Made by a program: the position numbers and the translations under genes
Notes under the pieces: generated by a model
Seen by the model: only the letters and a program-made list of their open reading frames with translations
Databases searched by the model: none
What the model was told of the DNA's origin: nothing
Source: an uncultured Ruminococcus sp.
GTDB lineage: Bacteria > Bacillota > Clostridia > Oscillospirales > Ruminococcaceae
DNA length: 55,742 nucleotides
NCBI GenBank assembly: GCA_902780695.1
Contig: CACZGM010000037.1
Span: 1 to 55,742, forward strand
Direction: 5' to 3'
Shown here: piece after piece, positions 1-55,742 of the stretch
Layout: every line of letters begins with the position of its first letter
How positions within the stretch are numbered: position 1 is the first letter of the stretch

Positions 1-557
1 TTAACGGTTCCGTTGATCTTGTCAAGGCTTTCACTGTTTTCTCTGCGCAGCTCCTTCATATTCTCGTTTATTATCTGCAGCTGCCTGCTCTGTTCATCAC
101 GAAGATTTTTTCCGAGTCCCGTAAAACTGTCAACTATGGTCTTGTTAAGATTATCTATTCTGTCATTCAGAGTTGACTGCATTTTCTCGGTAACTATGCT
201 GTTTATCCCGTCAATTCCAGCCTTGCTTTCTTTTCGCATTTCTGCTATATTGGTTCCGATATTGTCAAGAGATTCCTTGACGGTATCACGGGTGTTTTTC
301 TGTTCGTTTTCAAGGTTTTTTCCAAGTATTTCAATGTTCTGCTTAACTACACCGGATACAGAATCGGTCTGTCTGCCGATCTGGTCGAGTACACTCCTGT
401 TCCCGTCCGAATAGTACTCTTTCAGCCGGCTTGTCTGATTATCTATATCACCTGAAATGTCATTTCCTTCACCTTTGTGTTTTTTCAGAAGCAGGACTAT
501 GACTACAGCAAGCATAATTATTATGATAACAGTAAGTATCAAGATAACTATATCCAT
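1..557 (-). CDS. rmuC: DNA recombination protein RmuC, N-terminal part (cut by window edge)
   Basis: The frame stays open from an ATG at 557 to the window edge, so only about 185 N-terminal residues are present. The protein starts MDIVILILTVIIIIML, a single membrane anchor of about 25 residues followed by KKHK. It continues as a long polar helical stretch rich in E, K, N and Q with regular hydrophobic spacing, typical of the coiled coil that precedes the nuclease-like domain of RmuC. The visible end, LDKINGTV, resembles the start of that conserved domain (E/DKI..TV). An AAAGGA ribosome site lies just upstream of the start. RmuC proteins are membrane-tethered and limit recombination at inverted repeats; that role is family knowledge. 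Identification rests on architecture because the catalytic core is outside the window. Confidence 0.75.
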   Translation of the reverse strand, partial: MDIVILILTVIIIIMLAVVIVLLLKKHKGEGNDISGDIDNQTSRLKEYYSDGNRSVLDQIGRQTDSVSGVVKQNIEILGKNLENEQKNTRDTVKESLDNIGTNIAEMRKESKAGIDGINSIVTEKMQSTLNDRIDNLNKTIVDSFTGLGKNLRDEQSRQLQIINENMKELRRENSESLDKINGTV

Positions 558-593
558 TTTTGTTTTCCTTTCTTTTGAAATATTCCTTAAAAC

Positions 594-624
594 AACTGCG
601 AATCCCTTTACAGGACTCGCAGTT
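594..624 (-). terminator. Rho-independent terminator after the GH13 gene
   Basis: Read on the minus strand, AACTGCGA pairs with TCGCAGTT (594-601 with 617-624). There is further TCC/GGA pairing inside, and GTTTTAAGG follows. It lies just after the stop of the GH13 gene and before the rmuC ribosome site, so it ends the 7828-to-630 run of genes. Confidence 0.75.
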
Positions 625-629
625 CTTTG

Positions 630-2492
630 TTACTTTACGAATACTACCGCATAACCAAACGGCTCTACGCTTACCTTTCCGGTTAATTCTTTGCCGTGCG
701 CGACACAGAATGAACGCATTCCTGCAAATTCCCGGATATCTCTTGTTATCTTCTTTTTCGAACGGTTCATTATGATAACGGCCTTTAATCCGAGTTCCTT
801 GTCCTCACGCTCGAAAACAACATATTCGGAAGTCGCTTCCGTAAAACGGATAGTTCCCTTTTCAAACACCTTGTTTGAGCGTCTTATACGTCCGAGTTCG
901 CGTGTAAAGGAGATAAGATCGTCATTTTCGTTTCCCCACGGGTATGTCCCGCGGTTGAACGGATCCTTGTAGCCTTCCTTTCCTGCTTCGTCTGCATAGT
1001 ATATCGACGGAATACCGGGCATGAAGAACTGGAGGACCATAGCGCACTTCATCAGAGAAATACCGTATGAATACTGCTCATTTGACAGCTCGTGCTGTGA
1101 CTGCCATTCGCGTCCGTTCCAGCCGACATCTTCACCGGCAAGCCTTGTTATGGCGCGCTCTGTATCGTGTGTTGACAGAAAATTCATCAATATATCCGTC
1201 GAAGGCTTAGGATAGTGTTCAACTATTGTCATAACTCCGTCAACCAGTATTTTGGGATCTCCGCCTTTGATATAGTTGAGAATAGCCTCCTTGAACGGGT
1301 AATTCATAACGCTGTCAAGCTGACCGCCGATAAGGTAGCGTCTGCGGACACCGTAACTCTCTTTATTGGTAGCATCTTCCCATACTTCACCGTAAATTAC
1401 CTTGTCGCTGCCCTTTGATTTTACCGATTTGTTCAGATTGTCAATGAACTCGTCCGGGAGCTCATCTGCAACGTCAAGTCTCCAGCCGGAGGCACCGAGG
1501 TCTATCCACTTCTGTAAAATTCCGCCTTCTCCGCAGATATAGTTTGTATAAGCGGGATTGTTTTCTATGACATTCGGCAGAGTCGTGATTCCCCACCAGG
1601 ATTCATAAACATTCGGATACTCCATAAAGCTGTACCACTCGCGGTACGGACTTTCGGGATCACGGAAGGCGCCCGTATGCTCACCGTATCTTCCGGTCTT
1701 GTTGAAATAAATCGAATCTGCTCCGGTATGTGAGAAAACACCGTCAAGGATTATGTGAATTCCTTTTGCTTTCGCAGCTTTGCAGAGACTTACAAAATCT
1801 TCTTCCGAACCGAGCAGCGGGTCGATCTTCGAATAGTCGGCTGTGCAGTAACGATGATTTTCGTGGGACTCGAAAATAGGATTCAGATATATCACATTCA
1901 CACCGAGGCTTGCGATATAATCGAGCTTCTGCTCAATACCCTTCAGGTCACCGCCGAAATAATCGTTGTTTGTGATATTACCGCGGCTGTCGGGCTTCCA
2001 GTCGGGCATATCGTCCCAGTCCGTGTGTATTTTGCGGTCATAAGGTATATCGTTGTGCGGCAGACCGCTTTTGGCGAAACGATCGGGGAATATCTGATAC
2101 ATAATCCCGCCCTTGAGCCAATCAGGAGTAGTCATTCCCTGCTCATATACGGTAAGCTGAAAAAGATCACCGTTGTCTATAACTCCCTCACTGGCACCGT
2201 TTTTCTTGATATAGTGGCGGTTGTGATTTATAAGTAGCGAAAAATAGTAATGATGCAGTCCGGTATCGTTCGGACTGTAAACGCAGGAATATCCGGTAAA
2301 TCCATCGGATGAACCGATATTTTCGAGCTTAATGAATCTTTCTTTGAATCCCGGTCTGAACATTACAAGAACAGGTTCTTCCACCATAGTGTCGTCCGGG
2401 AACTTGATCGTAAATTTGCATTCCGATCCTCTCTCTATCGCTCCGAACGGCGTTTTATATTCCTCCGAAAAGCAGTCAAAAACAGGTTTCAT
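630..2492 (-). CDS. GH13 alpha-glucan hydrolase (neopullulanase/cyclodextrinase type)
   Basis: This is a 620-residue alpha-amylase-family enzyme with no signal peptide, so it should act on imported maltodextrins in the cytoplasm. Residues 1-115 form a beta-rich N-terminal domain like those of neopullulanase, cyclodextrinase and maltogenic amylase. The catalytic barrel shows the four classic regions: DGVFSH (250-255), GWRLD with nucleophile D340, GEVWED with acid/base E369, and STHDTE with H442-D443. MYQIFPDRFA (131-140) and NYFGGDL-like NDYFGGDL are further family marks. A short beta domain closes the protein. The ATG at 2492 is preceded by AAGGAGA. It is the last gene of the run and is followed by a terminator. 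The exact specificity (pullulan, cyclodextrin, maltodextrin) cannot be decided from sequence. Confidence 0.9.
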   Translation of the reverse strand: MKPVFDCFSEEYKTPFGAIERGSECKFTIKFPDDTMVEEPVLVMFRPGFKERFIKLENIGSSDGFTGYSCVYSPNDTGLHHYYFSLLINHNRHYIKKNGASEGVIDNGDLFQLTVYEQGMTTPDWLKGGIMYQIFPDRFAKSGLPHNDIPYDRKIHTDWDDMPDWKPDSRGNITNNDYFGGDLKGIEQKLDYIASLGVNVIYLNPIFESHENHRYCTADYSKIDPLLGSEEDFVSLCKAAKAKGIHIILDGVFSHTGADSIYFNKTGRYGEHTGAFRDPESPYREWYSFMEYPNVYESWWGITTLPNVIENNPAYTNYICGEGGILQKWIDLGASGWRLDVADELPDEFIDNLNKSVKSKGSDKVIYGEVWEDATNKESYGVRRRYLIGGQLDSVMNYPFKEAILNYIKGGDPKILVDGVMTIVEHYPKPSTDILMNFLSTHDTERAITRLAGEDVGWNGREWQSQHELSNEQYSYGISLMKCAMVLQFFMPGIPSIYYADEAGKEGYKDPFNRGTYPWGNENDDLISFTRELGRIRRSNKVFEKGTIRFTEATSEYVVFEREDKELGLKAVIIMNRSKKKITRDIREFAGMRSFCVAHGKELTGKVSVEPFGYAVVFVK

Positions 2493-2516
2493 TGTTGGTC
2501 TCCTTCTTTGTTTATA

Positions 2517-3365
2517 TCAGAATATAAGTTCTTCGCCCGTTTGCAGATATTGCAGTCTGTCACCGAGCTTCTGCTTCATTATCCCGTAACCGGTAAGTCC
2601 CGTACAGTGACAGGTATATATCGTCCCGGTATCTATCGTCATTATCTCGTTTACAGTCTTTTCAACATGGTCAACAGAGCAGGACAGCTTTTTCGTAGTG
2701 CTTCCCATAAGGTGAAAACCGCCTATTACTGAAAGTATAGGTGATGCCGGAAAGCGTCTTCTTACAGTCTTGAGGATATTTGTTATACCGCACAGAGAAC
2801 AGCAGGATATCACAACAAGTCCTCCGGTGCGGTCGTTTTCGGGGAAAATGACATAGAACGATTCGTGTTCAAAATCGTCCCGTACAGCTTTTCCGTCCTT
2901 TTTCATATAGAGCTTTTTATCCTCGCAGTAAAACGAAGTGTCCGGATGCTCATTTGACATTGCAAAAAAACCGGTGTCTATCTGCTGAAATTTATTATAT
3001 AGTATAAAATTCTCGGGATGTTCCTCGTAGAGGTAACCGAATTTGTTCATGTGGACGCTGATAAATGACTGCTTAAGGAAATAATCGTTCAGGCACGCTT
3101 TCTTTGCATAGATCCTGACTTCCTTATTGCGTTTGTAGATATCATCCAGTCCGCCGGTATGCGTATAGCTGTTGTGCGAGATCATGACGGCGGCTACGGA
3201 GGAAAGGTTAATACCGAGTCTTTTGGCATTGTACAATATCTTGTCGGACGCGCCTGTGTCTATAAGATAGCGTATCCCCGCATTCTCGACATATAGAGAT
3301 ATCCCGTGCTCGACCCTGAGCTTCTCGGAAGCGCTCGTATTCTCGATAAGTGCTACTATACGCAT
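2517..3365 (-). CDS. Metallo-beta-lactamase-fold protein with degenerate metal site
   Basis: The 282-residue protein has the layout of the COG1237-type MBL proteins, which include enzymes acting on pterin-like phosphates: HGISLYVE, LIDTG (34-38), a first histidine cluster near 63-72, GGFHL and a C-terminal CHCTG. The first cluster reads SHNSYTHTGGL where active relatives have SHxHxDHTGGL, so S66 replaces His and T68 replaces Asp. The later SGCSH motif reads SCCSL, with the His lost. H64, H69 and the histidines of GGFHL and CHCTG remain. With most metal ligands missing it is unlikely to be a standard metallohydrolase; it may be a binding protein or use a different chemistry. It sits 20 bp after the aminotransferase and 24 bp before the GH13 gene, probably in one transcript. 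Confidence 0.8.
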   Translation of the reverse strand: MRIVALIENTSASEKLRVEHGISLYVENAGIRYLIDTGASDKILYNAKRLGINLSSVAAVMISHNSYTHTGGLDDIYKRNKEVRIYAKKACLNDYFLKQSFISVHMNKFGYLYEEHPENFILYNKFQQIDTGFFAMSNEHPDTSFYCEDKKLYMKKDGKAVRDDFEHESFYVIFPENDRTGGLVVISCCSLCGITNILKTVRRRFPASPILSVIGGFHLMGSTTKKLSCSVDHVEKTVNEIMTIDTGTIYTCHCTGLTGYGIMKQKLGDRLQYLQTGEELIF

Positions 3366-3384
3366 TTTATTTCCTTCCGCAGTT

Positions 3385-4548
3385 TTATTTTGTCATCATC
3401 TTTTTTATATTATCCAGTCTGTTAAGCGCTTCATTGAGCGTTTCGTTCTTCTTTGCAAAATGCAGCCTGATATAACGGTTTTCCGGTTCTTTGAAGAAGC
3501 TTGAACCGGGAACTGCACCGACTCCGACACGTTCCGCGAGCTTTTCACAGAAATCAAGGTCATCTTCATATCCGTATTCCGATATATCGATCAGTATATA
3601 ATACGCTCCCTGCGGCACTGTATGCGGTATTCCTATCCTGTCAAGGCCGTCAAGGAACAGACCGCGCTTTTCAGTATATTCTTTCCGCAGCCCGGCATAG
3701 TAATCGTCACCGAATTCAAGTCCGGTGACAGCAGCTTCCTGCAGCGGTGCAGCGGCTCCTACGGTAAGGAAATCGTGTACTTTTCTTGCCGTGTCAGTTA
3801 TTTCCGGTGACGCGATAATGTATCCGAGTCTCCAGCCGGTTATAGAATAAGTCTTTGAGAGTGAGCTGCACTGAATAACACGGTCTTTCATTCCCGGAAG
3901 AGTTGATATATAAACGTGCTTATGAGGTTCGTAAACGATATGTTCATATACTTCGTCAGTAATTATGAAGCTGTCGTATTTTACGGCAAGATCTGCTATG
4001 ATCTTCAGTTCGTCGTATGTGAACACCTTGCCGCAGGGATTTGACGGATTGCAGAGTATCAATGCTTTCGGGTGCAGTCTGAAAGCATCTTCAAGTACCT
4101 CCGGATCAAAACCGAAATCGGGCGGCGTAAGCGGCACATATATAGGCTCGGCACCGGAAAGTATCGTGTCCGCACCGTAATTCTCGTAGAACGGGGAGAA
4201 AACGATCACCTTGTCACCGGGATCGGTCACTGTCATCATCGCAGCCATCATAGCCTCGGTACTGCCGCAGGTAACGACTATCTCCGCATTCGGGTCAATA
4301 TGCTGCCCTGAGAAATGCTCGTATTTCTTCGCGAGCGCCTCACGGAAATTCTGTGCCCCCCATGTTATGGAATACTGGTGAAAATCCTCATGTGCGACCT
4401 GCTCAAGCCGCCGGAGTATCTCTTCGGGCGGTTCGAAATCAGGAAATCCCTGTGACAGATTCACAGCACCGAATTTATTGGATATACGGGTCATTCTGCG
4501 GATTACGGAATCAGTAAAATCCGCGGTTCTTAAAGAAAGTGACGGCAT
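3385..4548 (-). CDS. PLP-dependent class I/II aminotransferase
   Basis: The 387-residue protein is a fold-type I aminotransferase of the AspC/methionine aminotransferase-like group. Visible marks are NLSQGFPDFEPP near the start, the cofactor loop GSTEAMMAA, LCNPSNPCGKV, the ITDEVYEH aspartate that contacts the pyridine nitrogen, and SSLSKTYSITGWRLGY with the Schiff-base lysine and the downstream Arg. A carboxylate-binding Arg appears in RYIRLHFA near the C-terminus. The length is normal for the family. Amino-donor specificity (Asp, Met, aromatic, kynurenine-like) cannot be assigned from sequence. GGAGGGG lies upstream of the ATG. The neighbours (an MBL-fold protein and a 789-residue unknown) do not point to a pathway. 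Confidence 0.88.
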   Translation of the reverse strand: MPSLSLRTADFTDSVIRRMTRISNKFGAVNLSQGFPDFEPPEEILRRLEQVAHEDFHQYSITWGAQNFREALAKKYEHFSGQHIDPNAEIVVTCGSTEAMMAAMMTVTDPGDKVIVFSPFYENYGADTILSGAEPIYVPLTPPDFGFDPEVLEDAFRLHPKALILCNPSNPCGKVFTYDELKIIADLAVKYDSFIITDEVYEHIVYEPHKHVYISTLPGMKDRVIQCSSLSKTYSITGWRLGYIIASPEITDTARKVHDFLTVGAAAPLQEAAVTGLEFGDDYYAGLRKEYTEKRGLFLDGLDRIGIPHTVPQGAYYILIDISEYGYEDDLDFCEKLAERVGVGAVPGSSFFKEPENRYIRLHFAKKNETLNEALNRLDNIKKMMTK

Positions 4549-4569
4549 AAATCATGCCCCTCCATTATG

Positions 4570-6939
4570 TCAGTTATCATCGTCGTCATCGTCAAGCCGT
4601 ACACGGAGTATAGGACTTGCCTTGGACGGACCGAAAAGCGCGTTCATAACGTGCTTTGTCTTGTGTGAAACAGGAAGTCCGTCGGAATCAACAAGGTTTT
4701 CTTCCTTTGAGAAGCCGTCTTCACGCGTGATGCCTTCAAGAATACGCGAAAAATCTGCTTTTTCGGCTTCGCTTGTCTCTATTTCGGTTTTTTCGGAGAA
4801 ATTAATCCCTTTATATGCCGCAACAGCATTTGCTGTGACAGGAGAAACAGGTCGGATAACATCTTCTGCGGACATCTGCCCGTCAACCTCGGTTTTATCT
4901 TCCTCTGTCTTCTGCTCCACACGTTCCTCTATAGCCTGCCGCATCTTCTCATACGGCGAAGGCTCTATGTAACCGTCGGACTGTTTGTTTCTGAATATGT
5001 TATTTTTTCTCGGAGTGAATACTTTAACATCATTGTCCGCGGTTTCGTTTTTTTCCGGTTCTGCGGGATTCTGTACAGCTGTACCGGTCTTTTCCGAAGA
5101 AGACCTCGGCTGTGCGTTTCCCGGCACCATTACCGGAGTACGGTTCTCACTGCCGTTCGGGATAACTACCGTTCCCGTTCTCGGAACATATTCCTGCGCC
5201 ATTGCGGTACCGCCCTTTATTATGCGCGGAAGTCCCTGCGTCCGCGGCGGCGGCTGATAATATCCGCGGTATGCTCCTGTATCCGGGAAGGTCGTCTGCT
5301 GATATGATGCCTGCGGCATTGTATAGGCACTCTGGCTGTACTGGGAAGGATAGCCGTAATTCTGTACACCGGCAGGATCGTATGCCATATTCTGCTGCTT
5401 TATAACGCTGCTTGCGGCAGATGTCTGTCTGCCGCTGTCAGACGTCCTGCTTCTGTCAGCTTCAAAAAGTCTGCGTACTGCGTCCATAGCGGCCTTTTCC
5501 GATTCGGCAAGTGTTGAGGGAGCGGGAGATACCGTTGCGGAGTTTCTGTCCACTTTCTCGAAAACGAAGCGTTTTATCTGCTTCCCGTTTTCGTCTGTCT
5601 GACCGTCATCAGAAATCGAGCCGGCTTTATATTCCGTAAGAGGCTGTTTCTTTGACGAGAACTCGCTTCCACGCGAAAGTCTGATAAATTCGTCAAGCTC
5701 TTTTTCTCCGGCTTTTCCGAGAAGTATCTCGTCTTTAAGATGAAGCTCTTTCTGATACCAGACGGAAAAATCACGCTGGGTAAGATCGACATTCACCCTT
5801 GCCGCCATTTCCTTATATAATGAATCCATTTTGGCATTGACCGTTTCCTTGTCAATGTATATGATTTTTGGCTCATCCCTGTCTTCATCCTGCTCAGCAC
5901 GCTCCGCTGCGGCGGCAATAGCTTCCGCAAGCTCGGGTTCATCTACCTTCATTATTTCAAGACAAGTACCGCCTACACTCTGCACCCGGCTGCAATAGTC
6001 AAAGTTGTAGTCTTCATCGCGTATATAATAGTCTCCGCATCTTGCGCATCTCTGTATATATGCTCCGCTTGCTGCCGAGATATCTATTTCAAGATCAATT
6101 ATAGCTTTAAACGAGCCGGGAACATATATCTGCTGCGGAGCCGCAGTAAGGGACTTTATGATAGTCTTTGCCATGCTGTCGTTCTTATCGGGAATGAATT
6201 TCTTTACGGCTGCAAAAGCATCCATAGCAGTCTTGTCAGAAAGATTAGGATTTTTACGGGATTTATAATTCTCTTTGAACTCAATGTCCTTTAGCTGATT
6301 TCTTGCTATCTCGCGAGCTGCAGAGCCCATAACAAAAGGAGAATTCGGCAGTCTGCCGGCAGTAAATACACCCACGGAAGCTATCTCGGATATCGGGAAG
6401 CCCTGCTCATTTGCGGCGACATTGAACAGCAGATCAAAGTATGTAGCTCTTGATACCGCCTGCTGCGGAGATGTTATGTTAACACCGAAAACAAAATCCG
6501 CCTTTACCTGTGCGTATTCCTGAAGCCGCATAAGATCGACCCATTCATTTATCGCACGGTTATAACGATAATCCGAAAGTCTGCTGAAAATAGCTTTTTC
6601 AAACGAATTCCGGCATTTCATAAAACTCTGCCACAGAGCGTTCACGCTTACACCGCTCTGTTTGCACAGATAATCTATCCAGCAGTCGATAACTATCTTA
6701 TCGAAGGTAGTACGGATATTCTGTTCAAAATATCTGTGACAGCCTGAGATCGAATTTCTGACAGCATACACATCATCAACATTGAATTCTCCGGTTCTCG
6801 CGGCAAGTCTGCACATATCGGTACAGTGCTCCAGAAAGGCGGAAAAATCATATCGGCAAAAATTCATGAGATTGTTAGGATAAAAAATAGTATAGATATC
6901 ATCGGAATTTTTTCCTGCAATATTCAGCTGACGAGCCAT
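4570..6939 (-). CDS. 789-residue protein with Cys4 motif, Tyr/Gln/Pro-rich segment and poly-Asp tail
   Basis: I do not recognise this protein as a characterised family. Residues 1-290 are mainly helical and globular. A probable zinc site follows: C298-x2-C301 (RCARCGDYY) with C316 and C326, resembling the CxxCG..Y...YC elements in uncharacterised clostridial proteins. Residues 330-420 are acidic and helical. Residues 515-575 are a low-complexity Tyr/Gln/Pro/Ser stretch (SQYSQSAYTMPQASYQQ), followed by a long charged, disordered region. The extreme C-terminus is RVRLDDDDDDN. There is no signal peptide or membrane segment, so it is probably cytoplasmic. It lies 61 bp downstream of a five-TM protein gene and just upstream of an aminotransferase. 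The architecture suggests a scaffold or binding protein rather than an enzyme, which is inference. Confidence 0.85.
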   Translation of the reverse strand: MARQLNIAGKNSDDIYTIFYPNNLMNFCRYDFSAFLEHCTDMCRLAARTGEFNVDDVYAVRNSISGCHRYFEQNIRTTFDKIVIDCWIDYLCKQSGVSVNALWQSFMKCRNSFEKAIFSRLSDYRYNRAINEWVDLMRLQEYAQVKADFVFGVNITSPQQAVSRATYFDLLFNVAANEQGFPISEIASVGVFTAGRLPNSPFVMGSAAREIARNQLKDIEFKENYKSRKNPNLSDKTAMDAFAAVKKFIPDKNDSMAKTIIKSLTAAPQQIYVPGSFKAIIDLEIDISAASGAYIQRCARCGDYYIRDEDYNFDYCSRVQSVGGTCLEIMKVDEPELAEAIAAAAERAEQDEDRDEPKIIYIDKETVNAKMDSLYKEMAARVNVDLTQRDFSVWYQKELHLKDEILLGKAGEKELDEFIRLSRGSEFSSKKQPLTEYKAGSISDDGQTDENGKQIKRFVFEKVDRNSATVSPAPSTLAESEKAAMDAVRRLFEADRSRTSDSGRQTSAASSVIKQQNMAYDPAGVQNYGYPSQYSQSAYTMPQASYQQTTFPDTGAYRGYYQPPPRTQGLPRIIKGGTAMAQEYVPRTGTVVIPNGSENRTPVMVPGNAQPRSSSEKTGTAVQNPAEPEKNETADNDVKVFTPRKNNIFRNKQSDGYIEPSPYEKMRQAIEERVEQKTEEDKTEVDGQMSAEDVIRPVSPVTANAVAAYKGINFSEKTEIETSEAEKADFSRILEGITREDGFSKEENLVDSDGLPVSHKTKHVMNALFGPSKASPILRVRLDDDDDDN

Positions 6940-7000
6940 TCAGAAATTCACCTTCTTCCGTTCATAATGTATAAGAGTTATTCATAGACCTCTTCTTCCG

Positions 7001-7828
7001 TCACCGGAGCTCCGCTGAACAGACCCTCTTCCCAACCCTTCCCCCTCTATGGGGAAGGGCTTTTCTCCCAAGCTCTTCCGCCTGTTCAAACATATCGTCG
7101 ATATTTTTGGGGCGTCCGTCTATGAACAGCTCGTTATCCCTGAGCCATTTATAGACTACGGACGACTGATCCATAGTGACAAGTACCTTCTGACTGTACA
7201 GATGCTTGTAGCAGTGCAGATACGGAAGTTCAATATCGTCCTTGGTCTTTTCTACATAATAGCTTGTAAGGCTTCTTTCGTTTCCTGCATCATCTACATA
7301 CATAACAAGCCTGTATGTGTTATCCGGAGAGTAACTGTAAACATCGGAACGCTTTGAGATATCACACTCCGAAAGCTGTAAAAATGTCTGCACGGTAAGG
7401 TTGAAATGCAGCATAGTGAGATAAACGAGAGTTCCGACAACGAACATAAGCAGATAAACAGTGCCGAGAATCGTCTTTAGTGTCTCGTTTGTACCCGCCG
7501 CAAGGAATGTGAACGCACAGACAACTACAGGCGGTATGATAAGATACCACTGTCCGAAGGCAATAATAAGCAGTACAAATGCAAGCAGCGGTGTAAACAA
7601 TACAACGATCCTTGTAATTATCTGCTTTCTTGTATAGAACATGATACCGGCAAATATGAAGTTCACCAGCACATACAGCAGAAACAGCGGTATTTTGTTG
7701 ACCGGTTCAAGATAATACGCAAAAGCCAGCCAGTCAACCATAACAAGGAAAGCCGGAAGTCCGAGCGACAGCAGCGAAACTCCGAGCTTCAACCACCTGT
7801 TCCTTAATATTTCGAGAAATTTATCCAT
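7001..7828 (-). CDS. Five-TM membrane protein with an insertion-altered C-terminus
   Basis: This 275-residue protein of unknown function has about five membrane segments in residues 10-150 (for example KIPLFLLYVLVNFIFAGIMF and IPPVVVCAFTFLAAG). A soluble domain of about 110 residues follows, with SYSPDNTYRLVMYVDDAGN and PYLHCYKHLYSQ. The last 18 residues, LPHRGGRVGKRVCSAELR, are unusually basic and are encoded by a small palindromic insertion and what follows it. Another frame continues past this stop to 6978 and would give a tail AEEGLFSGAPVTEEEVYE, which looks like the original end. The gene has its own promoter (7890-7918) and leads the run that ends with the GH13 gene. Protein biology is unknown. 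Confidence 0.82.
   Translation of the reverse strand: MDKFLEILRNRWLKLGVSLLSLGLPAFLVMVDWLAFAYYLEPVNKIPLFLLYVLVNFIFAGIMFYTRKQIITRIVVLFTPLLAFVLLIIAFGQWYLIIPPVVVCAFTFLAAGTNETLKTILGTVYLLMFVVGTLVYLTMLHFNLTVQTFLQLSECDISKRSDVYSYSPDNTYRLVMYVDDAGNERSLTSYYVEKTKDDIELPYLHCYKHLYSQKVLVTMDQSSVVYKWLRDNELFIDGRPKNIDDMFEQAEELGRKALPHRGGRVGKRVCSAELR
7024..7077 (-). repeat. Small palindromic insertion (MITE/REP-like) with flanking direct repeats
   Basis: A perfect 9-bp stem CCCTTCCCC/GGGGAAGGG occupies 7036-7044 and 7051-7059 with a 6-base loop. On the minus strand the palindromic core is bracketed by two copies of GGAAGAG, at about 7071-7077 and 7024-7030. Removing one repeat copy and the segment between shortens the gene by 47 bases and joins it to an acidic reading frame ending at 6978. 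No second copy was noticed in this window. Confidence 0.6.
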
Positions 7829-7889
7829 CTGTAAACCTTTCTTTTGTCAGGTAATAAGTAGCGGGACGCAAAAAGCCAATATATCTTAT

Positions 7890-7918
7890 ATTTTACACCA
7901 AATCGAATAAAATTTCAA
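7890..7918 (-). promoter_or_regulatory. Sigma-A-type promoter of the 7828 gene
   Basis: Read on the minus strand: -35 TTGAAA (7918-7913), 17-base spacer, -10 TAAAAT (7895-7890). The predicted start gives a leader of about 55 bases. Confidence 0.6.
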
Positions 7919-8102
7919 TAGGTTAAGCGAATTTTTTATAAATTGCCTGAAATTAACGACAGACCGGCTGTTGTTCACGTTCTGTCTCTCTGTGTACACC
8001 GACAGAATGTATTGATATTGTTCATTTGAAAACGATTAGAATAATATATTTTTGGATAAAACAAAGAAAATCAAAAATAGTGATGAAAAAAAAGGCAAAG
8101 TA

Positions 8103-8111
8103 TGGTATAAT
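8103..8111 (+). promoter_or_regulatory. Extended -10 promoter of the PPi-phosphofructokinase gene
   Basis: TGGTATAAT is a perfect -10 hexamer with an upstream TGn element. No good -35 is present at the right distance, as expected for an extended -10 promoter. It lies about 40 bases upstream of the ATG at 8149, which has an AAAGGAAA ribosome site. Confidence 0.6.
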
Positions 8112-8148
8112 ATAAGCAATAATAAGAGTAAATGAAAGGAAAACGTAT

Positions 8149-9366
8149 ATGAATATAGCTATAGCACAGTCGGGCGGTCCTACCTGCGCCATAAACGCTT
8201 CACTTGTGGGAGCGTTTGCGGAAGCACTCAAAACCCTGGAGATCGATGCCATTTTCGGCTCTATCAACGGTATCGAGGGTATTATAAATAATAATCTTAT
8301 TGATCTTAAGAACTTTATCCGATCAAACGATGATATGGAGCTTCTGAAACAGACTCCATCGACCGTTCTCGGTTCGTGCAGATACAAACTCCCCGACGCA
8401 GACACCGACAGCACTATATATGAACAGATCATGACCTGTTTCAGGAAGCACAATATCAAAGCCTTCTTCTACATAGGCGGAAATGACTCTATGGATACGG
8501 TGATGAAGCTCTCCGCGTATGCGGAACAGCACGGAGAAGATGTCCGTATAATAGGTATCCCGAAAACCATTGACAACGATCTGTGCGTTACAGACCATAC
8601 CCCCGGCTTCGGTTCAGCCGCCAAGTATGTTGCCACGACCGTTCAGGAAATAGTATGTGACAGCTCGGTTTACAGTGTCGAATCCGTAACTATCATCGAG
8701 ATCATGGGTCGTCATGCAGGCTGGCTCACCGCTTCTACCTGTGTTATACGCGCAAACGGTGTAAACGCACCGCATCTTATCTATCTGCCCGAAGGAAATT
8801 TCAGCACAGCGCAGTTCATAGAAGATGTAAGACGTGAACAGGCAAAGCACAAAGCGCTTGTTATCGCGGTTTCCGAAGGCATAGAGCTTGACGACGAGAG
8901 CTGCCGTTCCGGCGTTACCGACAATTTCGGTCACAAATACCTTTCCGGTGTCGGTAAACAGCTTGAAAATCTTGTGCGCGAAAAGTTCGGATGCAAGGTG
9001 CGTTCTATCGAGCTAAACGTAATGCAGCGCTGTTCATCACATATCTGTTCAAAGACCGATATAGACGAGGCGTGTGCCATAGGCGCAGCAGGAGTCCGTG
9101 CGGCACTTGCCGGCGAAACAGGAAAAACAATGGTATTCAAGCGCATCAGCGATATACCCTACATTATCGACATAGTTTCCGTTCCCGCATCCGAGACCGC
9201 AAACAATGAAAAGTTCTTCCCGAAAGAATGGATAACTCCCGACGGAACAAATGTCAACGAACACGCTCTGCGGTACTTTCTTCCTCTTATTCAGGGCGAG
9301 AATGTTCTCCGTATGCGCAACGGTATGCCCGAGCACTTCAAGATAAAGGAAGAAGTCCTGAAATAA
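8149..9366 (+). CDS. Pyrophosphate-type 6-phosphofructokinase
   Basis: The 405-residue protein belongs to the PfkA superfamily: IAQSGGPTCAINASL at the N-terminus, GGNDSMDT (110-117), GIPKTIDNDL (136-145), TPGFGSAAKY and EIMGRHAGWL. Two positions separate PPi- from ATP-dependent enzymes: Asp (GGND) instead of Gly in the GGDGS loop, and Lys in PKTIDND instead of Gly in PGTIDND. Both are the PPi type here. The reaction is fructose 6-phosphate plus PPi to fructose 1,6-bisphosphate plus Pi, reversible and cytoplasmic. A separate ATP-type enzyme is encoded at 38951-39910. The stop overlaps the start of the next small gene (TAATG). The phosphoryl donor is assigned by motif only. Confidence 0.9.
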   Translation: MNIAIAQSGGPTCAINASLVGAFAEALKTLEIDAIFGSINGIEGIINNNLIDLKNFIRSNDDMELLKQTPSTVLGSCRYKLPDADTDSTIYEQIMTCFRKHNIKAFFYIGGNDSMDTVMKLSAYAEQHGEDVRIIGIPKTIDNDLCVTDHTPGFGSAAKYVATTVQEIVCDSSVYSVESVTIIEIMGRHAGWLTASTCVIRANGVNAPHLIYLPEGNFSTAQFIEDVRREQAKHKALVIAVSEGIELDDESCRSGVTDNFGHKYLSGVGKQLENLVREKFGCKVRSIELNVMQRCSSHICSKTDIDEACAIGAAGVRAALAGETGKTMVFKRISDIPYIIDIVSVPASETANNEKFFPKEWITPDGTNVNEHALRYFLPLIQGENVLRMRNGMPEHFKIKEEVLK

Positions 9367-9746
9367 TGTCAAGTCTTGAATGTAACATAAATATCCGCAA
9401 CTATATCTGCTCTCACCTTTCCGAAAGCCGGATACCCATTGATGATATAATAACTCCCGACGTACTGTTCACAGATATATTTGATAGGTACAACTGCATT
9501 TATATTTACAGGCGAAAAAAGAAATACTATCTGAAAGTTGTTACAAATTACCGCTCGGAAGAAACCACTCACGAATTCACCGACCTCGACGAACTGACAT
9601 ACGGACTTGTTTCACTTCAAATTATGCGAAAGGCATACCGTGAAAACAAACTTCATCATAAAGAGGCTTATCTTGAGTATATGAAAGAAGTCGATGAAGC
9701 GTATTACAACCGTGCCGCCGAGGAATGGGAACGAACACATATATAA
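9366..9746 (+). CDS. Small hypothetical protein coupled to PPi-phosphofructokinase
   Basis: The 126-residue protein is not recognised. The ATG overlaps the TAA of the phosphofructokinase gene (TAATG), so translation is probably coupled; the frame is open further upstream, but only this start avoids a long overlap. The sequence has an N-terminal helical part, a basic patch YRRKKKYYLK followed by VVTNYRS, and an acidic helical C-terminus (EAYLEYMKEVDEAYYNRAAEEWE). No Cys motif, signal or membrane segment is seen. A bidirectional terminator follows. Its tight coupling invites the guess of a phosphofructokinase partner or regulator, but there is no direct evidence. Confidence 0.75.
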   Translation: MSSLECNINIRNYICSHLSESRIPIDDIITPDVLFTDIFDRYNCIYIYRRKKKYYLKVVTNYRSEETTHEFTDLDELTYGLVSLQIMRKAYRENKLHHKEAYLEYMKEVDEAYYNRAAEEWERTHI

Positions 9747-9763
9747 TTTCAATACTGACATAG

Positions 9764-9795
9764 AAAACTCCCGGAACGCAAATTCCGGGAGTTTT
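9764..9795. terminator. Bidirectional terminator between convergent genes
   Basis: A 13-bp perfect stem AAAACTCCCGGAA / TTCCGGGAGTTTT (9764-9776 and 9783-9795) has a CGCAAA loop. The T-rich side on each strand can end both the plus-strand phosphofructokinase pair and the minus-strand carboxylase operon. Confidence 0.88.
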
Positions 9796-9798
9796 GGT

Positions 9799-11196
9799 TT
9801 ATACAGGCATAACCTTGTTTGCTTTGTCGGCGTGAACTGCGTCAATACCGTTCTGCTTGTCGCGGCGCTTCTCGAAGAACTTCTCTGCCACCTGTCCGAA
9901 CATCGCATAGCTGAGAACATCTTCGTCCTGCTGAGCCCACTTTGCAGCCTCAGCTTTGAGCTTTTCAAGCTCCGGTTCGATGAGATCTGCAGGACGGCAG
10001 TCGATAGGCTGTTCGTCACCGAGTATCTTCTTCCTGAACTCCGGATCTATCACTGCGGGCGTCTTTCCGTATTCGCCTTTGACAAGTCCCTTGAATTCCT
10101 TTGTGACTGTCTTGTAGCGCTCACCCATTATAACATTGAACACTGCCTGTGTACCGACGATCTGTGAGGTAGGCGTTACGAGCGGCGGATAGCCTGCATC
10201 TTTTCTTACGCGCGGTACTTCCTGCAGAACTTCATCAAACTTATCCGACTTTCCTGCCTGTTTGAGCTGTGAAAGCAGGTTGGAGAGCATACCGCCGGGA
10301 ACCTGATAGATGAGAGCATTTGCATCTACCGCAAGCATCTTCGGGTCGAGCAGTCCGCTGTCGAGATACTTCTTGCGAAGTTCCATAAAATAAGGACGAA
10401 GCTCTGTAAGCTGTTTCAGATCGAGTCCCGTGTCATACGGTGTTCCTTGAAGCGCTGCTACCATAGACTCGGTCGGAGCGTGCGATGTGCCGTTCGCGAG
10501 CGGTGACATTGCTGTATCTATCGCGTCAACTCCGGCTTCGATACCCTTTAAAAGGCACATAGAAGCAAGACCGGAGGTGTAGTGCGTATGAAGCTGTATC
10601 GGAATATTTACATTCGCTTTCAGTGCCTTTACAAGCTCTTCCGTGCGGTATGGCGTAAGAAGCGCGGCCATATCCTTGATACATATTGAGTCGGCACCGC
10701 ATTCCTCTATCTGCTTTGCGTAATTCACATAATATTCGGTCGTAAATATCTCACCGAGTGTATAGGATATCGCTATCTGAGCATGTGCGCCTTCCTTCTT
10801 GGCAGCCTTAACCGCTGTCTGAAGGTTCCTTACATCGTTGAGAGCGTCAAATATACGGATAATGTCGATACCGTTCGCAACGGATTTCTGAACAAAGTAT
10901 TCAAGGACATCATCAGCGTAGTGACGGTATCCAAGCATATTCTGTCCTCTGAAAAGCATCTGCAGCTTTGTATTAGGCATTTCACGCCTTAATATACGCA
11001 GTCTGTCCCACGGGTCCTCGTTGAGAAAACGAAGACATGAATCGAATGTAGCACCGCCCCAGCACTCAACGGAGTAAAAACCGCACTTGTCCATCGCGTT
11101 CAGTATAGGGAGCATCTCGGGTGTGGACATACGGGTAGCTATAAGAGACTGATGCGCGTCACGGAGGACCGTTTCTGTTATCTTGACTTTAGCCAT
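9799..11196 (-). CDS. Oxaloacetate decarboxylase/transcarboxylase 5S-type carboxyltransferase subunit
   Basis: The protein of about 465 residues is the pyruvate/oxaloacetate carboxyltransferase of biotin-dependent decarboxylases and transcarboxylase. It starts MAKVKITETVLRDAHQSL. Visible elements are the metal-site RDAHQ, DALNDVRN, the IKDMAALL lysine (carbamylated in relatives) and the HTHYTSG histidine pair. No biotin domain is fused; the carrier is the separate gene just upstream. An ATG six codons further upstream (11214) overlaps the carrier gene stop, but the AAAGGA ribosome site lies within that extension and fits the MAKVK start. It forms an operon with the carrier and a CoA-dependent carboxyltransferase. 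The reaction is carboxyl transfer between biotin and pyruvate/oxaloacetate; direction in the cell is inference. Confidence 0.88.
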   Translation of the reverse strand: MAKVKITETVLRDAHQSLIATRMSTPEMLPILNAMDKCGFYSVECWGGATFDSCLRFLNEDPWDRLRILRREMPNTKLQMLFRGQNMLGYRHYADDVLEYFVQKSVANGIDIIRIFDALNDVRNLQTAVKAAKKEGAHAQIAISYTLGEIFTTEYYVNYAKQIEECGADSICIKDMAALLTPYRTEELVKALKANVNIPIQLHTHYTSGLASMCLLKGIEAGVDAIDTAMSPLANGTSHAPTESMVAALQGTPYDTGLDLKQLTELRPYFMELRKKYLDSGLLDPKMLAVDANALIYQVPGGMLSNLLSQLKQAGKSDKFDEVLQEVPRVRKDAGYPPLVTPTSQIVGTQAVFNVIMGERYKTVTKEFKGLVKGEYGKTPAVIDPEFRKKILGDEQPIDCRPADLIEPELEKLKAEAAKWAQQDEDVLSYAMFGQVAEKFFEKRRDKQNGIDAVHADKANKVMPV

Positions 11197-11213
11197 TTCC
11201 AAAAGTCCTTTCA

Positions 11214-11585
11214 TTATGCGTTAATTGTGGCGATAACTGTTCCCGTATTTACGGAATCGCCCTTCGATACATTGACGGAAGCTATTACACCGTCACAGGG
11301 AGCAGGTATAGCATTTTCCATTTTCATAGCCTCAACGATAGCGATATCATCACCGTTGCTTACCTTATCGCCAACCTTTACCTTAAGGTCAACTACGGTA
11401 CCGGGCATAGGAGCCTCTACCTTAACACCGCCCTGTGCGCCTGCGGGAGCAGCCTTGGGAGCCGCAGCCTTCTTGGCGGGCTTAGGAGCCGCAGGAGCTG
11501 CTGCGGGAGCCTCGGCTGATGCGTCAAGTTCCTCAACTGTTACATCGTATGCGTTTCCGTTTACGGTAATATTGTATCTTTTCAT
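11214..11585 (-). CDS. Biotin carboxyl carrier protein
   Basis: The 123-residue protein has an N-terminal strand segment (MKRYNITVNGNAYDVTVEEL), an Ala/Pro/Lys-rich flexible linker (about 22-52) and a C-terminal biotinyl domain with EAMKMENAI, where K88 is the expected biotinylation site. It matches the 1.3S carrier of transcarboxylase and the carrier of Na+-pump decarboxylases. It lies between the two carboxyltransferase genes, so the swinging biotin can serve both active sites. Its stop overlaps a possible ATG of the downstream gene. Confidence 0.92.
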   Translation of the reverse strand: MKRYNITVNGNAYDVTVEELDASAEAPAAAPAAPKPAKKAAAPKAAPAGAQGGVKVEAPMPGTVVDLKVKVGDKVSNGDDIAIVEAMKMENAIPAPCDGVIASVNVSKGDSVNTGTVIATINA

Positions 11586-11609
11586 ATTGTTTCTCTTCCT
11601 TTCGTCTGA

Positions 11610-12986
11610 TCAATATACAAAGTTTATATGTTTTCTCTGCGGCGAGTGAACTCTCTTGCCCTCAAACGTGTCAAGTGCGGAAAGTATCGCGGTGCGGGTA
11701 TCCTCGGGATCAATAACACGGTCTATGCTGCCGTTGGCGGCAAGTGTAAACACGCTTGCTTCGTTATCCTTATATTCCTGTATCAGAGCAGCTTCATTTG
11801 TTCCGTCAAGCTGATCGCCTTTCAGGAAAATTACAGCCGCCTTCGGATCGGCAGCGGAAATAACGCTGTCCTCAAAAGCCAGCACCATATCGCTTGCGGG
11901 TGCAATTGCACAATATGCCGAGCCATAAGCCTTTTCCGTGATCAGGGTTATCTTTGCAGTGGTAGCAGCGGCATAAATCTGTGCGAGCTTAGCAGCGTCT
12001 CTTACCGAGCCTGCAAGCTCGGCTGCCTGTGTTCCGCCTATCCCGGCACTGTCAAGCACTGTGATTACAGGTATAGAAAAAGCATCGCAGAACGAAACGA
12101 ATCTTGCTATCTTTGCGCAGTCATCGGCAGAGAGTTTATCTCCGGTCTTGTCGGTCGCAACAAATCCTACTGTTTTCCAGCTCATGCTTGCAAGAGCTGT
12201 ATATGAAGCAGCACCGAAATCGCTGTACAGTTCGGCAACACTTCCTTTATCGGCGATCGCCTTTACCATATCGTCCGCTTTGAGGGAAATATCAATATCC
12301 GCATCATTTTCTGCATAATAGTCGTTTCCGGAAAGCTCAAGATTGTTTGCGGGAAGAATGCGGATCAGTTTCTTTACAGCTTCTATCGCATTTTTGTCGT
12401 CCTTGACAACTATAGCTGCCGCTCCGGATTTCGCGGCATTTGCGGATGTTCCTGCGCCCTTGAATGTTTCGTCTTCAGAAACAAAAGGAGCTGTCATAAA
12501 GAACTCGGACTGTTCCGTCATTACAACAAAATCCGCCATGCAGGCTATCATAGCCGCAGTACCTGCACAGAGTCCAGCTACAAGCGAGATCTGCGGAACA
12601 ACACCGGAAAGCTTTGCCGATGCATTTGCTATGTAAGAATACGCGTCGAGCATAGCTGCGCCTTCAGCTATATCTCCGCCCTTGCTGTCGTAAATTCCTA
12701 CAACAGGCGAACCGTTCTTGACAGCCATATCATACAGCTTCACAAGTTTTGCGGCAGCCGCACTGTTGACCGCACCGCCTTTTACCGAAATATCCTGTGA
12801 AAAAGCGTAAACGGTTTCGCCGTCAATAAGACCGTAGCCTGTGATAACGCTTGCCGTTTCACCGCCGGAGCCGACAAATTTACCCGTCTCAACAAAGCTG
12901 TCTTCATCAAATAACGAGATCAGACGCTCTCTTGCTTTGCTTTCGGGAAGAGCCTGCTCCATTTCAGCCAATGTTTTTCTTGCCAC
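11610..12986 (-). CDS. CoA-dependent carboxyltransferase (MmdA / transcarboxylase 12S-like)
   Basis: The 458-residue protein is a crotonase-fold carboxyltransferase with paired N- and C-domains: KARERLISLFDEDSF, SQDISVKGGA, KGGDIAEGA, LCAGTAAMIACMADF, then DSAGIGGTQ and EKAYGSAYCAI. It is shorter and more divergent than the usual 500-residue MmdA, PccB or 12S subunits (for instance AYGSAY for AYGGAY), so the acyl-CoA partner is uncertain. GTG is the start codon, with AGGAGG just upstream. It is the first gene of a three-gene operon with the biotin carrier and the 5S-type subunit, behind its own promoter. No beta (membrane decarboxylase) or gamma subunit is encoded nearby. Confidence 0.85.
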   Translation of the reverse strand: MARKTLAEMEQALPESKARERLISLFDEDSFVETGKFVGSGGETASVITGYGLIDGETVYAFSQDISVKGGAVNSAAAAKLVKLYDMAVKNGSPVVGIYDSKGGDIAEGAAMLDAYSYIANASAKLSGVVPQISLVAGLCAGTAAMIACMADFVVMTEQSEFFMTAPFVSEDETFKGAGTSANAAKSGAAAIVVKDDKNAIEAVKKLIRILPANNLELSGNDYYAENDADIDISLKADDMVKAIADKGSVAELYSDFGAASYTALASMSWKTVGFVATDKTGDKLSADDCAKIARFVSFCDAFSIPVITVLDSAGIGGTQAAELAGSVRDAAKLAQIYAAATTAKITLITEKAYGSAYCAIAPASDMVLAFEDSVISAADPKAAVIFLKGDQLDGTNEAALIQEYKDNEASVFTLAANGSIDRVIDPEDTRTAILSALDTFEGKRVHSPQRKHINFVY

Positions 12987-13009
12987 TTTGGATTATCCTC
13001 CTGTATCAA

Positions 13010-13025
13010 TGAGGGTCGCCCCTCA
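13010..13025 (-). promoter_or_regulatory. Small hairpin in the carboxylase operon leader
   Basis: TGAGGG/CCCTCA form a 6-bp stem closing a four-base loop that reads GCGA (a GNRA tetraloop) on the transcribed strand. It lies between the promoter and the AGGAGG site and may stabilise the mRNA 5' end. Confidence 0.45.
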
Positions 13026-13041
13026 AAATTTGCCATTGTAT

Positions 13042-13070
13042 ATTATACTACAACTCAACAGAAAAAACAA
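13042..13070 (-). promoter_or_regulatory. Promoter of the carboxylase operon
   Basis: On the minus strand: -35 TTGTTT (13070-13065), 17-base spacer, -10 TATAAT (13047-13042), giving a short leader to the GTG at 12986. Confidence 0.65.
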
Positions 13071-13089
13071 GTCTTTTTTGATAATATTT

Positions 13090-13437
13090 TTAACAGGGTG
13101 CCGTAACTTCGATATGATTTCCCTCACTGTCAACGATCTCGGCTACCCAGTTGCCGTTTATCCGGGTCAGCGGGAAGCATATTTCTATGCCGGAGAGCTT
13201 GTGCTCCAGCACTTCCCTGTTTCCGAACGATATGCTCGGCAGACAGTTGCTCCCGAAGCTGTGATCCTCTTTCATCTTTTCATAGGCGAACAGCCCGAAA
13301 CGAAATCCGTTTATGTCAAAAACGCTGTAAACCTCGTCATTTTCGGTAACCGGCTGCTCAAAGAGCGCTTCATAAAACCGTATCGCCCTTTTCATGTCTT
13401 TAACGCAGATATATAATGACCCTATCGAACAATTCAT
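13090..13437 (-). CDS. VOC (glyoxalase/bleomycin-resistance) family protein
   Basis: The 115-residue protein has a single vicinal-oxygen-chelate pattern: SLYICVKDMKRAIRFYEALF at the N-terminus and WVAEIVDSEGNHIEV at the C-terminus, where the final Glu is a typical metal ligand. Such proteins bind metals and act in detoxification or isomerase reactions; the substrate here is unknown. It is one domain, so it would work as a dimer. The ATG overlaps the rnr stop by four bases (ATGA), so it is translated with rnr. Confidence 0.8.
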   Translation of the reverse strand: MNCSIGSLYICVKDMKRAIRFYEALFEQPVTENDEVYSVFDINGFRFGLFAYEKMKEDHSFGSNCLPSISFGNREVLEHKLSGIEICFPLTRINGNWVAEIVDSEGNHIEVTAPC

Positions 13438-15560
13438 ATCTTATGCTCCAGCAGTTCAAAATCTATCATTCCGCCGCCGACATCAGCCGCAACACACTTT
13501 ACCCGTACTGCGTCACCTATAGTGTACGCCTTTCCGGTGACTGTTTCAACAAGCGAGATATCGTTTGTAAGCTCATAAGTACCGACGGGAAGCGTCATTG
13601 TATCTACTCTGCCCTCAACGGTATTCGGCAGCTCAACAAAGAATCCTGCTCCCGTAACGCCTGAGATATAGCCGTCATACTCTTCTCCGACATGTTTTTT
13701 CATATACTCCGCCATATAGAACTTCTCACAGTCGCGTTCTGCTGCCACTGCGGTAAGCTCGGTAATACTTGCCCGATAAGCCTGCTCATGGGCGAATTTC
13801 GTATATTTACGGGTCAGCTTGTCCACCGGCATACCAGAGACAGCGTCAGTAAGTATGCGGTGTATCGACAAGTCGGCAAGACGGCGTATCGGGGACGTAA
13901 AGTGGCTGTATTCCTTCATTACAAGCCCGTAGTGTCCGTTCGGCTCCTCACTGTACTTTGCTTTCATCATCGAGCGAAGCACGAGATTATGGATAACAGG
14001 CGCTCTCGGATCGTCGGCGGTTCGGCGAAGTATTTGTGCAAGATCTCCCGCAGTGCTCTTTTCATTTATCTCGTTTACATCGATACCAAGGTTTACAAGA
14101 GTTTCGGCAAGCTTCGTCAGCTTTTCGCTCTCAGGGCTTTCGTGTACACGGTAAACAAACGGGAATCCCGTTTCCATAGCGTATTTTGCTGCAGAATTGT
14201 TCGCACACAGCATAAATTCCTCGATTATGCGTTCGGAAAAACCTCGTGTGCGCTCCTTAATATCAGTACATATTCCATTCCCGTCACAGATTATCTTGCT
14301 TTCCTTTGAATCTATATCCGGTGCGCCGCGGTTTTCACGGTTCTTTATCAGCACAGATGCAAGCTCGCTCATTACCGGAAGCTGAGCGCAGACTTCGGAA
14401 TACTTTGCTTTTATATCCTCGTCCGCCTTGCCGTCAAGTATGCTGTTTATCTCACTGTAAACGCCCTTGACACGCGAACGTATCACCGATTTAACAAAAC
14501 GGAATTTTACTGTCTCACCGCTTGCGGCAATGTCCATAATGCAGGAAAAAGCAAGCCTGTCCTCATTGGGATTAAGAGAGCATATACCGTTTGAAAGCTG
14601 CTTTGGGAGCATCGGGATAACACGGTCGGCAATGTAGATACTGGTTCCGCGGTCATGAGCTGTCTTGTCGAGAGCCGTTCCTTTTATGACATAATGAGAA
14701 ACGTCAGCAATATGAACGCCGAGCCGGTATCCTGTCTCTGTACGTTCGATGTTCACCGCATCGTCTATATCCTTCGTATCCGCGCCGTCTATCGTGAAAA
14801 TGGGCAGCCCGCGCAGGTCTTCCCTTGTCTTTATCTCTGCCGGAGAAATACCGTCATGTTCGGCTTTTTCTGCTTCCGCAAGCGCTTCCTCCGAAAAATC
14901 GGATTCTATGCCCTTTTCATCTATATAGGCATCAACCGAGTATTTCGCATACTCCGAGCTGCCGTAAACAGAAACGATATCAACGGTAATGTCGCTGTGG
15001 TGATCGGCACGTTCATGAATCGAATAACGTACCTTGTCGCCCTCGTGTATTTCATTTCCATACCAATTGACTATTGTGAGCGGTTCGGAATAATAACCGT
15101 CCGGACGAAGTTTCAGCTTCTTCCCGTCAAGAACAACAGTTCCTGTCATAACTCCGCCGTTTTCCTCTGTAACGAGGACTATCTTTGCGGTATCGGAATC
15201 GTGCTCCTCGTCCGCAAATTCGCTTACAAACGCAAGGACCTTGTCTCCGGGTACCGCTCCGAGCATATCCTTCCCGCGCACAAAATACTCCTCATCGGAC
15301 TCTTCCTTCCGGATAAAGCCGTGTGTTCGCGCAACCTTAACTACTGTACCGCTGAAATATCTGCCTGCACTTTTAAGAATATATTTTCCTTTGGAATGAT
15401 ATATCAAACCGTCCTTTTCAAGAGCGGATACCACTCCCATAATGCGCTTTCTGTCCTTTTTTGCCGCACCGACAGCCGAAAGGATCGCACCTTCTGTCAA
15501 TCCATCTTTTTTCTTTGGAAGAAGCGCTTCAATTATCTTTGCTCTGAATGTATATCTCAT
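13434..15560 (-). CDS. rnr: Ribonuclease R
   Basis: The 708-residue 3'-5' exoribonuclease of the RNB family degrades structured RNA in the cytoplasm. The order is an N-terminal winged-helix-like segment, cold-shock OB domains (GTVVKVARTHGFIR), the RNB catalytic domain (FTIDGADTKDIDDAVNIE, with the metal-binding aspartate cluster, and YSHFTSPIRRLADLSIHR) and a C-terminal S1 domain (YDGYISGVTGAGFFVEL). The length is normal for Gram-positive RNase R. The ATG overlaps the stop of the upstream tRNA methyltransferase gene, and its own stop overlaps the VOC gene start, so the three are translationally linked. Confidence 0.95.
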   Translation of the reverse strand: MRYTFRAKIIEALLPKKKDGLTEGAILSAVGAAKKDRKRIMGVVSALEKDGLIYHSKGKYILKSAGRYFSGTVVKVARTHGFIRKEESDEEYFVRGKDMLGAVPGDKVLAFVSEFADEEHDSDTAKIVLVTEENGGVMTGTVVLDGKKLKLRPDGYYSEPLTIVNWYGNEIHEGDKVRYSIHERADHHSDITVDIVSVYGSSEYAKYSVDAYIDEKGIESDFSEEALAEAEKAEHDGISPAEIKTREDLRGLPIFTIDGADTKDIDDAVNIERTETGYRLGVHIADVSHYVIKGTALDKTAHDRGTSIYIADRVIPMLPKQLSNGICSLNPNEDRLAFSCIMDIAASGETVKFRFVKSVIRSRVKGVYSEINSILDGKADEDIKAKYSEVCAQLPVMSELASVLIKNRENRGAPDIDSKESKIICDGNGICTDIKERTRGFSERIIEEFMLCANNSAAKYAMETGFPFVYRVHESPESEKLTKLAETLVNLGIDVNEINEKSTAGDLAQILRRTADDPRAPVIHNLVLRSMMKAKYSEEPNGHYGLVMKEYSHFTSPIRRLADLSIHRILTDAVSGMPVDKLTRKYTKFAHEQAYRASITELTAVAAERDCEKFYMAEYMKKHVGEEYDGYISGVTGAGFFVELPNTVEGRVDTMTLPVGTYELTNDISLVETVTGKAYTIGDAVRVKCVAADVGGGMIDFELLEHKI

Positions 15561-16279
15561 TTATTACCTCTGTCAAACAGTCTTTTATCCATTTCCTCTA
15601 CCGTGACCGGTTTTTCCGCGACAAGTCCCGGTTTACCGCCTTTTTTACCGCTTACAAGCACAAGATACGGTTTCGCGGATGTGTCTCTGTGATGTGCAAA
15701 CTTCATTACCTTCGGTTCTATCCCATATTTTCTCATCAGGCAGAAAATGTCGGCAAGGCGCTCCGGAATATGGCACATTTTCAGAAATCCGCCGTATTTA
15801 AGCAGCAGTGATGCTGCGCGTATAACGCTTTCGAGATCGCAGAGCAGCTCATGTCTTGCTCTCGCCTGTGCAGGAGAAAGTCTTTCTTCGCCGCAGCCGG
15901 GTCTGTAATAGGGCGGATTGACAGTAACAAGTGATATTCTGCCGAACGGTATCGCAGAAAGTTCTTCATCTTTCGTAAGATCGGCTTTGACAGGTATCAG
16001 CTTATCTTCAAGCCTGTTCTTTTCCACGGTCATACGCATAAGCTCTGCAGCTTCTTCCTGTATCTCAACGGAATATGCTTTTGAAGGAGCTTTTCCCCAT
16101 GCGTGAAACAGCATCGGGATAATACCGCATCCGCTGCACAGATCGCAAACTATATCTTTCGGTGATGGGTTTGCAAATTCTGCAAGAAGCAGTGCGTCCG
16201 TACCGAACCGATGATCGGCGCTCACATATATATCATATCCGAACAGATCAAATATCTCGGTCTCCATAACATCTCCCAT
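15557..16279 (-). CDS. tRNA1(Val) adenine-N6 methyltransferase-like protein
   Basis: The 240-residue class I SAM-dependent methyltransferase has DLCSGCGIIPMLF as the SAM-binding loop and VTVNPPYYRPG as the NPPY motif used for exocyclic amine methylation. It matches the TrmN6/YfiC group, which modifies A37 of tRNA1(Val) in E. coli; the substrate here is inferred. Two in-frame starts are possible: the one given, and an ATG at 16267 that has a better spaced GGGAG. The gene starts 3 bp after the upstream membrane-protein stop and its end overlaps rnr. Confidence 0.85.
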   Translation of the reverse strand: MGDVMETEIFDLFGYDIYVSADHRFGTDALLLAEFANPSPKDIVCDLCSGCGIIPMLFHAWGKAPSKAYSVEIQEEAAELMRMTVEKNRLEDKLIPVKADLTKDEELSAIPFGRISLVTVNPPYYRPGCGEERLSPAQARARHELLCDLESVIRAASLLLKYGGFLKMCHIPERLADIFCLMRKYGIEPKVMKFAHHRDTSAKPYLVLVSGKKGGKPGLVAEKPVTVEEMDKRLFDRGNK

Positions 16280-16282
16280 AGC

Positions 16283-18328
16283 TTATTCTATCTCCGCCCA
16301 TTCGTCATCTTCATCGAGACTGTCGGCGGGAAGCGTTATCACGGACGGAAGCGTGTATGTGGTGATCACCGGTGTGCGCTCCGTAGTGGTAGTTTCGGTA
16401 AGCGGGATCGTCGTGACCGCGGGCGGCGGAGTGTTTTCGGTTGCCGCGGTGGTCTTTTCCGGCATCAGAGTATCGCGCTCGGTCTCAAGCTCGTCCTCTT
16501 TTATGTCCTGCGATACAAGGTATGCGGAAGCACGTTCGCCGTATGCGTACAGGCGCAGATCTCCGCTTTCCGAAACGAGCAGGAACGGTGTTCTGCTGCG
16601 TTCGAGCGCCGAAACATCTTCATTCTTTCTTACAACAAGGAAGCTGTTTTCCGGTACAGATTCAATATCATATGTGACCTTTACGGCTATGTTGCGGTTT
16701 AGGAACTGAAGCATAAGCGCATCGTGCCTGCTGATATTATATGCCGTGACCGCAGGAGCTCCTGCCTGATCGTAAACGCTCTTTGATATCTCTACTGCTG
16801 ACATATTCTTATCAACCGACTCTTTCTGACATATAGGAAGATATACGGCGGATATGAATACAAGCGAATAAACCGTTATTGCGGTCATAAGCGTGGATAT
16901 TATGATCGATCTGTACTTCTTGGTACAGCTTATAACAACAAGAAGTATGCCCATTACACAGAAAGTCATTGACATGGTAAGGAACAGACTGTCGAAATTC
17001 AGCAGTTCCCTGCTTGCCGCTCCTATTCGCAGCGGGTACATTCCGAGTACCGGAGCTATGCGCGTGGAATTACACTCAAGTATAACAGGCACTGCGGTAA
17101 ATATGAATGATGTATAGATTATACCAAGCACTACAGCCGCGCCGAGTATCTTGTTCACACTTATGGAATGAGTGAAAAGCATGATAAGAACGAACACAAG
17201 TGCGAACGGAACAACACCATCTATAAAGCGTCCGAACATCATTGTGTCCTGATATGTGCCATATCCGTCGCTCGGGAAACGGTAAAGTGTACTGAACACG
17301 ATAGTAAAAATCACGGACAAAACCGAAAAGAACGCGAAAACGGAAATATCCGCTTCATAGGTCTGCGGCTCTTTCTTTGCTTTATGCCGTATGCAGGCGG
17401 ACAATATCGCCGCGAACAGGCAGAATGAGATAGCACCGAGGCCCCAAGTAGTAACTGTATAGTAGTAGAACTGTGAAAAGAGCGTCTGTATTATTCGTTC
17501 ATATCCGTCGTTGCTGATATTTTCGACAAATCCGGAAATAAAGCTTGATAATGTATTTTTCAGCAAAGACGGATCTTCCGCACACCAAAGGTCACGCTGA
17601 AGCCATCTGCTTATCTGAAAAACAAGCAAAGATGACATAATGAGCGAGCCGAAAAAAGCGGCAAGGTTCATAACCTTTTTTCCGAAAAACACTCTTTCAA
17701 GAATAAGCGCGATTATCAAAGCTGCGGCTACAGCTATAAGACGCGTATGTGCGCCGAATGATACTCCGCAGACAAAACCGGTGAGCAGCGACATGATAAA
17801 GCGTGTGCCTTTGTTCCTGCACTCGCTTGTTCTGAACACGAGCCATATTATTACCCACGGAAGAACAATGGAAACGGTCTCCGTCCACGCAAATTTGGAA
17901 TGAGCAAAGTAGCAGCAGAATCCGCCTGCCGCAAAAGCTGTGATAAGGCACTTCCAGATCTTGCCCGTTCTCATTCTGAATGCGATATAATATGCAATAA
18001 TCGGAACAAAACTGATCATCAGCGCGTTTATCACGATCATTGCCTTGTACTGCATATTCGGGTCGTTGAACATAAGAACGGCGGGAACATAGATAAGACC
18101 CTGCAGAAATCCGTAGAAATAATCTACAGACACCATAACGCCTGTCCAGCTTCTTCCGACAAAGAAATCGGCAACTGCTATCACCGAAAGCTCATTCGGG
18201 TCAACCGCCGGATACGCCATTCCGAGGCCACCGAGAAGATGAAGCACGAAGAAGAATATGAACAGCGGAGGATATACCGCTTTGTTGCCGTATTTTTCAT
18301 ATATAGCACGGAGCCGGTCATATATCAT
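16283..18328 (-). CDS. Large polytopic membrane protein, GT-C glycosyltransferase-like, with Thr-rich tail
   Basis: The 681-residue protein has a hydrophobic helix at residues 18-40, a first loop with acidic residues (AYPAVDPNELSVIAV) and about ten further membrane segments up to residue 490. This resembles GT-C (PMT/ArnT-like) transferases that use lipid-linked sugars, where an Asp/Glu in the first loop is catalytic. Residues 500-600 form a soluble domain. The tail is rich in Thr and Pro (TTAATENTPPPAVTTIPLTE) and ends with an acidic DEDDEWAEIE. A GGGGGTGA ribosome site precedes the ATG. No sugar-pathway genes flank it, so donor and acceptor are unknown. The GT-C assignment is by architecture only. 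Confidence 0.75.
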   Translation of the reverse strand: MIYDRLRAIYEKYGNKAVYPPLFIFFFVLHLLGGLGMAYPAVDPNELSVIAVADFFVGRSWTGVMVSVDYFYGFLQGLIYVPAVLMFNDPNMQYKAMIVINALMISFVPIIAYYIAFRMRTGKIWKCLITAFAAGGFCCYFAHSKFAWTETVSIVLPWVIIWLVFRTSECRNKGTRFIMSLLTGFVCGVSFGAHTRLIAVAAALIIALILERVFFGKKVMNLAAFFGSLIMSSLLVFQISRWLQRDLWCAEDPSLLKNTLSSFISGFVENISNDGYERIIQTLFSQFYYYTVTTWGLGAISFCLFAAILSACIRHKAKKEPQTYEADISVFAFFSVLSVIFTIVFSTLYRFPSDGYGTYQDTMMFGRFIDGVVPFALVFVLIMLFTHSISVNKILGAAVVLGIIYTSFIFTAVPVILECNSTRIAPVLGMYPLRIGAASRELLNFDSLFLTMSMTFCVMGILLVVISCTKKYRSIIISTLMTAITVYSLVFISAVYLPICQKESVDKNMSAVEISKSVYDQAGAPAVTAYNISRHDALMLQFLNRNIAVKVTYDIESVPENSFLVVRKNEDVSALERSRTPFLLVSESGDLRLYAYGERASAYLVSQDIKEDELETERDTLMPEKTTAATENTPPPAVTTIPLTETTTTERTPVITTYTLPSVITLPADSLDEDDEWAEIE

Positions 18329-18409
18329 TGCACTTCACCCCCATTTTAAAAATACAAGTTATATATCGCTGATGCCAACAGCTTAAACTTATAACGAAAT
18401 TATTGATTA

Positions 18410-19624
18410 TTATTGCATTATCCCTGTATATGAAAGAAAAACATTTAAAATATAAACGAGAAAAAGCATAAGGCTGATACCGCCGAGCACATACAGCATC
18501 TTCGGATTTCCCTTGCGTTCGAGAGCGGCATAATATTCATCGGGAGACGCATCTTTATAGCGTTCCCTCAATGAGAGTATTTTGCTCACGCTCCAGCGCA
18601 TATAGAAATAATCATTGAAAAGCAGCAGTATGATACGGAATATTATCATTATATATGATGTGATAGTAACGATCGAGCTGAACTGAAGATCGGGGACTAC
18701 CGTTTCGTTCATATTTCTGAAGAACAAAACCTGATACATAAGTGACGGTACAGTAAGAATAAAAGTCGCAAGCGTCAGTATCACCGCCGGTCCCGTCATA
18801 CGTCTGTAATAATGATACAGCGGCACAAAGAACCATGCAGACAGGTTCAGTGAAAGCACCTTTCCGCCGTTTGCCATATTCATGAAAAGAGTAAAGAAAC
18901 GCGGTGTACTGAAATTATTCATACCGAGAAAATGAACAAGCTCTTTCTGCTTTACGCCGCGGCAGGTAAGCTCTTCTCCGCTCTCCGGCGAAATGATCGG
19001 GTGACTTTCTATCATATCCGGAAAGCTTTCGTATGCAGCAGGGTCAAAACTTCTCCTGTTATAAAAATCATTGGCTGGTGACTGCTCGGGCTTTTGGTTA
19101 ACCTTTTCCCAGTCAAAGCCCTCTGCGTGCCTGCTCTCGTTAGGACATACAGGATCCATGTCCCAGCAGGACTTGTGAACCGGAGTTCCGCAAACCGGAC
19201 AATATACCTTTTCTTCTCCGTTGTCAAGCTCTTTTCCGCACTTGTCGCACATAGGTTTGCCGTTTACTTTGCGGGTCATTCTGTTTGTGGAAGGCCGCGG
19301 AGTGTGGGAACTTTCAAACGGACACTGATGCGTCATATTATAGCACAGTCTGTGCATAGCGGCTCCGCAGTCCGGACAATACACGCGCTCATCATTCTCT
19401 TCAAAGGGCTTGCCGCATATCTCACAGCCGTTTCCGTCAGGGAAAAGGCGGTTTCCGGATGTATTTCCGTCCCCCTTGTGACCTGCTGTATTCGGACAGC
19501 TGCCTTCCATTTCATAGCAATCCTTGTGCATAGGTGCCCCGCAGTCCGGACAATATATCTTTTCGTCGTCCTCATCAAATCTGTCACCGCAGATAATGCA
19601 CCTTTCTTCTCTGTTGTTATCCAT
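18410..19624 (-). CDS. Membrane protein with three tandem RING-like zinc fingers and a DUF2628-like domain
   Basis: The 404-residue protein starts with three repeats of one zinc-finger type at about residues 9-48, 67-107 and 128-168. Each has C-x2-C-x12-C-x2-C-x4-H-x2-C followed by a Cys and a His, the eight-ligand cross-brace pattern of prokaryotic RING-like domains (YCPDCGAPMHKDCY). After a polar linker comes a region with several membrane segments, beginning NLSAWFFVPLYHYYRRM, which resembles DUF2628. The zinc fingers are predicted to be cytoplasmic. Ubiquitin-type chemistry is not implied; such bacterial fingers may bind proteins. AAAGGACG lies upstream of the ATG and a promoter is at 19708-19736. 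Confidence 0.83.
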   Translation of the reverse strand: MDNNREERCIICGDRFDEDDEKIYCPDCGAPMHKDCYEMEGSCPNTAGHKGDGNTSGNRLFPDGNGCEICGKPFEENDERVYCPDCGAAMHRLCYNMTHQCPFESSHTPRPSTNRMTRKVNGKPMCDKCGKELDNGEEKVYCPVCGTPVHKSCWDMDPVCPNESRHAEGFDWEKVNQKPEQSPANDFYNRRSFDPAAYESFPDMIESHPIISPESGEELTCRGVKQKELVHFLGMNNFSTPRFFTLFMNMANGGKVLSLNLSAWFFVPLYHYYRRMTGPAVILTLATFILTVPSLMYQVLFFRNMNETVVPDLQFSSIVTITSYIMIIFRIILLLFNDYFYMRWSVSKILSLRERYKDASPDEYYAALERKGNPKMLYVLGGISLMLFLVYILNVFLSYTGIMQ

Positions 19625-19707
19625 TAAAACGTCCTTTCAAAACGATATTGCCTATAGATTACATAAACCTTTTCTTTGTCAAATCCCAATTAACAATATT
19701 CCATATT

Positions 19708-19736
19708 ATTATAGCACATTCTGCCGGAATTTGCAA
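19708..19736 (-). promoter_or_regulatory. Promoter of the RING-like membrane protein gene
   Basis: On the minus strand: -35 TTGCAA (19736-19731), 17-base spacer, -10 TATAAT (19713-19708). Confidence 0.7.
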
Positions 19737-19761
19737 GAGTTCAATTGACGATTATAACAAA

Positions 19762-19798
19762 ATCGGCGATTTTCCTTATTTTAAGGATCATCGCCGAT
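19762..19798 (-). terminator. Terminator of the MATE transporter gene
   Basis: On the minus strand ATCGGCGAT pairs with ATCGCCGAT (19790-19798 with 19762-19770) around an inner CCTTA/TAAGG stem. TTTTGTT follows. Confidence 0.85.
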
Positions 19799-19801
19799 CA
19801 A

Positions 19802-21148
19802 TCAGGCATTAATGCCATGTGTCTTCCATTTACCGCTTCTGTAACGCAGATAACTCATTAGTCCCGTAATGAACCAGGTAAGTCCGGATGTCGCCCAGAC
19901 AGCCCAGCAGCCTATCGCCGGTATCATTGACAGTATTGTAGCAAAGCCTATGCGCCCTATAACTTCGACTATACCGTTTATCATAGCGTACCCCACATCT
20001 CCCGCTCCGTTAAGCAGACCACGGGTCGTATGTATTGTTCCGAGAAACAGATAAAAGCAAGCCGAGAGCTTCAGCGCCGTGCCGCCTATGCTTATTACCT
20101 CGCTGTCACTTACGAAAACGGATACTATCTGCTCGCTTATAAGCATGAACACACCGAGCATTGCTACCGAAAACACAGCCATTGCTGCCATAGACCTGCG
20201 TAAACCTCTGATACAGCGGTCTATCCTTCCCGCTCCTATATTCTGACCTGTAAATGTCGATACTGCGGTGCTCAGTGAGATGAAAGGCTGTTGTATAAGC
20301 TGCTCAACTCTCATTGTTGTAGCGTAAGATGCTATGACCGTATCTCCGAACAGATTTGCTGTTCTTTGGAGATAAATCATCGAAACGGAGATAAACGCGT
20401 TCTGTAAAGCTATCGGTACACCCTTTGATATGCAGTTAAGTGCTATTTTCTTATCAAACCGGGCATTCTCTCTCCCTATCCTGAACTGTGGGAATTTGAC
20501 AAAAGCGAAAATTATGCAGCTTACCGCTGAAACTGCCTGAGCAAGTATGGTAGCCAGTGCCGCACCCCATACCCCCATACCGAATACGATCACGAACAGA
20601 AGATCGAGCCCCACGTTCAGCACACTTGCAACGATCAGAAAAATAAGCGGGACGGTGGAATTTCCAAGTGCTCGCATAACTGAATTTATCCAGTTATATG
20701 CCGCAACGGCGACAGTTCCCGCACAGGCTATGCGCATATATCCTACCGCATCACCGAATATCGTGTCCGGCGTTTCGAGCAGATGCAGCATAACCGGTGC
20801 AAGTGTTATACCCACAACAGTAAGAATTATACCGAAAAACAGTATTACATAAGCTGAATTGGCTATCAGCTTTTTTACCGTCTGATCATTCCCGGCACCG
20901 AAATGCTGTGATATAAGGATACCCGTACCTGCGCCAAGACCGAGACACAGAGTATAAAACAAAAACGTCATAGACCCGGTAGCGCCCACTGCAGCAAGGG
21001 CGTTCTTACCGAGATACTGTCCGACTATGACAGAATCGACTATATTATAGAACTGCTGAAACAGATTTCCGAGCAGAAGCGGCAGTGTAAACCCTATGAT
21101 TATGCGGAACTCGCTGCCCTCTGTCATTGATTTTGTATATTTGTCCAT
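19802..21148 (-). CDS. MATE-family multidrug/cation exporter
   Basis: The 448-residue inner-membrane antiporter has about twelve membrane helices in two related halves. Family marks are FTLPLLLGNLFQQFYNIVDSV at the first helix, ALAAVGATGSM, and in the second half SLSTAVSTFTGQNIGAGR. Such proteins export drugs or metabolites in exchange for Na+ or H+; the substrate is unknown. The gene stands alone with its own strong promoter and terminator. Confidence 0.93.
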   Translation of the reverse strand: MDKYTKSMTEGSEFRIIIGFTLPLLLGNLFQQFYNIVDSVIVGQYLGKNALAAVGATGSMTFLFYTLCLGLGAGTGILISQHFGAGNDQTVKKLIANSAYVILFFGIILTVVGITLAPVMLHLLETPDTIFGDAVGYMRIACAGTVAVAAYNWINSVMRALGNSTVPLIFLIVASVLNVGLDLLFVIVFGMGVWGAALATILAQAVSAVSCIIFAFVKFPQFRIGRENARFDKKIALNCISKGVPIALQNAFISVSMIYLQRTANLFGDTVIASYATTMRVEQLIQQPFISLSTAVSTFTGQNIGAGRIDRCIRGLRRSMAAMAVFSVAMLGVFMLISEQIVSVFVSDSEVISIGGTALKLSACFYLFLGTIHTTRGLLNGAGDVGYAMINGIVEVIGRIGFATILSMIPAIGCWAVWATSGLTWFITGLMSYLRYRSGKWKTHGINA

Positions 21149-21238
21149 AAATTTACCTTTTGATTCTGTTATGAAACAATATAATCATTCAGAAACAAAC
21201 CTATACTCATTTGCTTGAACTAAAACATTTATTTTGTT

Positions 21239-21266
21239 ATTATAACACATTCAGCGGGAATGTCAA
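21239..21266 (-). promoter_or_regulatory. Strong promoter of the MATE gene
   Basis: On the minus strand: consensus -35 TTGACA (21266-21261), 16-base spacer, consensus -10 TATAAT (21244-21239). The leader is about 90 bases. Confidence 0.75.
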
Positions 21267-21328
21267 GTAAAATATATGACATAAATTTATCATTTTTATG
21301 ATCGTAAATCTGTTATTGAGTACAAAAA

Positions 21329-21358
21329 GAACCGTTTCCGCAGTTACGGAAACGGTTC
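21329..21358 (-). terminator. Terminator of metY
   Basis: A 12-bp perfect stem GAACCGTTTCCG / CGGAAACGGTTC has a 6-base loop and is followed on the minus strand by a TTTTT run. It lies just after the metY stop. Confidence 0.9.
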
Positions 21359-21376
21359 CCTGACCATACAAGGTAT

Positions 21377-22660
21377 TTACTTTAACGCCGCAAAACCCTT
21401 TTCAAGGTCGGCAATTATATCGTCGATATGCTCAGTGCCGATCGAAAGACGTATCGTGCTCTGCGATATGCCCTGATCTGCAAGCTCCTCATCGGTGAGC
21501 TGACTGTGAGTTGTCGTAGCCGGGTGGATAACAAGCGACTTGACATCGGCAACATTTGCAAGAAGCGAGAATATTTCGAGATTGTCGATAAACTTGTGCG
21601 CTTCTGCCTGACCTCCCTTAATATCAAAGGTAAAGATGCTGCCTCCGCCGTTCGGGAAGTATTTCTGATAAAGAGCGTGATCCGGGTGATCCGGAAGCGA
21701 CGGGTGATTTACTTTCGCAACAAGCGGGTGCTTGGAAAGATAATCTACAACCTTTTTGGTATTCTCAGCGTGACGTTCAAGACGCAGTGAGAGTGTTTCG
21801 GTTCCCTGTAAGAGAAGGAACGCGGCAAACGGAGATATAGCAGCGCCTTCGTCACGGAGCAGTATAGCTCTGATGTATGTAACAAATGCCGCAGGACCTA
21901 CAGCGTCGGCGAAGGAAATACCGTGATAGCTCGGGTTGGGAGCGGCTATAGGAGCATACTTTCCGCTTGCCTTCCAGTCAAATTTACCGGAATCAACGAT
22001 CACACCGCCGAGAGTTGTTCCATGACCGCCAATGAACTTGGTTGCAGAATGTACGACAATATCAGCGCCGTGCTCTATAGGACGGATAAGGTAAGGCGTG
22101 CCGAATGTATTGTCTATAACAAGCGGGAGACCGTGCTTATGCGCTATCCCGGCTATTGCGTCTATATCCGGTATATCACTGTTCGGATTTCCGAGGGTTT
22201 CAAGATATATAGCCTTTGTGTTGTCCTGTATAGCATTTTCAACTTCCGCAAGGTCATGCGCGTTAACAAATGTTGTCTTTATGCCGTACTGCGGGAGCGT
22301 ATGTGCAAGCAGATTGTAGGAACCGCCGTAGATCGTTTTCTGTGCAACGATATGCTCACCGGCATTGGCAAGCGCCTGGATCGTGTATGTGATAGCGGCC
22401 GCTCCGGAAGCTACCGCAAGTGCGGCTACACCGCCTTCGAGAGCGGCAATTCTCTTTTCAAACACGTCCTGTGTCGAATTTGTAAGTCTGCCGTAGATAT
22501 TGCCTGCGTCTGCAAGTCCGAATCGTGCCGCTGCGTGTGCTGAATTCTTGAATACATACGATGTAGTCGCGTAGATCGGTACTGCTCTTGCATCCGAAGC
22601 GGGATCGGGCTGTTCCTGACCAACATGAAGCTGTAATGTTTCGAATTTATAGTTTGACAT
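21377..22660 (-). CDS. metY: O-acetylhomoserine sulfhydrylase (aminocarboxypropyltransferase)
   Basis: The 427-residue protein belongs to the Cys/Met metabolism PLP family. It starts KFETLQLHVGQEQPDP and shows VPIYATTSYVF, NIYGRLTNSTQDVFE, the cofactor-stacking YGGSYNL, and VVHSATKFIGGHGTT with the Schiff-base lysine. The N-terminal signature and the length above 420 favour MetY over MetB/MetC. It converts O-acetylhomoserine and sulfide to homocysteine, in the cytoplasm. AAAGGAAG precedes the ATG. The 190-base leader carries a short Cys-ending leader peptide and alternative stems, described separately, which suggests regulation by cysteine supply. Confidence 0.93.
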   Translation of the reverse strand: MSNYKFETLQLHVGQEQPDPASDARAVPIYATTSYVFKNSAHAAARFGLADAGNIYGRLTNSTQDVFEKRIAALEGGVAALAVASGAAAITYTIQALANAGEHIVAQKTIYGGSYNLLAHTLPQYGIKTTFVNAHDLAEVENAIQDNTKAIYLETLGNPNSDIPDIDAIAGIAHKHGLPLVIDNTFGTPYLIRPIEHGADIVVHSATKFIGGHGTTLGGVIVDSGKFDWKASGKYAPIAAPNPSYHGISFADAVGPAAFVTYIRAILLRDEGAAISPFAAFLLLQGTETLSLRLERHAENTKKVVDYLSKHPLVAKVNHPSLPDHPDHALYQKYFPNGGGSIFTFDIKGGQAEAHKFIDNLEIFSLLANVADVKSLVIHPATTTHSQLTDEELADQGISQSTIRLSIGTEHIDDIIADLEKGFAALK

Positions 22661-22683
22661 AATAGTTACTTCCTTTCATAATG

Positions 22684-22754
22684 CGGCTTTATGCCGAAAT
22701 GTTGATGTTAATGGTTTTGTTCGCGTATTGTTTGTATCTGTTTCAACATCGGCA
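22684..22754 (-). promoter_or_regulatory. Attenuator-like alternative RNA stems in the metY leader
   Basis: On the transcript TGCCGATGTTGA (22754-22743) can pair with TCAACATTTCGGCA (22705-22692), giving 5 + 7 base pairs around a TT bulge. The first arm is exactly the last codons of the leader peptide, Cys-Arg-Cys-stop. The second arm overlaps a competing hairpin CGGC-ATAAA-GCCG (22696-22684) next to the metY ribosome site. No T-run follows, so control would be at translation. Confidence 0.65.
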
Positions 22755-22808
22755 CATTCGCCCGAACCGGAAGTTTGCTCTTACAAGATCTTCAAATACG
22801 TTCCGCAT
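22743..22808 (-). CDS. Leader peptide of metY, 21 residues, ending Cys-Arg-Cys
   Basis: A short frame starts with ATG at 22808 behind a strong AAAAGGAG ribosome site and about 40 bases after the promoter -10. The peptide begins MRNVFEDL and ends FRFGRMCRC before TGA. Ribosome-site quality, promoter position and the two Cys codons immediately before the stop in front of a sulfur-assimilation gene fit a regulatory leader peptide. The Cys codons and stop form one arm of a 12-bp stem with downstream leader RNA. Confidence 0.7.
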   Translation of the reverse strand: MRNVFEDLVRANFRFGRMCRC

Positions 22809-22848
22809 ATTGTCTCCTTTTCTTATCTGTTTAGTAGGTTATGTGCGT

Positions 22849-22877
22849 ATTATATCACACTTTTCATATCTTGTCAA
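22849..22877 (-). promoter_or_regulatory. Consensus promoter of the metY leader
   Basis: On the minus strand: TTGACA (22877-22872), 17 bases, TATAAT (22854-22849). Both hexamers are perfect consensus. Confidence 0.85.
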
Positions 22878-22906
22878 TAGGTTTTAGAAAAAAATTTAAA
22901 ATTTTT

Positions 22907-23641
22907 TTAATCCTGCTGATCGGCAGAACATAAAGTACCTGTATTATTTTCAGAGGTATCCCTTTGTTTCTTCTCGGTTTTGGCGAACGAAGCAGCATAT
23001 ACTTTGCCCGCACCGGCTTCTTTCAAAACTTTTGCTGCAGATGCAAGAGTGCTTCCGGTAGTGCATACATCGTCTATCAGCAATATCCTCTTCCCTTTTA
23101 TATCGCCCGCTTTCGAAGACACAGCAAACACATCCTCTGTATTTGCCTTTCGTTCTGCTACACCTTTTAAACTCTTCTGTTCACTAGTGTCTTTGACTTT
23201 TATCAACACTTTATTATACGGTATTTCCATAAGGAAACGAAGCTCCTTTGCGATAAGCTCGGTCTGATTGTACCCGCGCTCCGACATTTTGGCATCGGTT
23301 ATAGGGATAGGCACAATTATATCAAAATCACCGCAGAACACGCTTTCCTTAACCGCGGTATCTATTCCGCACGCAAATGCGTAGTATGTGTTCCCGCAGT
23401 CATTCTTCTTGAATTCAAGTACAGCAGGACGTATAAAGTCATCGTAAACACAAAAAGCTGCAAACCCGTTTGTGTAAGAAACAGCGGAACTGCCGGTATA
23501 ACGTGTGATGCTGCTCTTACAGCTTTCACAGAAATCGGCATCATGCGCTATATGTTTATTGCAGCACGGACAAATATTCGGATATAGCCAATCTATCAGA
23601 TATCTGTATATTCTGTGCAGTTTTGATCTGTTCATCTTCAT
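22907..23641 (-). CDS. ComF-family phosphoribosyltransferase-like protein
   Basis: The protein of about 244 residues has an N-terminal zinc-binding cluster (CPCCNKHIAHDADFCESC) and a C-terminal phosphoribosyltransferase-type domain with LLIDDVCTTGST as the PRPP loop; PIPITDAKMSERGYNQTE is also typical. ComF proteins take part in DNA uptake and genome maintenance in competent bacteria; no other competence gene is in the window. The frame is open back to an ATG at 23722 inside ilvC, but neither start has a good ribosome site. The start used here (MKMNRSK) places the zinc cluster at the usual distance from the N-terminus. It follows ilvC in the same direction, and a GC-rich hairpin (GCGGCGG/CCGCCGC, about 23650-23680) lies between. 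Confidence 0.8.
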   Translation of the reverse strand: MKMNRSKLHRIYRYLIDWLYPNICPCCNKHIAHDADFCESCKSSITRYTGSSAVSYTNGFAAFCVYDDFIRPAVLEFKKNDCGNTYYAFACGIDTAVKESVFCGDFDIIVPIPITDAKMSERGYNQTELIAKELRFLMEIPYNKVLIKVKDTSEQKSLKGVAERKANTEDVFAVSSKAGDIKGKRILLIDDVCTTGSTLASAAKVLKEAGAGKVYAASFAKTEKKQRDTSENNTGTLCSADQQD

Positions 23642-23691
23642 AGTTATATAATAAGCGGCGGACAGAATGCCCGCCGCCGTAAAAATCAAAT

Positions 23692-25209
<1,518 letters not shown>

Positions 25210-25213
<4 letters not shown>

Positions 25214-26850
25214 ATTATCGTCCTTTCATCTTTATCAACAATGACCTGAAGCAGATACGGCTTTTCGGAATCAAGCATATCCGCTATCGCCTTTTTAGCC
25301 TGTGAGATATCGGTTACGTTCTCCGCATCGATACCATAAGCCTGTGCAATGATATCAAATTTCGGACTTCCGGTAAGATCAACCGCAGTTTCACGTTTAT
25401 CATACAGCATATCCTGCAGTTCCTTGACCATGCCGAGCGTTGAATTAACAAACACTATTATCTTGACATTAATACCGTGCTGTATGACAGTAGCAAGCTC
25501 CATGAATTCCATCTGTAAGCTGCCGTCTCCGCAGAGCGCTATTACCGTGCGTTCCGGGAAAGCCTTTTTGGCACCTATTGCAGCCGGGAGAGAATAACCC
25601 ATAGTTCCCATTCCTCCGGCTGTCATGAATCTTCCCTTATCGGTAAGGCAGATGTTGTTTGCAGTCCATATCTGGTTCTGCCCGACATCAGCAACGATAA
25701 CACAGTCTTCCGGTATCTGACGGTTAAGCTCTTCTATAAAAGGTTTCGGACATACTGTACCTTTTACAGTCTTCGGAAGTTCACATTTTTCCGCGCGTAC
25801 AGCTGCAAGCTCCTCGCACCATTCGGTATGCTGCATTTCCGGCATTATGGCTATAAGCTGCGTTAGTATCTTCTTGATATCGCCTACTACCGGCGTATTT
25901 ACATCAACATTTTTTCCAATCTCGGCTGGGTCTATATCTATATGGATAATTACGATTCCGCTCGTTTTTTCGAGGGCAACTACCGCACGGTCACCCATTC
26001 TCGCACCGAGAAGTATAAGCAGATCACACCGTGATACCGCGTAATTTGCAGCCTTTACCCCGTGCATACCCATCATTCCGAAATACAGCTTGTCGTTCAT
26101 ATCGATATTACTTAAGCCCATCATCGTATTTATGACGGGTATGTCACATTTATGAACGAGTTCGGCAAGTTCTTTCTTAGCACCGGACAGGAAAACACCG
26201 CCGCCTGCGCATATAAGAGGACGACTGGCTTTATCTATCGCGTCCGCAACACGCTTTATCTGAAGCTTGTTGCCTTCTGTTGTGGGCTTATATGAACGTA
26301 TCTCGACCTTATCCGGGTACAAGAACTCCGTCTCCATAAGCTGAACGTCCATAGGAACATCTATAAGAACAGGTCCGGGACGCCCGGTCTCTGCTATATA
26401 GAAAGCCTTTTTTATTACATCACATATTGTATCGGGATCTTTTACAATATAGCTGTGTTTTACAAACGGCTCCGCGGAACCGGTGATATCCGCCTCCTGG
26501 AATACATCTCGTCCTATCTGATCGGAATTTACCTGCCCGGTTATCGCAACTATCGGGATGCTGTCCATATATGCGGTTGCGATAGAGGTAATAAGATTAA
26601 GAGCGCCGGGACCGGATGTAGCGATACAGACGCCGGCTTTCCCGGTCATTCTGGCATAACCGCTTGCGGCATGACCGCCGTTAACCTCGTGACGAACAAG
26701 TATATGCTCTATGCCGGACGAGATAAGTTCATCATAGAACGGGCATATAGCAGCGCCCGGATAACCGAAGACGTGCCTGACACCCTCGACTTTCAGACAT
26801 TCTACCATCGCCCTTGCTACTGTCATTGTATTCTCGGACAAACCTATCAC
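25210..26850 (-). CDS. ilvB: Acetolactate synthase large (catalytic) subunit
   Basis: The 546-residue thiamin-diphosphate enzyme condenses pyruvate with pyruvate or 2-oxobutyrate, the first common step of branched-chain amino acid synthesis. FGYPGAAICPFYDEL and HEVNGGHAASGYAR (with the catalytic Glu), the central FAD-binding-like domain, and the ThDP motif GDGSLQMEFMEL are visible. The assigned start is GTG at 26850. Alternatives are TTG at 26841, which has GGGGTG at good spacing, or ATG at 26826. A promoter and a potentially structured leader lie upstream. Confidence 0.95.
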
Positions 26851-26879
26851 CCCAATGTAAACAAATTAAATATAATACA

Positions 26880-26952
26880 GACCCGCAGATCACTTCTTAA
26901 CGGGAAGTCTTATAACTGTTTTCAACTGTCCCGGATCGGTCTTTCTCGGGTC
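26880..26952 (-). promoter_or_regulatory. Candidate structured leader of ilvBNC
   Basis: The leader can close with GACCCG/CGGGTC (26952-26947 with 26885-26880). Inside, CGGGA/TCCCG (26933-26929 with 26905-26901) competes with ACTTC/GAAGT (26908-26904 with 26896-26892), because the arms share bases. No T-box elements, leader peptide or known riboswitch core were recognised, and no clear T-run follows. The function is unassigned. Confidence 0.4.
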
Positions 26953-26956
26953 GCTC

Positions 26957-26985
26957 AGTATACTACATAACTGATGCTAAATCAA
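26957..26985 (-). promoter_or_regulatory. Promoter of ilvBNC
   Basis: On the minus strand: -35 TTGATT (26985-26980), 17-base spacer, -10 TATACT (26962-26957). It lies just beyond the pyrD stop, so the ilv genes can be transcribed independently of the pyrimidine operon. Confidence 0.65.
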
Positions 26986-27000
26986 GCCTTTACAGCCATT

Positions 27001-27915
27001 TTACCACGGCTTAACCGTTCCGACTATCTCTGAAAGATCATTTATACCGTTATCTTCCATATACTTTTCAAGTCCGTCTATGACTTTGAGCGGAGAAAAC
27101 GGGTCTGTAAATATCGCCGTACCCATTTGCACTGCCTTTGCACCCGCCATCATCATTTCAACAGCGTCTTCCCATGTCGTGATACCGCCCATTCCGACTA
27201 CGTCTATGTTAACGGCATTTGCGACCTGCCATACCATGCGGACGGCAACCGGGAATATAGCCGGGCCGGAAAAACCGCCGACATTGTTATGCAGCACCGG
27301 TCTGCGCGTCTTTATGTCTATACGCATACCGAGCAGTGTATTTATCAGCGAAATGCAGTCCGCTCCTTCAGCTTCTACTGCCTTCGCGATATCCGTAACA
27401 TTGGTGACATTAGGGGTGAGCTTTACCATTACAGGCTTCCCGGTCACAGCACGAACGGCTTTTGTCACGGAGCCGGCTCCCTCACAGGTTGTTCCCCATG
27501 TTGCTCCGCCCTGCTTTACATTCGGGCATGATATGTTAAGTTCGATCATATCGACATCTGTGGCATCAAGTTTTTCCGCCGCAGCTTTGTAATCGTCTAT
27601 TGTCGCACCGGCAAGATTTGCAATTATTACATTACCGTTCTTTTTCAGTTCAGGCAGGTACTTTTTGATAAAAACATCTACGCCCGGGTTCTGAAGTCCT
27701 ACGGAGTTGAGCATACCGGCTGTCGTTTCGGCTATACGCGGCGGAAGATTTCCGGCCTTTTCATTGATCGTCGTACCCTTGCAGGAAATACCGCCGAGCC
27801 TGTTCAGCGGATACAGCGGCGCGTAATCCTCACCGAAGCCGTACGTTCCGGAAGCGGCAATTACAGGATTAGGAAATACAACTCCCGCAACTTTTACTGA
27901 AAGATCTTTACTCAA
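27001..27915 (-). CDS. pyrD: Dihydroorotate dehydrogenase (NAD-type, catalytic subunit PyrDB)
   Basis: The protein of 304 residues is a class 1B dihydroorotate dehydrogenase: PVIAASGTYGFGEDY, NSVGLQNPGV, the ELNISCPNVKQGG loop with the catalytic Cys, and the FMN-phosphate site GMGGITTWEDAVEMMMAGA. It oxidises dihydroorotate to orotate and passes electrons to PyrK. The frame extends to an ATG at 27957, but the real start is probably TTG at 27915 (MSKDLSVKV): GGAGGAGGTG sits 5 bases upstream, and the TTG overlaps the pyrK stop (TTGA). Confidence 0.95.
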   Translation of the reverse strand: MSKDLSVKVAGVVFPNPVIAASGTYGFGEDYAPLYPLNRLGGISCKGTTINEKAGNLPPRIAETTAGMLNSVGLQNPGVDVFIKKYLPELKKNGNVIIANLAGATIDDYKAAAEKLDATDVDMIELNISCPNVKQGGATWGTTCEGAGSVTKAVRAVTGKPVMVKLTPNVTNVTDIAKAVEAEGADCISLINTLLGMRIDIKTRRPVLHNNVGGFSGPAIFPVAVRMVWQVANAVNIDVVGMGGITTWEDAVEMMMAGAKAVQMGTAIFTDPFSPLKVIDGLEKYMEDNGINDLSEIVGTVKPW

Positions 27916-28685
27916 AACAGCACCTCCTCCGCGTTGAATACGGGACCGTCCTTGCATACGCGAAGGAGCTTCTCTTCCCCGTTTCTGTTTATTCTTGCAA
28001 CACAGCCTACACAGGCTCCCACTCCGCAGCCCATACGTTCTTCAAGCGACACCTCACAGAAAACACCGTATTGCTTTGCGAGCTCCGCCACTGCACCGAG
28101 CATTCTTGTCGGTCCGCAGGAAAATACCGCGCTCACATCACCTTTTTCAAGCTCACGTTTCAGCGGCTCGGTAACTATCGCCTTTTCACCGACACTTCCG
28201 TCGTCGGTGCAGATTATAACATCTTTGCAGTATTTCCGGAACTCTTCCGCGAGGATTATGTTTCCGTAGCTTCTGAATCCGAGTATGGCTGTTACATTTT
28301 TCAGATTTCTGGCCGTCTCAAGCATCGGAGGAACACCTATACCTCCGCCCACGACGACAGCCCTTCCGATATCCGGAACGGAAGACAGTGTATAACCGTT
28401 GCCGAGCGGTGCTATCATATCAATTCTGTCACCCTCATTCATACGGGCTATTGCCTCGGTTCCGTGTCCCTTGACAAGGAAAACGACACGAAGTGTTCCG
28501 TTCCTGCGGTCTATCTCACATATAGAGATCGGTCTGCGCAATGTAAAGCCGGGCGCGAGGATATGCACGAACTGCCCGCATTGTGCAAGCTCGGTCACTT
28601 CCGGGCAGTGTATAGTTAATGAGTATATATTTTCCGCAAGCGCTTTCTTGCGGACTATCATGTATTCTCCGCATTTATATGACAT
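27912..28685 (-). CDS. pyrK: Dihydroorotate dehydrogenase electron-transfer subunit
   Basis: The 257-residue iron-sulfur flavoprotein carries electrons from PyrDB to NAD+. It has the ferredoxin-reductase fold with RRPISIC for FAD, GGGIGVPPML for NAD, and the C-terminal [2Fe-2S] cysteines in GCGVGACVGCVARI plus the later LRVC. An upstream extension of the frame to 28928 was rejected: MSYKCGEY at 28685 has AAAGGA at ideal spacing, and the extension overlaps the previous gene. It is translationally coupled to pyrD. Confidence 0.95.
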   Translation of the reverse strand: MSYKCGEYMIVRKKALAENIYSLTIHCPEVTELAQCGQFVHILAPGFTLRRPISICEIDRRNGTLRVVFLVKGHGTEAIARMNEGDRIDMIAPLGNGYTLSSVPDIGRAVVVGGGIGVPPMLETARNLKNVTAILGFRSYGNIILAEEFRKYCKDVIICTDDGSVGEKAIVTEPLKRELEKGDVSAVFSCGPTRMLGAVAELAKQYGVFCEVSLEERMGCGVGACVGCVARINRNGEEKLLRVCKDGPVFNAEEVLF

Positions 28686-28696
28686 AAGCAGTCCTT

Positions 28697-29245
28697 TCAG
28701 TCCTCTACGATGTATTTCTTTTCCTTTTCGCTCTCCGCTTTTTCCTGTTCGGTCTCGCTTATTGCGGAAAGCCTTATTCTTGTAAGAATTATAATGCAGA
28801 CGATTATCAGTGCGTCTATAAGAAGCTGTGTTGAAAATCCGACAGACCGAAGCATTATAGCTGCAAGATGCAGATAGCATATCTCGCCGAGTGCGATAAG
28901 CAGCATAAGCCGAACGAGCGATATACAAACATCAATAATATTGCTGTATTTTGCAGCGTTATTTTCGTTTATATACAGCTTTTCAGGTTTTTTCTTGTTT
29001 CTGAATATCAGGAAAAAAGATGCTGCAAAAATTATGACACCGACTACCGCCCATATAAGAAGGGGTTTCCAGTCAAACATAGAAAGGTCAGCTTCGGTAT
29101 GATTCATAGCTTTCAGATTGTCAATATCAACAGCACAGATATATATCACATATCCGATGTACGCGAGTGCCGCAAGAGATGCGATATCGACAATAAGCTG
29201 CGCAGCAGTGTACCTTCGTCTGAATGAGTATTCTCCGACCTTCAT
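28697..29245 (-). CDS. Four-TM membrane protein of unknown function
   Basis: The 182-residue protein has hydrophobic helices at about 18-38, 60-82, 105-125 and 137-157, a basic N-terminus (SFRRRYTAAQ) and a charged C-terminal tail rich in E and K (ETEQEKAESEKEKKYIVED). It is not recognised. It sits between a flavodoxin-like gene, whose stop overlaps its start (ATGA), and pyrK, inside the pyrimidine operon. No link to pyrimidine synthesis is visible. Confidence 0.78.
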   Translation of the reverse strand: MKVGEYSFRRRYTAAQLIVDIASLAALAYIGYVIYICAVDIDNLKAMNHTEADLSMFDWKPLLIWAVVGVIIFAASFFLIFRNKKKPEKLYINENNAAKYSNIIDVCISLVRLMLLIALGEICYLHLAAIMLRSVGFSTQLLIDALIIVCIIILTRIRLSAISETEQEKAESEKEKKYIVED

Positions 29246-29805
29246 CTGTTATCTCCTTCGTCCGAAAGTATCATATTGCAGAAGTTTATTATTTCTTCTT
29301 TTCGCCCTTCCGCGTCTTTCCTGTATTCAACCGAACACATACCGAGATGACCGCAGCACGCGATCTCAAGATGCCCGTAGAAATGTTCGATGCTTTGGAT
29401 AATGCGTTCACATTCCTTCATACCAGGACCTGTTCTCAGGGCAACGGCATATCCCTTCTTACCGCGGCTTACAGAAGCGTGCGGCTCGTGGGTGTTGCAC
29501 CATGGAGTGCATCTGTCGATGAACGCCTTGAACTGCCCCGGAATATCCGCCCAGTAGGACGGCGAAATACAGACTATGATATCCGCTTTTTCAAATTCTT
29601 CCATAATAACACCGATGTCATCATTGATAACGCATTTTGCGGTTTTATGGCACGAACGGCAGCCCTTGCAGAAAGCAAAGCAATAATCATCTATACAGAT
29701 GCTCTTTACATCGAACTTACCGTAAAGCTGTTCCGATACAGTATCGGCAATAAACGCGGTAGCTCCGTCACGGACAGGGCTGCAATTAATAACAAGCGCA
29801 TTCAT
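29242..29805 (-). CDS. Flavodoxin-fold NAD(P)H-dependent FMN oxidoreductase
   Basis: The 187-residue protein begins MNALVINCSPVRDGATAFIADTV, the FMN phosphate loop of the NADPH-dependent FMN reductase/iron-sulfur flavoprotein superfamily. CKGCRSCHKTAKCVINDD has closely spaced cysteines like those found in related iron-sulfur flavoproteins, followed by DDIGVIMEEFEKADIIVCISPSYWADIPGQ-type helices for flavin binding. Electron donor and acceptor are unknown. The start overlaps the carB stop by four bases, so it belongs to the same transcript. Confidence 0.82.
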   Translation of the reverse strand: MNALVINCSPVRDGATAFIADTVSEQLYGKFDVKSICIDDYCFAFCKGCRSCHKTAKCVINDDIGVIMEEFEKADIIVCISPSYWADIPGQFKAFIDRCTPWCNTHEPHASVSRGKKGYAVALRTGPGMKECERIIQSIEHFYGHLEIACCGHLGMCSVEYRKDAEGRKEEIINFCNMILSDEGDNR

Positions 29806-32800
29806 ATTTTTGTAATATCCACCATTTCGACATCATCTATGCTCTTTTTCATTTCAATGCACTTTACCAATGCTTCCGCGGTATCTACCGATGTAAGGCA
29901 GGCAATTGAACGCTCAACAGCTTTTCTGCGCATCTTGACACTGTCACGGGCGGGAGAACGTCCTGTTTCCGAGGTGGAAATAACGTAGTTTATCTCACCG
30001 CTTTCAAGAAGGGAGATAATATTCGGCTCCTGCTTTTCGCTTACACGATATGTGAAGTTCGTGGCTATCATATTACGGATAAGCGTTGAAGCCGTTCCGC
30101 TTGTGGCGTAGATATCAAATCCAAGCTGTTCAAAACGGCTGGCGATCTCGATTATCTCGGGCTTGTCCTCGTTTCTCACCGAGAACAGCACGCCGCCCTT
30201 GTCGTACATCTTGAATCCCGCTGCTATAAGTCCCTTGAACAGCGCGGCTTCAAAACTGTGAGCGATACCGAGACATTCACCTGTTGACTTCATCTCCGGT
30301 CCGAGCTGTGTATCAACATCATGCAGTTTCTCAAAGCTGAATACAGGAACCTTTACAGCTACATAATTGCCTACCGGGTAAAGACCTGAAGGAAGCCCCT
30401 GCTCTTTCAGCGAATGACCCATCATTATCTTTGTCGCGATATCCACCATCTGGACTCCCGTTACCTTTGAGATGTACGGAACGGTACGCGAAGAACGCGG
30501 ATTTACTTCAATAACATACACTTCGTTATTGTAAACGACATACTGTATGTTCACAAGTCCTATAACATTCAGCGCTTTCGCGAGACGTTCGGTATATGCA
30601 ACGATAACACGCTTTACACGCTCGGTAAGAGTCTGTGACGGATATACTGAAATGCTGTCTCCCGAATGTACACCGGCGCGCTCGATATGCTCCATGATAC
30701 CGGGGATAAGGAAGTCCGTACCGTCGCATATAGCATCGACCTCAACTTCCGTTCCCATGAGATACTTGTCTATAAGAACGGGGTTTTCGAGCTCATGCGA
30801 GGTGATTATCTGCATATACTCGGTAACGTCACTGTCGCAGTGAGCAATTATCATATTCTGACCGCCGAGAACATACGACGGACGCAGCAGAACCGGATAA
30901 CCGAGCTGATTTGCAGCGGAGAGAGCCTCTTCGGTGTCCCTGCGGGCGCGGGATACCGCACTTTTCAAGCAGTTCGTCAAACAGCTCCCTGTCCTCCGCA
31001 GCATCTATACTTTCCGCAGAAGTACCGAGTATATTTGCGCCTATATCCTGTAAGTGCTTTGTGAGCTTTATCGCTGTCTGACCGCCGAACTGCACGACAA
31101 CACCGTCCGGCTTTTCGGTAGCGATAAGTGAATCAACGTCCTCGAATGTAAGCGGATCGAAATACAGCCTGTCGCCTGTGTCAAAGTCCGTAGATACCGT
31201 TTCGGGGTTATTGTTGCAAATTACTGTCTCATATCCCATTTCTTTCAGAGCCCATACACAATGAACGGAGCAGTAGTCGAACTCTATTCCCTGCCCTATG
31301 CGTATCGGACCGGAACCGAATACGATGACTTTCTTTCTTCCGGTGGAGTGTTCCCTGATGAACTCCTCCGCTTCGTTCTCATCGTCGTAGGTGCTGTAAA
31401 AATACGGTGTTTCTGCCGAAAACTCAGCCGCACAGGTATCGACCATTTTATACACGGCTTTTCTGCGCTTTATACCGGCTCCGTCAATAGACTGACCGGA
31501 TATCTTTTCTATTGACTTGTCGAGATAGCAGTACTTCTTCGCTGCATCATACTTTTCCTGTGTAAGCGTACCGTCCGCAAGCCATTTTTCGAAATCAGCA
31601 AGATTTTTCAGCTTGCAGATAAACCATTTGTCGATCTTTGTGATATCGTGGATAGTATTTACGTCTATGCCGCGCTTCAGAGCCTCGAATACACAGAACG
31701 ATCGGTCGGTATCTATATCAGACAGTTTCTGTCCTATCTCACTGTTGGAAAGCTGCACGAATTCCGGCTTTGACATCGTATCGAGTCCAAGCTCGATAGA
31801 ACGTACAGCTTTCATCATTGCAGCTTCAAAGCTGGTACCGATAGACATTATTTCACCGGTAGCTTTCATCTGCGTACCAAGCGTTTTCTTTGCGTAAACG
31901 AATTTATCGAAAGGCCACTTCGGGAACTTAACAACTATATAGTCAAGTGCCGGCTCAAAGCAGGCGTATGTCTTTCCGGTTACCTGGTTTACTATCTCGT
32001 CAAGCGAATAACCTATCGCAATACGCGTCGCGACTTTTGCGATAGGATATCCTGTCGCCTTTGAAGCGAGCGCCGAAGAACGCGATACACGAGGGTTTAC
32101 CTCAATGACCGCATACTCGAATGTATCCGGATTGAGTGCAAACTGACAGTTGCATCCGCCCTCGACTTTAAGAGCCTGTATTATGTTCAGAGCAGCCGTG
32201 CGGAGCATCTGATACTCCTTGTCTGCAAGTGTTACCGCAGGCGCGGATATACACTTTTCAACAAGTATCTGATGTATCGGAGAAAGGCGCAGACCGTTTG
32301 TTGCTATCTCATGCAGCTCGTCACGGTCATTCGCGATACCGCCGCCTGTTCCGCCGAGAGTGAACGCCGGACGGACTATTACCGGGTAGCCGATAACATT
32401 GTCAGCGAATTCCATAGCGTCATCGAGTGTCTCAACGACTTTTGAAGGAATGACCGGCTCGCCGATCTCCTCCATTGTATCCTTGAAAGCCTGCCTGTCC
32501 TCTGCTTTGTGGATCGTTTCAGGTACAGCTCCGAGCAGTTTCACATTATTTTCGGCAAGGAATCCCGATTCCGCAAGCTGCATGGACAGAGTAAGTCCTG
32601 TCTGTCCTCCGAGAGTAGAAAGAACGCTGTCCGGCTTCTCGATCTTTATTATGCGTTTTACACATTCAAGCGTCAGCGGTTCGATGTAGATATGATCCGC
32701 CATATGCTTGTCCGTCATTATCGTTGCCGGATTGGAATTTATGAGTACGACCTCAAGTCCTTCCTGCTTCAGCGCACGGCAGGCCTGCGCACCTGCATAG

Positions 32801-32880
32801 TCAAATTCGGCTGCCTGTCCGATAACGATAGGACCGGAACCTATTACAAGAACTTTCTTTATATCACTTCTGAGCGGCAT
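29802..32880 (-). pseudogene. carB: Carbamoyl-phosphate synthase large subunit, interrupted by a frameshift
   Basis: Two overlapping frames together encode the large subunit. The first (32880 down to 30829) carries the N-terminal ATP-grasp half and the start of the second, to GIPRPQG. The second (in frame to the stop at 29802) resumes at DTEEALSAANQLGYPV and covers the rest of the second ATP-grasp domain and the regulatory MGS-like domain. The break is at about 30936-30942. Five or so residues normally found between GIPxPxG and EEAL are missing, so a short deletion of 3n+2 bases fits better than a single-base error. The joined parts total about 1,026 residues, a little under the usual 1,070. 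The 5' end overlaps the carA stop and the 3' end overlaps the next gene. The lesion may be real, an assembly error in GC-rich sequence, or a strain mutation. Confidence 0.88.
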
Positions 32881-33983
32881 TACCGGTCACCACCTTTCTT
32901 TTCCATAAGCTGAATGAATTCATCGAAAAGATAGGCGGTATCATGCGGGCCTCCGCAGGCTTCCGGGTGGAACTGCACCGTAAACGCGGGTGCATTCGTA
33001 TATCTTACACCCTCGCAGGTCTTGTCATTAGCGTTTATATGTGAGAGCTTTCCGGCACTTTCCGGTATGCTGTCAGCAACTACAGCATATCCGTGGTTCT
33101 GCGATGTGATGAATGTTCTGTCAAGCTCCAGATCGGTCACGGGCTGATTTCCTCCGCGATGACCGTATTTCATCTTGACCGTCTTTGCGCCGTTTGCGAG
33201 AGCAAGAAGCTGATGTCCGAGGCAGATGCCGAATGTGGGTATCTGTTCCGGTATAAGTTTTTTAAGCGTATCTATCGACACGGTATTATCGGCCGGGTCT
33301 CCGGGTCCGTTTGAAAGCATAATGCCATCGGGTGCGAATTTCTTTATTTCCTCCGGACTTACATTATACGGAAAAACCGTTACCTCACAGCCGCGTTTCA
33401 GAAGCTCGCGGCGAATATTGTACTTGTAACCATAGTCTATCAGTGCTACTCTGAAATGTTTATTGTCTGCTTTATATGTTTCAGGGGCGGATACGCTCAC
33501 CTTCGGAACGACACTTCCGACGGTATAAGCGCGTATTTCTTCAAGCTGCCTGCCGATGTCCGTTACCGGCTCGTTTGTGATCATGCCGTTCATAACACCG
33601 CTTTCGCGTATTATACGGGTAAGCCGGCGCGTATCGATATCGTAAAGACCTATGATACCGTACTTTTTCAGAAAACTGTCGATATCATATCTGCATCTGA
33701 AATTAGACGGTTCGCTGCAGTATTCGCGGACTATGTAACCGCTTACAACACTTCCGCGGGACTCGTAATCCTCGTCATTCAGACCATAATTTCCGATAAG
33801 CGGGAAAGTCTGCGTCACTATCTGTCCGCAGTAGCTCGGGTCGGTGAGAGTCTCCTGATATCCGACCATAGCAGTTGTAAAGACTATTTCGCCCGTAACC
33901 GAGCCTTCCGCGCCGAAAGACTTACCCTCAAAGACAGTCCCGTCCGCAAGGATAAGGTATGCTTTTTTATAATCTGTAAGCAC
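32880..33983 (-). CDS. carA: Carbamoyl-phosphate synthase small (glutaminase) subunit
   Basis: The 367-residue protein has the CarA N-terminal domain (YLILADGTVFEGKSFGAEG) and a class I glutamine amidotransferase domain with SNGPGDP, the nucleophile Cys in FGICLGHQLLALA, and FHPEACGGPHD carrying the catalytic His and Glu. It releases ammonia from glutamine and channels it to CarB for carbamoyl phosphate, shared by pyrimidine and arginine synthesis. AGGAGGTC lies before the ATG. It is intact, in contrast to carB. Confidence 0.96.
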   Translation of the reverse strand: MLTDYKKAYLILADGTVFEGKSFGAEGSVTGEIVFTTAMVGYQETLTDPSYCGQIVTQTFPLIGNYGLNDEDYESRGSVVSGYIVREYCSEPSNFRCRYDIDSFLKKYGIIGLYDIDTRRLTRIIRESGVMNGMITNEPVTDIGRQLEEIRAYTVGSVVPKVSVSAPETYKADNKHFRVALIDYGYKYNIRRELLKRGCEVTVFPYNVSPEEIKKFAPDGIMLSNGPGDPADNTVSIDTLKKLIPEQIPTFGICLGHQLLALANGAKTVKMKYGHRGGNQPVTDLELDRTFITSQNHGYAVVADSIPESAGKLSHINANDKTCEGVRYTNAPAFTVQFHPEACGGPHDTAYLFDEFIQLMEKKGGDR

Positions 33984-34036
33984 TGATATGACCTCCTGTA
34001 TTTTTGTTCATCACATTTATTTTGATATATCTTTAT

Positions 34037-34609
34037 TTATACTATTATCAGAGGCTTTTCTTCGGAACTGCAATTTGTTCTTATAAACATACACTGCTCC
34101 TTTGTCAGAGAGCACTTACAGACGATAAAGCCATGATAATCAAAACCGGACATTATATAAAAATGTGTATGTGTTTCTATGAGCTTGTTAACAAGCTCAT
34201 ATTTAATTTTTGCAGAAAATTTAAGAGAAAAGACCGAAAAGCATTCATTATCAAAAGTCAGTGTGTATTCTTCGCCGTGCGTATTTACCGAGTTTTCCCA
34301 CAATTTACGAAAGAATTTTTCATCTTTCGGAGTTCTGAACATTTTAATCCAATTGATGATCCTGTAAACACCATATATTTCAAAACAGATCACTATTCCC
34401 GCCATTATTATTGCAAATGCAAATCCGGTCTCATGATAGACCCATATCATAAAAACGATATACGCGAGACTTGCCGCTTCTGATATCGTAAGCATTATAA
34501 CACGGTTTCTTTTGAACGAAGCCGTTTCGGTCGAGCGATGTGCCGCAAAAGCAGCTCGGATATACGTTTTGTATTCTTCAAAAGTGTTCTGCGTAGTTAC
34601 TTCAAACAT
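34037..34609 (-). CDS. YcxB-like two-TM membrane protein
   Basis: The 190-residue protein has two hydrophobic helices at about 38-58 and 64-84. A C-terminal domain follows (EEYTLTFDNECFSVFSLKFSAKIKYELVNKLIETHTHFYIM), whose pattern resembles the YcxB-like C-terminal domain of Gram-positive membrane proteins. The function of that family is not known. The ATG overlaps the pyrF stop (TAATG), and carA follows upstream on the transcript order pyrC-pyrF-this-carA. Confidence 0.8.
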   Translation of the reverse strand: MFEVTTQNTFEEYKTYIRAAFAAHRSTETASFKRNRVIMLTISEAASLAYIVFMIWVYHETGFAFAIIMAGIVICFEIYGVYRIINWIKMFRTPKDEKFFRKLWENSVNTHGEEYTLTFDNECFSVFSLKFSAKIKYELVNKLIETHTHFYIMSGFDYHGFIVCKCSLTKEQCMFIRTNCSSEEKPLIIV

Positions 34610-35571
34610 TATTCCGCTTTTTTTCTCGGCGCTCTCGGTTTAGGCAGTTTTATTTCTCCGACATACGACATGATCTCGTCTCTCATGCGGACTGCTTCTC
34701 TGTATGCTGCACCGGCATAATCCGTCTCGTCACAGCCTTCCTTCTTGTATGCGCACATAATTCCGCGTGAGCTGTTCACGATACCGCCGAGACCGTTCTT
34801 ATCGAAAGCAGCGGAGATATCCTGAGCGGAAGCACCCTGCGCACCGTAACCGGGAATAAGGAAGAACAGCTTCGGGAACTTTTTGCGAAGTTCTGTTATC
34901 TGCTCGGGATATGTCGCACCCGCAACAATGCCCACTCCGCAGTAGCCGTATTTTCCGGTGAGCTGCTTGCCCCATATCGTACACATTTTCGCCATCTGTT
35001 CATATACAGGTACTCCGTTTATCTTCTTATCCTGCAATTCACCGGACGACGGGTTCGATGTCTTTGCGAGCACGAATATTCCCTTATCATAAGTATTGCA
35101 GATATCGACGAGCGGCTTTATACCGTCAGTTCCGAGATAACCGTTCACTGTCAGCGCATCTCCGAGGAACGGTTCAAATTCTTCGCTGCCTACCTTGACT
35201 TTACCGAGATGTGCTGCCGCATACGCTTCCATTGTGGAACCGATATCGTTGCGCTTTCCGTCGGTGATGACAAACATCCCCTTTGAGCGTGCGTATTCCT
35301 GCGTTTTGTACAGTGTTTTCATTCCCTGATACCCGTACATTTCGTAATAAGCCGCCTGCGGCTTAACAGCGGAAACTATGCCGCAAAGAGCGTCTATAAG
35401 TCCCTTGTTGTATTCAAGTATCGCCTTTGCAGCGCCTTTGAGTGTTTCGCCGTGCTTTTCAAATGCCTTGCACTTGATGAAATCCGGCACATATTCGAGC
35501 TTCGGGTCGAGACCCGCGACCGTGGGATTCTGCTTTACTGCGATAGCTTCCATAAGTCTGTCCAGTGACAT
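34609..35571 (-). CDS. pyrF: Orotidine-5'-phosphate decarboxylase (type 2)
   Basis: The 320-residue enzyme makes UMP from OMP. It has the longer type of OMP decarboxylase: VAGLDPKLEYVP, the catalytic D-x-K-x-x-D cluster in ITDGKRNDIGST, and LIPGYGAQGASAQDI for phosphate binding, followed by a Lys-rich end. It lies 15 bp after pyrC. A possible ribosome site GGAGGATAATACTATG is well placed. Confidence 0.96.
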   Translation of the reverse strand: MSLDRLMEAIAVKQNPTVAGLDPKLEYVPDFIKCKAFEKHGETLKGAAKAILEYNKGLIDALCGIVSAVKPQAAYYEMYGYQGMKTLYKTQEYARSKGMFVITDGKRNDIGSTMEAYAAAHLGKVKVGSEEFEPFLGDALTVNGYLGTDGIKPLVDICNTYDKGIFVLAKTSNPSSGELQDKKINGVPVYEQMAKMCTIWGKQLTGKYGYCGVGIVAGATYPEQITELRKKFPKLFFLIPGYGAQGASAQDISAAFDKNGLGGIVNSSRGIMCAYKKEGCDETDYAGAAYREAVRMRDEIMSYVGEIKLPKPRAPRKKAE

Positions 35572-35586
35572 AGTATTATCCTCCGT

Positions 35587-36864
35587 TTATCTGTAATCGT
35601 CTTCGTAAACAACGTTTCCGTTTACTATTGTGTATTTTGTTTTACCTTTGAACATCATACCCTTGAAGCAGGTGTTCTTTGACTTCGAGTGGAGCTTTTC
35701 CGGCTCTACTACCCATTCCTTGTCAAGATCGACAACGGCGATATCCGCGACCGCTCCCGCTTCTATAAGTCCGCCCTCTATGCCTAGGATAAGTCTCGGT
35801 GTCTCACACATCATTCTTACTATCTTCATGAGAGACATTCTGCCGGTATGATAGAATTTTGTAAGCGTGGCAGCAAGCGATGTTTCAAGCCCGACAACGC
35901 CGTTCGGAGCTTTCAGGAAGTCTGCCTTCTCTTCCGCTGTATGCGGTGCATGGTCTGTAACTATGCAGTCAATAGTCCCGTCCACTACAGCCTCACTTAT
36001 CGCTTTTACATCTTCCTCTGTGCGAAGCGGCGGGTTCATTCTGTAATCCGCGTCGCGTGTGAGCAGTCTGTCCTCTGTAAGCGTGAAATAATGCGGTGCC
36101 GTCTCGCTTGTCACCATTACTCCCCGGCGTGTGGCAAACCGAAGCAGATCAACGACCTCTTTCGTTGAAACGTGAGCAATATGGATCGGCACTTCGAGGT
36201 CATTGGCAAGCTGTATCTCACGTCCGGTGATGATATTCTCGCTCGTGCGACTCATTCCTTTTACTCCGAGCTCCATTGATACGATACCGGCGTTTATGAT
36301 ACCTCCACGAATAATATCGAGATCCTCACAATGCGAAATAACACGAAGTCCGGCATAATGCGCATCTATCATCGCGCGTCCCATGGTATGAGCATTTCTT
36401 ACAGGTCTTCCGTCGTCCGAGACCGCGACACAGCCGGCTTCTTTCAGAGCCTTGAAATCGCAGAGTTCCTCGCCGCCGAGTCCCTTTGTTATTGCACCTA
36501 CGGGATATACCTTGATCTTTGCTTCTTTTGCTTTGTCAATTATATATTTAACCGTCTCGGGATTATCGACGACAGGAGATGTATTCGGCATGCAGGCTAC
36601 AGCAGTAACCCCTCCCGCAGCAGCGGCTTCCGAGCCGGTAATTATATCTTCTTTATGAGTCTGACCGGGATCACGGAAGTGAACGTGCATATCACAGAGC
36701 CCGGGTACCACAGTAAGTCCGGTACAGTCAATGACCTTATCCGCTTTGTTTCTGATGCCTTTTGCGACTTTCTTGATAACATTGTCTTCGATAAGTACAT
36801 CAAGATCGCCTTCAAGCCTGTTGAAGCTGCTTACCACATGACCGTTTTTAAGTAAAAGTTTCAT
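35587..36864 (-). CDS. pyrC: Dihydroorotase
   Basis: The 425-residue amidohydrolase of the class I type closes carbamoyl-aspartate to dihydroorotate. CDMHVHFRDPGQTHKED carries the HxH metal ligands, ISHCEDL and HIAHVST give further histidines, and IVTDHAPHTAEEK the final Asp. MLLKNGHV-like MKLLLKNGHV starts the small beta domain, and the length is standard. It is the first gene of the pyrimidine operon, behind a promoter at 36921-36949. pyrB is not in the window. Confidence 0.97.
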   Translation of the reverse strand: MKLLLKNGHVVSSFNRLEGDLDVLIEDNVIKKVAKGIRNKADKVIDCTGLTVVPGLCDMHVHFRDPGQTHKEDIITGSEAAAAGGVTAVACMPNTSPVVDNPETVKYIIDKAKEAKIKVYPVGAITKGLGGEELCDFKALKEAGCVAVSDDGRPVRNAHTMGRAMIDAHYAGLRVISHCEDLDIIRGGIINAGIVSMELGVKGMSRTSENIITGREIQLANDLEVPIHIAHVSTKEVVDLLRFATRRGVMVTSETAPHYFTLTEDRLLTRDADYRMNPPLRTEEDVKAISEAVVDGTIDCIVTDHAPHTAEEKADFLKAPNGVVGLETSLAATLTKFYHTGRMSLMKIVRMMCETPRLILGIEGGLIEAGAVADIAVVDLDKEWVVEPEKLHSKSKNTCFKGMMFKGKTKYTIVNGNVVYEDDYR

Positions 36865-36889
36865 ATTTAGCTCCGATCTGTATTTGTTT

Positions 36890-36903
36890 TGACTTCCAAG
36901 TCA
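36890..36903. promoter_or_regulatory. Palindrome in the pyrC leader
   Basis: TGACTTCCAAGTCA is a perfect 14-bp palindrome except for its CC/AA centre reading (TGACTT and AAGTCA arms). It lies about 10 bases after the predicted transcription start. It could be an operator or a small hairpin. It does not resemble a PyrR binding loop. Confidence 0.4.
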
Positions 36904-36920
36904 TACTATCCTAACATAAT

Positions 36921-36949
36921 ATTATACTATATAATTTGGATTTTTTCAA
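36921..36949 (-). promoter_or_regulatory. Promoter of the pyrimidine operon
   Basis: On the minus strand: -35 TTGAAA (36949-36944), 17 bases, -10 TATAAT (36926-36921). Confidence 0.75.
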
Positions 36950-37010
36950 CACCAAATCCCATTAAATTGCTATTTCGTTATTTTGCACAAATTATCATTC
37001 CGCAACAAAA

Positions 37011-37034
37011 AACGAGTGACCAAAATCACTCGTT
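37011..37034 (-). terminator. Terminator of proC
   Basis: A 9-bp stem AACGAGTGA / TCACTCGTT has a 6-base loop and is followed on the minus strand by TTTTTTG. It separates proC from the pyrC promoter. Confidence 0.9.
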
Positions 37035-37042
37035 CATAATAA

Positions 37043-37828
37043 TTATTGGGATAACTCATAAGCGCGTCTTGTACACGCTTCACAAGCCGCGTTCACATCA
37101 TCGGTCAGATTGCCCTCATACAGCTTATCCAATCCGGCAATTGTAGTTCCTCCGGGAGAAGATACCTGTTTTATCAGCTGATCCACGGTCATTCCGGAAC
37201 TTGTGAGCATTTCCGCAGAGCCTTTGAGAGTAGCCGCAAACAGCTTCATTGCCGCGTCAGGGTCAATACCGTTAGCGGCAGCGTAATCGACAAATCCCTT
37301 TGCGAACAGATATATGAATGCCGGAGAGCTTCCGTTTATACAGATTATTTCCTTCATCTTATCGATAGGAACTATCTCTGCTATGCCGCAGCTTTCTATA
37401 ACAGACTTGGCAAAAGCAAATTCCTCAGCCGTAGTCTTATCGTCTGTGGACATCGCACTTGCGCCCATTCCGAGCATCATTGGCGTGTTCGGCATTACGA
37501 GAACAACTTTTGCGTCCGGGATCGTCCGGCTTCTGATGAATTTTTCGGATATACCGGCGCATATAGAGATAAAAACGGTGTCGGGAGTAACAGCCGGTTT
37601 AAGAGCGTCAAGCACATCGCCGAGCACCTGCGGCTTTACAGCAAGCAGAACGTATTTGCAGACTGAAACAAGCTCCGCTTCACTTTTACAGGGCTTTGCG
37701 GGAGCAGCGGCAAGCTTTTCCGCATCTTTGTCATAAGCATAAACTTCCGCTTCAAGAGAACCGGCGGCAATGCCTTTCATTATTGCGGACCCCATATTGC
37801 CCGCACCTATAAAACCAAGCTTTATCAC
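37043..37828 (-). CDS. proC: Pyrroline-5-carboxylate reductase
   Basis: The 261-residue enzyme performs the last step of proline synthesis, reducing pyrroline-5-carboxylate with NAD(P)H. GFIGAGNMGSAI is the Rossmann loop, VMPNTPMMLGMGASAM and the C-terminal KQVSSPGGTTIAGL are family signatures. It starts with GTG at 37828, with AAGGAG about 11 bases upstream. proA and proB are not in the window. Confidence 0.96.
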   Translation of the reverse strand: MIKLGFIGAGNMGSAIMKGIAAGSLEAEVYAYDKDAEKLAAAPAKPCKSEAELVSVCKYVLLAVKPQVLGDVLDALKPAVTPDTVFISICAGISEKFIRSRTIPDAKVVLVMPNTPMMLGMGASAMSTDDKTTAEEFAFAKSVIESCGIAEIVPIDKMKEIICINGSSPAFIYLFAKGFVDYAAANGIDPDAAMKLFAATLKGSAEMLTSSGMTVDQLIKQVSSPGGTTIAGLDKLYEGNLTDDVNAACEACTRRAYELSQ

Positions 37829-37881
37829 AGTTTTTCGATCTCCTTGTCTTTCTGGAATTATCTATGACTCAACATATACAT

Positions 37882-38772
37882 TTATACTGTCTCCGGGTTC
37901 TGCTTAAGGCGACCCTTATTATTGGTATTGTCACGGAAAACTTTCTTATAAGCAACAAGTATCGGCGACAGCATAAACAGTAAAATAAGGCAGTCAACCG
38001 GACACTGTATGCCGTTTTTGATAAGGCGAAGCGGATATCCCGCAAGAGTGGAATCCAGTGTAGTATATCCGGAAAGTATCATAGCTATCGGAGTCATGAT
38101 CAGATTACATACGACAACGACTGTTATCTTTGAGAAAACAATGCGCAGAGTCGATCCGATCTCACCCAGGCCATCTTTATTCAGCCTTATTATCAGCGTG
38201 AACAGGACACCGTACAGGAAGCCCGCTATTGTCGATGCATAAACGATAACGACATCTGCAAGCACCTTTATCAGCTTTCCGGTATTTCCTTCGGCATCAC
38301 CCATATTGCTTACAGTGTTCCATATTATGAACGAAATCAAGAAAACTACTCCGCCGACAGCAACACCGACTCCGAGTGATATCAGAATATCTTTCAGAAC
38401 AGTACCCGATGTTCTTTTGATCTTGTTGTCCCGGAAGCTGAACACCGGCTTCATTTCATAAAGAAACAACCCGTAGATCATCGCACCGACCGCTTCAATG
38501 AGTGTGAACAGCGGGCTGAAGCCACCGTCCGGATTCATCATAAAGCCTATGATATCGGTTATCGTACCCGCGAGGAACGCGACTGTCGGCCCGAAAAGCA
38601 TACCGATAGCAGCAATTGCGACAAATGCAAATGTGACCTTAAGATCTGCTGTTAACTTTATCGAAAACATTTTGAGCACGATATCGAGCCCGATAAGGAT
38701 ACCCGTAAGTACGATGCAGCGAAGAGTCTTGAGCTCAAGCGCCGATCTTTTGAATTTACCTAAAAAAGACAT
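37882..38772 (-). CDS. folT: ECF transporter S component, folate-specific (FolT-like)
   Basis: The protein of about 296 residues has six membrane helices with the S-component pattern: TLRCIVLTGILIGLDIVL, VAIAAIGMLFGPTVAFLAGTITDIIGFMM and PLFTLIEAVGAMIYG. It would bind substrate outside and work with a shared EcfA/EcfT energy module encoded elsewhere. The folate assignment rests on the THF riboswitch directly upstream plus similarity to the folate group. An upstream ATG at 38802 is in frame, but AAAAGGAGG is correctly spaced only for MSFLGKF at 38772. A poorly conserved insert around residues 160-185 (SNMGDAEGNTGK) makes it longer than the smallest family members. Confidence 0.88.
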   Translation of the reverse strand: MSFLGKFKRSALELKTLRCIVLTGILIGLDIVLKMFSIKLTADLKVTFAFVAIAAIGMLFGPTVAFLAGTITDIIGFMMNPDGGFSPLFTLIEAVGAMIYGLFLYEMKPVFSFRDNKIKRTSGTVLKDILISLGVGVAVGGVVFLISFIIWNTVSNMGDAEGNTGKLIKVLADVVIVYASTIAGFLYGVLFTLIIRLNKDGLGEIGSTLRIVFSKITVVVVCNLIMTPIAMILSGYTTLDSTLAGYPLRLIKNGIQCPVDCLILLFMLSPILVAYKKVFRDNTNNKGRLKQNPETV

Positions 38773-38776
38773 AACC

Positions 38777-38812
38777 ATCCTCCTTTTCTGAAAACTATAC
38801 ATAAAGAAGGAT
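38777..38812 (-). promoter_or_regulatory. Ribosome-site-sequestering helix of folT
   Basis: On the transcript ATCCTTCTTT (38812-38803) can pair over ten positions (one G-U) with AAAGGAGGAT (38786-38777), which is the folT Shine-Dalgarno. TTATCC, overlapping its 5' arm, can instead pair with an upstream GGATAA. This gives two exclusive states suited to translational control by the riboswitch. Confidence 0.6.
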
Positions 38813-38840
38813 AATCAGTTTCGTGTTTTATCCGATTATG

Positions 38841-38943
38841 TACAGCGAGATGCGAAAACCGCACCGCAAGCGCTTCTGCGCTTTTCGTCGCAGTGCCAAC
38901 TCTCCGTTCACTGCGCACTTAACGCGCGGTTTTCTACTCTGTA
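38841..38943 (-). ncRNA. Tetrahydrofolate (THF) riboswitch
   Basis: The transcript matches the THF riboswitch in order: P1 TACAG/CTGTA (38943-38939 with 38845-38841), AGAGTAGA, CGCGTTAAGTG, a hairpin CGCAGTG...CACTGCG with TGAACGG in its loop, ACGAA, AAGCGC-AGAA-GCGCTT, GCGGTG, then CGCATCTCGCTGT. A GAAAACCGC/GCGGTTTTC helix closes the junction. It lies between pfkA and the folate transporter gene, in the transporter orientation, with no terminator before it, so it may be reached by readthrough from pfkA or by a promoter inside the pfkA 3' end. Confidence 0.92.
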
Positions 38944-38950
38944 ATCATTC

Positions 38951-39910
38951 TTATATTGCTATTTCGTTAGCGATACGGTACAGATCCTTCGGGAACTCCT
39001 TTGTCATCTTAAGGGCTTCCTGAATGTCAACGTCTATGACATCACCATGCTGGAGGCCTACAACTCTGTTGCCGATTCCCTTTTCAAGAAGCTCAACAGC
39101 GTAGTAACCCATTCTGCTGGCCTCAACTCTGTCGCGCAGTGTCGGCGAACCGCCTCTCTGAACATGACCGAGTATAGTAGCACGGCTGTCGATATGAAGA
39201 TGATCCTGGATCTCCTCGGCGATCTTCTGAGAATTACCTATTCCCTCGGAAACTACTACGATAAAGTGATTCTTTCCCATTTTCTTTGACTCTGCGATCT
39301 TCTTTTCTATCTCCGCAAGATCATAGGGCATTTCTGTAGTGATTATTGCCGACGCACCGCATGCTATACCCGTGTTGAGGGCTATGTAGCCCGCACGTCT
39401 TCCCATTACCTCAACAACAGAGCATCTGTCATGTGAGCAGGCAGTGTCGATCAGCTTGTCTATAAGCTCCATTGCTGTATTCATAGCAGTATCATAACCT
39501 ATAGTGTATTCTGTCATAGCTATATCGTTGTCAATGGTTCCGGGAAGTCCTATACAAGGGATACCCTCAGCGGAAAGGTCTGCCGCACCTCTGAACGATC
39601 CGTCGCCTCCGATAACAACTATACCGTCAATACCGTGCTCTATGCAGGTTTCCTTTGCCTTAAGAACTCCGGCTTTTTCCTTGAATTCAAGGCATCTTGC
39701 GGTATAAAGCACTGTTCCGCCTCTCTGAATGATGTCGGAAACACTTGTCGCGTCAAGAGGACGGATATCACCGTTGATGAGACCGTTGTATCCTCTGTAG
39801 ATACCGACAACTTCCATACCCTTCTGCAGTGCAGCTCTTACTACGGCTCTTATTGCCGCATTCATTCCGGGCGCATCGCCGCCGCTTGTTAAAACACCGA
39901 TTTTCTTCAT
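38951..39910 (-). CDS. pfkA: ATP-dependent 6-phosphofructokinase
   Basis: The 319-residue protein is a bacterial PfkA: LTSGGDAPGMNAAIRAVVR, IGGDGSFRGA (100-108) and GLPGTIDND (121-129), VEVMGRRAGYIAL, and LGHVQRGGSPTLRDR. Gly in GGDGS and PGTIDND marks it as ATP-dependent, in contrast to the PPi type at 8149. Its length is standard for allosteric PfkA, regulated in relatives by ADP/PEP. It has its own promoter (39969-39997). Confidence 0.96.
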   Translation of the reverse strand: MKKIGVLTSGGDAPGMNAAIRAVVRAALQKGMEVVGIYRGYNGLINGDIRPLDATSVSDIIQRGGTVLYTARCLEFKEKAGVLKAKETCIEHGIDGIVVIGGDGSFRGAADLSAEGIPCIGLPGTIDNDIAMTEYTIGYDTAMNTAMELIDKLIDTACSHDRCSVVEVMGRRAGYIALNTGIACGASAIITTEMPYDLAEIEKKIAESKKMGKNHFIVVVSEGIGNSQKIAEEIQDHLHIDSRATILGHVQRGGSPTLRDRVEASRMGYYAVELLEKGIGNRVVGLQHGDVIDVDIQEALKMTKEFPKDLYRIANEIAI

Positions 39911-39968
39911 TTTCCAAATCCTCCGTTAAAAATAAAAAGCTACCGGCTTTTTGACATACATTACATCT

Positions 39969-39997
39969 ATTTTACATTAATTATCTGAAATAGTCAA
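39969..39997 (-). promoter_or_regulatory. Promoter of pfkA
   Basis: On the minus strand: -35 TTGACT (39997-39992), 17 bases, -10 TAAAAT (39974-39969). Confidence 0.7.
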
Positions 39998-40028
39998 GTG
40001 AATTTATTTCAAAACAAATAAAAAACTC

Positions 40029-40078
40029 ATAAACTGACTTTTTTCACAAAAAACAGACATAAAAAAATATCAGTTTAT
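40029..40078. repeat. Inverted repeat downstream of whiA
   Basis: ATAAACTGA / TCAGTTTAT arms (40029-40037 and 40070-40078) flank an A-rich 32-base loop. It could help end transcription of whiA, since T-runs lie inside it on the minus strand, but it is not a canonical terminator. Confidence 0.4.
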
Positions 40079-40118
40079 ATAAAATTCCAAAATACTCAAT
40101 TGTTCACTATGCCTGAGT

Positions 40119-40997
40119 TCAGGAATTATTTTTATTTCTTATTTCTTCCGCCAGCTTTGCTATGCGCTCAAATCTGTGATTTACGCCGCTGCGGCTTATA
40201 GCCGGTTCAGCAAGCTTTCCGAGATCACGAAGAGACATATCCGGGTTGTTCATACGAAGCATCGCTATCTCTTTCAGATCATCGCTTATTTTGTAATCCC
40301 CGGCATTTTCAAGGACGAGCCTGATATCCTCAAGCTGCTTGGAGGAAGCGCGGACAGTGCGTTCTATATTGGCAGTTTCGCAGTTTACCGATCTGTTTAT
40401 GCCGCTCCTGACTTCCTTCAATATCTTAATGTTCATAATCTCCATAGCACTCTGAACAGCTCCCATAAATGTGAGTATATCTGAAATATCCTCGCTGTTC
40501 TTGCTGTAAAGGAAATATGAAGCGCCTCGGTGGGATATGCTTATGTTCATTCCCTGTTCATTTATGAGCCTGTTAAGTTCAGCACACTTTTCTTCGCTTC
40601 CCGCAGAAAGTTCAAAATGATATCCCGCTTTCTGCACATACACATTGCCGCATGATATGAACGTTCCTCTCAGGAAAGCCCCTACCTCGGTATCGCTGCC
40701 CCCTATGAACTCACGGGAAATACTGTTTCCAGATGCGTGATATTTGGTAAAATAAAGTCTGTCCACGGCAGTAACCTGATAGCTTGTTCCTGAAACCGAC
40801 GGCGTTTGTTCATACGATACAGTATTCTTCGGAAACAGCCGCCGTACATATCCGGCTGTTGTCTTGTCACGAGTGATAAAATAATGCTCGTCCGTTCCCC
40901 TGAATCCGTAATACAGCCCGTAGCGAATGATCTCACGAAGATTGTCGGGAACGTCACAGGCGCACAATTCATGCTTTACATCGTTTGTAAAAGACAT
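40119..40997 (-). CDS. whiA: WhiA-type DNA-binding regulator
   Basis: The 292-residue protein has the bipartite WhiA architecture: an N-terminal degenerate LAGLIDADG-like domain (SFTNDVKHELCACD, GAFLRGTFISCGNV) and a C-terminal helix-turn-helix (NCETANIERTVRASSKQLEDI, MSLRDLGKLAEPAISRSGVNHR). In Gram-positives it affects cell division and chromosome segregation. It follows rapZ by 16 bp, the conserved order in Firmicutes. Confidence 0.95.
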   Translation of the reverse strand: MSFTNDVKHELCACDVPDNLREIIRYGLYYGFRGTDEHYFITRDKTTAGYVRRLFPKNTVSYEQTPSVSGTSYQVTAVDRLYFTKYHASGNSISREFIGGSDTEVGAFLRGTFISCGNVYVQKAGYHFELSAGSEEKCAELNRLINEQGMNISISHRGASYFLYSKNSEDISDILTFMGAVQSAMEIMNIKILKEVRSGINRSVNCETANIERTVRASSKQLEDIRLVLENAGDYKISDDLKEIAMLRMNNPDMSLRDLGKLAEPAISRSGVNHRFERIAKLAEEIRNKNNS

Positions 40998-41013
40998 TGT
41001 GTCCCTCCCGCGG

Positions 41014-41868
41014 TCACTTCTGCGAGTCTCTGTGGAGAACGTGTGTATTATAACCCTTTTCTTTGAGATGATCGTTCATCATTTCCGCGAAGGTCACGCT
41101 CCTGTGCCTTCCGCCCGTACAGCCGAACGCTATGACAAGCTGGCTTTTTCCCTCGGATATGTACTGGGGGACAAGAAAATCGACCATATCGAACAGCTTG
41201 TCCCTGAACTGCACCGAGAGCTCAGAATCCATAACATAGTCCCGGACCTCACTGTCCTCTCCGGTCTTGTGCTTAAGCTCCGCAACATAGAACGGATTTG
41301 GCAGGAACCTCACATCAAACATAAGATCGGCTTCATCCGGGACGCCGTACTTGAATCCGAACGAAAGACAGCTTATGACCATGCTCTTTGATACATTTTC
41401 AAGGAACATTTTCATCATATTCTCTTTGAATTTTGCCGTTGAGGTAAGACTTGAATCTATATAGTAATCGGAATTTTCCCTTATTGGCATAAGTATCTCA
41501 AACTCGCTGTCTATAGCCTTGTCGAGATCTCCGCCGGATATGTCATAAAGCGGGTGCTTTCTGCGTGTTTCCTTGTATCTTCTGCGTATAACATCCTTAT
41601 CCGCGTAAATGAACAGTATCTTTACATCCATTCCGTTTGCACGCATTTCCTTGACATTCTCCCAGAATTGCAGGAAAAGCTCACCGCCGCGTATATCAAC
41701 AACTATGGCAACTTTATCTATTGCCGAATTGTCACCGCACAGCTCGGCAAATTTAGGTATAAGCTGCGGCGGCATATTATCTATGCAGAAGTAGCCGATA
41801 TCTTCAAGAACATTCATGGCACTTGATTTTCCCGATCCGGAAACTCCGGTAACGATTATAAACTGCAT
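41014..41868 (-). CDS. rapZ: RapZ/YvcJ-type nucleotide-binding protein
   Basis: The 284-residue protein has a P-loop GVSGSGKSSAMN (8-19), a Walker B-like IVVDIRGG region, RRRYKETRRKHPL, and the C-terminal domain GCTGGRHRSVTFAE that binds metabolites or RNA in E. coli RapZ. In Firmicutes the function is less clear. It lies between murB (4 bp) and whiA (16 bp). Confidence 0.95.
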   Translation of the reverse strand: MQFIIVTGVSGSGKSSAMNVLEDIGYFCIDNMPPQLIPKFAELCGDNSAIDKVAIVVDIRGGELFLQFWENVKEMRANGMDVKILFIYADKDVIRRRYKETRRKHPLYDISGGDLDKAIDSEFEILMPIRENSDYYIDSSLTSTAKFKENMMKMFLENVSKSMVISCLSFGFKYGVPDEADLMFDVRFLPNPFYVAELKHKTGEDSEVRDYVMDSELSVQFRDKLFDMVDFLVPQYISEGKSQLVIAFGCTGGRHRSVTFAEMMNDHLKEKGYNTHVLHRDSQK

Positions 41869-41872
41869 ATCA

Positions 41873-42775
41873 TCACTCCACGATCAGTATTTCACGTTCG
41901 AGCATTACTCCCGAATCCGCAAAAACCTTTTTCTTAATGTCTTCCGTTATTTTCAGCACATCATCGTATGATGCTCCGCCCTTGTTTATAACAAATCCAC
42001 AGTGCTTTTCGCTTACCTGCGCACCGCCTACAGTATAGCCTTTCAGTCCGCTTTCCTCTATCAGCTTCGCGGCAAAATAGCCTTCCGGCCTTTTGAACGT
42101 GCTTCCCGCGCTTGGATATTCAAGCGGCTGCTTTTCACGGCGCTTATTCATTGTCTCGTTCATTAATGCCGAGATGTTGTCTGCATTCCCCTCTGTAAGC
42201 CGGAAGCATACAGAAAGAATGACCTTATCCGTTCCGGTAAAGGCACTGTGACGGTAAGACAGCCCCATTTCATCCTTGTACATACGCTTAACCGTACCGT
42301 CATTGTCAAGATAATCGCAGTACAGAACAACGTCCTTCATTTCACCGCCGTAGGCTCCCGCATTCATATAAAGCGCTCCGCCGGCACTTCCCGGAATCCC
42401 GTAGGCAAATTCAAGCCCGGAAAGCGACTCTTTTCTCGCTTCACCGCATATTTTCGCGAGCGTTGCTCCTGAATCACATATAAGATCGTCGCCCTCGCGT
42501 CTTACCGAGGAATATTCACCGTCTATGACAATAACGACACCGCGCAGTCCTTTATCGCTTATAAGCACATTGGTGCATTTACCGAGTATATAATACTTTA
42601 TACAGTTTGTTCTGCACTCCGTAACAAGCTCTTTTATGCATTCAGCGCTGTTTGGCATAACGATAACATCACATATTCCGCCTATGCGGAAAGAAGTAAA
42701 TTCCGCGATGCTCTCGTTATACAGTATTTTCGCGCCGTATTTTTCCGAAATACCGGATATAATATCGTATTTCAC
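41873..42775 (-). CDS. murB: UDP-N-acetylenolpyruvoylglucosamine reductase
   Basis: The 300-residue FAD enzyme reduces UDP-GlcNAc-enolpyruvate to UDP-MurNAc in peptidoglycan synthesis. It shows FTSFRIGGICDVIVMP, LGKCTNVLISDKGLRG, GLEFAYGIPGSAGGALYMNAGAYGGEM and PSAGSTFKRPEG, where the Ser is the proton donor of type II MurB. The size and lack of extra loops fit the Gram-positive type. Confidence 0.96.
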   Translation of the reverse strand: MKYDIISGISEKYGAKILYNESIAEFTSFRIGGICDVIVMPNSAECIKELVTECRTNCIKYYILGKCTNVLISDKGLRGVVIVIDGEYSSVRREGDDLICDSGATLAKICGEARKESLSGLEFAYGIPGSAGGALYMNAGAYGGEMKDVVLYCDYLDNDGTVKRMYKDEMGLSYRHSAFTGTDKVILSVCFRLTEGNADNISALMNETMNKRREKQPLEYPSAGSTFKRPEGYFAAKLIEESGLKGYTVGGAQVSEKHCGFVINKGGASYDDVLKITEDIKKKVFADSGVMLEREILIVE

Positions 42776-42804
42776 GCTGTTTTCCCTCCGCGGCGATCAA
42801 TAAA

Positions 42805-43758
42805 TCATTCATTTAAAGTATATAAAGATGCCGCGCCGATTATACCTGCATCATTACCGAGCTTGCAGATATCGAGCTTTGTAGAACTTGTCGGATCTAT
42901 GCAATAGCACTCCTCGGCAATATATTTAAGCAGAGGATCTGTAAGATTGCTTCCTTCTTTGCAGATACCGCCGCCTATAAGCAGCAGCTCAGGCTGGAAG
43001 ATATTGACCATATTGGTAAGTCCGCAGCCGAGATAGTTTATATAGGTATTTACTACCTCCGCAGCCTTGCTGTCACCGGCACGCATACCGTCGAAGGCAG
43101 TCTTGCCGTCAACATTCTCTATGTTTCCCGCGATCTCCCACATCTTTGTGTCCTTGTCATCCTTCATAGCTTCTTTTGTAAAGTTGATAAGCGCAGTAGC
43201 GGAGGAATATGCCTCAAAGCAGCCCTTTCTGCCGCAGGAACAGGGTCTTCCGTTGTACTCGATAACTGTGTGTCCTACCTCACCGCCGCAGAAGTTGAAT
43301 CCGGTGTAGATCTTGCCGTCTATGATTATTCCGCCGCCTACACCTGTGCCGAGCGTGATAACAACAACGTTCTTATATCCTTTTCCGGCACCGTTCACAA
43401 CTTCTCCGAAAGCTGCGGCATTCGCATCATTCTCAACATAAACACGCGTACCGAGCTTTTTCCCGAGATATCCGCCGAGATCAAAATTTCTGAAACCGAG
43501 ATTATTTGAATAAAGAACGATACCGGTGTTTCTGTTAGCAACACCCGGAGTTCCTATACCTATGCTGTTTACGTCGGAAACGGCAATTCCCGCGGCTTTA
43601 CAAGCCTGTTCAACTCCCTCGACGATGCTGTCGGCAATAGCTTCCGACGGACGCGGAAGATTTGTCTTAATATTGGACTTGCCGATTATATTATAGTTTT
43701 CATCGACTACACCGACTTTGATATTTGTTCCTCCAAGGTCAATTCCTATGTTATACAT
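42805..43758 (-). CDS. glcK: ROK-family glucokinase
   Basis: The protein of about 317 residues starts MYNIGIDLGGTNIKVGVVDE, the phosphate loop of ROK kinases, and contains ENDANAAAFGEV, TLGTGVGGGI and the zinc motif CSCGRKGCFEAYSS. It phosphorylates glucose with ATP, which is family inference. An in-frame ATG nine codons upstream (43785) was rejected because AAAGGA is spaced for 43758. The gene overlaps the PHP gene stop by a few bases, and so is translationally linked with it. Confidence 0.92.
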   Translation of the reverse strand: MYNIGIDLGGTNIKVGVVDENYNIIGKSNIKTNLPRPSEAIADSIVEGVEQACKAAGIAVSDVNSIGIGTPGVANRNTGIVLYSNNLGFRNFDLGGYLGKKLGTRVYVENDANAAAFGEVVNGAGKGYKNVVVITLGTGVGGGIIIDGKIYTGFNFCGGEVGHTVIEYNGRPCSCGRKGCFEAYSSATALINFTKEAMKDDKDTKMWEIAGNIENVDGKTAFDGMRAGDSKAAEVVNTYINYLGCGLTNMVNIFQPELLLIGGGICKEGSNLTDPLLKYIAEECYCIDPTSSTKLDICKLGNDAGIIGAASLYTLNE

Positions 43759-44509
43759 TTTTCCCGATCCTTTCGTTTCTTTCATTGATATATCCGAGAA
43801 ATCTTTCCTCGGAAGAATTTATTACAAGCTCCTCCGGAAATTCAATTTCTTCAAGTAGCTTTTTTGCAGGGTCAAATGCTCCTATATGCGTATAAAAATG
43901 TGCGTCGGAGCTTACAATTATGCGTGTTCCGTGCTTTTCGCAGCATTCGAGTATGCGCTTATAACGTTCGGTCTGTATTTCACCGCGCTCAATCCTGCAC
44001 ACATTCACCTCGATAAGTCTGCCGTATTCCGCGCAGGCTTTGGTGACCGCATCATAATCATAATCAAACTTCGGACTTTCCGAATGCGAAATTACATCAA
44101 CAAAACGGTTTTTCAGCACGTTCAGATACGCTTTTGTGTGATCCCGCTTTGAGGACGGCGCAAAAGTCTGAACGTGCATAGAAACGTTCACCCATTCGAG
44201 AATGCTGTAATATACACTTTCCATTCCGCGCGGAATATCAAGTTCTCCCGAAACGGATAATATATCCGCTTCGATTCCTTTGAAAACCCGTACACCTTTC
44301 AGATATTCCGGAAGAATACGAAGATTTTCAAAATGCCAGGTATCGGGAGAATCCTGCATTGCGATACCGTGGTCAGTCATTCCGAGATACTTTATCCCAT
44401 GCTCCGAACACCACGCCGCATTTTCAGTTATCGTACTGTACGCGTGAGTTGAAGCGAGCGTGTGGGTGTGCATATCGGCAATAAAGCTTATTCCCGCTGT
44501 ACTGTTCAA
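43751..44509 (-). CDS. PHP-domain phosphatase (YcdX-like)
   Basis: The 252-residue protein has ADMHTHTLASTHAYST at the start, providing HxH metal ligands, MTDHGIAM, GIEADIL and a C-terminal VSSDAHFYTHIG. This is the trinuclear-zinc PHP fold of phosphoesterases such as YcdX and histidinol-phosphatase-like enzymes. The substrate is unknown. It sits between hprK and glcK in the conserved cluster. Confidence 0.88.
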   Translation of the reverse strand: MNSTAGISFIADMHTHTLASTHAYSTITENAAWCSEHGIKYLGMTDHGIAMQDSPDTWHFENLRILPEYLKGVRVFKGIEADILSVSGELDIPRGMESVYYSILEWVNVSMHVQTFAPSSKRDHTKAYLNVLKNRFVDVISHSESPKFDYDYDAVTKACAEYGRLIEVNVCRIERGEIQTERYKRILECCEKHGTRIIVSSDAHFYTHIGAFDPAKKLLEEIEFPEELVINSSEERFLGYINERNERIGKNV

Positions 44510-44542
44510 TTCTTTACCTTCTTCTGTTCTTTTTTATCTGTA

Positions 44543-45499
44543 TCAGACATCGTACTTTGTGACCGTATCCGCACCTTCCATGCTGAGTCCGAGATTATCG
44601 AGCAGATCCTGTGCAGCGTTATATCCCATTTTCTTCTGTCTGTTGTTCATAGCCGCAACTTCAAGAATGACTGCAAGGTTTCTTCCCGGTTTTACAGGTA
44701 TGGTAAGATAAGGCACCTTTACACCGAGTATCGACATATAGTGGTTATCCATACCCATTCTGTCATAAACCTTTTCGGGGTTCCACGGCTCTATCTCGAC
44801 TACCATATCTATTTTTTCCGTCACCTTTACGGAACCTATACCGTACAGCTGACGAACGTTGATAATACCTATACCGCGCAGTTCAAGGAAGTGTCTGATA
44901 TTGTCCGGAGAACTTCCGACAAGGGTTATATTCGACGTCTTGCGTATCTCGACAGCGTCATCGGCAACAAGTCTGTGTCCGCGCTTTACAAGCTCGATCG
45001 CTGTTTCGCTTTTTCCGACGCCGCTGTCTCCGAGGATAAGCATACCCTCGCCGTAAACCTCGATAAGTACGCCATGACGGGTAATACGGGGCGCAAGATT
45101 AAGATTCAGGAACGCAATAAGCCTTGCCATAAAAGCGGACGTGCTGTCATGACTGCGAAGAACGGAGACTTCATATTGTTCGGAAAGCGGGATAATCTCC
45201 GGGAACGGGTCAAGTCCTCTCGCAATGACGATTGCCGGCGGCTTCTTGGAAATAAGCGTCTCAAACGATGAACGACGCTCCTCCTCATTCATCTGATTCA
45301 TGAACGCGTATTCGCTCTTTCCGAGTATCTGTATGCGTGAATTGTCGAAGTATTCGTAAAAACCTCCGAGCTGAAGACCGGGACGATTCACATCGTTGCT
45401 GCTTACCGTTATCTCCTCGGGATTTTTCGGGCAGTAAAGCATTTCCAGCTCATTTTCCCTAATTATCCTGTCAAGTGATACCGAAAACTCCTGTGGCAT
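44543..45499 (-). CDS. hprK: HPr kinase/phosphorylase
   Basis: The 318-residue protein has the HprK N-terminal domain and the C-terminal kinase domain with P-loop GDSGVGKSETAIEL, RGHRLVADDAVEI, and GIGIINVRQLYG, the family signature. It phosphorylates and dephosphorylates Ser46 of HPr, setting carbon catabolite control in Firmicutes. A TATAAT/TTGCAA promoter is at 45578-45606. Confidence 0.96.
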   Translation of the reverse strand: MPQEFSVSLDRIIRENELEMLYCPKNPEEITVSSNDVNRPGLQLGGFYEYFDNSRIQILGKSEYAFMNQMNEEERRSSFETLISKKPPAIVIARGLDPFPEIIPLSEQYEVSVLRSHDSTSAFMARLIAFLNLNLAPRITRHGVLIEVYGEGMLILGDSGVGKSETAIELVKRGHRLVADDAVEIRKTSNITLVGSSPDNIRHFLELRGIGIINVRQLYGIGSVKVTEKIDMVVEIEPWNPEKVYDRMGMDNHYMSILGVKVPYLTIPVKPGRNLAVILEVAAMNNRQKKMGYNAAQDLLDNLGLSMEGADTVTKYDV

Positions 45500-45577
45500 A
45501 AGTATATTTTCCTTTCAGATTTGTGACCGACAGCATAATGGAGCTCCCGGCATACGCTTTAAATGCATACATTGTTA

Positions 45578-45606
45578 TTATACTATATTTTTGTAAATTT
45601 TGCAAG
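45578..45606 (-). promoter_or_regulatory. Promoter of the hprK cluster
   Basis: On the minus strand: -35 TTGCAA (45606-45601), 17 bases, -10 TATAAT (45583-45578). Confidence 0.7.
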
Positions 45607-45680
45607 GTTTTTTGTCAATTTCAAGCAAATTTTTTCATTTGATCCGAGAACGGACATATTCACTGATGAGCTGACAATTA

Positions 45681-45717
45681 ATATCCCCGGCAGTCGTAAA
45701 CAAACTGTCGGGGATAT
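45681..45717 (-). terminator. Terminator of the glycosidase operon
   Basis: A 14-position stem, ATATCCCCGGCAGT with ACTGTCGGGGATAT (one G-U or A-C pair depending on strand), has a 9-base loop and lies directly after the GH2 stop codon. Confidence 0.78.
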
Positions 45718-45719
45718 CA

Positions 45720-48700
45720 TTATTTTTCAAATCTGAACCAGTCGAAATCGAATCTGCTGCCGGGCATGAATACGAAAGAAATATTATTTTTACCGGTTAT
45801 CCGGTCAAGTCTGAATATCTGCTCCGTATAAAGCTCCGACTGCATGAATTCCAGAAGCTGCGTATGCTGTACTCCGTCCTCACCGGTATAGCGAAGCTGA
45901 ATCGAGTTAAGCACATTCGGCGTTTTGCCGCAAATTATCATTCTTTCAGTGCCTTCGCCGAAATCCAGTCCGTTAAAGTTGATGACAACATTGTTGCCGA
46001 TATCGGTTACCTGTAATCCGGATTCTACATAATCATCGCCGTAGATGCCGTCATTTGCAGCCGCATACAGCTTATCAAAAGCACGGTTGACGGGATTGAA
46101 TTCAAATCCGCCGAAAATAAGCTGTTTATTAATCACGAAGGATATCGTATGTTTTCCCCGCAGACGCTCGGGAAGACTGAATTCCTGCGGAGCGTGATTG
46201 TCCCATAATCCGTTGTTCGTGAATTCAAGGACTGTTATAAGCTCCGCGTCCGGTTGGTCGGCATCACCGTTCCACAGTTCGATTTTCGCCGGTTCGTTTC
46301 CGGAGTTGTAACCACAGCTTATCTTTATATTTTCTGTACCGCTGTCTCCGAAATCAACATCTTCAAATCCTATCGTCATGCGTTCATTGTCGGTACTTAT
46401 TGCCGAATGTTCTACAAGATTGTACGGACGGCTGGAGAAGCTCGAAAGCGCCGCGGATATGAACTTATACGGATCAATGACCGGTGTCCCGAATCCGCTG
46501 TTCATCATATTGATCTCGGAATAAACCTGCGGAACATCGGTGCCGTTTCTGCATGAAGCCCGGATTATATACGCACCGTCGCTCTTTGCGGTCAGCTTCG
46601 CACCGTAATCTGTCCTTTCTATATCGCACAGATCAACAGGCGTTCCGTTCGGGAGCAGGCATTTAATGTCGATATCGCGGTAATCGGCATCCTCCGGATA
46701 CAACTTCAATGTTATACCTGCTGTTGCTATATCCGGTACAAGCTCAGTTCTTGTCGGGTAAAGCTCGATCTTGCGCAGAGGCTTCTCAGGCTTGTATTCC
46801 TCAGCAACCTTCGGATAATAATCCGGAATTACAGATACGCCTTCGGTCGATTCATCACTTTCAAGAGATGTGAACACAAGCTCCTTGCCCCACAGCCCCT
46901 CACTTTTGATACCTACCGTGACTTCACCCGGTTCAAGCGTCGATTGTATAATCGCAAGCAGCTTGCCGCTGAACAAGCGTCTGTTGTCGCCCTTGTAGCT
47001 GTCGTAGTCGGTGCTGTCGCCGTTGTCGAGACCCACGAGCCTTGCTGCACCCTCGACGGTTACTTTTACGCGGTTTCTCGCGTTTGCGACCACAATGCCG
47101 TTTCTGTCCACAACATTGATCTCTATGAAAATGAGATCTCTGCCATCGGCGTGCATTATGTACTTATCCGGCATAGCATCGATGCTCTCGGCTTCACCGA
47201 AAGAGCACACGGTATCTGTCGCCGCTACATTATCATTTTCATCGTAAGCGATGGCTTCAATCGTTCCCTTTCTGTATCTTACCGTCCACTCAAAGAAGTA
47301 TCTGTCGCCGTTGTCGAAATCAACATACTTCTTTTCAAGACTTCTGCCGTTATATTTAAGCTCAACGCAGTTCATATTTGAGTACGCACGGACTGTGATA
47401 TCCTCACCTATGTTGAAATCCCAGTAAGGGGAAATATGAACGAACGGTTCGGATCTCTTCCCTCCCCACACTGCTTTATACAGATAATAGGAATCCTTCG
47501 GGAAACCTGCTGTGTCAACTATTCCGAAGAAGGAATTCTTGGTGCTGTACGGAGTAGGCTCGCCGATATAGTCAAATCCCGTCCATACGAACTGCCCTCC
47601 GCAGAACTGACGGTCTCTGTCTTCAATAAGAGCTTTCTCGCTGCGCTTTCCCCAGCCTACAACGCTGTTTCCATAGTCGGAGCACTGCATATCCTCATGT
47701 GTGAGTATCGACATATCTGCCGGGAAGTGATATATTCCCCTTGAACGGACAGTAGAAGCGGTCTCACTTCCGTAAATGAACCAGTCGGGATATGCTTCGT
47801 GATGACCGTCGTACAGATCTTCCGCGTAGTTGTAACCTGCTATCTTAAGAAAATCCGCGACCTTCTGTCCGTTTATCCACCTCATAAAATTGGAGCCTAT
47901 AGTGCGCGCGGCGTTATTGTATTTATCGTGCTTATCTACTTCCTTAACAAGCATCTTTGCAACTTCAAGCCCGCGCTCGCTTTTATGCGTATCGTATATT
48001 TCGTTTCCTATGCTCCACATAATAACACAGGGGGCGTTTCTGTCACGGGTGATCCAGCTCTCGACATCCTCCGTGTAATGATCGTCAAAGAATCGCGAAT
48101 AGTCGAATTCAGTCTTTGGTTCCTCCCATACATCAGAGAACTCGCTGTCAACCATAAGTCCCATTTCTGTACACAGGTCTATAAGCTCTCTTGCGGGTTG
48201 ATTGTGCGAAGTCCTTACGGCATTCACACCAAAGCTTTTCAGCGTTTTCAGCTGTCTTTTCAGCGCGTTTACATTCACAGCAGAACCGAGAGCGCCGAGA
48301 TCATGGTGCATACATACTCCCTTGATCTTCAGCCGCTTTCCGTTGAGAATAAATCCTGCGTCAGGATCAAATTCCGTTGTACGGAATCCGAAAACGTTTG
48401 TCATACTGTCAATGACTCTGCCTCCGGAAACAAGCTCTGTTACCATTTTATATGATACAGGATTTTCGATATCCCAGCTTTCGGGATTTACGGCATAGAA
48501 TGCCGAGCGGGAAAATCCGAATATCTGCCTTCCTTTTACCTCAGCACATTTTCGGCCGAGGCTGTCGAATACACGATGACGGACTTCACAGTCCGAACCG
48601 CTGCTTTCCGTTTCAATTATAACTATCCACTTATCGCTGTCTCCGTATTTTCTCGCAGATATATATATTCCTCGTTCATTTATATGAGTTCTTTCGGCCT

Positions 48701-49124
48701 TTCTGAGGTATATATTCCTGTAAAGACCGGCACCTGAATACCAGCGGGAATTCGGTGATTGATAGCGTACTCTTATATAGATCTCATTTTCTCCGCTGTT
48801 AAGGTGATCGGTGATATCGACCGAGAAACACGAATATCCGTTTTTCCTTCCGCCCGTCTTTACACCGTTCACATAGATCGTGCTGTCCATGTATATGCCG
48901 TCAAAGCGCAGGATATACACATCGTCCGGTGACAGATCATCGATATTGAACGTCTTTCTGTACCAGCCGTCATTAGACTTGTACAGGTTGTGAGTATCGC
49001 CGATCAGCCAGTCATGCGGCACTTCGACATCATGCCATTCCTTTTCGGCAAGAGCGTCCGAGAGCTCAGAGCCGACTTCCTTGAGCATAAAGCTCCAGTT
49101 ATCGTTAAAAAGCCTTTCTGACAT
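45720..49124 (-). CDS. GH2 glycoside hydrolase (beta-galactosidase type) with C-terminal beta-sandwich domains
   Basis: The 1134-residue enzyme has the LacZ-like order: jelly-roll domain (LFNDNWSFML, VPHDWLI, WYSGAGLYRNIYL), an immunoglobulin-like domain, and a TIM barrel with VCMHHDLGALG, RTSHNQP, acid/base E375 in WSIGNE and nucleophile E454 in YGSETAS. Further Ig-like domains follow. Residues from about 880 to the end contain two related beta-sandwich modules, each closing with a pattern such as ISFVINKQLIFGGFEF and ISFVFMPGSRFDFDWF, like CBM6/35-type carbohydrate-binding modules. No signal peptide is present, so it is probably cytoplasmic. Beta-galactosidase is the best guess; beta-glucuronidase or beta-mannosidase activity cannot be excluded. 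It follows a GH95 gene by 28 bp under a LacI regulator. Confidence 0.88.
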   Translation of the reverse strand: MSERLFNDNWSFMLKEVGSELSDALAEKEWHDVEVPHDWLIGDTHNLYKSNDGWYRKTFNIDDLSPDDVYILRFDGIYMDSTIYVNGVKTGGRKNGYSCFSVDITDHLNSGENEIYIRVRYQSPNSRWYSGAGLYRNIYLRKAERTHINERGIYISARKYGDSDKWIVIIETESSGSDCEVRHRVFDSLGRKCAEVKGRQIFGFSRSAFYAVNPESWDIENPVSYKMVTELVSGGRVIDSMTNVFGFRTTEFDPDAGFILNGKRLKIKGVCMHHDLGALGSAVNVNALKRQLKTLKSFGVNAVRTSHNQPARELIDLCTEMGLMVDSEFSDVWEEPKTEFDYSRFFDDHYTEDVESWITRDRNAPCVIMWSIGNEIYDTHKSERGLEVAKMLVKEVDKHDKYNNAARTIGSNFMRWINGQKVADFLKIAGYNYAEDLYDGHHEAYPDWFIYGSETASTVRSRGIYHFPADMSILTHEDMQCSDYGNSVVGWGKRSEKALIEDRDRQFCGGQFVWTGFDYIGEPTPYSTKNSFFGIVDTAGFPKDSYYLYKAVWGGKRSEPFVHISPYWDFNIGEDITVRAYSNMNCVELKYNGRSLEKKYVDFDNGDRYFFEWTVRYRKGTIEAIAYDENDNVAATDTVCSFGEAESIDAMPDKYIMHADGRDLIFIEINVVDRNGIVVANARNRVKVTVEGAARLVGLDNGDSTDYDSYKGDNRRLFSGKLLAIIQSTLEPGEVTVGIKSEGLWGKELVFTSLESDESTEGVSVIPDYYPKVAEEYKPEKPLRKIELYPTRTELVPDIATAGITLKLYPEDADYRDIDIKCLLPNGTPVDLCDIERTDYGAKLTAKSDGAYIIRASCRNGTDVPQVYSEINMMNSGFGTPVIDPYKFISAALSSFSSRPYNLVEHSAISTDNERMTIGFEDVDFGDSGTENIKISCGYNSGNEPAKIELWNGDADQPDAELITVLEFTNNGLWDNHAPQEFSLPERLRGKHTISFVINKQLIFGGFEFNPVNRAFDKLYAAANDGIYGDDYVESGLQVTDIGNNVVINFNGLDFGEGTERMIICGKTPNVLNSIQLRYTGEDGVQHTQLLEFMQSELYTEQIFRLDRITGKNNISFVFMPGSRFDFDWFRFEK

Positions 49125-49152
49125 AAGAAAATCCCTTTCCTTCTGTATTGAT

Positions 49153-51519
49153 TTAGCTTAATATGTACGTTTTTCCGGGTGTTGTCTGAAATACAACAAC
49201 ACCGCCCTGTTTTGTATATTCCACCTTGTTTCCGGTGTCATCTGTCAGGTTTTCAAGTTCTGTCCTCACAAGCGCCCATTCACCCTGCAATGATTTTACT
49301 CTGATCTCTTTTGGTTTGCAGTCTGTCCACTTTGCAGAAACTTCAAATCCACCGCGTGCGCATAGACCGCTGAACTCTCCGCTTGACCACTTTTCCGGAA
49401 CAGCTGGAAGAACGTCTATGATATACTCGCCTTCGGTATTAAGTATCTCATGGCTTTGCAGCAGCATTTCCGCAATTCCAGCGCTTCCGCCGAAATTTCC
49501 GTCGATCTGGAACGGCGGGTGGAAATCCCACAGGTTCGGATATGTGCAGTCGGTAAGAAGTCCGCGCAGCAGCTTATATGCTCTGTTGCCGTCACCTGTC
49601 CTTGCCCAGAGATTCACCTTATATGCTCTTGCCCAGCCTGTGGATTCATCTCCGCGGTCTTTCATAGTATTGACCGCCGCCTGCATAAGATCAGGCGTTC
49701 TGCTGTTTATAAGTCTGCCCGGATACAGGCTCATAAGATGCGAGATATGGCGGTGATTTTTCTGTATCTTCGAGCGGTCAAAATCGGGTTCATCTTCCTC
49801 ATACCATTCTTTCAGAAGTCCGGTTTTGCTCACCGAGAACGGCTTGAGATGTTTCAGCTGTTCCTCGACCTTGTCACGAAGCCCGTCATCGGTCTCGTCA
49901 TAAAAGTCATGTGACAGCATCAGGAAACGCTCGTAAAACTCCGCAATAAGCGACTGCTCATAAGTATTTCCTATGGTAACGGGACCATGCTCCGGCGAAT
50001 ATGTCGGCGAAGAAACGAGACGCTGCTGTTTTTCGTCCCATATAAGCCATTGCGTATAGAAACGAGCTGCTTCACGCATTATCGGATATATACGTTTCAT
50101 CATATAATCAATATCTCGGGTATAGTCGTAATGATCCGCGATGTTCAGCATCAGCCATGCGACGGCGGCCGTTGACCAGCCCCAGTAGAAATCCCAGCCC
50201 GGCGAAGTCCAGCCGAACGGTGTTGACTGCGTATGCGCTATCCAGCCGTTTTCGGGATGTTCGTCATCGCTTTTTATGTCATAATACTCTTTTGCAGTCA
50301 CACGACCGGGAACCCGGAGACTTTCAAGATAATCTACAAGAGGCTTTGCTGTCTCCGCAAGATTAGTGTTGAACGCTCCCCAGTAGTTCATCTGCAAATT
50401 CACGTTGATGTGGTAATCGCAGCACCACGGCGGCATATTGCTCTCATTCCACACACCCTGCAAATTAGCGGGAAGCGACCCCTCACGGGACGATGATATC
50501 AGCAGATAACGGCCGTACTGGAAATAGAGCGGTTCGAGGATATCGGCAGCTTTCCTGTCGCCGTCCTTGTAGCGCTGCAAGAGAGTTTCGACATCGGTTA
50601 TATCGTCTTCCGCACCGTTAAGCGAAAGACTCGTTCTTCCGAAAAGAGCATTATAGTCGCTGTAATGTTCGGAAAACAGTTCTTTTATACTTTTTGCACA
50701 GGCTTTTTCAATTATCCCGTTGACAGTTTCGTGCGGATCTGTGCCGCTCCTGTAGGCAGGATAAACGTCGGAATAATCGGTAGCGGCAGCTATGTATATC
50801 ACCGCTTCTTCGGTTCCTGTAACGTTTATTGCTCCGTCAATGCAATTAACAGTTCCGCCTTTGTTCCGGATACAGAACACTGTATGATAGCGGAGTCCGT
50901 TATCTGCGAGTGCGCCGTAATAATCAAGTCTGTTTCCGTCAGCCTTGACTGTACAGCCTTGCTGTACCTTATCAAGAGACAGCTTAAAGCTGATTCTGTT
51001 CTCCTCATCACACGCGAAATGTATGCAGATGACCCTTGCAGGATATGACGCAAAAGCACTTCGGAAATATCTTATTCCGTTGTGTTTGAAGATGTTGTTG
51101 TATTCGGCTGAGTCAAGACTGAGGCTCCGTTCATATTCGCTCACCTTGCTCTTGTCGATATCCGGAAAGTCGAATACCGCTTCACAAAGGCACTGATACG
51201 CACCGAACCCGTCGCCTGTCTCACAGGTGAGATCGGGCAGAAGCGCGAGCGCTTCGTCGTATTTATCCGCTGCGAGCAGCTCCTGAACCTTTTTTACGGA
51301 TTTATACGCACCTTTTCTGTTTCCGGCGTTGTAACCGGGACGCGACCGCGAGGGTCCGCCAATCCAAAGCGTTTTTTCATTCAGCACAACAGTCTCGCGC
51401 TCAATACCGCCGAAAAATGTCGCACCCAGATATCCGTTGCCTATCGGCAGACAGGTGCTTTCCCACTTTGACGGGTCGCCCTCTGCTGTGAACTTTATCT
51501 CATTATATATTGTGTCCAT
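49153..51519 (-). CDS. GH95 glycoside hydrolase (alpha-L-fucosidase type)
   Basis: The 788-residue enzyme has the GH95 order: N-terminal beta domain (WESTCLPIGNGYLGATFFGG, LNEKTLWIGGP), an (alpha/alpha)6 barrel with NVNLQMNYWGAFNTNLAE, carrying the conserved Asn residues, GWTSPGWDFYWGWST, and the late FQIDGNFGGSAGIAEML with the catalytic Asp, and a C-terminal beta domain. It inverts terminal alpha-1,2-fucose, or in some members alpha-L-galactose, on glycans such as xyloglucan, milk or mucin sugars. No signal peptide is present. It lies between its LacI regulator (20 bp) and the GH2 gene (28 bp). Confidence 0.92.
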   Translation of the reverse strand: MDTIYNEIKFTAEGDPSKWESTCLPIGNGYLGATFFGGIERETVVLNEKTLWIGGPSRSRPGYNAGNRKGAYKSVKKVQELLAADKYDEALALLPDLTCETGDGFGAYQCLCEAVFDFPDIDKSKVSEYERSLSLDSAEYNNIFKHNGIRYFRSAFASYPARVICIHFACDEENRISFKLSLDKVQQGCTVKADGNRLDYYGALADNGLRYHTVFCIRNKGGTVNCIDGAINVTGTEEAVIYIAAATDYSDVYPAYRSGTDPHETVNGIIEKACAKSIKELFSEHYSDYNALFGRTSLSLNGAEDDITDVETLLQRYKDGDRKAADILEPLYFQYGRYLLISSSREGSLPANLQGVWNESNMPPWCCDYHINVNLQMNYWGAFNTNLAETAKPLVDYLESLRVPGRVTAKEYYDIKSDDEHPENGWIAHTQSTPFGWTSPGWDFYWGWSTAAVAWLMLNIADHYDYTRDIDYMMKRIYPIMREAARFYTQWLIWDEKQQRLVSSPTYSPEHGPVTIGNTYEQSLIAEFYERFLMLSHDFYDETDDGLRDKVEEQLKHLKPFSVSKTGLLKEWYEEDEPDFDRSKIQKNHRHISHLMSLYPGRLINSRTPDLMQAAVNTMKDRGDESTGWARAYKVNLWARTGDGNRAYKLLRGLLTDCTYPNLWDFHPPFQIDGNFGGSAGIAEMLLQSHEILNTEGEYIIDVLPAVPEKWSSGEFSGLCARGGFEVSAKWTDCKPKEIRVKSLQGEWALVRTELENLTDDTGNKVEYTKQGGVVVFQTTPGKTYILS

Positions 51520-51539
51520 AAATAACTCCGAATTCTGTC

Positions 51540-52535
51540 TCAGTCACCGGTCGTCTCACGGAGAATAAGACTGTGCGGGAGCATATATATTGATTTGTCT
51601 GATGTCTCGGATTTCATATTCTCGATCAGCTTTTCAACTACCATTTTTCCCTGCAGGAAGCAAGGCTGACGAACTGTTGAAAGATGCGGCACAAAAATAT
51701 GCGAATACTGTATATCGTCAAATCCGAAAAACAGGACTTCCTTGCCAATGTCTATACCGGTAGAAAGCGCGTAATTCATAGCACCTATCGCTATCATATC
51801 TGAAATCGAGAATATAGCATCCGGTTTTTCGGGCAGCTTCATCAGTGCTTCACAGCCTTTTGTTCCGGATTCTGCTTCATAACTTCCGTAAAAAACAAGT
51901 CTTTCATCGAAGGGTATGCCGTTTTCTTCAAGAGCCTGCATATATCCGAGCTCACGGTCTATGGACGATTGACTGCGCTGCTTTGTGGTTATAAGACCTA
52001 TACGGCGGCGCCCCTTGCTTATAAGGTAGTTCACCGCGTCTTTTCCGGCCCTGACATTGTCTATGGTAACAGTAAGCACATTACAGTTTTCAAGTCTTTC
52101 GAGACACATTGCGATATTGTGGTTCTCGCCGAGCCTTGAAATAGTTTCAGAGTCGAGCTTTGGTCCAAGCAGCACTGCTCCGTCCACGGAACGCGAAAAC
52201 AGCATTCCGAGCAGATGCATCTCATGCTTCGGATCGTCTCTTGTCGTCGCAATAAGCACATCGTAGCCCTTTACCGCAGCTGCTTCCTCCATACCGCGGA
52301 GCACCTCGGAATAGAAGCTCTGTTCCGTAGAAGCGATTATGGCAAGAATGCGTCTTGTCTCGCTCTTGCGTAGATCACGTCCGAGGAAGTTAGGGCTGTA
52401 GCCGAGTTCCTTAACCGCACGGTTCACGGCTTCCGCAGCATCATCTGAGACATTTGTTTTTTTATTCAGAACACGGGAGACCGTAGCCACTGAAACATTC
52501 GCGGCCTTTGCCACATCTTTAATTGTAATGCTCAA
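51540..52535 (-). CDS. LacI-family regulator of the GH95/GH2 operon
   Basis: The protein of about 331 residues starts MSITIKDVAKAANVSVATVSRVLN, a LacI helix-turn-helix plus hinge, followed by a periplasmic-binding-protein-like sensor domain (LIATTRDDPKHEMHLL, FSISDMIAIGAMNYA, FFGFDDIQYSHI, LSTVRQP). The start is TTG at 52535 with GGAGG 8 bases upstream; an in-frame ATG at 52565 would include the operator-like palindrome. It is the first gene of the operon and probably represses its own transcription and the two glycosidase genes. The inducer is likely a sugar from fucosylated or galactosylated glycan, by inference. Confidence 0.92.
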   Translation of the reverse strand: MSITIKDVAKAANVSVATVSRVLNKKTNVSDDAAEAVNRAVKELGYSPNFLGRDLRKSETRRILAIIASTEQSFYSEVLRGMEEAAAVKGYDVLIATTRDDPKHEMHLLGMLFSRSVDGAVLLGPKLDSETISRLGENHNIAMCLERLENCNVLTVTIDNVRAGKDAVNYLISKGRRRIGLITTKQRSQSSIDRELGYMQALEENGIPFDERLVFYGSYEAESGTKGCEALMKLPEKPDAIFSISDMIAIGAMNYALSTGIDIGKEVLFFGFDDIQYSHIFVPHLSTVRQPCFLQGKMVVEKLIENMKSETSDKSIYMLPHSLILRETTGD

Positions 52536-52550
52536 TTTATTTCCCTCCGC

Positions 52551-52564
52551 CGAAAACGTTTGCA
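52551..52564. promoter_or_regulatory. LacI-type operator
   Basis: On the minus strand TGCAAACGTTTTCG closely fits the LacI-family operator pattern TGxAAxCGxTTxCA with a CG centre. It lies between the predicted transcription start and the ribosome site of the LacI gene, suiting autoregulation. Confidence 0.6.
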
Positions 52565-52582
52565 CAAAAATTTATAAAAAAC

Positions 52583-52606
52583 GTGCCGAAAGCATAATAT
52601 CAGCAC
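52583..52606 (-). terminator. Terminator-like hairpin in the LacI operon leader
   Basis: On the transcript GTGCTGA pairs with TCGGCAC (7 bp, one G-U), with a 10-base loop, and GTTTTTTATAAATTTTT follows. It starts only about five bases after the predicted transcription start, so it may be an early attenuator or fortuitous. Confidence 0.4.
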
Positions 52607-52617
52607 TATACTATTAA

Positions 52618-52647
52618 ATTATACCATATCTTAACATCTCTTATCAA
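52618..52647 (-). promoter_or_regulatory. Promoter of the LacI/GH95/GH2 operon
   Basis: On the minus strand: -35 TTGATA (52647-52642), 18-base spacer ending in TGG, -10 TATAAT (52623-52618). Confidence 0.7.
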
Positions 52648-52821
52648 TATGCACAATATACAAATTTATTTGTGCTTTTTTTCACGCAGTATCAACAATA
52701 TTAAGAAATCTGTGTGCTTTTCCGGTTCCGGAGGCATAAAGTACAGAGTATCAGCTTGCTGCTGCCGTGCCAATCGGCATTGCGCACAATTCAGATAAAC
52801 TAAAATTGTTTATTTTGTTAA

Positions 52822-52850
52822 TTTACAAAAGCGAAAAAATTACTTAAAAT
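52822..52850 (+). promoter_or_regulatory. Promoter of the plus-strand LacI-tatD-corC genes
   Basis: -35 TTTACA (52822-52827), 17 bases, -10 TAAAAT (52845-52850). The short leader contains TTTTCTGTAAAA, a weak palindrome that could be an operator. Confidence 0.55.
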
Positions 52851-52888
52851 ATCATTATAGACGTTTTCTGTAAAATGAGGTGACCCGT

Positions 52889-53902
52889 ATGATTAAAAAA
52901 GCAGTTACAATGAGCGATATTGCCAAGGAACTCGGTGTAAGCACCGTTACGGTATCAAAAGCTCTCGGCGACAAGGACGGTGTCGGAAATGAGCTCCGCG
53001 AAAAAATAAAGAAAAAAGCAAATGAGATGGGCTATCGTTTCAGCGGAAGCTCAAAGACAAACAAGGAAAACCTTACATACAGCATAAGCATTATCGTAGC
53101 AAAGCATTTCATATCGGATGCGAGCGCATTCTACTGGGTAGTTTACAGATATATCGTCGAACTTCTGCAAAAGCAGAACTATTACGGTATCCTTGATGTA
53201 GTTTCGGAGGACGATGAAGCGACCTGCGAAGTACCCAAATCTGTTCTGGAAAAAAAGGTTGACGGAGTTATCGTTCTCGGACAGCTCTCAAACAGCTATG
53301 TAAACGCGCTTATTTCTATGGCTGTTCCTATGGTGTTCCTTGATTTTTACAGTTCACGCAACGATATCGACACAGTAGTAGCCGACAATTTCTTCGGTTC
53401 TTATATGATAACGAATTACCTTATAGGTATTGGTCACCGCAAACTCGGATTTATTGGCTCTGTCGGTTCGACCTCAAGCATACAGGACAGATACCTCGGA
53501 TTCTACAAAGCTCATATCGAGAACCGTATCAGACTTAATCAGGCTTGGGTAATTGAGGACAGAAAAAGCGACGGCACCAGCTACACAGAATTCTCACTTC
53601 CCTCAGAGCTTCCCACCGCTTTTGTGTGCAACTGCGACGAAGCCGCCTATATTCTGATGAATCAGCTTAAAACAAGAGGACTTCGCGTACCGGAGGATAT
53701 TTCACTCGTCGGATATGATAATCACATCTATTCCACGATATCCAACCCGCGTATTACAACTGTAGATGTGAACAGCTATGAAATGTCAAATCACGCCGTG
53801 AATATAATGATACGCAAGATACAGGACAAGAATTACAGAAGCGGCCGTGTTCTTGTTACCGGCAACCTCATTGAAAGGGACAGCGTTAAAATTCTGAAAT
53901 GA
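52889..53902 (+). CDS. LacI-family transcriptional regulator (second)
   Basis: The 337-residue protein starts MIKKAVTMSDIAKELGVSTV, an intact LacI helix-turn-helix (VTVSKALGDKDGVGNELREKI), followed by a sensor domain (SISIIVAKHFISD, DGVIVLGQLSNSYV, FLDFYSSRND, GHRKLGFIGSVGS, DISLVGYDNHIYS, ITTVDVN). GTG at 52880 is in frame, but GAGGTG is placed for the ATG at 52889. It is not similar enough to the neighbouring LacI to be a recent duplicate. Its target is unknown: its own transcript carries tatD and a CBS protein, with no sugar gene. It overlaps tatD by four bases. Confidence 0.9.
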   Translation: MIKKAVTMSDIAKELGVSTVTVSKALGDKDGVGNELREKIKKKANEMGYRFSGSSKTNKENLTYSISIIVAKHFISDASAFYWVVYRYIVELLQKQNYYGILDVVSEDDEATCEVPKSVLEKKVDGVIVLGQLSNSYVNALISMAVPMVFLDFYSSRNDIDTVVADNFFGSYMITNYLIGIGHRKLGFIGSVGSTSSIQDRYLGFYKAHIENRIRLNQAWVIEDRKSDGTSYTEFSLPSELPTAFVCNCDEAAYILMNQLKTRGLRVPEDISLVGYDNHIYSTISNPRITTVDVNSYEMSNHAVNIMIRKIQDKNYRSGRVLVTGNLIERDSVKILK

Positions 53903-54672
53903 TAAAGATAACAGATACACATTCACACTATGATGACAATGCCTTTGACAGCGACAGATATGAGCTTCTGGATAATCTGCTTGCCGGAAAATGCGAAAAA
54001 ATAGTTACTCTTGGCTGTGACATTGAAAAAAGCAGTACTTCCCTGCTGATTGCTGAAAAATATGATAACGTATTCGCAGCCGTGGGAGTTCACCCTGAAA
54101 ACTGCAGCGACGTAAATGAAAAAACCTATCTCGAAGATCTGAAGAAACTCGCTGCTCACCCGAAAACTGCCGCAATTGGAGAGATCGGGCTCGATTTTCA
54201 CTGGGAGCCATTTGACCGCGAAAAACAGATACGTTTTTTCAGATCGCAGCTTGATCTTGCGCGGGAACTTGACCTTCCTGTCTGCATACATTCACGCGAC
54301 AGTACGAAGGATATGCTCGACATACTTCGCGAAACAAAACCAAACGGCGTTTTGCACTGCTTCTCCGGCAGCATTGAGGTCGCCCGTGAAATACTATCGT
54401 TCGGAATGATGATCAGTTTCACCGGACTGATCACATTCAGAAACGCGAAAAAAGCGATAGAAGCGTGCAGGTTTATCCCGATAGACAGGATAATGCTCGA
54501 AACTGATGCGCCGTATATGGCACCTGTTCCGCACCGCGGAGAACGCAATGACAGCGGTCTGCTTATCCACACAGCGGAAAAGCTCGCTGAAATAAAGGGT
54601 CTGACTGTCGAAGAAACAGTGCGGATATGCAATGAAAATGCGGAAAGGTTTTTCCGCTTTAACAAGAACTGA
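53899..54672 (+). CDS. tatD: TatD-family metal-dependent deoxyribonuclease
   Basis: The 257-residue protein shows the TatD layout: TDTHSHYDDNAFDSDR (HxH metal ligands), VGVHPENC, AIGEIGLDFHWE with the metal Glu, ICIHSRDS, LHCFSGS and LETDAPYMAP with the final Asp. These enzymes have 3'-5' exonuclease activity and roles in DNA repair. The start overlaps the LacI stop (ATGA), so translation is coupled. Confidence 0.94.
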   Translation: MIKITDTHSHYDDNAFDSDRYELLDNLLAGKCEKIVTLGCDIEKSSTSLLIAEKYDNVFAAVGVHPENCSDVNEKTYLEDLKKLAAHPKTAAIGEIGLDFHWEPFDREKQIRFFRSQLDLARELDLPVCIHSRDSTKDMLDILRETKPNGVLHCFSGSIEVAREILSFGMMISFTGLITFRNAKKAIEACRFIPIDRIMLETDAPYMAPVPHRGERNDSGLLIHTAEKLAEIKGLTVEETVRICNENAERFFRFNKN

Positions 54673-54683
54673 AAGGACAATAT

Positions 54684-55607
54684 ATGGAAACAGACGGGCG
54701 AAAACTTAAAATAAAACCTGCCGAAATACTTCTTTTCCCTTTGATCTTGATAAATAAAGGACTTACATTTTTACTGAAAAAAGCTATCGGCGAAAACTAC
54801 GGTGACGACGTTACCGAAGACGATATCATGTCAATGGTCGATGCAGGAACAGAAAGCGGAGCTATTGAGGACGATTCCGCCGAGCTTATAAGCAACGTGT
54901 TCGAGTATGACGATCTGAGCGTATCCGACGTGATGACGCATCGGGTCAACATTACTGCCATAAGCATGGAGTCCTCACTTGACGATATTATTTATCTTGC
55001 TCTTGATGAGGGATTTTCCCGCATACCGGTTTATGAAAAGACTATCGACAAGATAATAGGTGTTATAATAGTCAAAGACCTTCTTTGCCTCATCGGTAAC
55101 GAACACCTCGAAGAATTTGAGCTTAAAGAGTTCATTCGTGAAACTGTCTATGTGCCTGAAAGCTGTACCTGCAGCGACGCTTTCAAGATAATGACCGATG
55201 CAAAAGCCGGCCTTGCGGTAGTCGTTGACGAGTACGGCGGAACAGCCGGTATAGTCACACTGGAGGATATAATCGAGTCCGTAATGGGCAACATACAGGA
55301 CGAGTATGACTCCGAAAGTGCCGAGATAAAAAAGCTCGGCAAAGAAAAATATGAGATAAGCGGTGAAGCGGATCCGGACGAGGTAATGGAGCTTTTCGGG
55401 TATTCCCTGCCAGAGGATCACGAGTATGATACAATATCCGGTTTTGTTATCGACCTGCTTGAATATGTTCCGGACGACCTGCCGGAGGATTCGGACAAAA
55501 AACCTCACGTTGATTACAAGGATCTGCGCTTTGTTATCCTGTCTGTAAACGATAAATATATTGAAAGAATGATAGTGTTCAGAAACACACCTAAAGAGCA
55601 ACAGTAA
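54684..55607 (+). CDS. CorC/HlyC-type CBS-domain protein lacking the DUF21 membrane domain
   Basis: The 307-residue protein has one short hydrophobic stretch (ILLFPLILINKGLTFLLKK) and then the conserved linker DDIMSMVDAGTESGAIEDDSAELI. Two CBS domains follow (VMTHRVNITAISMESSLDDII and VPESCTCSDAFKIM...VVDEYGGTAGIVTLEDIIE), and a C-terminal CorC_HlyC domain ending RMIVFRN. Full CNNM/CorC magnesium transporters have a 3-4 helix DUF21 domain of about 190 residues before the CBS pair; here it is absent, as in E. coli CorC. It is 11 bp after tatD, with AAAGGAC upstream. A role in Mg2+/Co2+ homeostasis is family-level inference. Confidence 0.88.
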   Translation: METDGRKLKIKPAEILLFPLILINKGLTFLLKKAIGENYGDDVTEDDIMSMVDAGTESGAIEDDSAELISNVFEYDDLSVSDVMTHRVNITAISMESSLDDIIYLALDEGFSRIPVYEKTIDKIIGVIIVKDLLCLIGNEHLEEFELKEFIRETVYVPESCTCSDAFKIMTDAKAGLAVVVDEYGGTAGIVTLEDIIESVMGNIQDEYDSESAEIKKLGKEKYEISGEADPDEVMELFGYSLPEDHEYDTISGFVIDLLEYVPDDLPEDSDKKPHVDYKDLRFVILSVNDKYIERMIVFRNTPKEQQ

Positions 55608-55613
55608 AATCCA

Positions 55614-55640
55614 ACCGCCGGAGGACGAGCCTTCGGCGGT
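55614..55640 (+). terminator. Terminator after the CorC gene
   Basis: ACCGCCGGAGG pairs with CCTTCGGCGGT (11 bp, one G-U) around a 5-base loop, and ATTATTATTT follows. Confidence 0.85.
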
Positions 55641-55670
55641 ATTATTATTTAATGTCTGCTCATCAATCGT

Positions 55671-55704
55671 GAACAGGCTTCATAGCGCAGCTTGAAGCCT
55701 GTTC
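55671..55704. repeat. Hairpin at the window end
   Basis: GAACAGGCTTC / GAAGCCTGTTC give an 11-bp perfect stem with a 12-base loop (ATAGCGCAGCTT). No T-run follows on the plus strand. It could be a repeat element, or a terminator or RNA feature of a gene beyond the window. Confidence 0.45.
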
Positions 55705-55742
55705 GCGGTTGCAAAAGTGCAAGGAAAATTCCAGAATAATCA

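Follow-up and report, generated by a model that had tools for sequence, protein, structure and literature searches.

A leader frame with its own promoter precedes metY

The window, that is, the whole stretch of DNA that was analysed (55,742 nucleotides from an uncultured Ruminococcus sp.), carries on its minus strand a metY gene preceded by a promoter and a short open frame. The features discussed below are, in the direction of transcription:

22849 to 22877, minus strand: promoter, TTGACA and TATAAT separated by a 17-nt spacer that ends in TG (12 of 12 consensus matches)
22814 to 22820, minus strand: putative leader ribosome site AAAGGAG, recognised by sequence just 5' of the leader frame
22743 to 22808, minus strand: leader frame MRNVFEDLVRANFRFGRMCRC and stop, ATG to TGA, 21 codons, member of a conserved family
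22755 to 22775, minus strand: core codons AAC TTC CGG TTC GGG CGA ATG (N F R F G R M)
22764 to 22774, minus strand: predicted anti-Shine-Dalgarno arm, ACTTCC (22774-22769) and TTC (22766-22764), from the pairing analyses
22755 to 22760, minus strand: CGA-ATG codon pair, where a ribosome is proposed to stall (P site on CGA, A site on AUG)
22746 to 22754, minus strand: tail codons TGC CGA TGT (Cys Arg Cys), with CGA again before a Cys codon
22743 to 22754, minus strand: first arm of a previously proposed stem, TGCCGATGTTGA, in the predicted fold, unconserved
22692 to 22705, minus strand: second arm of that stem, TCAACATTTCGGCA, in the predicted fold, unconserved
22668 to 22677, minus strand: metY ribosome site GAAAGGAAGT, predicted partner of the anti-Shine-Dalgarno arm
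21377 to 22660, minus strand: metY, O-acetylhomoserine sulfhydrylase (TIGR01326), by model match

The MetY protein matched TIGR01326 (O-acetylhomoserine aminocarboxypropyltransferase) at 627.6 bits, above the cut-off of 495.1, and its gene starts 82 nt 3' of the end of the leader frame. The leader frame starts 41 nt beyond the -10 hexamer (transcription start placed from the promoter). A preliminary description of this DNA had reported a consensus promoter, a 21-codon frame with a strong ribosome site and a Cys-Arg-Cys end, and no T-run after it. The promoter and the frame were found as reported, and a scan of the minus strand from 22400 to 23100 returned no terminator-like site. Elsewhere in the genome, five places resemble the promoter region at 77-86% (over about the first 50 nt of 22900-22848, the stretch queried), and one of them (C8:34716-34768) lies directly upstream of tRNA-Met and tRNA-Glu genes; this resemblance suggests a strong stable-RNA-type promoter under post-transcriptional control. 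Own-genome matches of the metY upstream region were rejected as further copies of the leader, as they were promoter-like only.

MetY of the window has no Cys and no internal Met, and each of the other 39 long frames of the window has at least 3.1% Met plus Cys. Both residues (Met internally) are likewise missing from 37 of 75 full-length MetY proteins, the window's included. Such a composition fits an enzyme that is needed when both amino acids are scarce.

SAM riboswitches and T-boxes of Bacillota often control methionine genes. Neither was found at gathering score in the window or in the 40 of 80 named metY loci that were scanned with Rfam (20 without the exact leader motif, six of them with diverged leaders, and 20 with the motif or with NFRNGRM), and a known riboswitch or T-box was accordingly rejected as the control of metY for the window and these 40 loci. 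The leader itself matched no model of Rfam, Pfam or NCBIfam (four peptides each for Pfam and NCBIfam). Far from metY, at 38841-38943 of the window on the minus strand, a tetrahydrofolate (THF) riboswitch scored 92 bits against a gathering score of 36.

The leader is a member of a family upstream of sulfur-amino-acid genes

The metY upstream region gave some match in 22 of 71 genomes of the genus (own included) and a full-length match in 10 of the 70 others, each with a leader of the form ..R.NFRFGRM and a short tail. Conservation of the short frame, on which the preliminary description had made its proposal depend, thus held both in these 10 genomes and beyond the genus, and by this measure the frame is far more than a chance one. 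By comparison across genomes, it is a member of a conserved leader-peptide family with the core F..L.R.N[FY]RFGRM.

Among the 80 named metY loci, the exact motif lay at most 350 nt upstream in 21. A core profile, applied to 500 nt upstream at E up to 1e-3, matched at 31, namely the 21 that had helped to build it and 10 diverged loci outside the building set; it gave no match on the opposite strand of the same upstream stretches or of the metY genes. Two further leaders, L010 and L011 (NFRNGRMCRCC), were found by motif and not by profile; with these counted as having a leader, 47 of the 80 loci had none. Seven metY loci of the same genus (L099-L104 and L106) showed no recognisable leader within 400 nt upstream (159 nt for L100). 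The leader is therefore not obligatory for metY, even within the genus.

We scanned genomes at three taxonomic levels with a DNA pattern of the core. The family scan found it in 38 of 396 genomes, three of which hold only Ser-variant hits that were later dropped, and the reversed control pattern gave 3 hits. The order scan found it in 32 of 295 genomes from 11 families, with no control hit. At the level of the phylum, 4 of 398 genomes (one being the window's own) compared with 2 control hits, i.e., no signal outside the order. Since the order scan was positive and the phylum scan gave no signal, the family seems to be characteristic of the order to which the window belongs. Six sites were dropped: L111, L113, and L114, foreign hits of the phylum scan with no sulfur gene seen after them, and L118, L135, and L152 of the family scan, which have Ser in place of one core Arg and were taken as chance. 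The resulting pool comprises 100 non-redundant exact-motif sites.

In this pool, 83 leaders lie upstream of metY (80 located by script; L122, L130, and L161 by eye). Another 15 precede NlpA/MetQ-type lipoproteins, 14 of which match Pfam PF03180; the fifteenth (L139) is cut by a contig end and has a leader nearly identical to that of L138. Six lipoproteins scanned against NCBIfam matched its MetQ models below their cut-offs. The remaining two leaders (L182 and L183) precede an ABC permease (PF00528). The best NCBIfam matches of the L182 permease include taurine and sulfonate permeases, all below cut-off, and a small frame between the L182 leader and the permease, scanned at this locus, matches DUF2292. 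By these matches, the leader-linked genes are for making methionine, for a lipoprotein of the methionine type and, probably, for importing sulfonates. Two metY loci are irregular. At L136, the start of metY seems to run into unrelated sequence soon after the leader (by eye), which may be a truncated gene or an assembly fault. At L161, the leader is intact and the metY behind it meets a stop in frame immediately after the start codon, which would be either a pseudogene or a sequencing error.

The peptide core is conserved, and a CGA codon precedes Met

The residues N, [FY], R, [FY], G, R, and M, together with the ATG codon of Met, were set by the search pattern; that these amino acids never vary in the pool reflects site selection. 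Positions free of the pattern were conserved as well: F(-7) in 90, L(-4) in 94, and R(-2) in 99 of the 100 leaders. R(-2) is encoded by AGA 47, CGG 20, CGC 14, AGG 9, CGT 5, and CGA 4 times, and the codons of L(-4) vary likewise. The first core Arg used all six codons within the first 68 sites. Synonymous codons also replace one another at Asn, Phe, Gly, and the two other Arg positions, with the amino acids constant, the Arg codon before Met being the exception. Because amino acids hold while synonymous codons vary, selection appears to act on the peptide. This is the pattern expected of an arrest peptide, and at F(-7), L(-4), and R(-2) it is independent of the search pattern.

The second core Arg, directly before Met, is encoded by CGA in 99 of 100 leaders. 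The pattern allowed CGN here in the order scan, where all 34 sites had CGA, and all six Arg codons in the phylum and family scans. As background, the genes downstream use CGA for 25 of 1071 Arg codons and the long frames of the window for 33 of 781 (about 2-4%). Fifteen diverged leaders outside the pool (two found by motif and thirteen listed by the profile, three of them, L029, L073, and L078, weakly at E 0.015 to 0.27) have CGA 12 times, CGC twice, and CTC once at this position, followed by Met in 14 and by Val (GTG) in L077. The tails repeat the arrangement: a Met or Cys codon follows CGA in 34 of 38 cases and other Arg codons in 2 of 41. Given this recurrence in core and tails, CGA seems to be placed directly before Met and Cys codons and not simply to encode Arg.

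The tRNA-Arg genes of the window's genome have the anticodons ACG, CCG, TCT, and CCT; TCG was not among the 39 tRNA genes found (assembly 96.78% complete), which probably leaves the inosine tRNA as the sole reader of CGA. With an I:A pair in the P site, decoding of the next codon is slowed. A his-leader assay found CGA slow, and CGA within Arg pairs gave strong de-attenuation (PMC4046918).

After GRM, 67 of the 100 leaders have at least one Cys, 25 stop immediately, and 8 have a tail that lacks Cys. Cys accounts for 122 of 514 tail residues (23.7%), compared with 1.9% in the long frames of the window. The terminal Cys codons, which the preliminary description had taken as the sensor, are thus enriched but not universal, and we rejected them as an invariant sensor: Cys is missing after GRM from 33 of 100 leaders, of which 25 end in Met-stop. 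With regard to a run of codons for the pathway amino acid, as in his and trp leaders, the picture is mixed: Cys is frequent in the tails and absent from those 33 leaders, and there is usually a single Met after the start codon. What stands of a Cys-codon leader controlling metY is a translated leader with sulfur-amino-acid codons at its end.

Core codons covary with the metY ribosome site

The preliminary description had the end of the leader pair with a segment 37 bases downstream. This pairing exists: TGCCGATGTTGA and TCAACATTTCGGCA, which lie 37 nt apart, form 12 bp interrupted by a 2-nt bulge, and the stem appears in the predicted fold. The stability of that fold is unexceptional (z -1.14, 28 of 200 shuffles at least as stable; second fold z -0.91, 40 of 200). 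In an alignment of 11 sequences of the genus, only 59.6% of cells were paired, and 178 of 500 shuffles did as well. The covariation check thus went against the 12-bp stem, which was rejected as a conserved switch: it is unconserved even within the genus.

Another helix in the same alignment, between leader ACTTCC..TTC and metY GAA.GGAAGT, was 99.0% paired. Seven of its nine pairs are invariant, and one pair is changed on both sides in 4 sequences (C-G to U-A). Only 3 of 500 shuffles matched it in paired percentage, doubly changed cells, and covariation score; measures that count pairs or pair types were not outstanding (446 of 500 and 500 of 500 shuffles). Outside the alignment, we compared the NFRFG codons of 56 metY loci with their own or a swapped ribosome-site region. 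Own partners paired better (-8.14 versus -6.90 kcal/mol; 0 of 5000 permutations), and a sliding-window profile of pairing peaked at the motif, which held the best window in 30 of the 56 loci. The signal came from loci with Phe and CGN, both outside the genus (26 loci, 0 of 5000) and within it (11 loci, 16 of 5000). No locus-specific signal was seen in 19 Tyr/AGR loci (2170 of 5000) or in 10 metQ-type loci (941 of 5000; for L134, among these ten, scoring used an upstream start that may be incorrect). Hence, the anti-Shine-Dalgarno helix is not universal. For Phe-CGN loci, the window's class, the leader can pair with the Shine-Dalgarno sequence and covaries with it, as in a translational attenuator, and we suggest that the switch helix is formed by the leader codons AAY TTC CGN TTC acting as an anti-Shine-Dalgarno sequence.

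Of the metY loci that combine Phe (TTC) with CGN, 55 in all, 35 have a GGAAG or GGAAA site and 20 a different ribosome site. The third base of the Asn codon tracks the site: AAC goes with GGAAG 10 times and with GGAAA twice, AAT with GGAAA 23 times and never with GGAAG (Fisher p 3.6e-7), and seven other leader positions showed no such association (p 0.26 to 1). When corrected for descent on a MetY tree of 76 proteins, 4 of 6 supported independent pairs were concordant and none opposite (p 0.125), a number of pairs with which significance is out of reach. A second compensatory pair, Tyr/Phe with GGTA/GGAA, was considered and rejected: among loci having either site, GGTA is present in 5 of the 6 with Tyr and in 7 of the 44 with Phe, and this comes down to 3 independent pairs, which is not significant.

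We then masked a ribosome footprint in the predicted folds, the size of the footprint being the conventional one, for 72 of 80 metY rows (terminator loci and odd spacings were left out). With CGA in the P site, mean predicted openness of the ribosome site rose from 0.27 to 0.60 in 52 Phe-CGN loci (47 up); a mask of the same size placed upstream gave 0.28 and a ribosome at the stop codon 0.49. For the window, the values were 0.19 unmasked, 0.75 with the CGA-stalled ribosome, 0.19 with the upstream mask, and 0.38 with the ribosome at the stop. L088 and L094 of the genus showed little rise. In the 20 other loci, openness rose less, from 0.43 to 0.57 (15 up), much the same as with the stop-codon mask (0.59). 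Control in the window probably acts on metY translation.

A minority of loci carry a terminator-like hairpin

A terminator-like hairpin with a T-run lies downstream of 8 of 113 leaders (the 100 of the pool and thirteen from the profile list). Seven of these are at metY, and the one of L182 lies beyond the small second frame. By eye, L029 is an eighth metY locus of this layout. At all eight metY loci, the leader sequence immediately 3' of GRM is able to pair with the terminator's 5' arm, and these antiterminator pairings were stronger with the own than with a swapped partner (mean -32.7 versus -27.1 kcal/mol over 8 loci; 26 of 20000), although the own partner was the single best in 3 of 8 loci only (L044, L028, and L016). 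The pairing of L029 is understated, as its anchor fell on an earlier copy. L044 (2789-3000), from a complete Faecalibacterium genome, combines terminator and antiterminator with a leader that ends ..CCARMCTRM, in which all three RM pairs are CGA ATG. In the window, no terminator and antiterminator of the his/trp kind lie between leader and gene.

A peptide-assisted attenuator is the favoured reading

We propose, at a probability of roughly 0.6, that the metY region is a ribosome-controlled, nascent-peptide-assisted attenuator that responds to the supply of Met and Cys, with both signal and direction inferred. By comparison, this is a conserved leader upstream of sulfur-amino-acid genes whose last conserved codons are CGA-AUG, and its Asn-Phe-Arg-Phe codons can pair, with covariation, with the metY ribosome site. 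When Met-tRNA, and Cys-tRNA for the codons just after, are plentiful, ribosomes would finish the leader and leave; the vacated mRNA would then fold back and hide the metY ribosome site. When sulfur amino acids are short, a ribosome would pause with its P site on CGA and its A site on AUG or the following Cys codon, where it would cover the 15 nt that hold the anti-Shine-Dalgarno sequence and allow metY to be translated. The nascent peptide F..L.R.NFRFGR and the inefficiently decoded CGA probably prolong the pause; we propose that, for this reason, one or two regulatory codons may suffice. A minority of relatives would place the same leader before a transcription terminator and antiterminator instead. 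The preliminary description was right about the kind of element, a translated leader, and missed the peptide core, the fixed CGA, and the wider gene set.

Several points count against this attenuator. The leader is absent from 47 of the 80 named metY loci and from seven loci of the genus, the tree-corrected pairs do not reach significance, 20 of 55 Phe-CGN loci have another ribosome site, and Tyr/AGR and metQ-type loci lack the helix signal. One Met codon is a weak sensor unless helped. Met and Cys could serve the peptide itself and not report tRNA charging. At the terminator loci, the footprint of a ribosome on CGA-AUG would just reach the beginning of the antiterminator arm, and control there may run in either direction. 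A more specific version is tentative, with the odds slightly against it: a codon-pair-gated, nascent-peptide-assisted attenuator in which a poorly decoded, inosine-read CGA in the P site has been selected before the sensed Met or Cys codon and behind a conserved stalling peptide, so that a single codon would report tRNA charging, and in which the leader cassette has been coupled to sequestration or termination across an order of gut anaerobes.

The strongest rival is one that we consider unlikely. The peptide F..L.R.NFRFGRM might itself bind Met, SAM, Cys, or homocysteine in the tunnel and halt translation, much as TnaC arrests the ribosome with tryptophan, with tRNA charging irrelevant. Strong amino-acid conservation over varying synonymous codons is what such a small-molecule arrest peptide would show, and the 25 of 100 leaders that stop right after Met resemble arrest at termination. 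However, the fixed CGA and the enrichment of Cys after Met would need an extra reason, and with the anti-Shine-Dalgarno layout an arrest would switch metY on when the product is plentiful.

The reading of the preliminary description, with a ribosome stall at the terminal Cys codons that keeps the TGCCGATGTTGA/TCAACATTTCGGCA stem from forming, fares worse, and we regard it as improbable. The stem is in the window's predicted fold, and Cys is frequent in the tails (23.7% of residues; at least one in 67 of 100 leaders), but the stem is not kept in the genus, 25 of 100 leaders end in Met-stop with 8 more having no Cys after GRM, and the peptide core and CGA go unexplained. That the conserved stretch is an RNA element (a protein or sRNA site) with an incidental frame is very improbable: in its favour, it is the nucleotides of CGA that are fixed, and the tails again have CGA ahead of TG, but Asn, Phe, Gly, and both other Arg codons vary synonymously under constant amino acids, no general downstream complement of CGAATG was seen (by eye; ATTCG in a few loci), and the open frame through the core is kept at 100 sites.

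If the peptide-assisted attenuator is right, it would be a Met/Cys control system for a large group of uncultured and cultured gut Clostridia, serving loci at which neither a SAM riboswitch nor a T-box came up in the Rfam scan. The constant CGA ahead of the sensed codon would amount to a natural experiment that asks if wobble strain at a P-site codon can adjust how sensitive the ribosome is to the supply of the A-site tRNA. One peptide with two output modules, ribosome site and terminator, would show how attenuators are rebuilt around a constant sensor.

Comparison with known systems

No description of the leader was found in the literature searched (preprints and most subscription papers lay outside its scope), and four letter strings of the motif were absent from the same literature. 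Unlike many methionine genes of Bacillota, the loci scanned here have no SAM riboswitch or T-box at gathering score. A 2010 survey of premature terminators describes regular leader peptides in Bacillota for hisS (PMC2965389). As in his and trp attenuators, a short translated leader bears regulatory codons, and the position of the ribosome would select the fold of the mRNA. The present leader differs in its long conserved core of non-regulatory peptide and probably in having, as a rule, no run of regulatory codons; where his and trp attenuators use a terminator, it would mostly sequester a ribosome site through its own codons.

The closest described system that we met is the polycysteine attenuator of mycobacteria, in which, according to PMC9031893 (citing Canestrari 2020), a leaderless frame with contiguous Cys codons is proposed to sense cysteine. 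Cys codons and a short upstream frame are shared with that account. In contrast, the family described here is not leaderless, has no contiguous Cys run as a rule, contains a conserved Met codon, and differs in peptide and phylum; the frame in the window has its own ribosome site and reads CRC, not CC.

SecM, TnaC, and ErmCL are regulatory arrest peptides. With these, the leader shares a conserved nascent peptide under synonymous variation, a short leader, and, as proposed, control of a downstream ribosome site or terminator. It differs from them in its motif and in the fixed CGA beside Met and Cys codons, and arrest is, in its case, a prediction.
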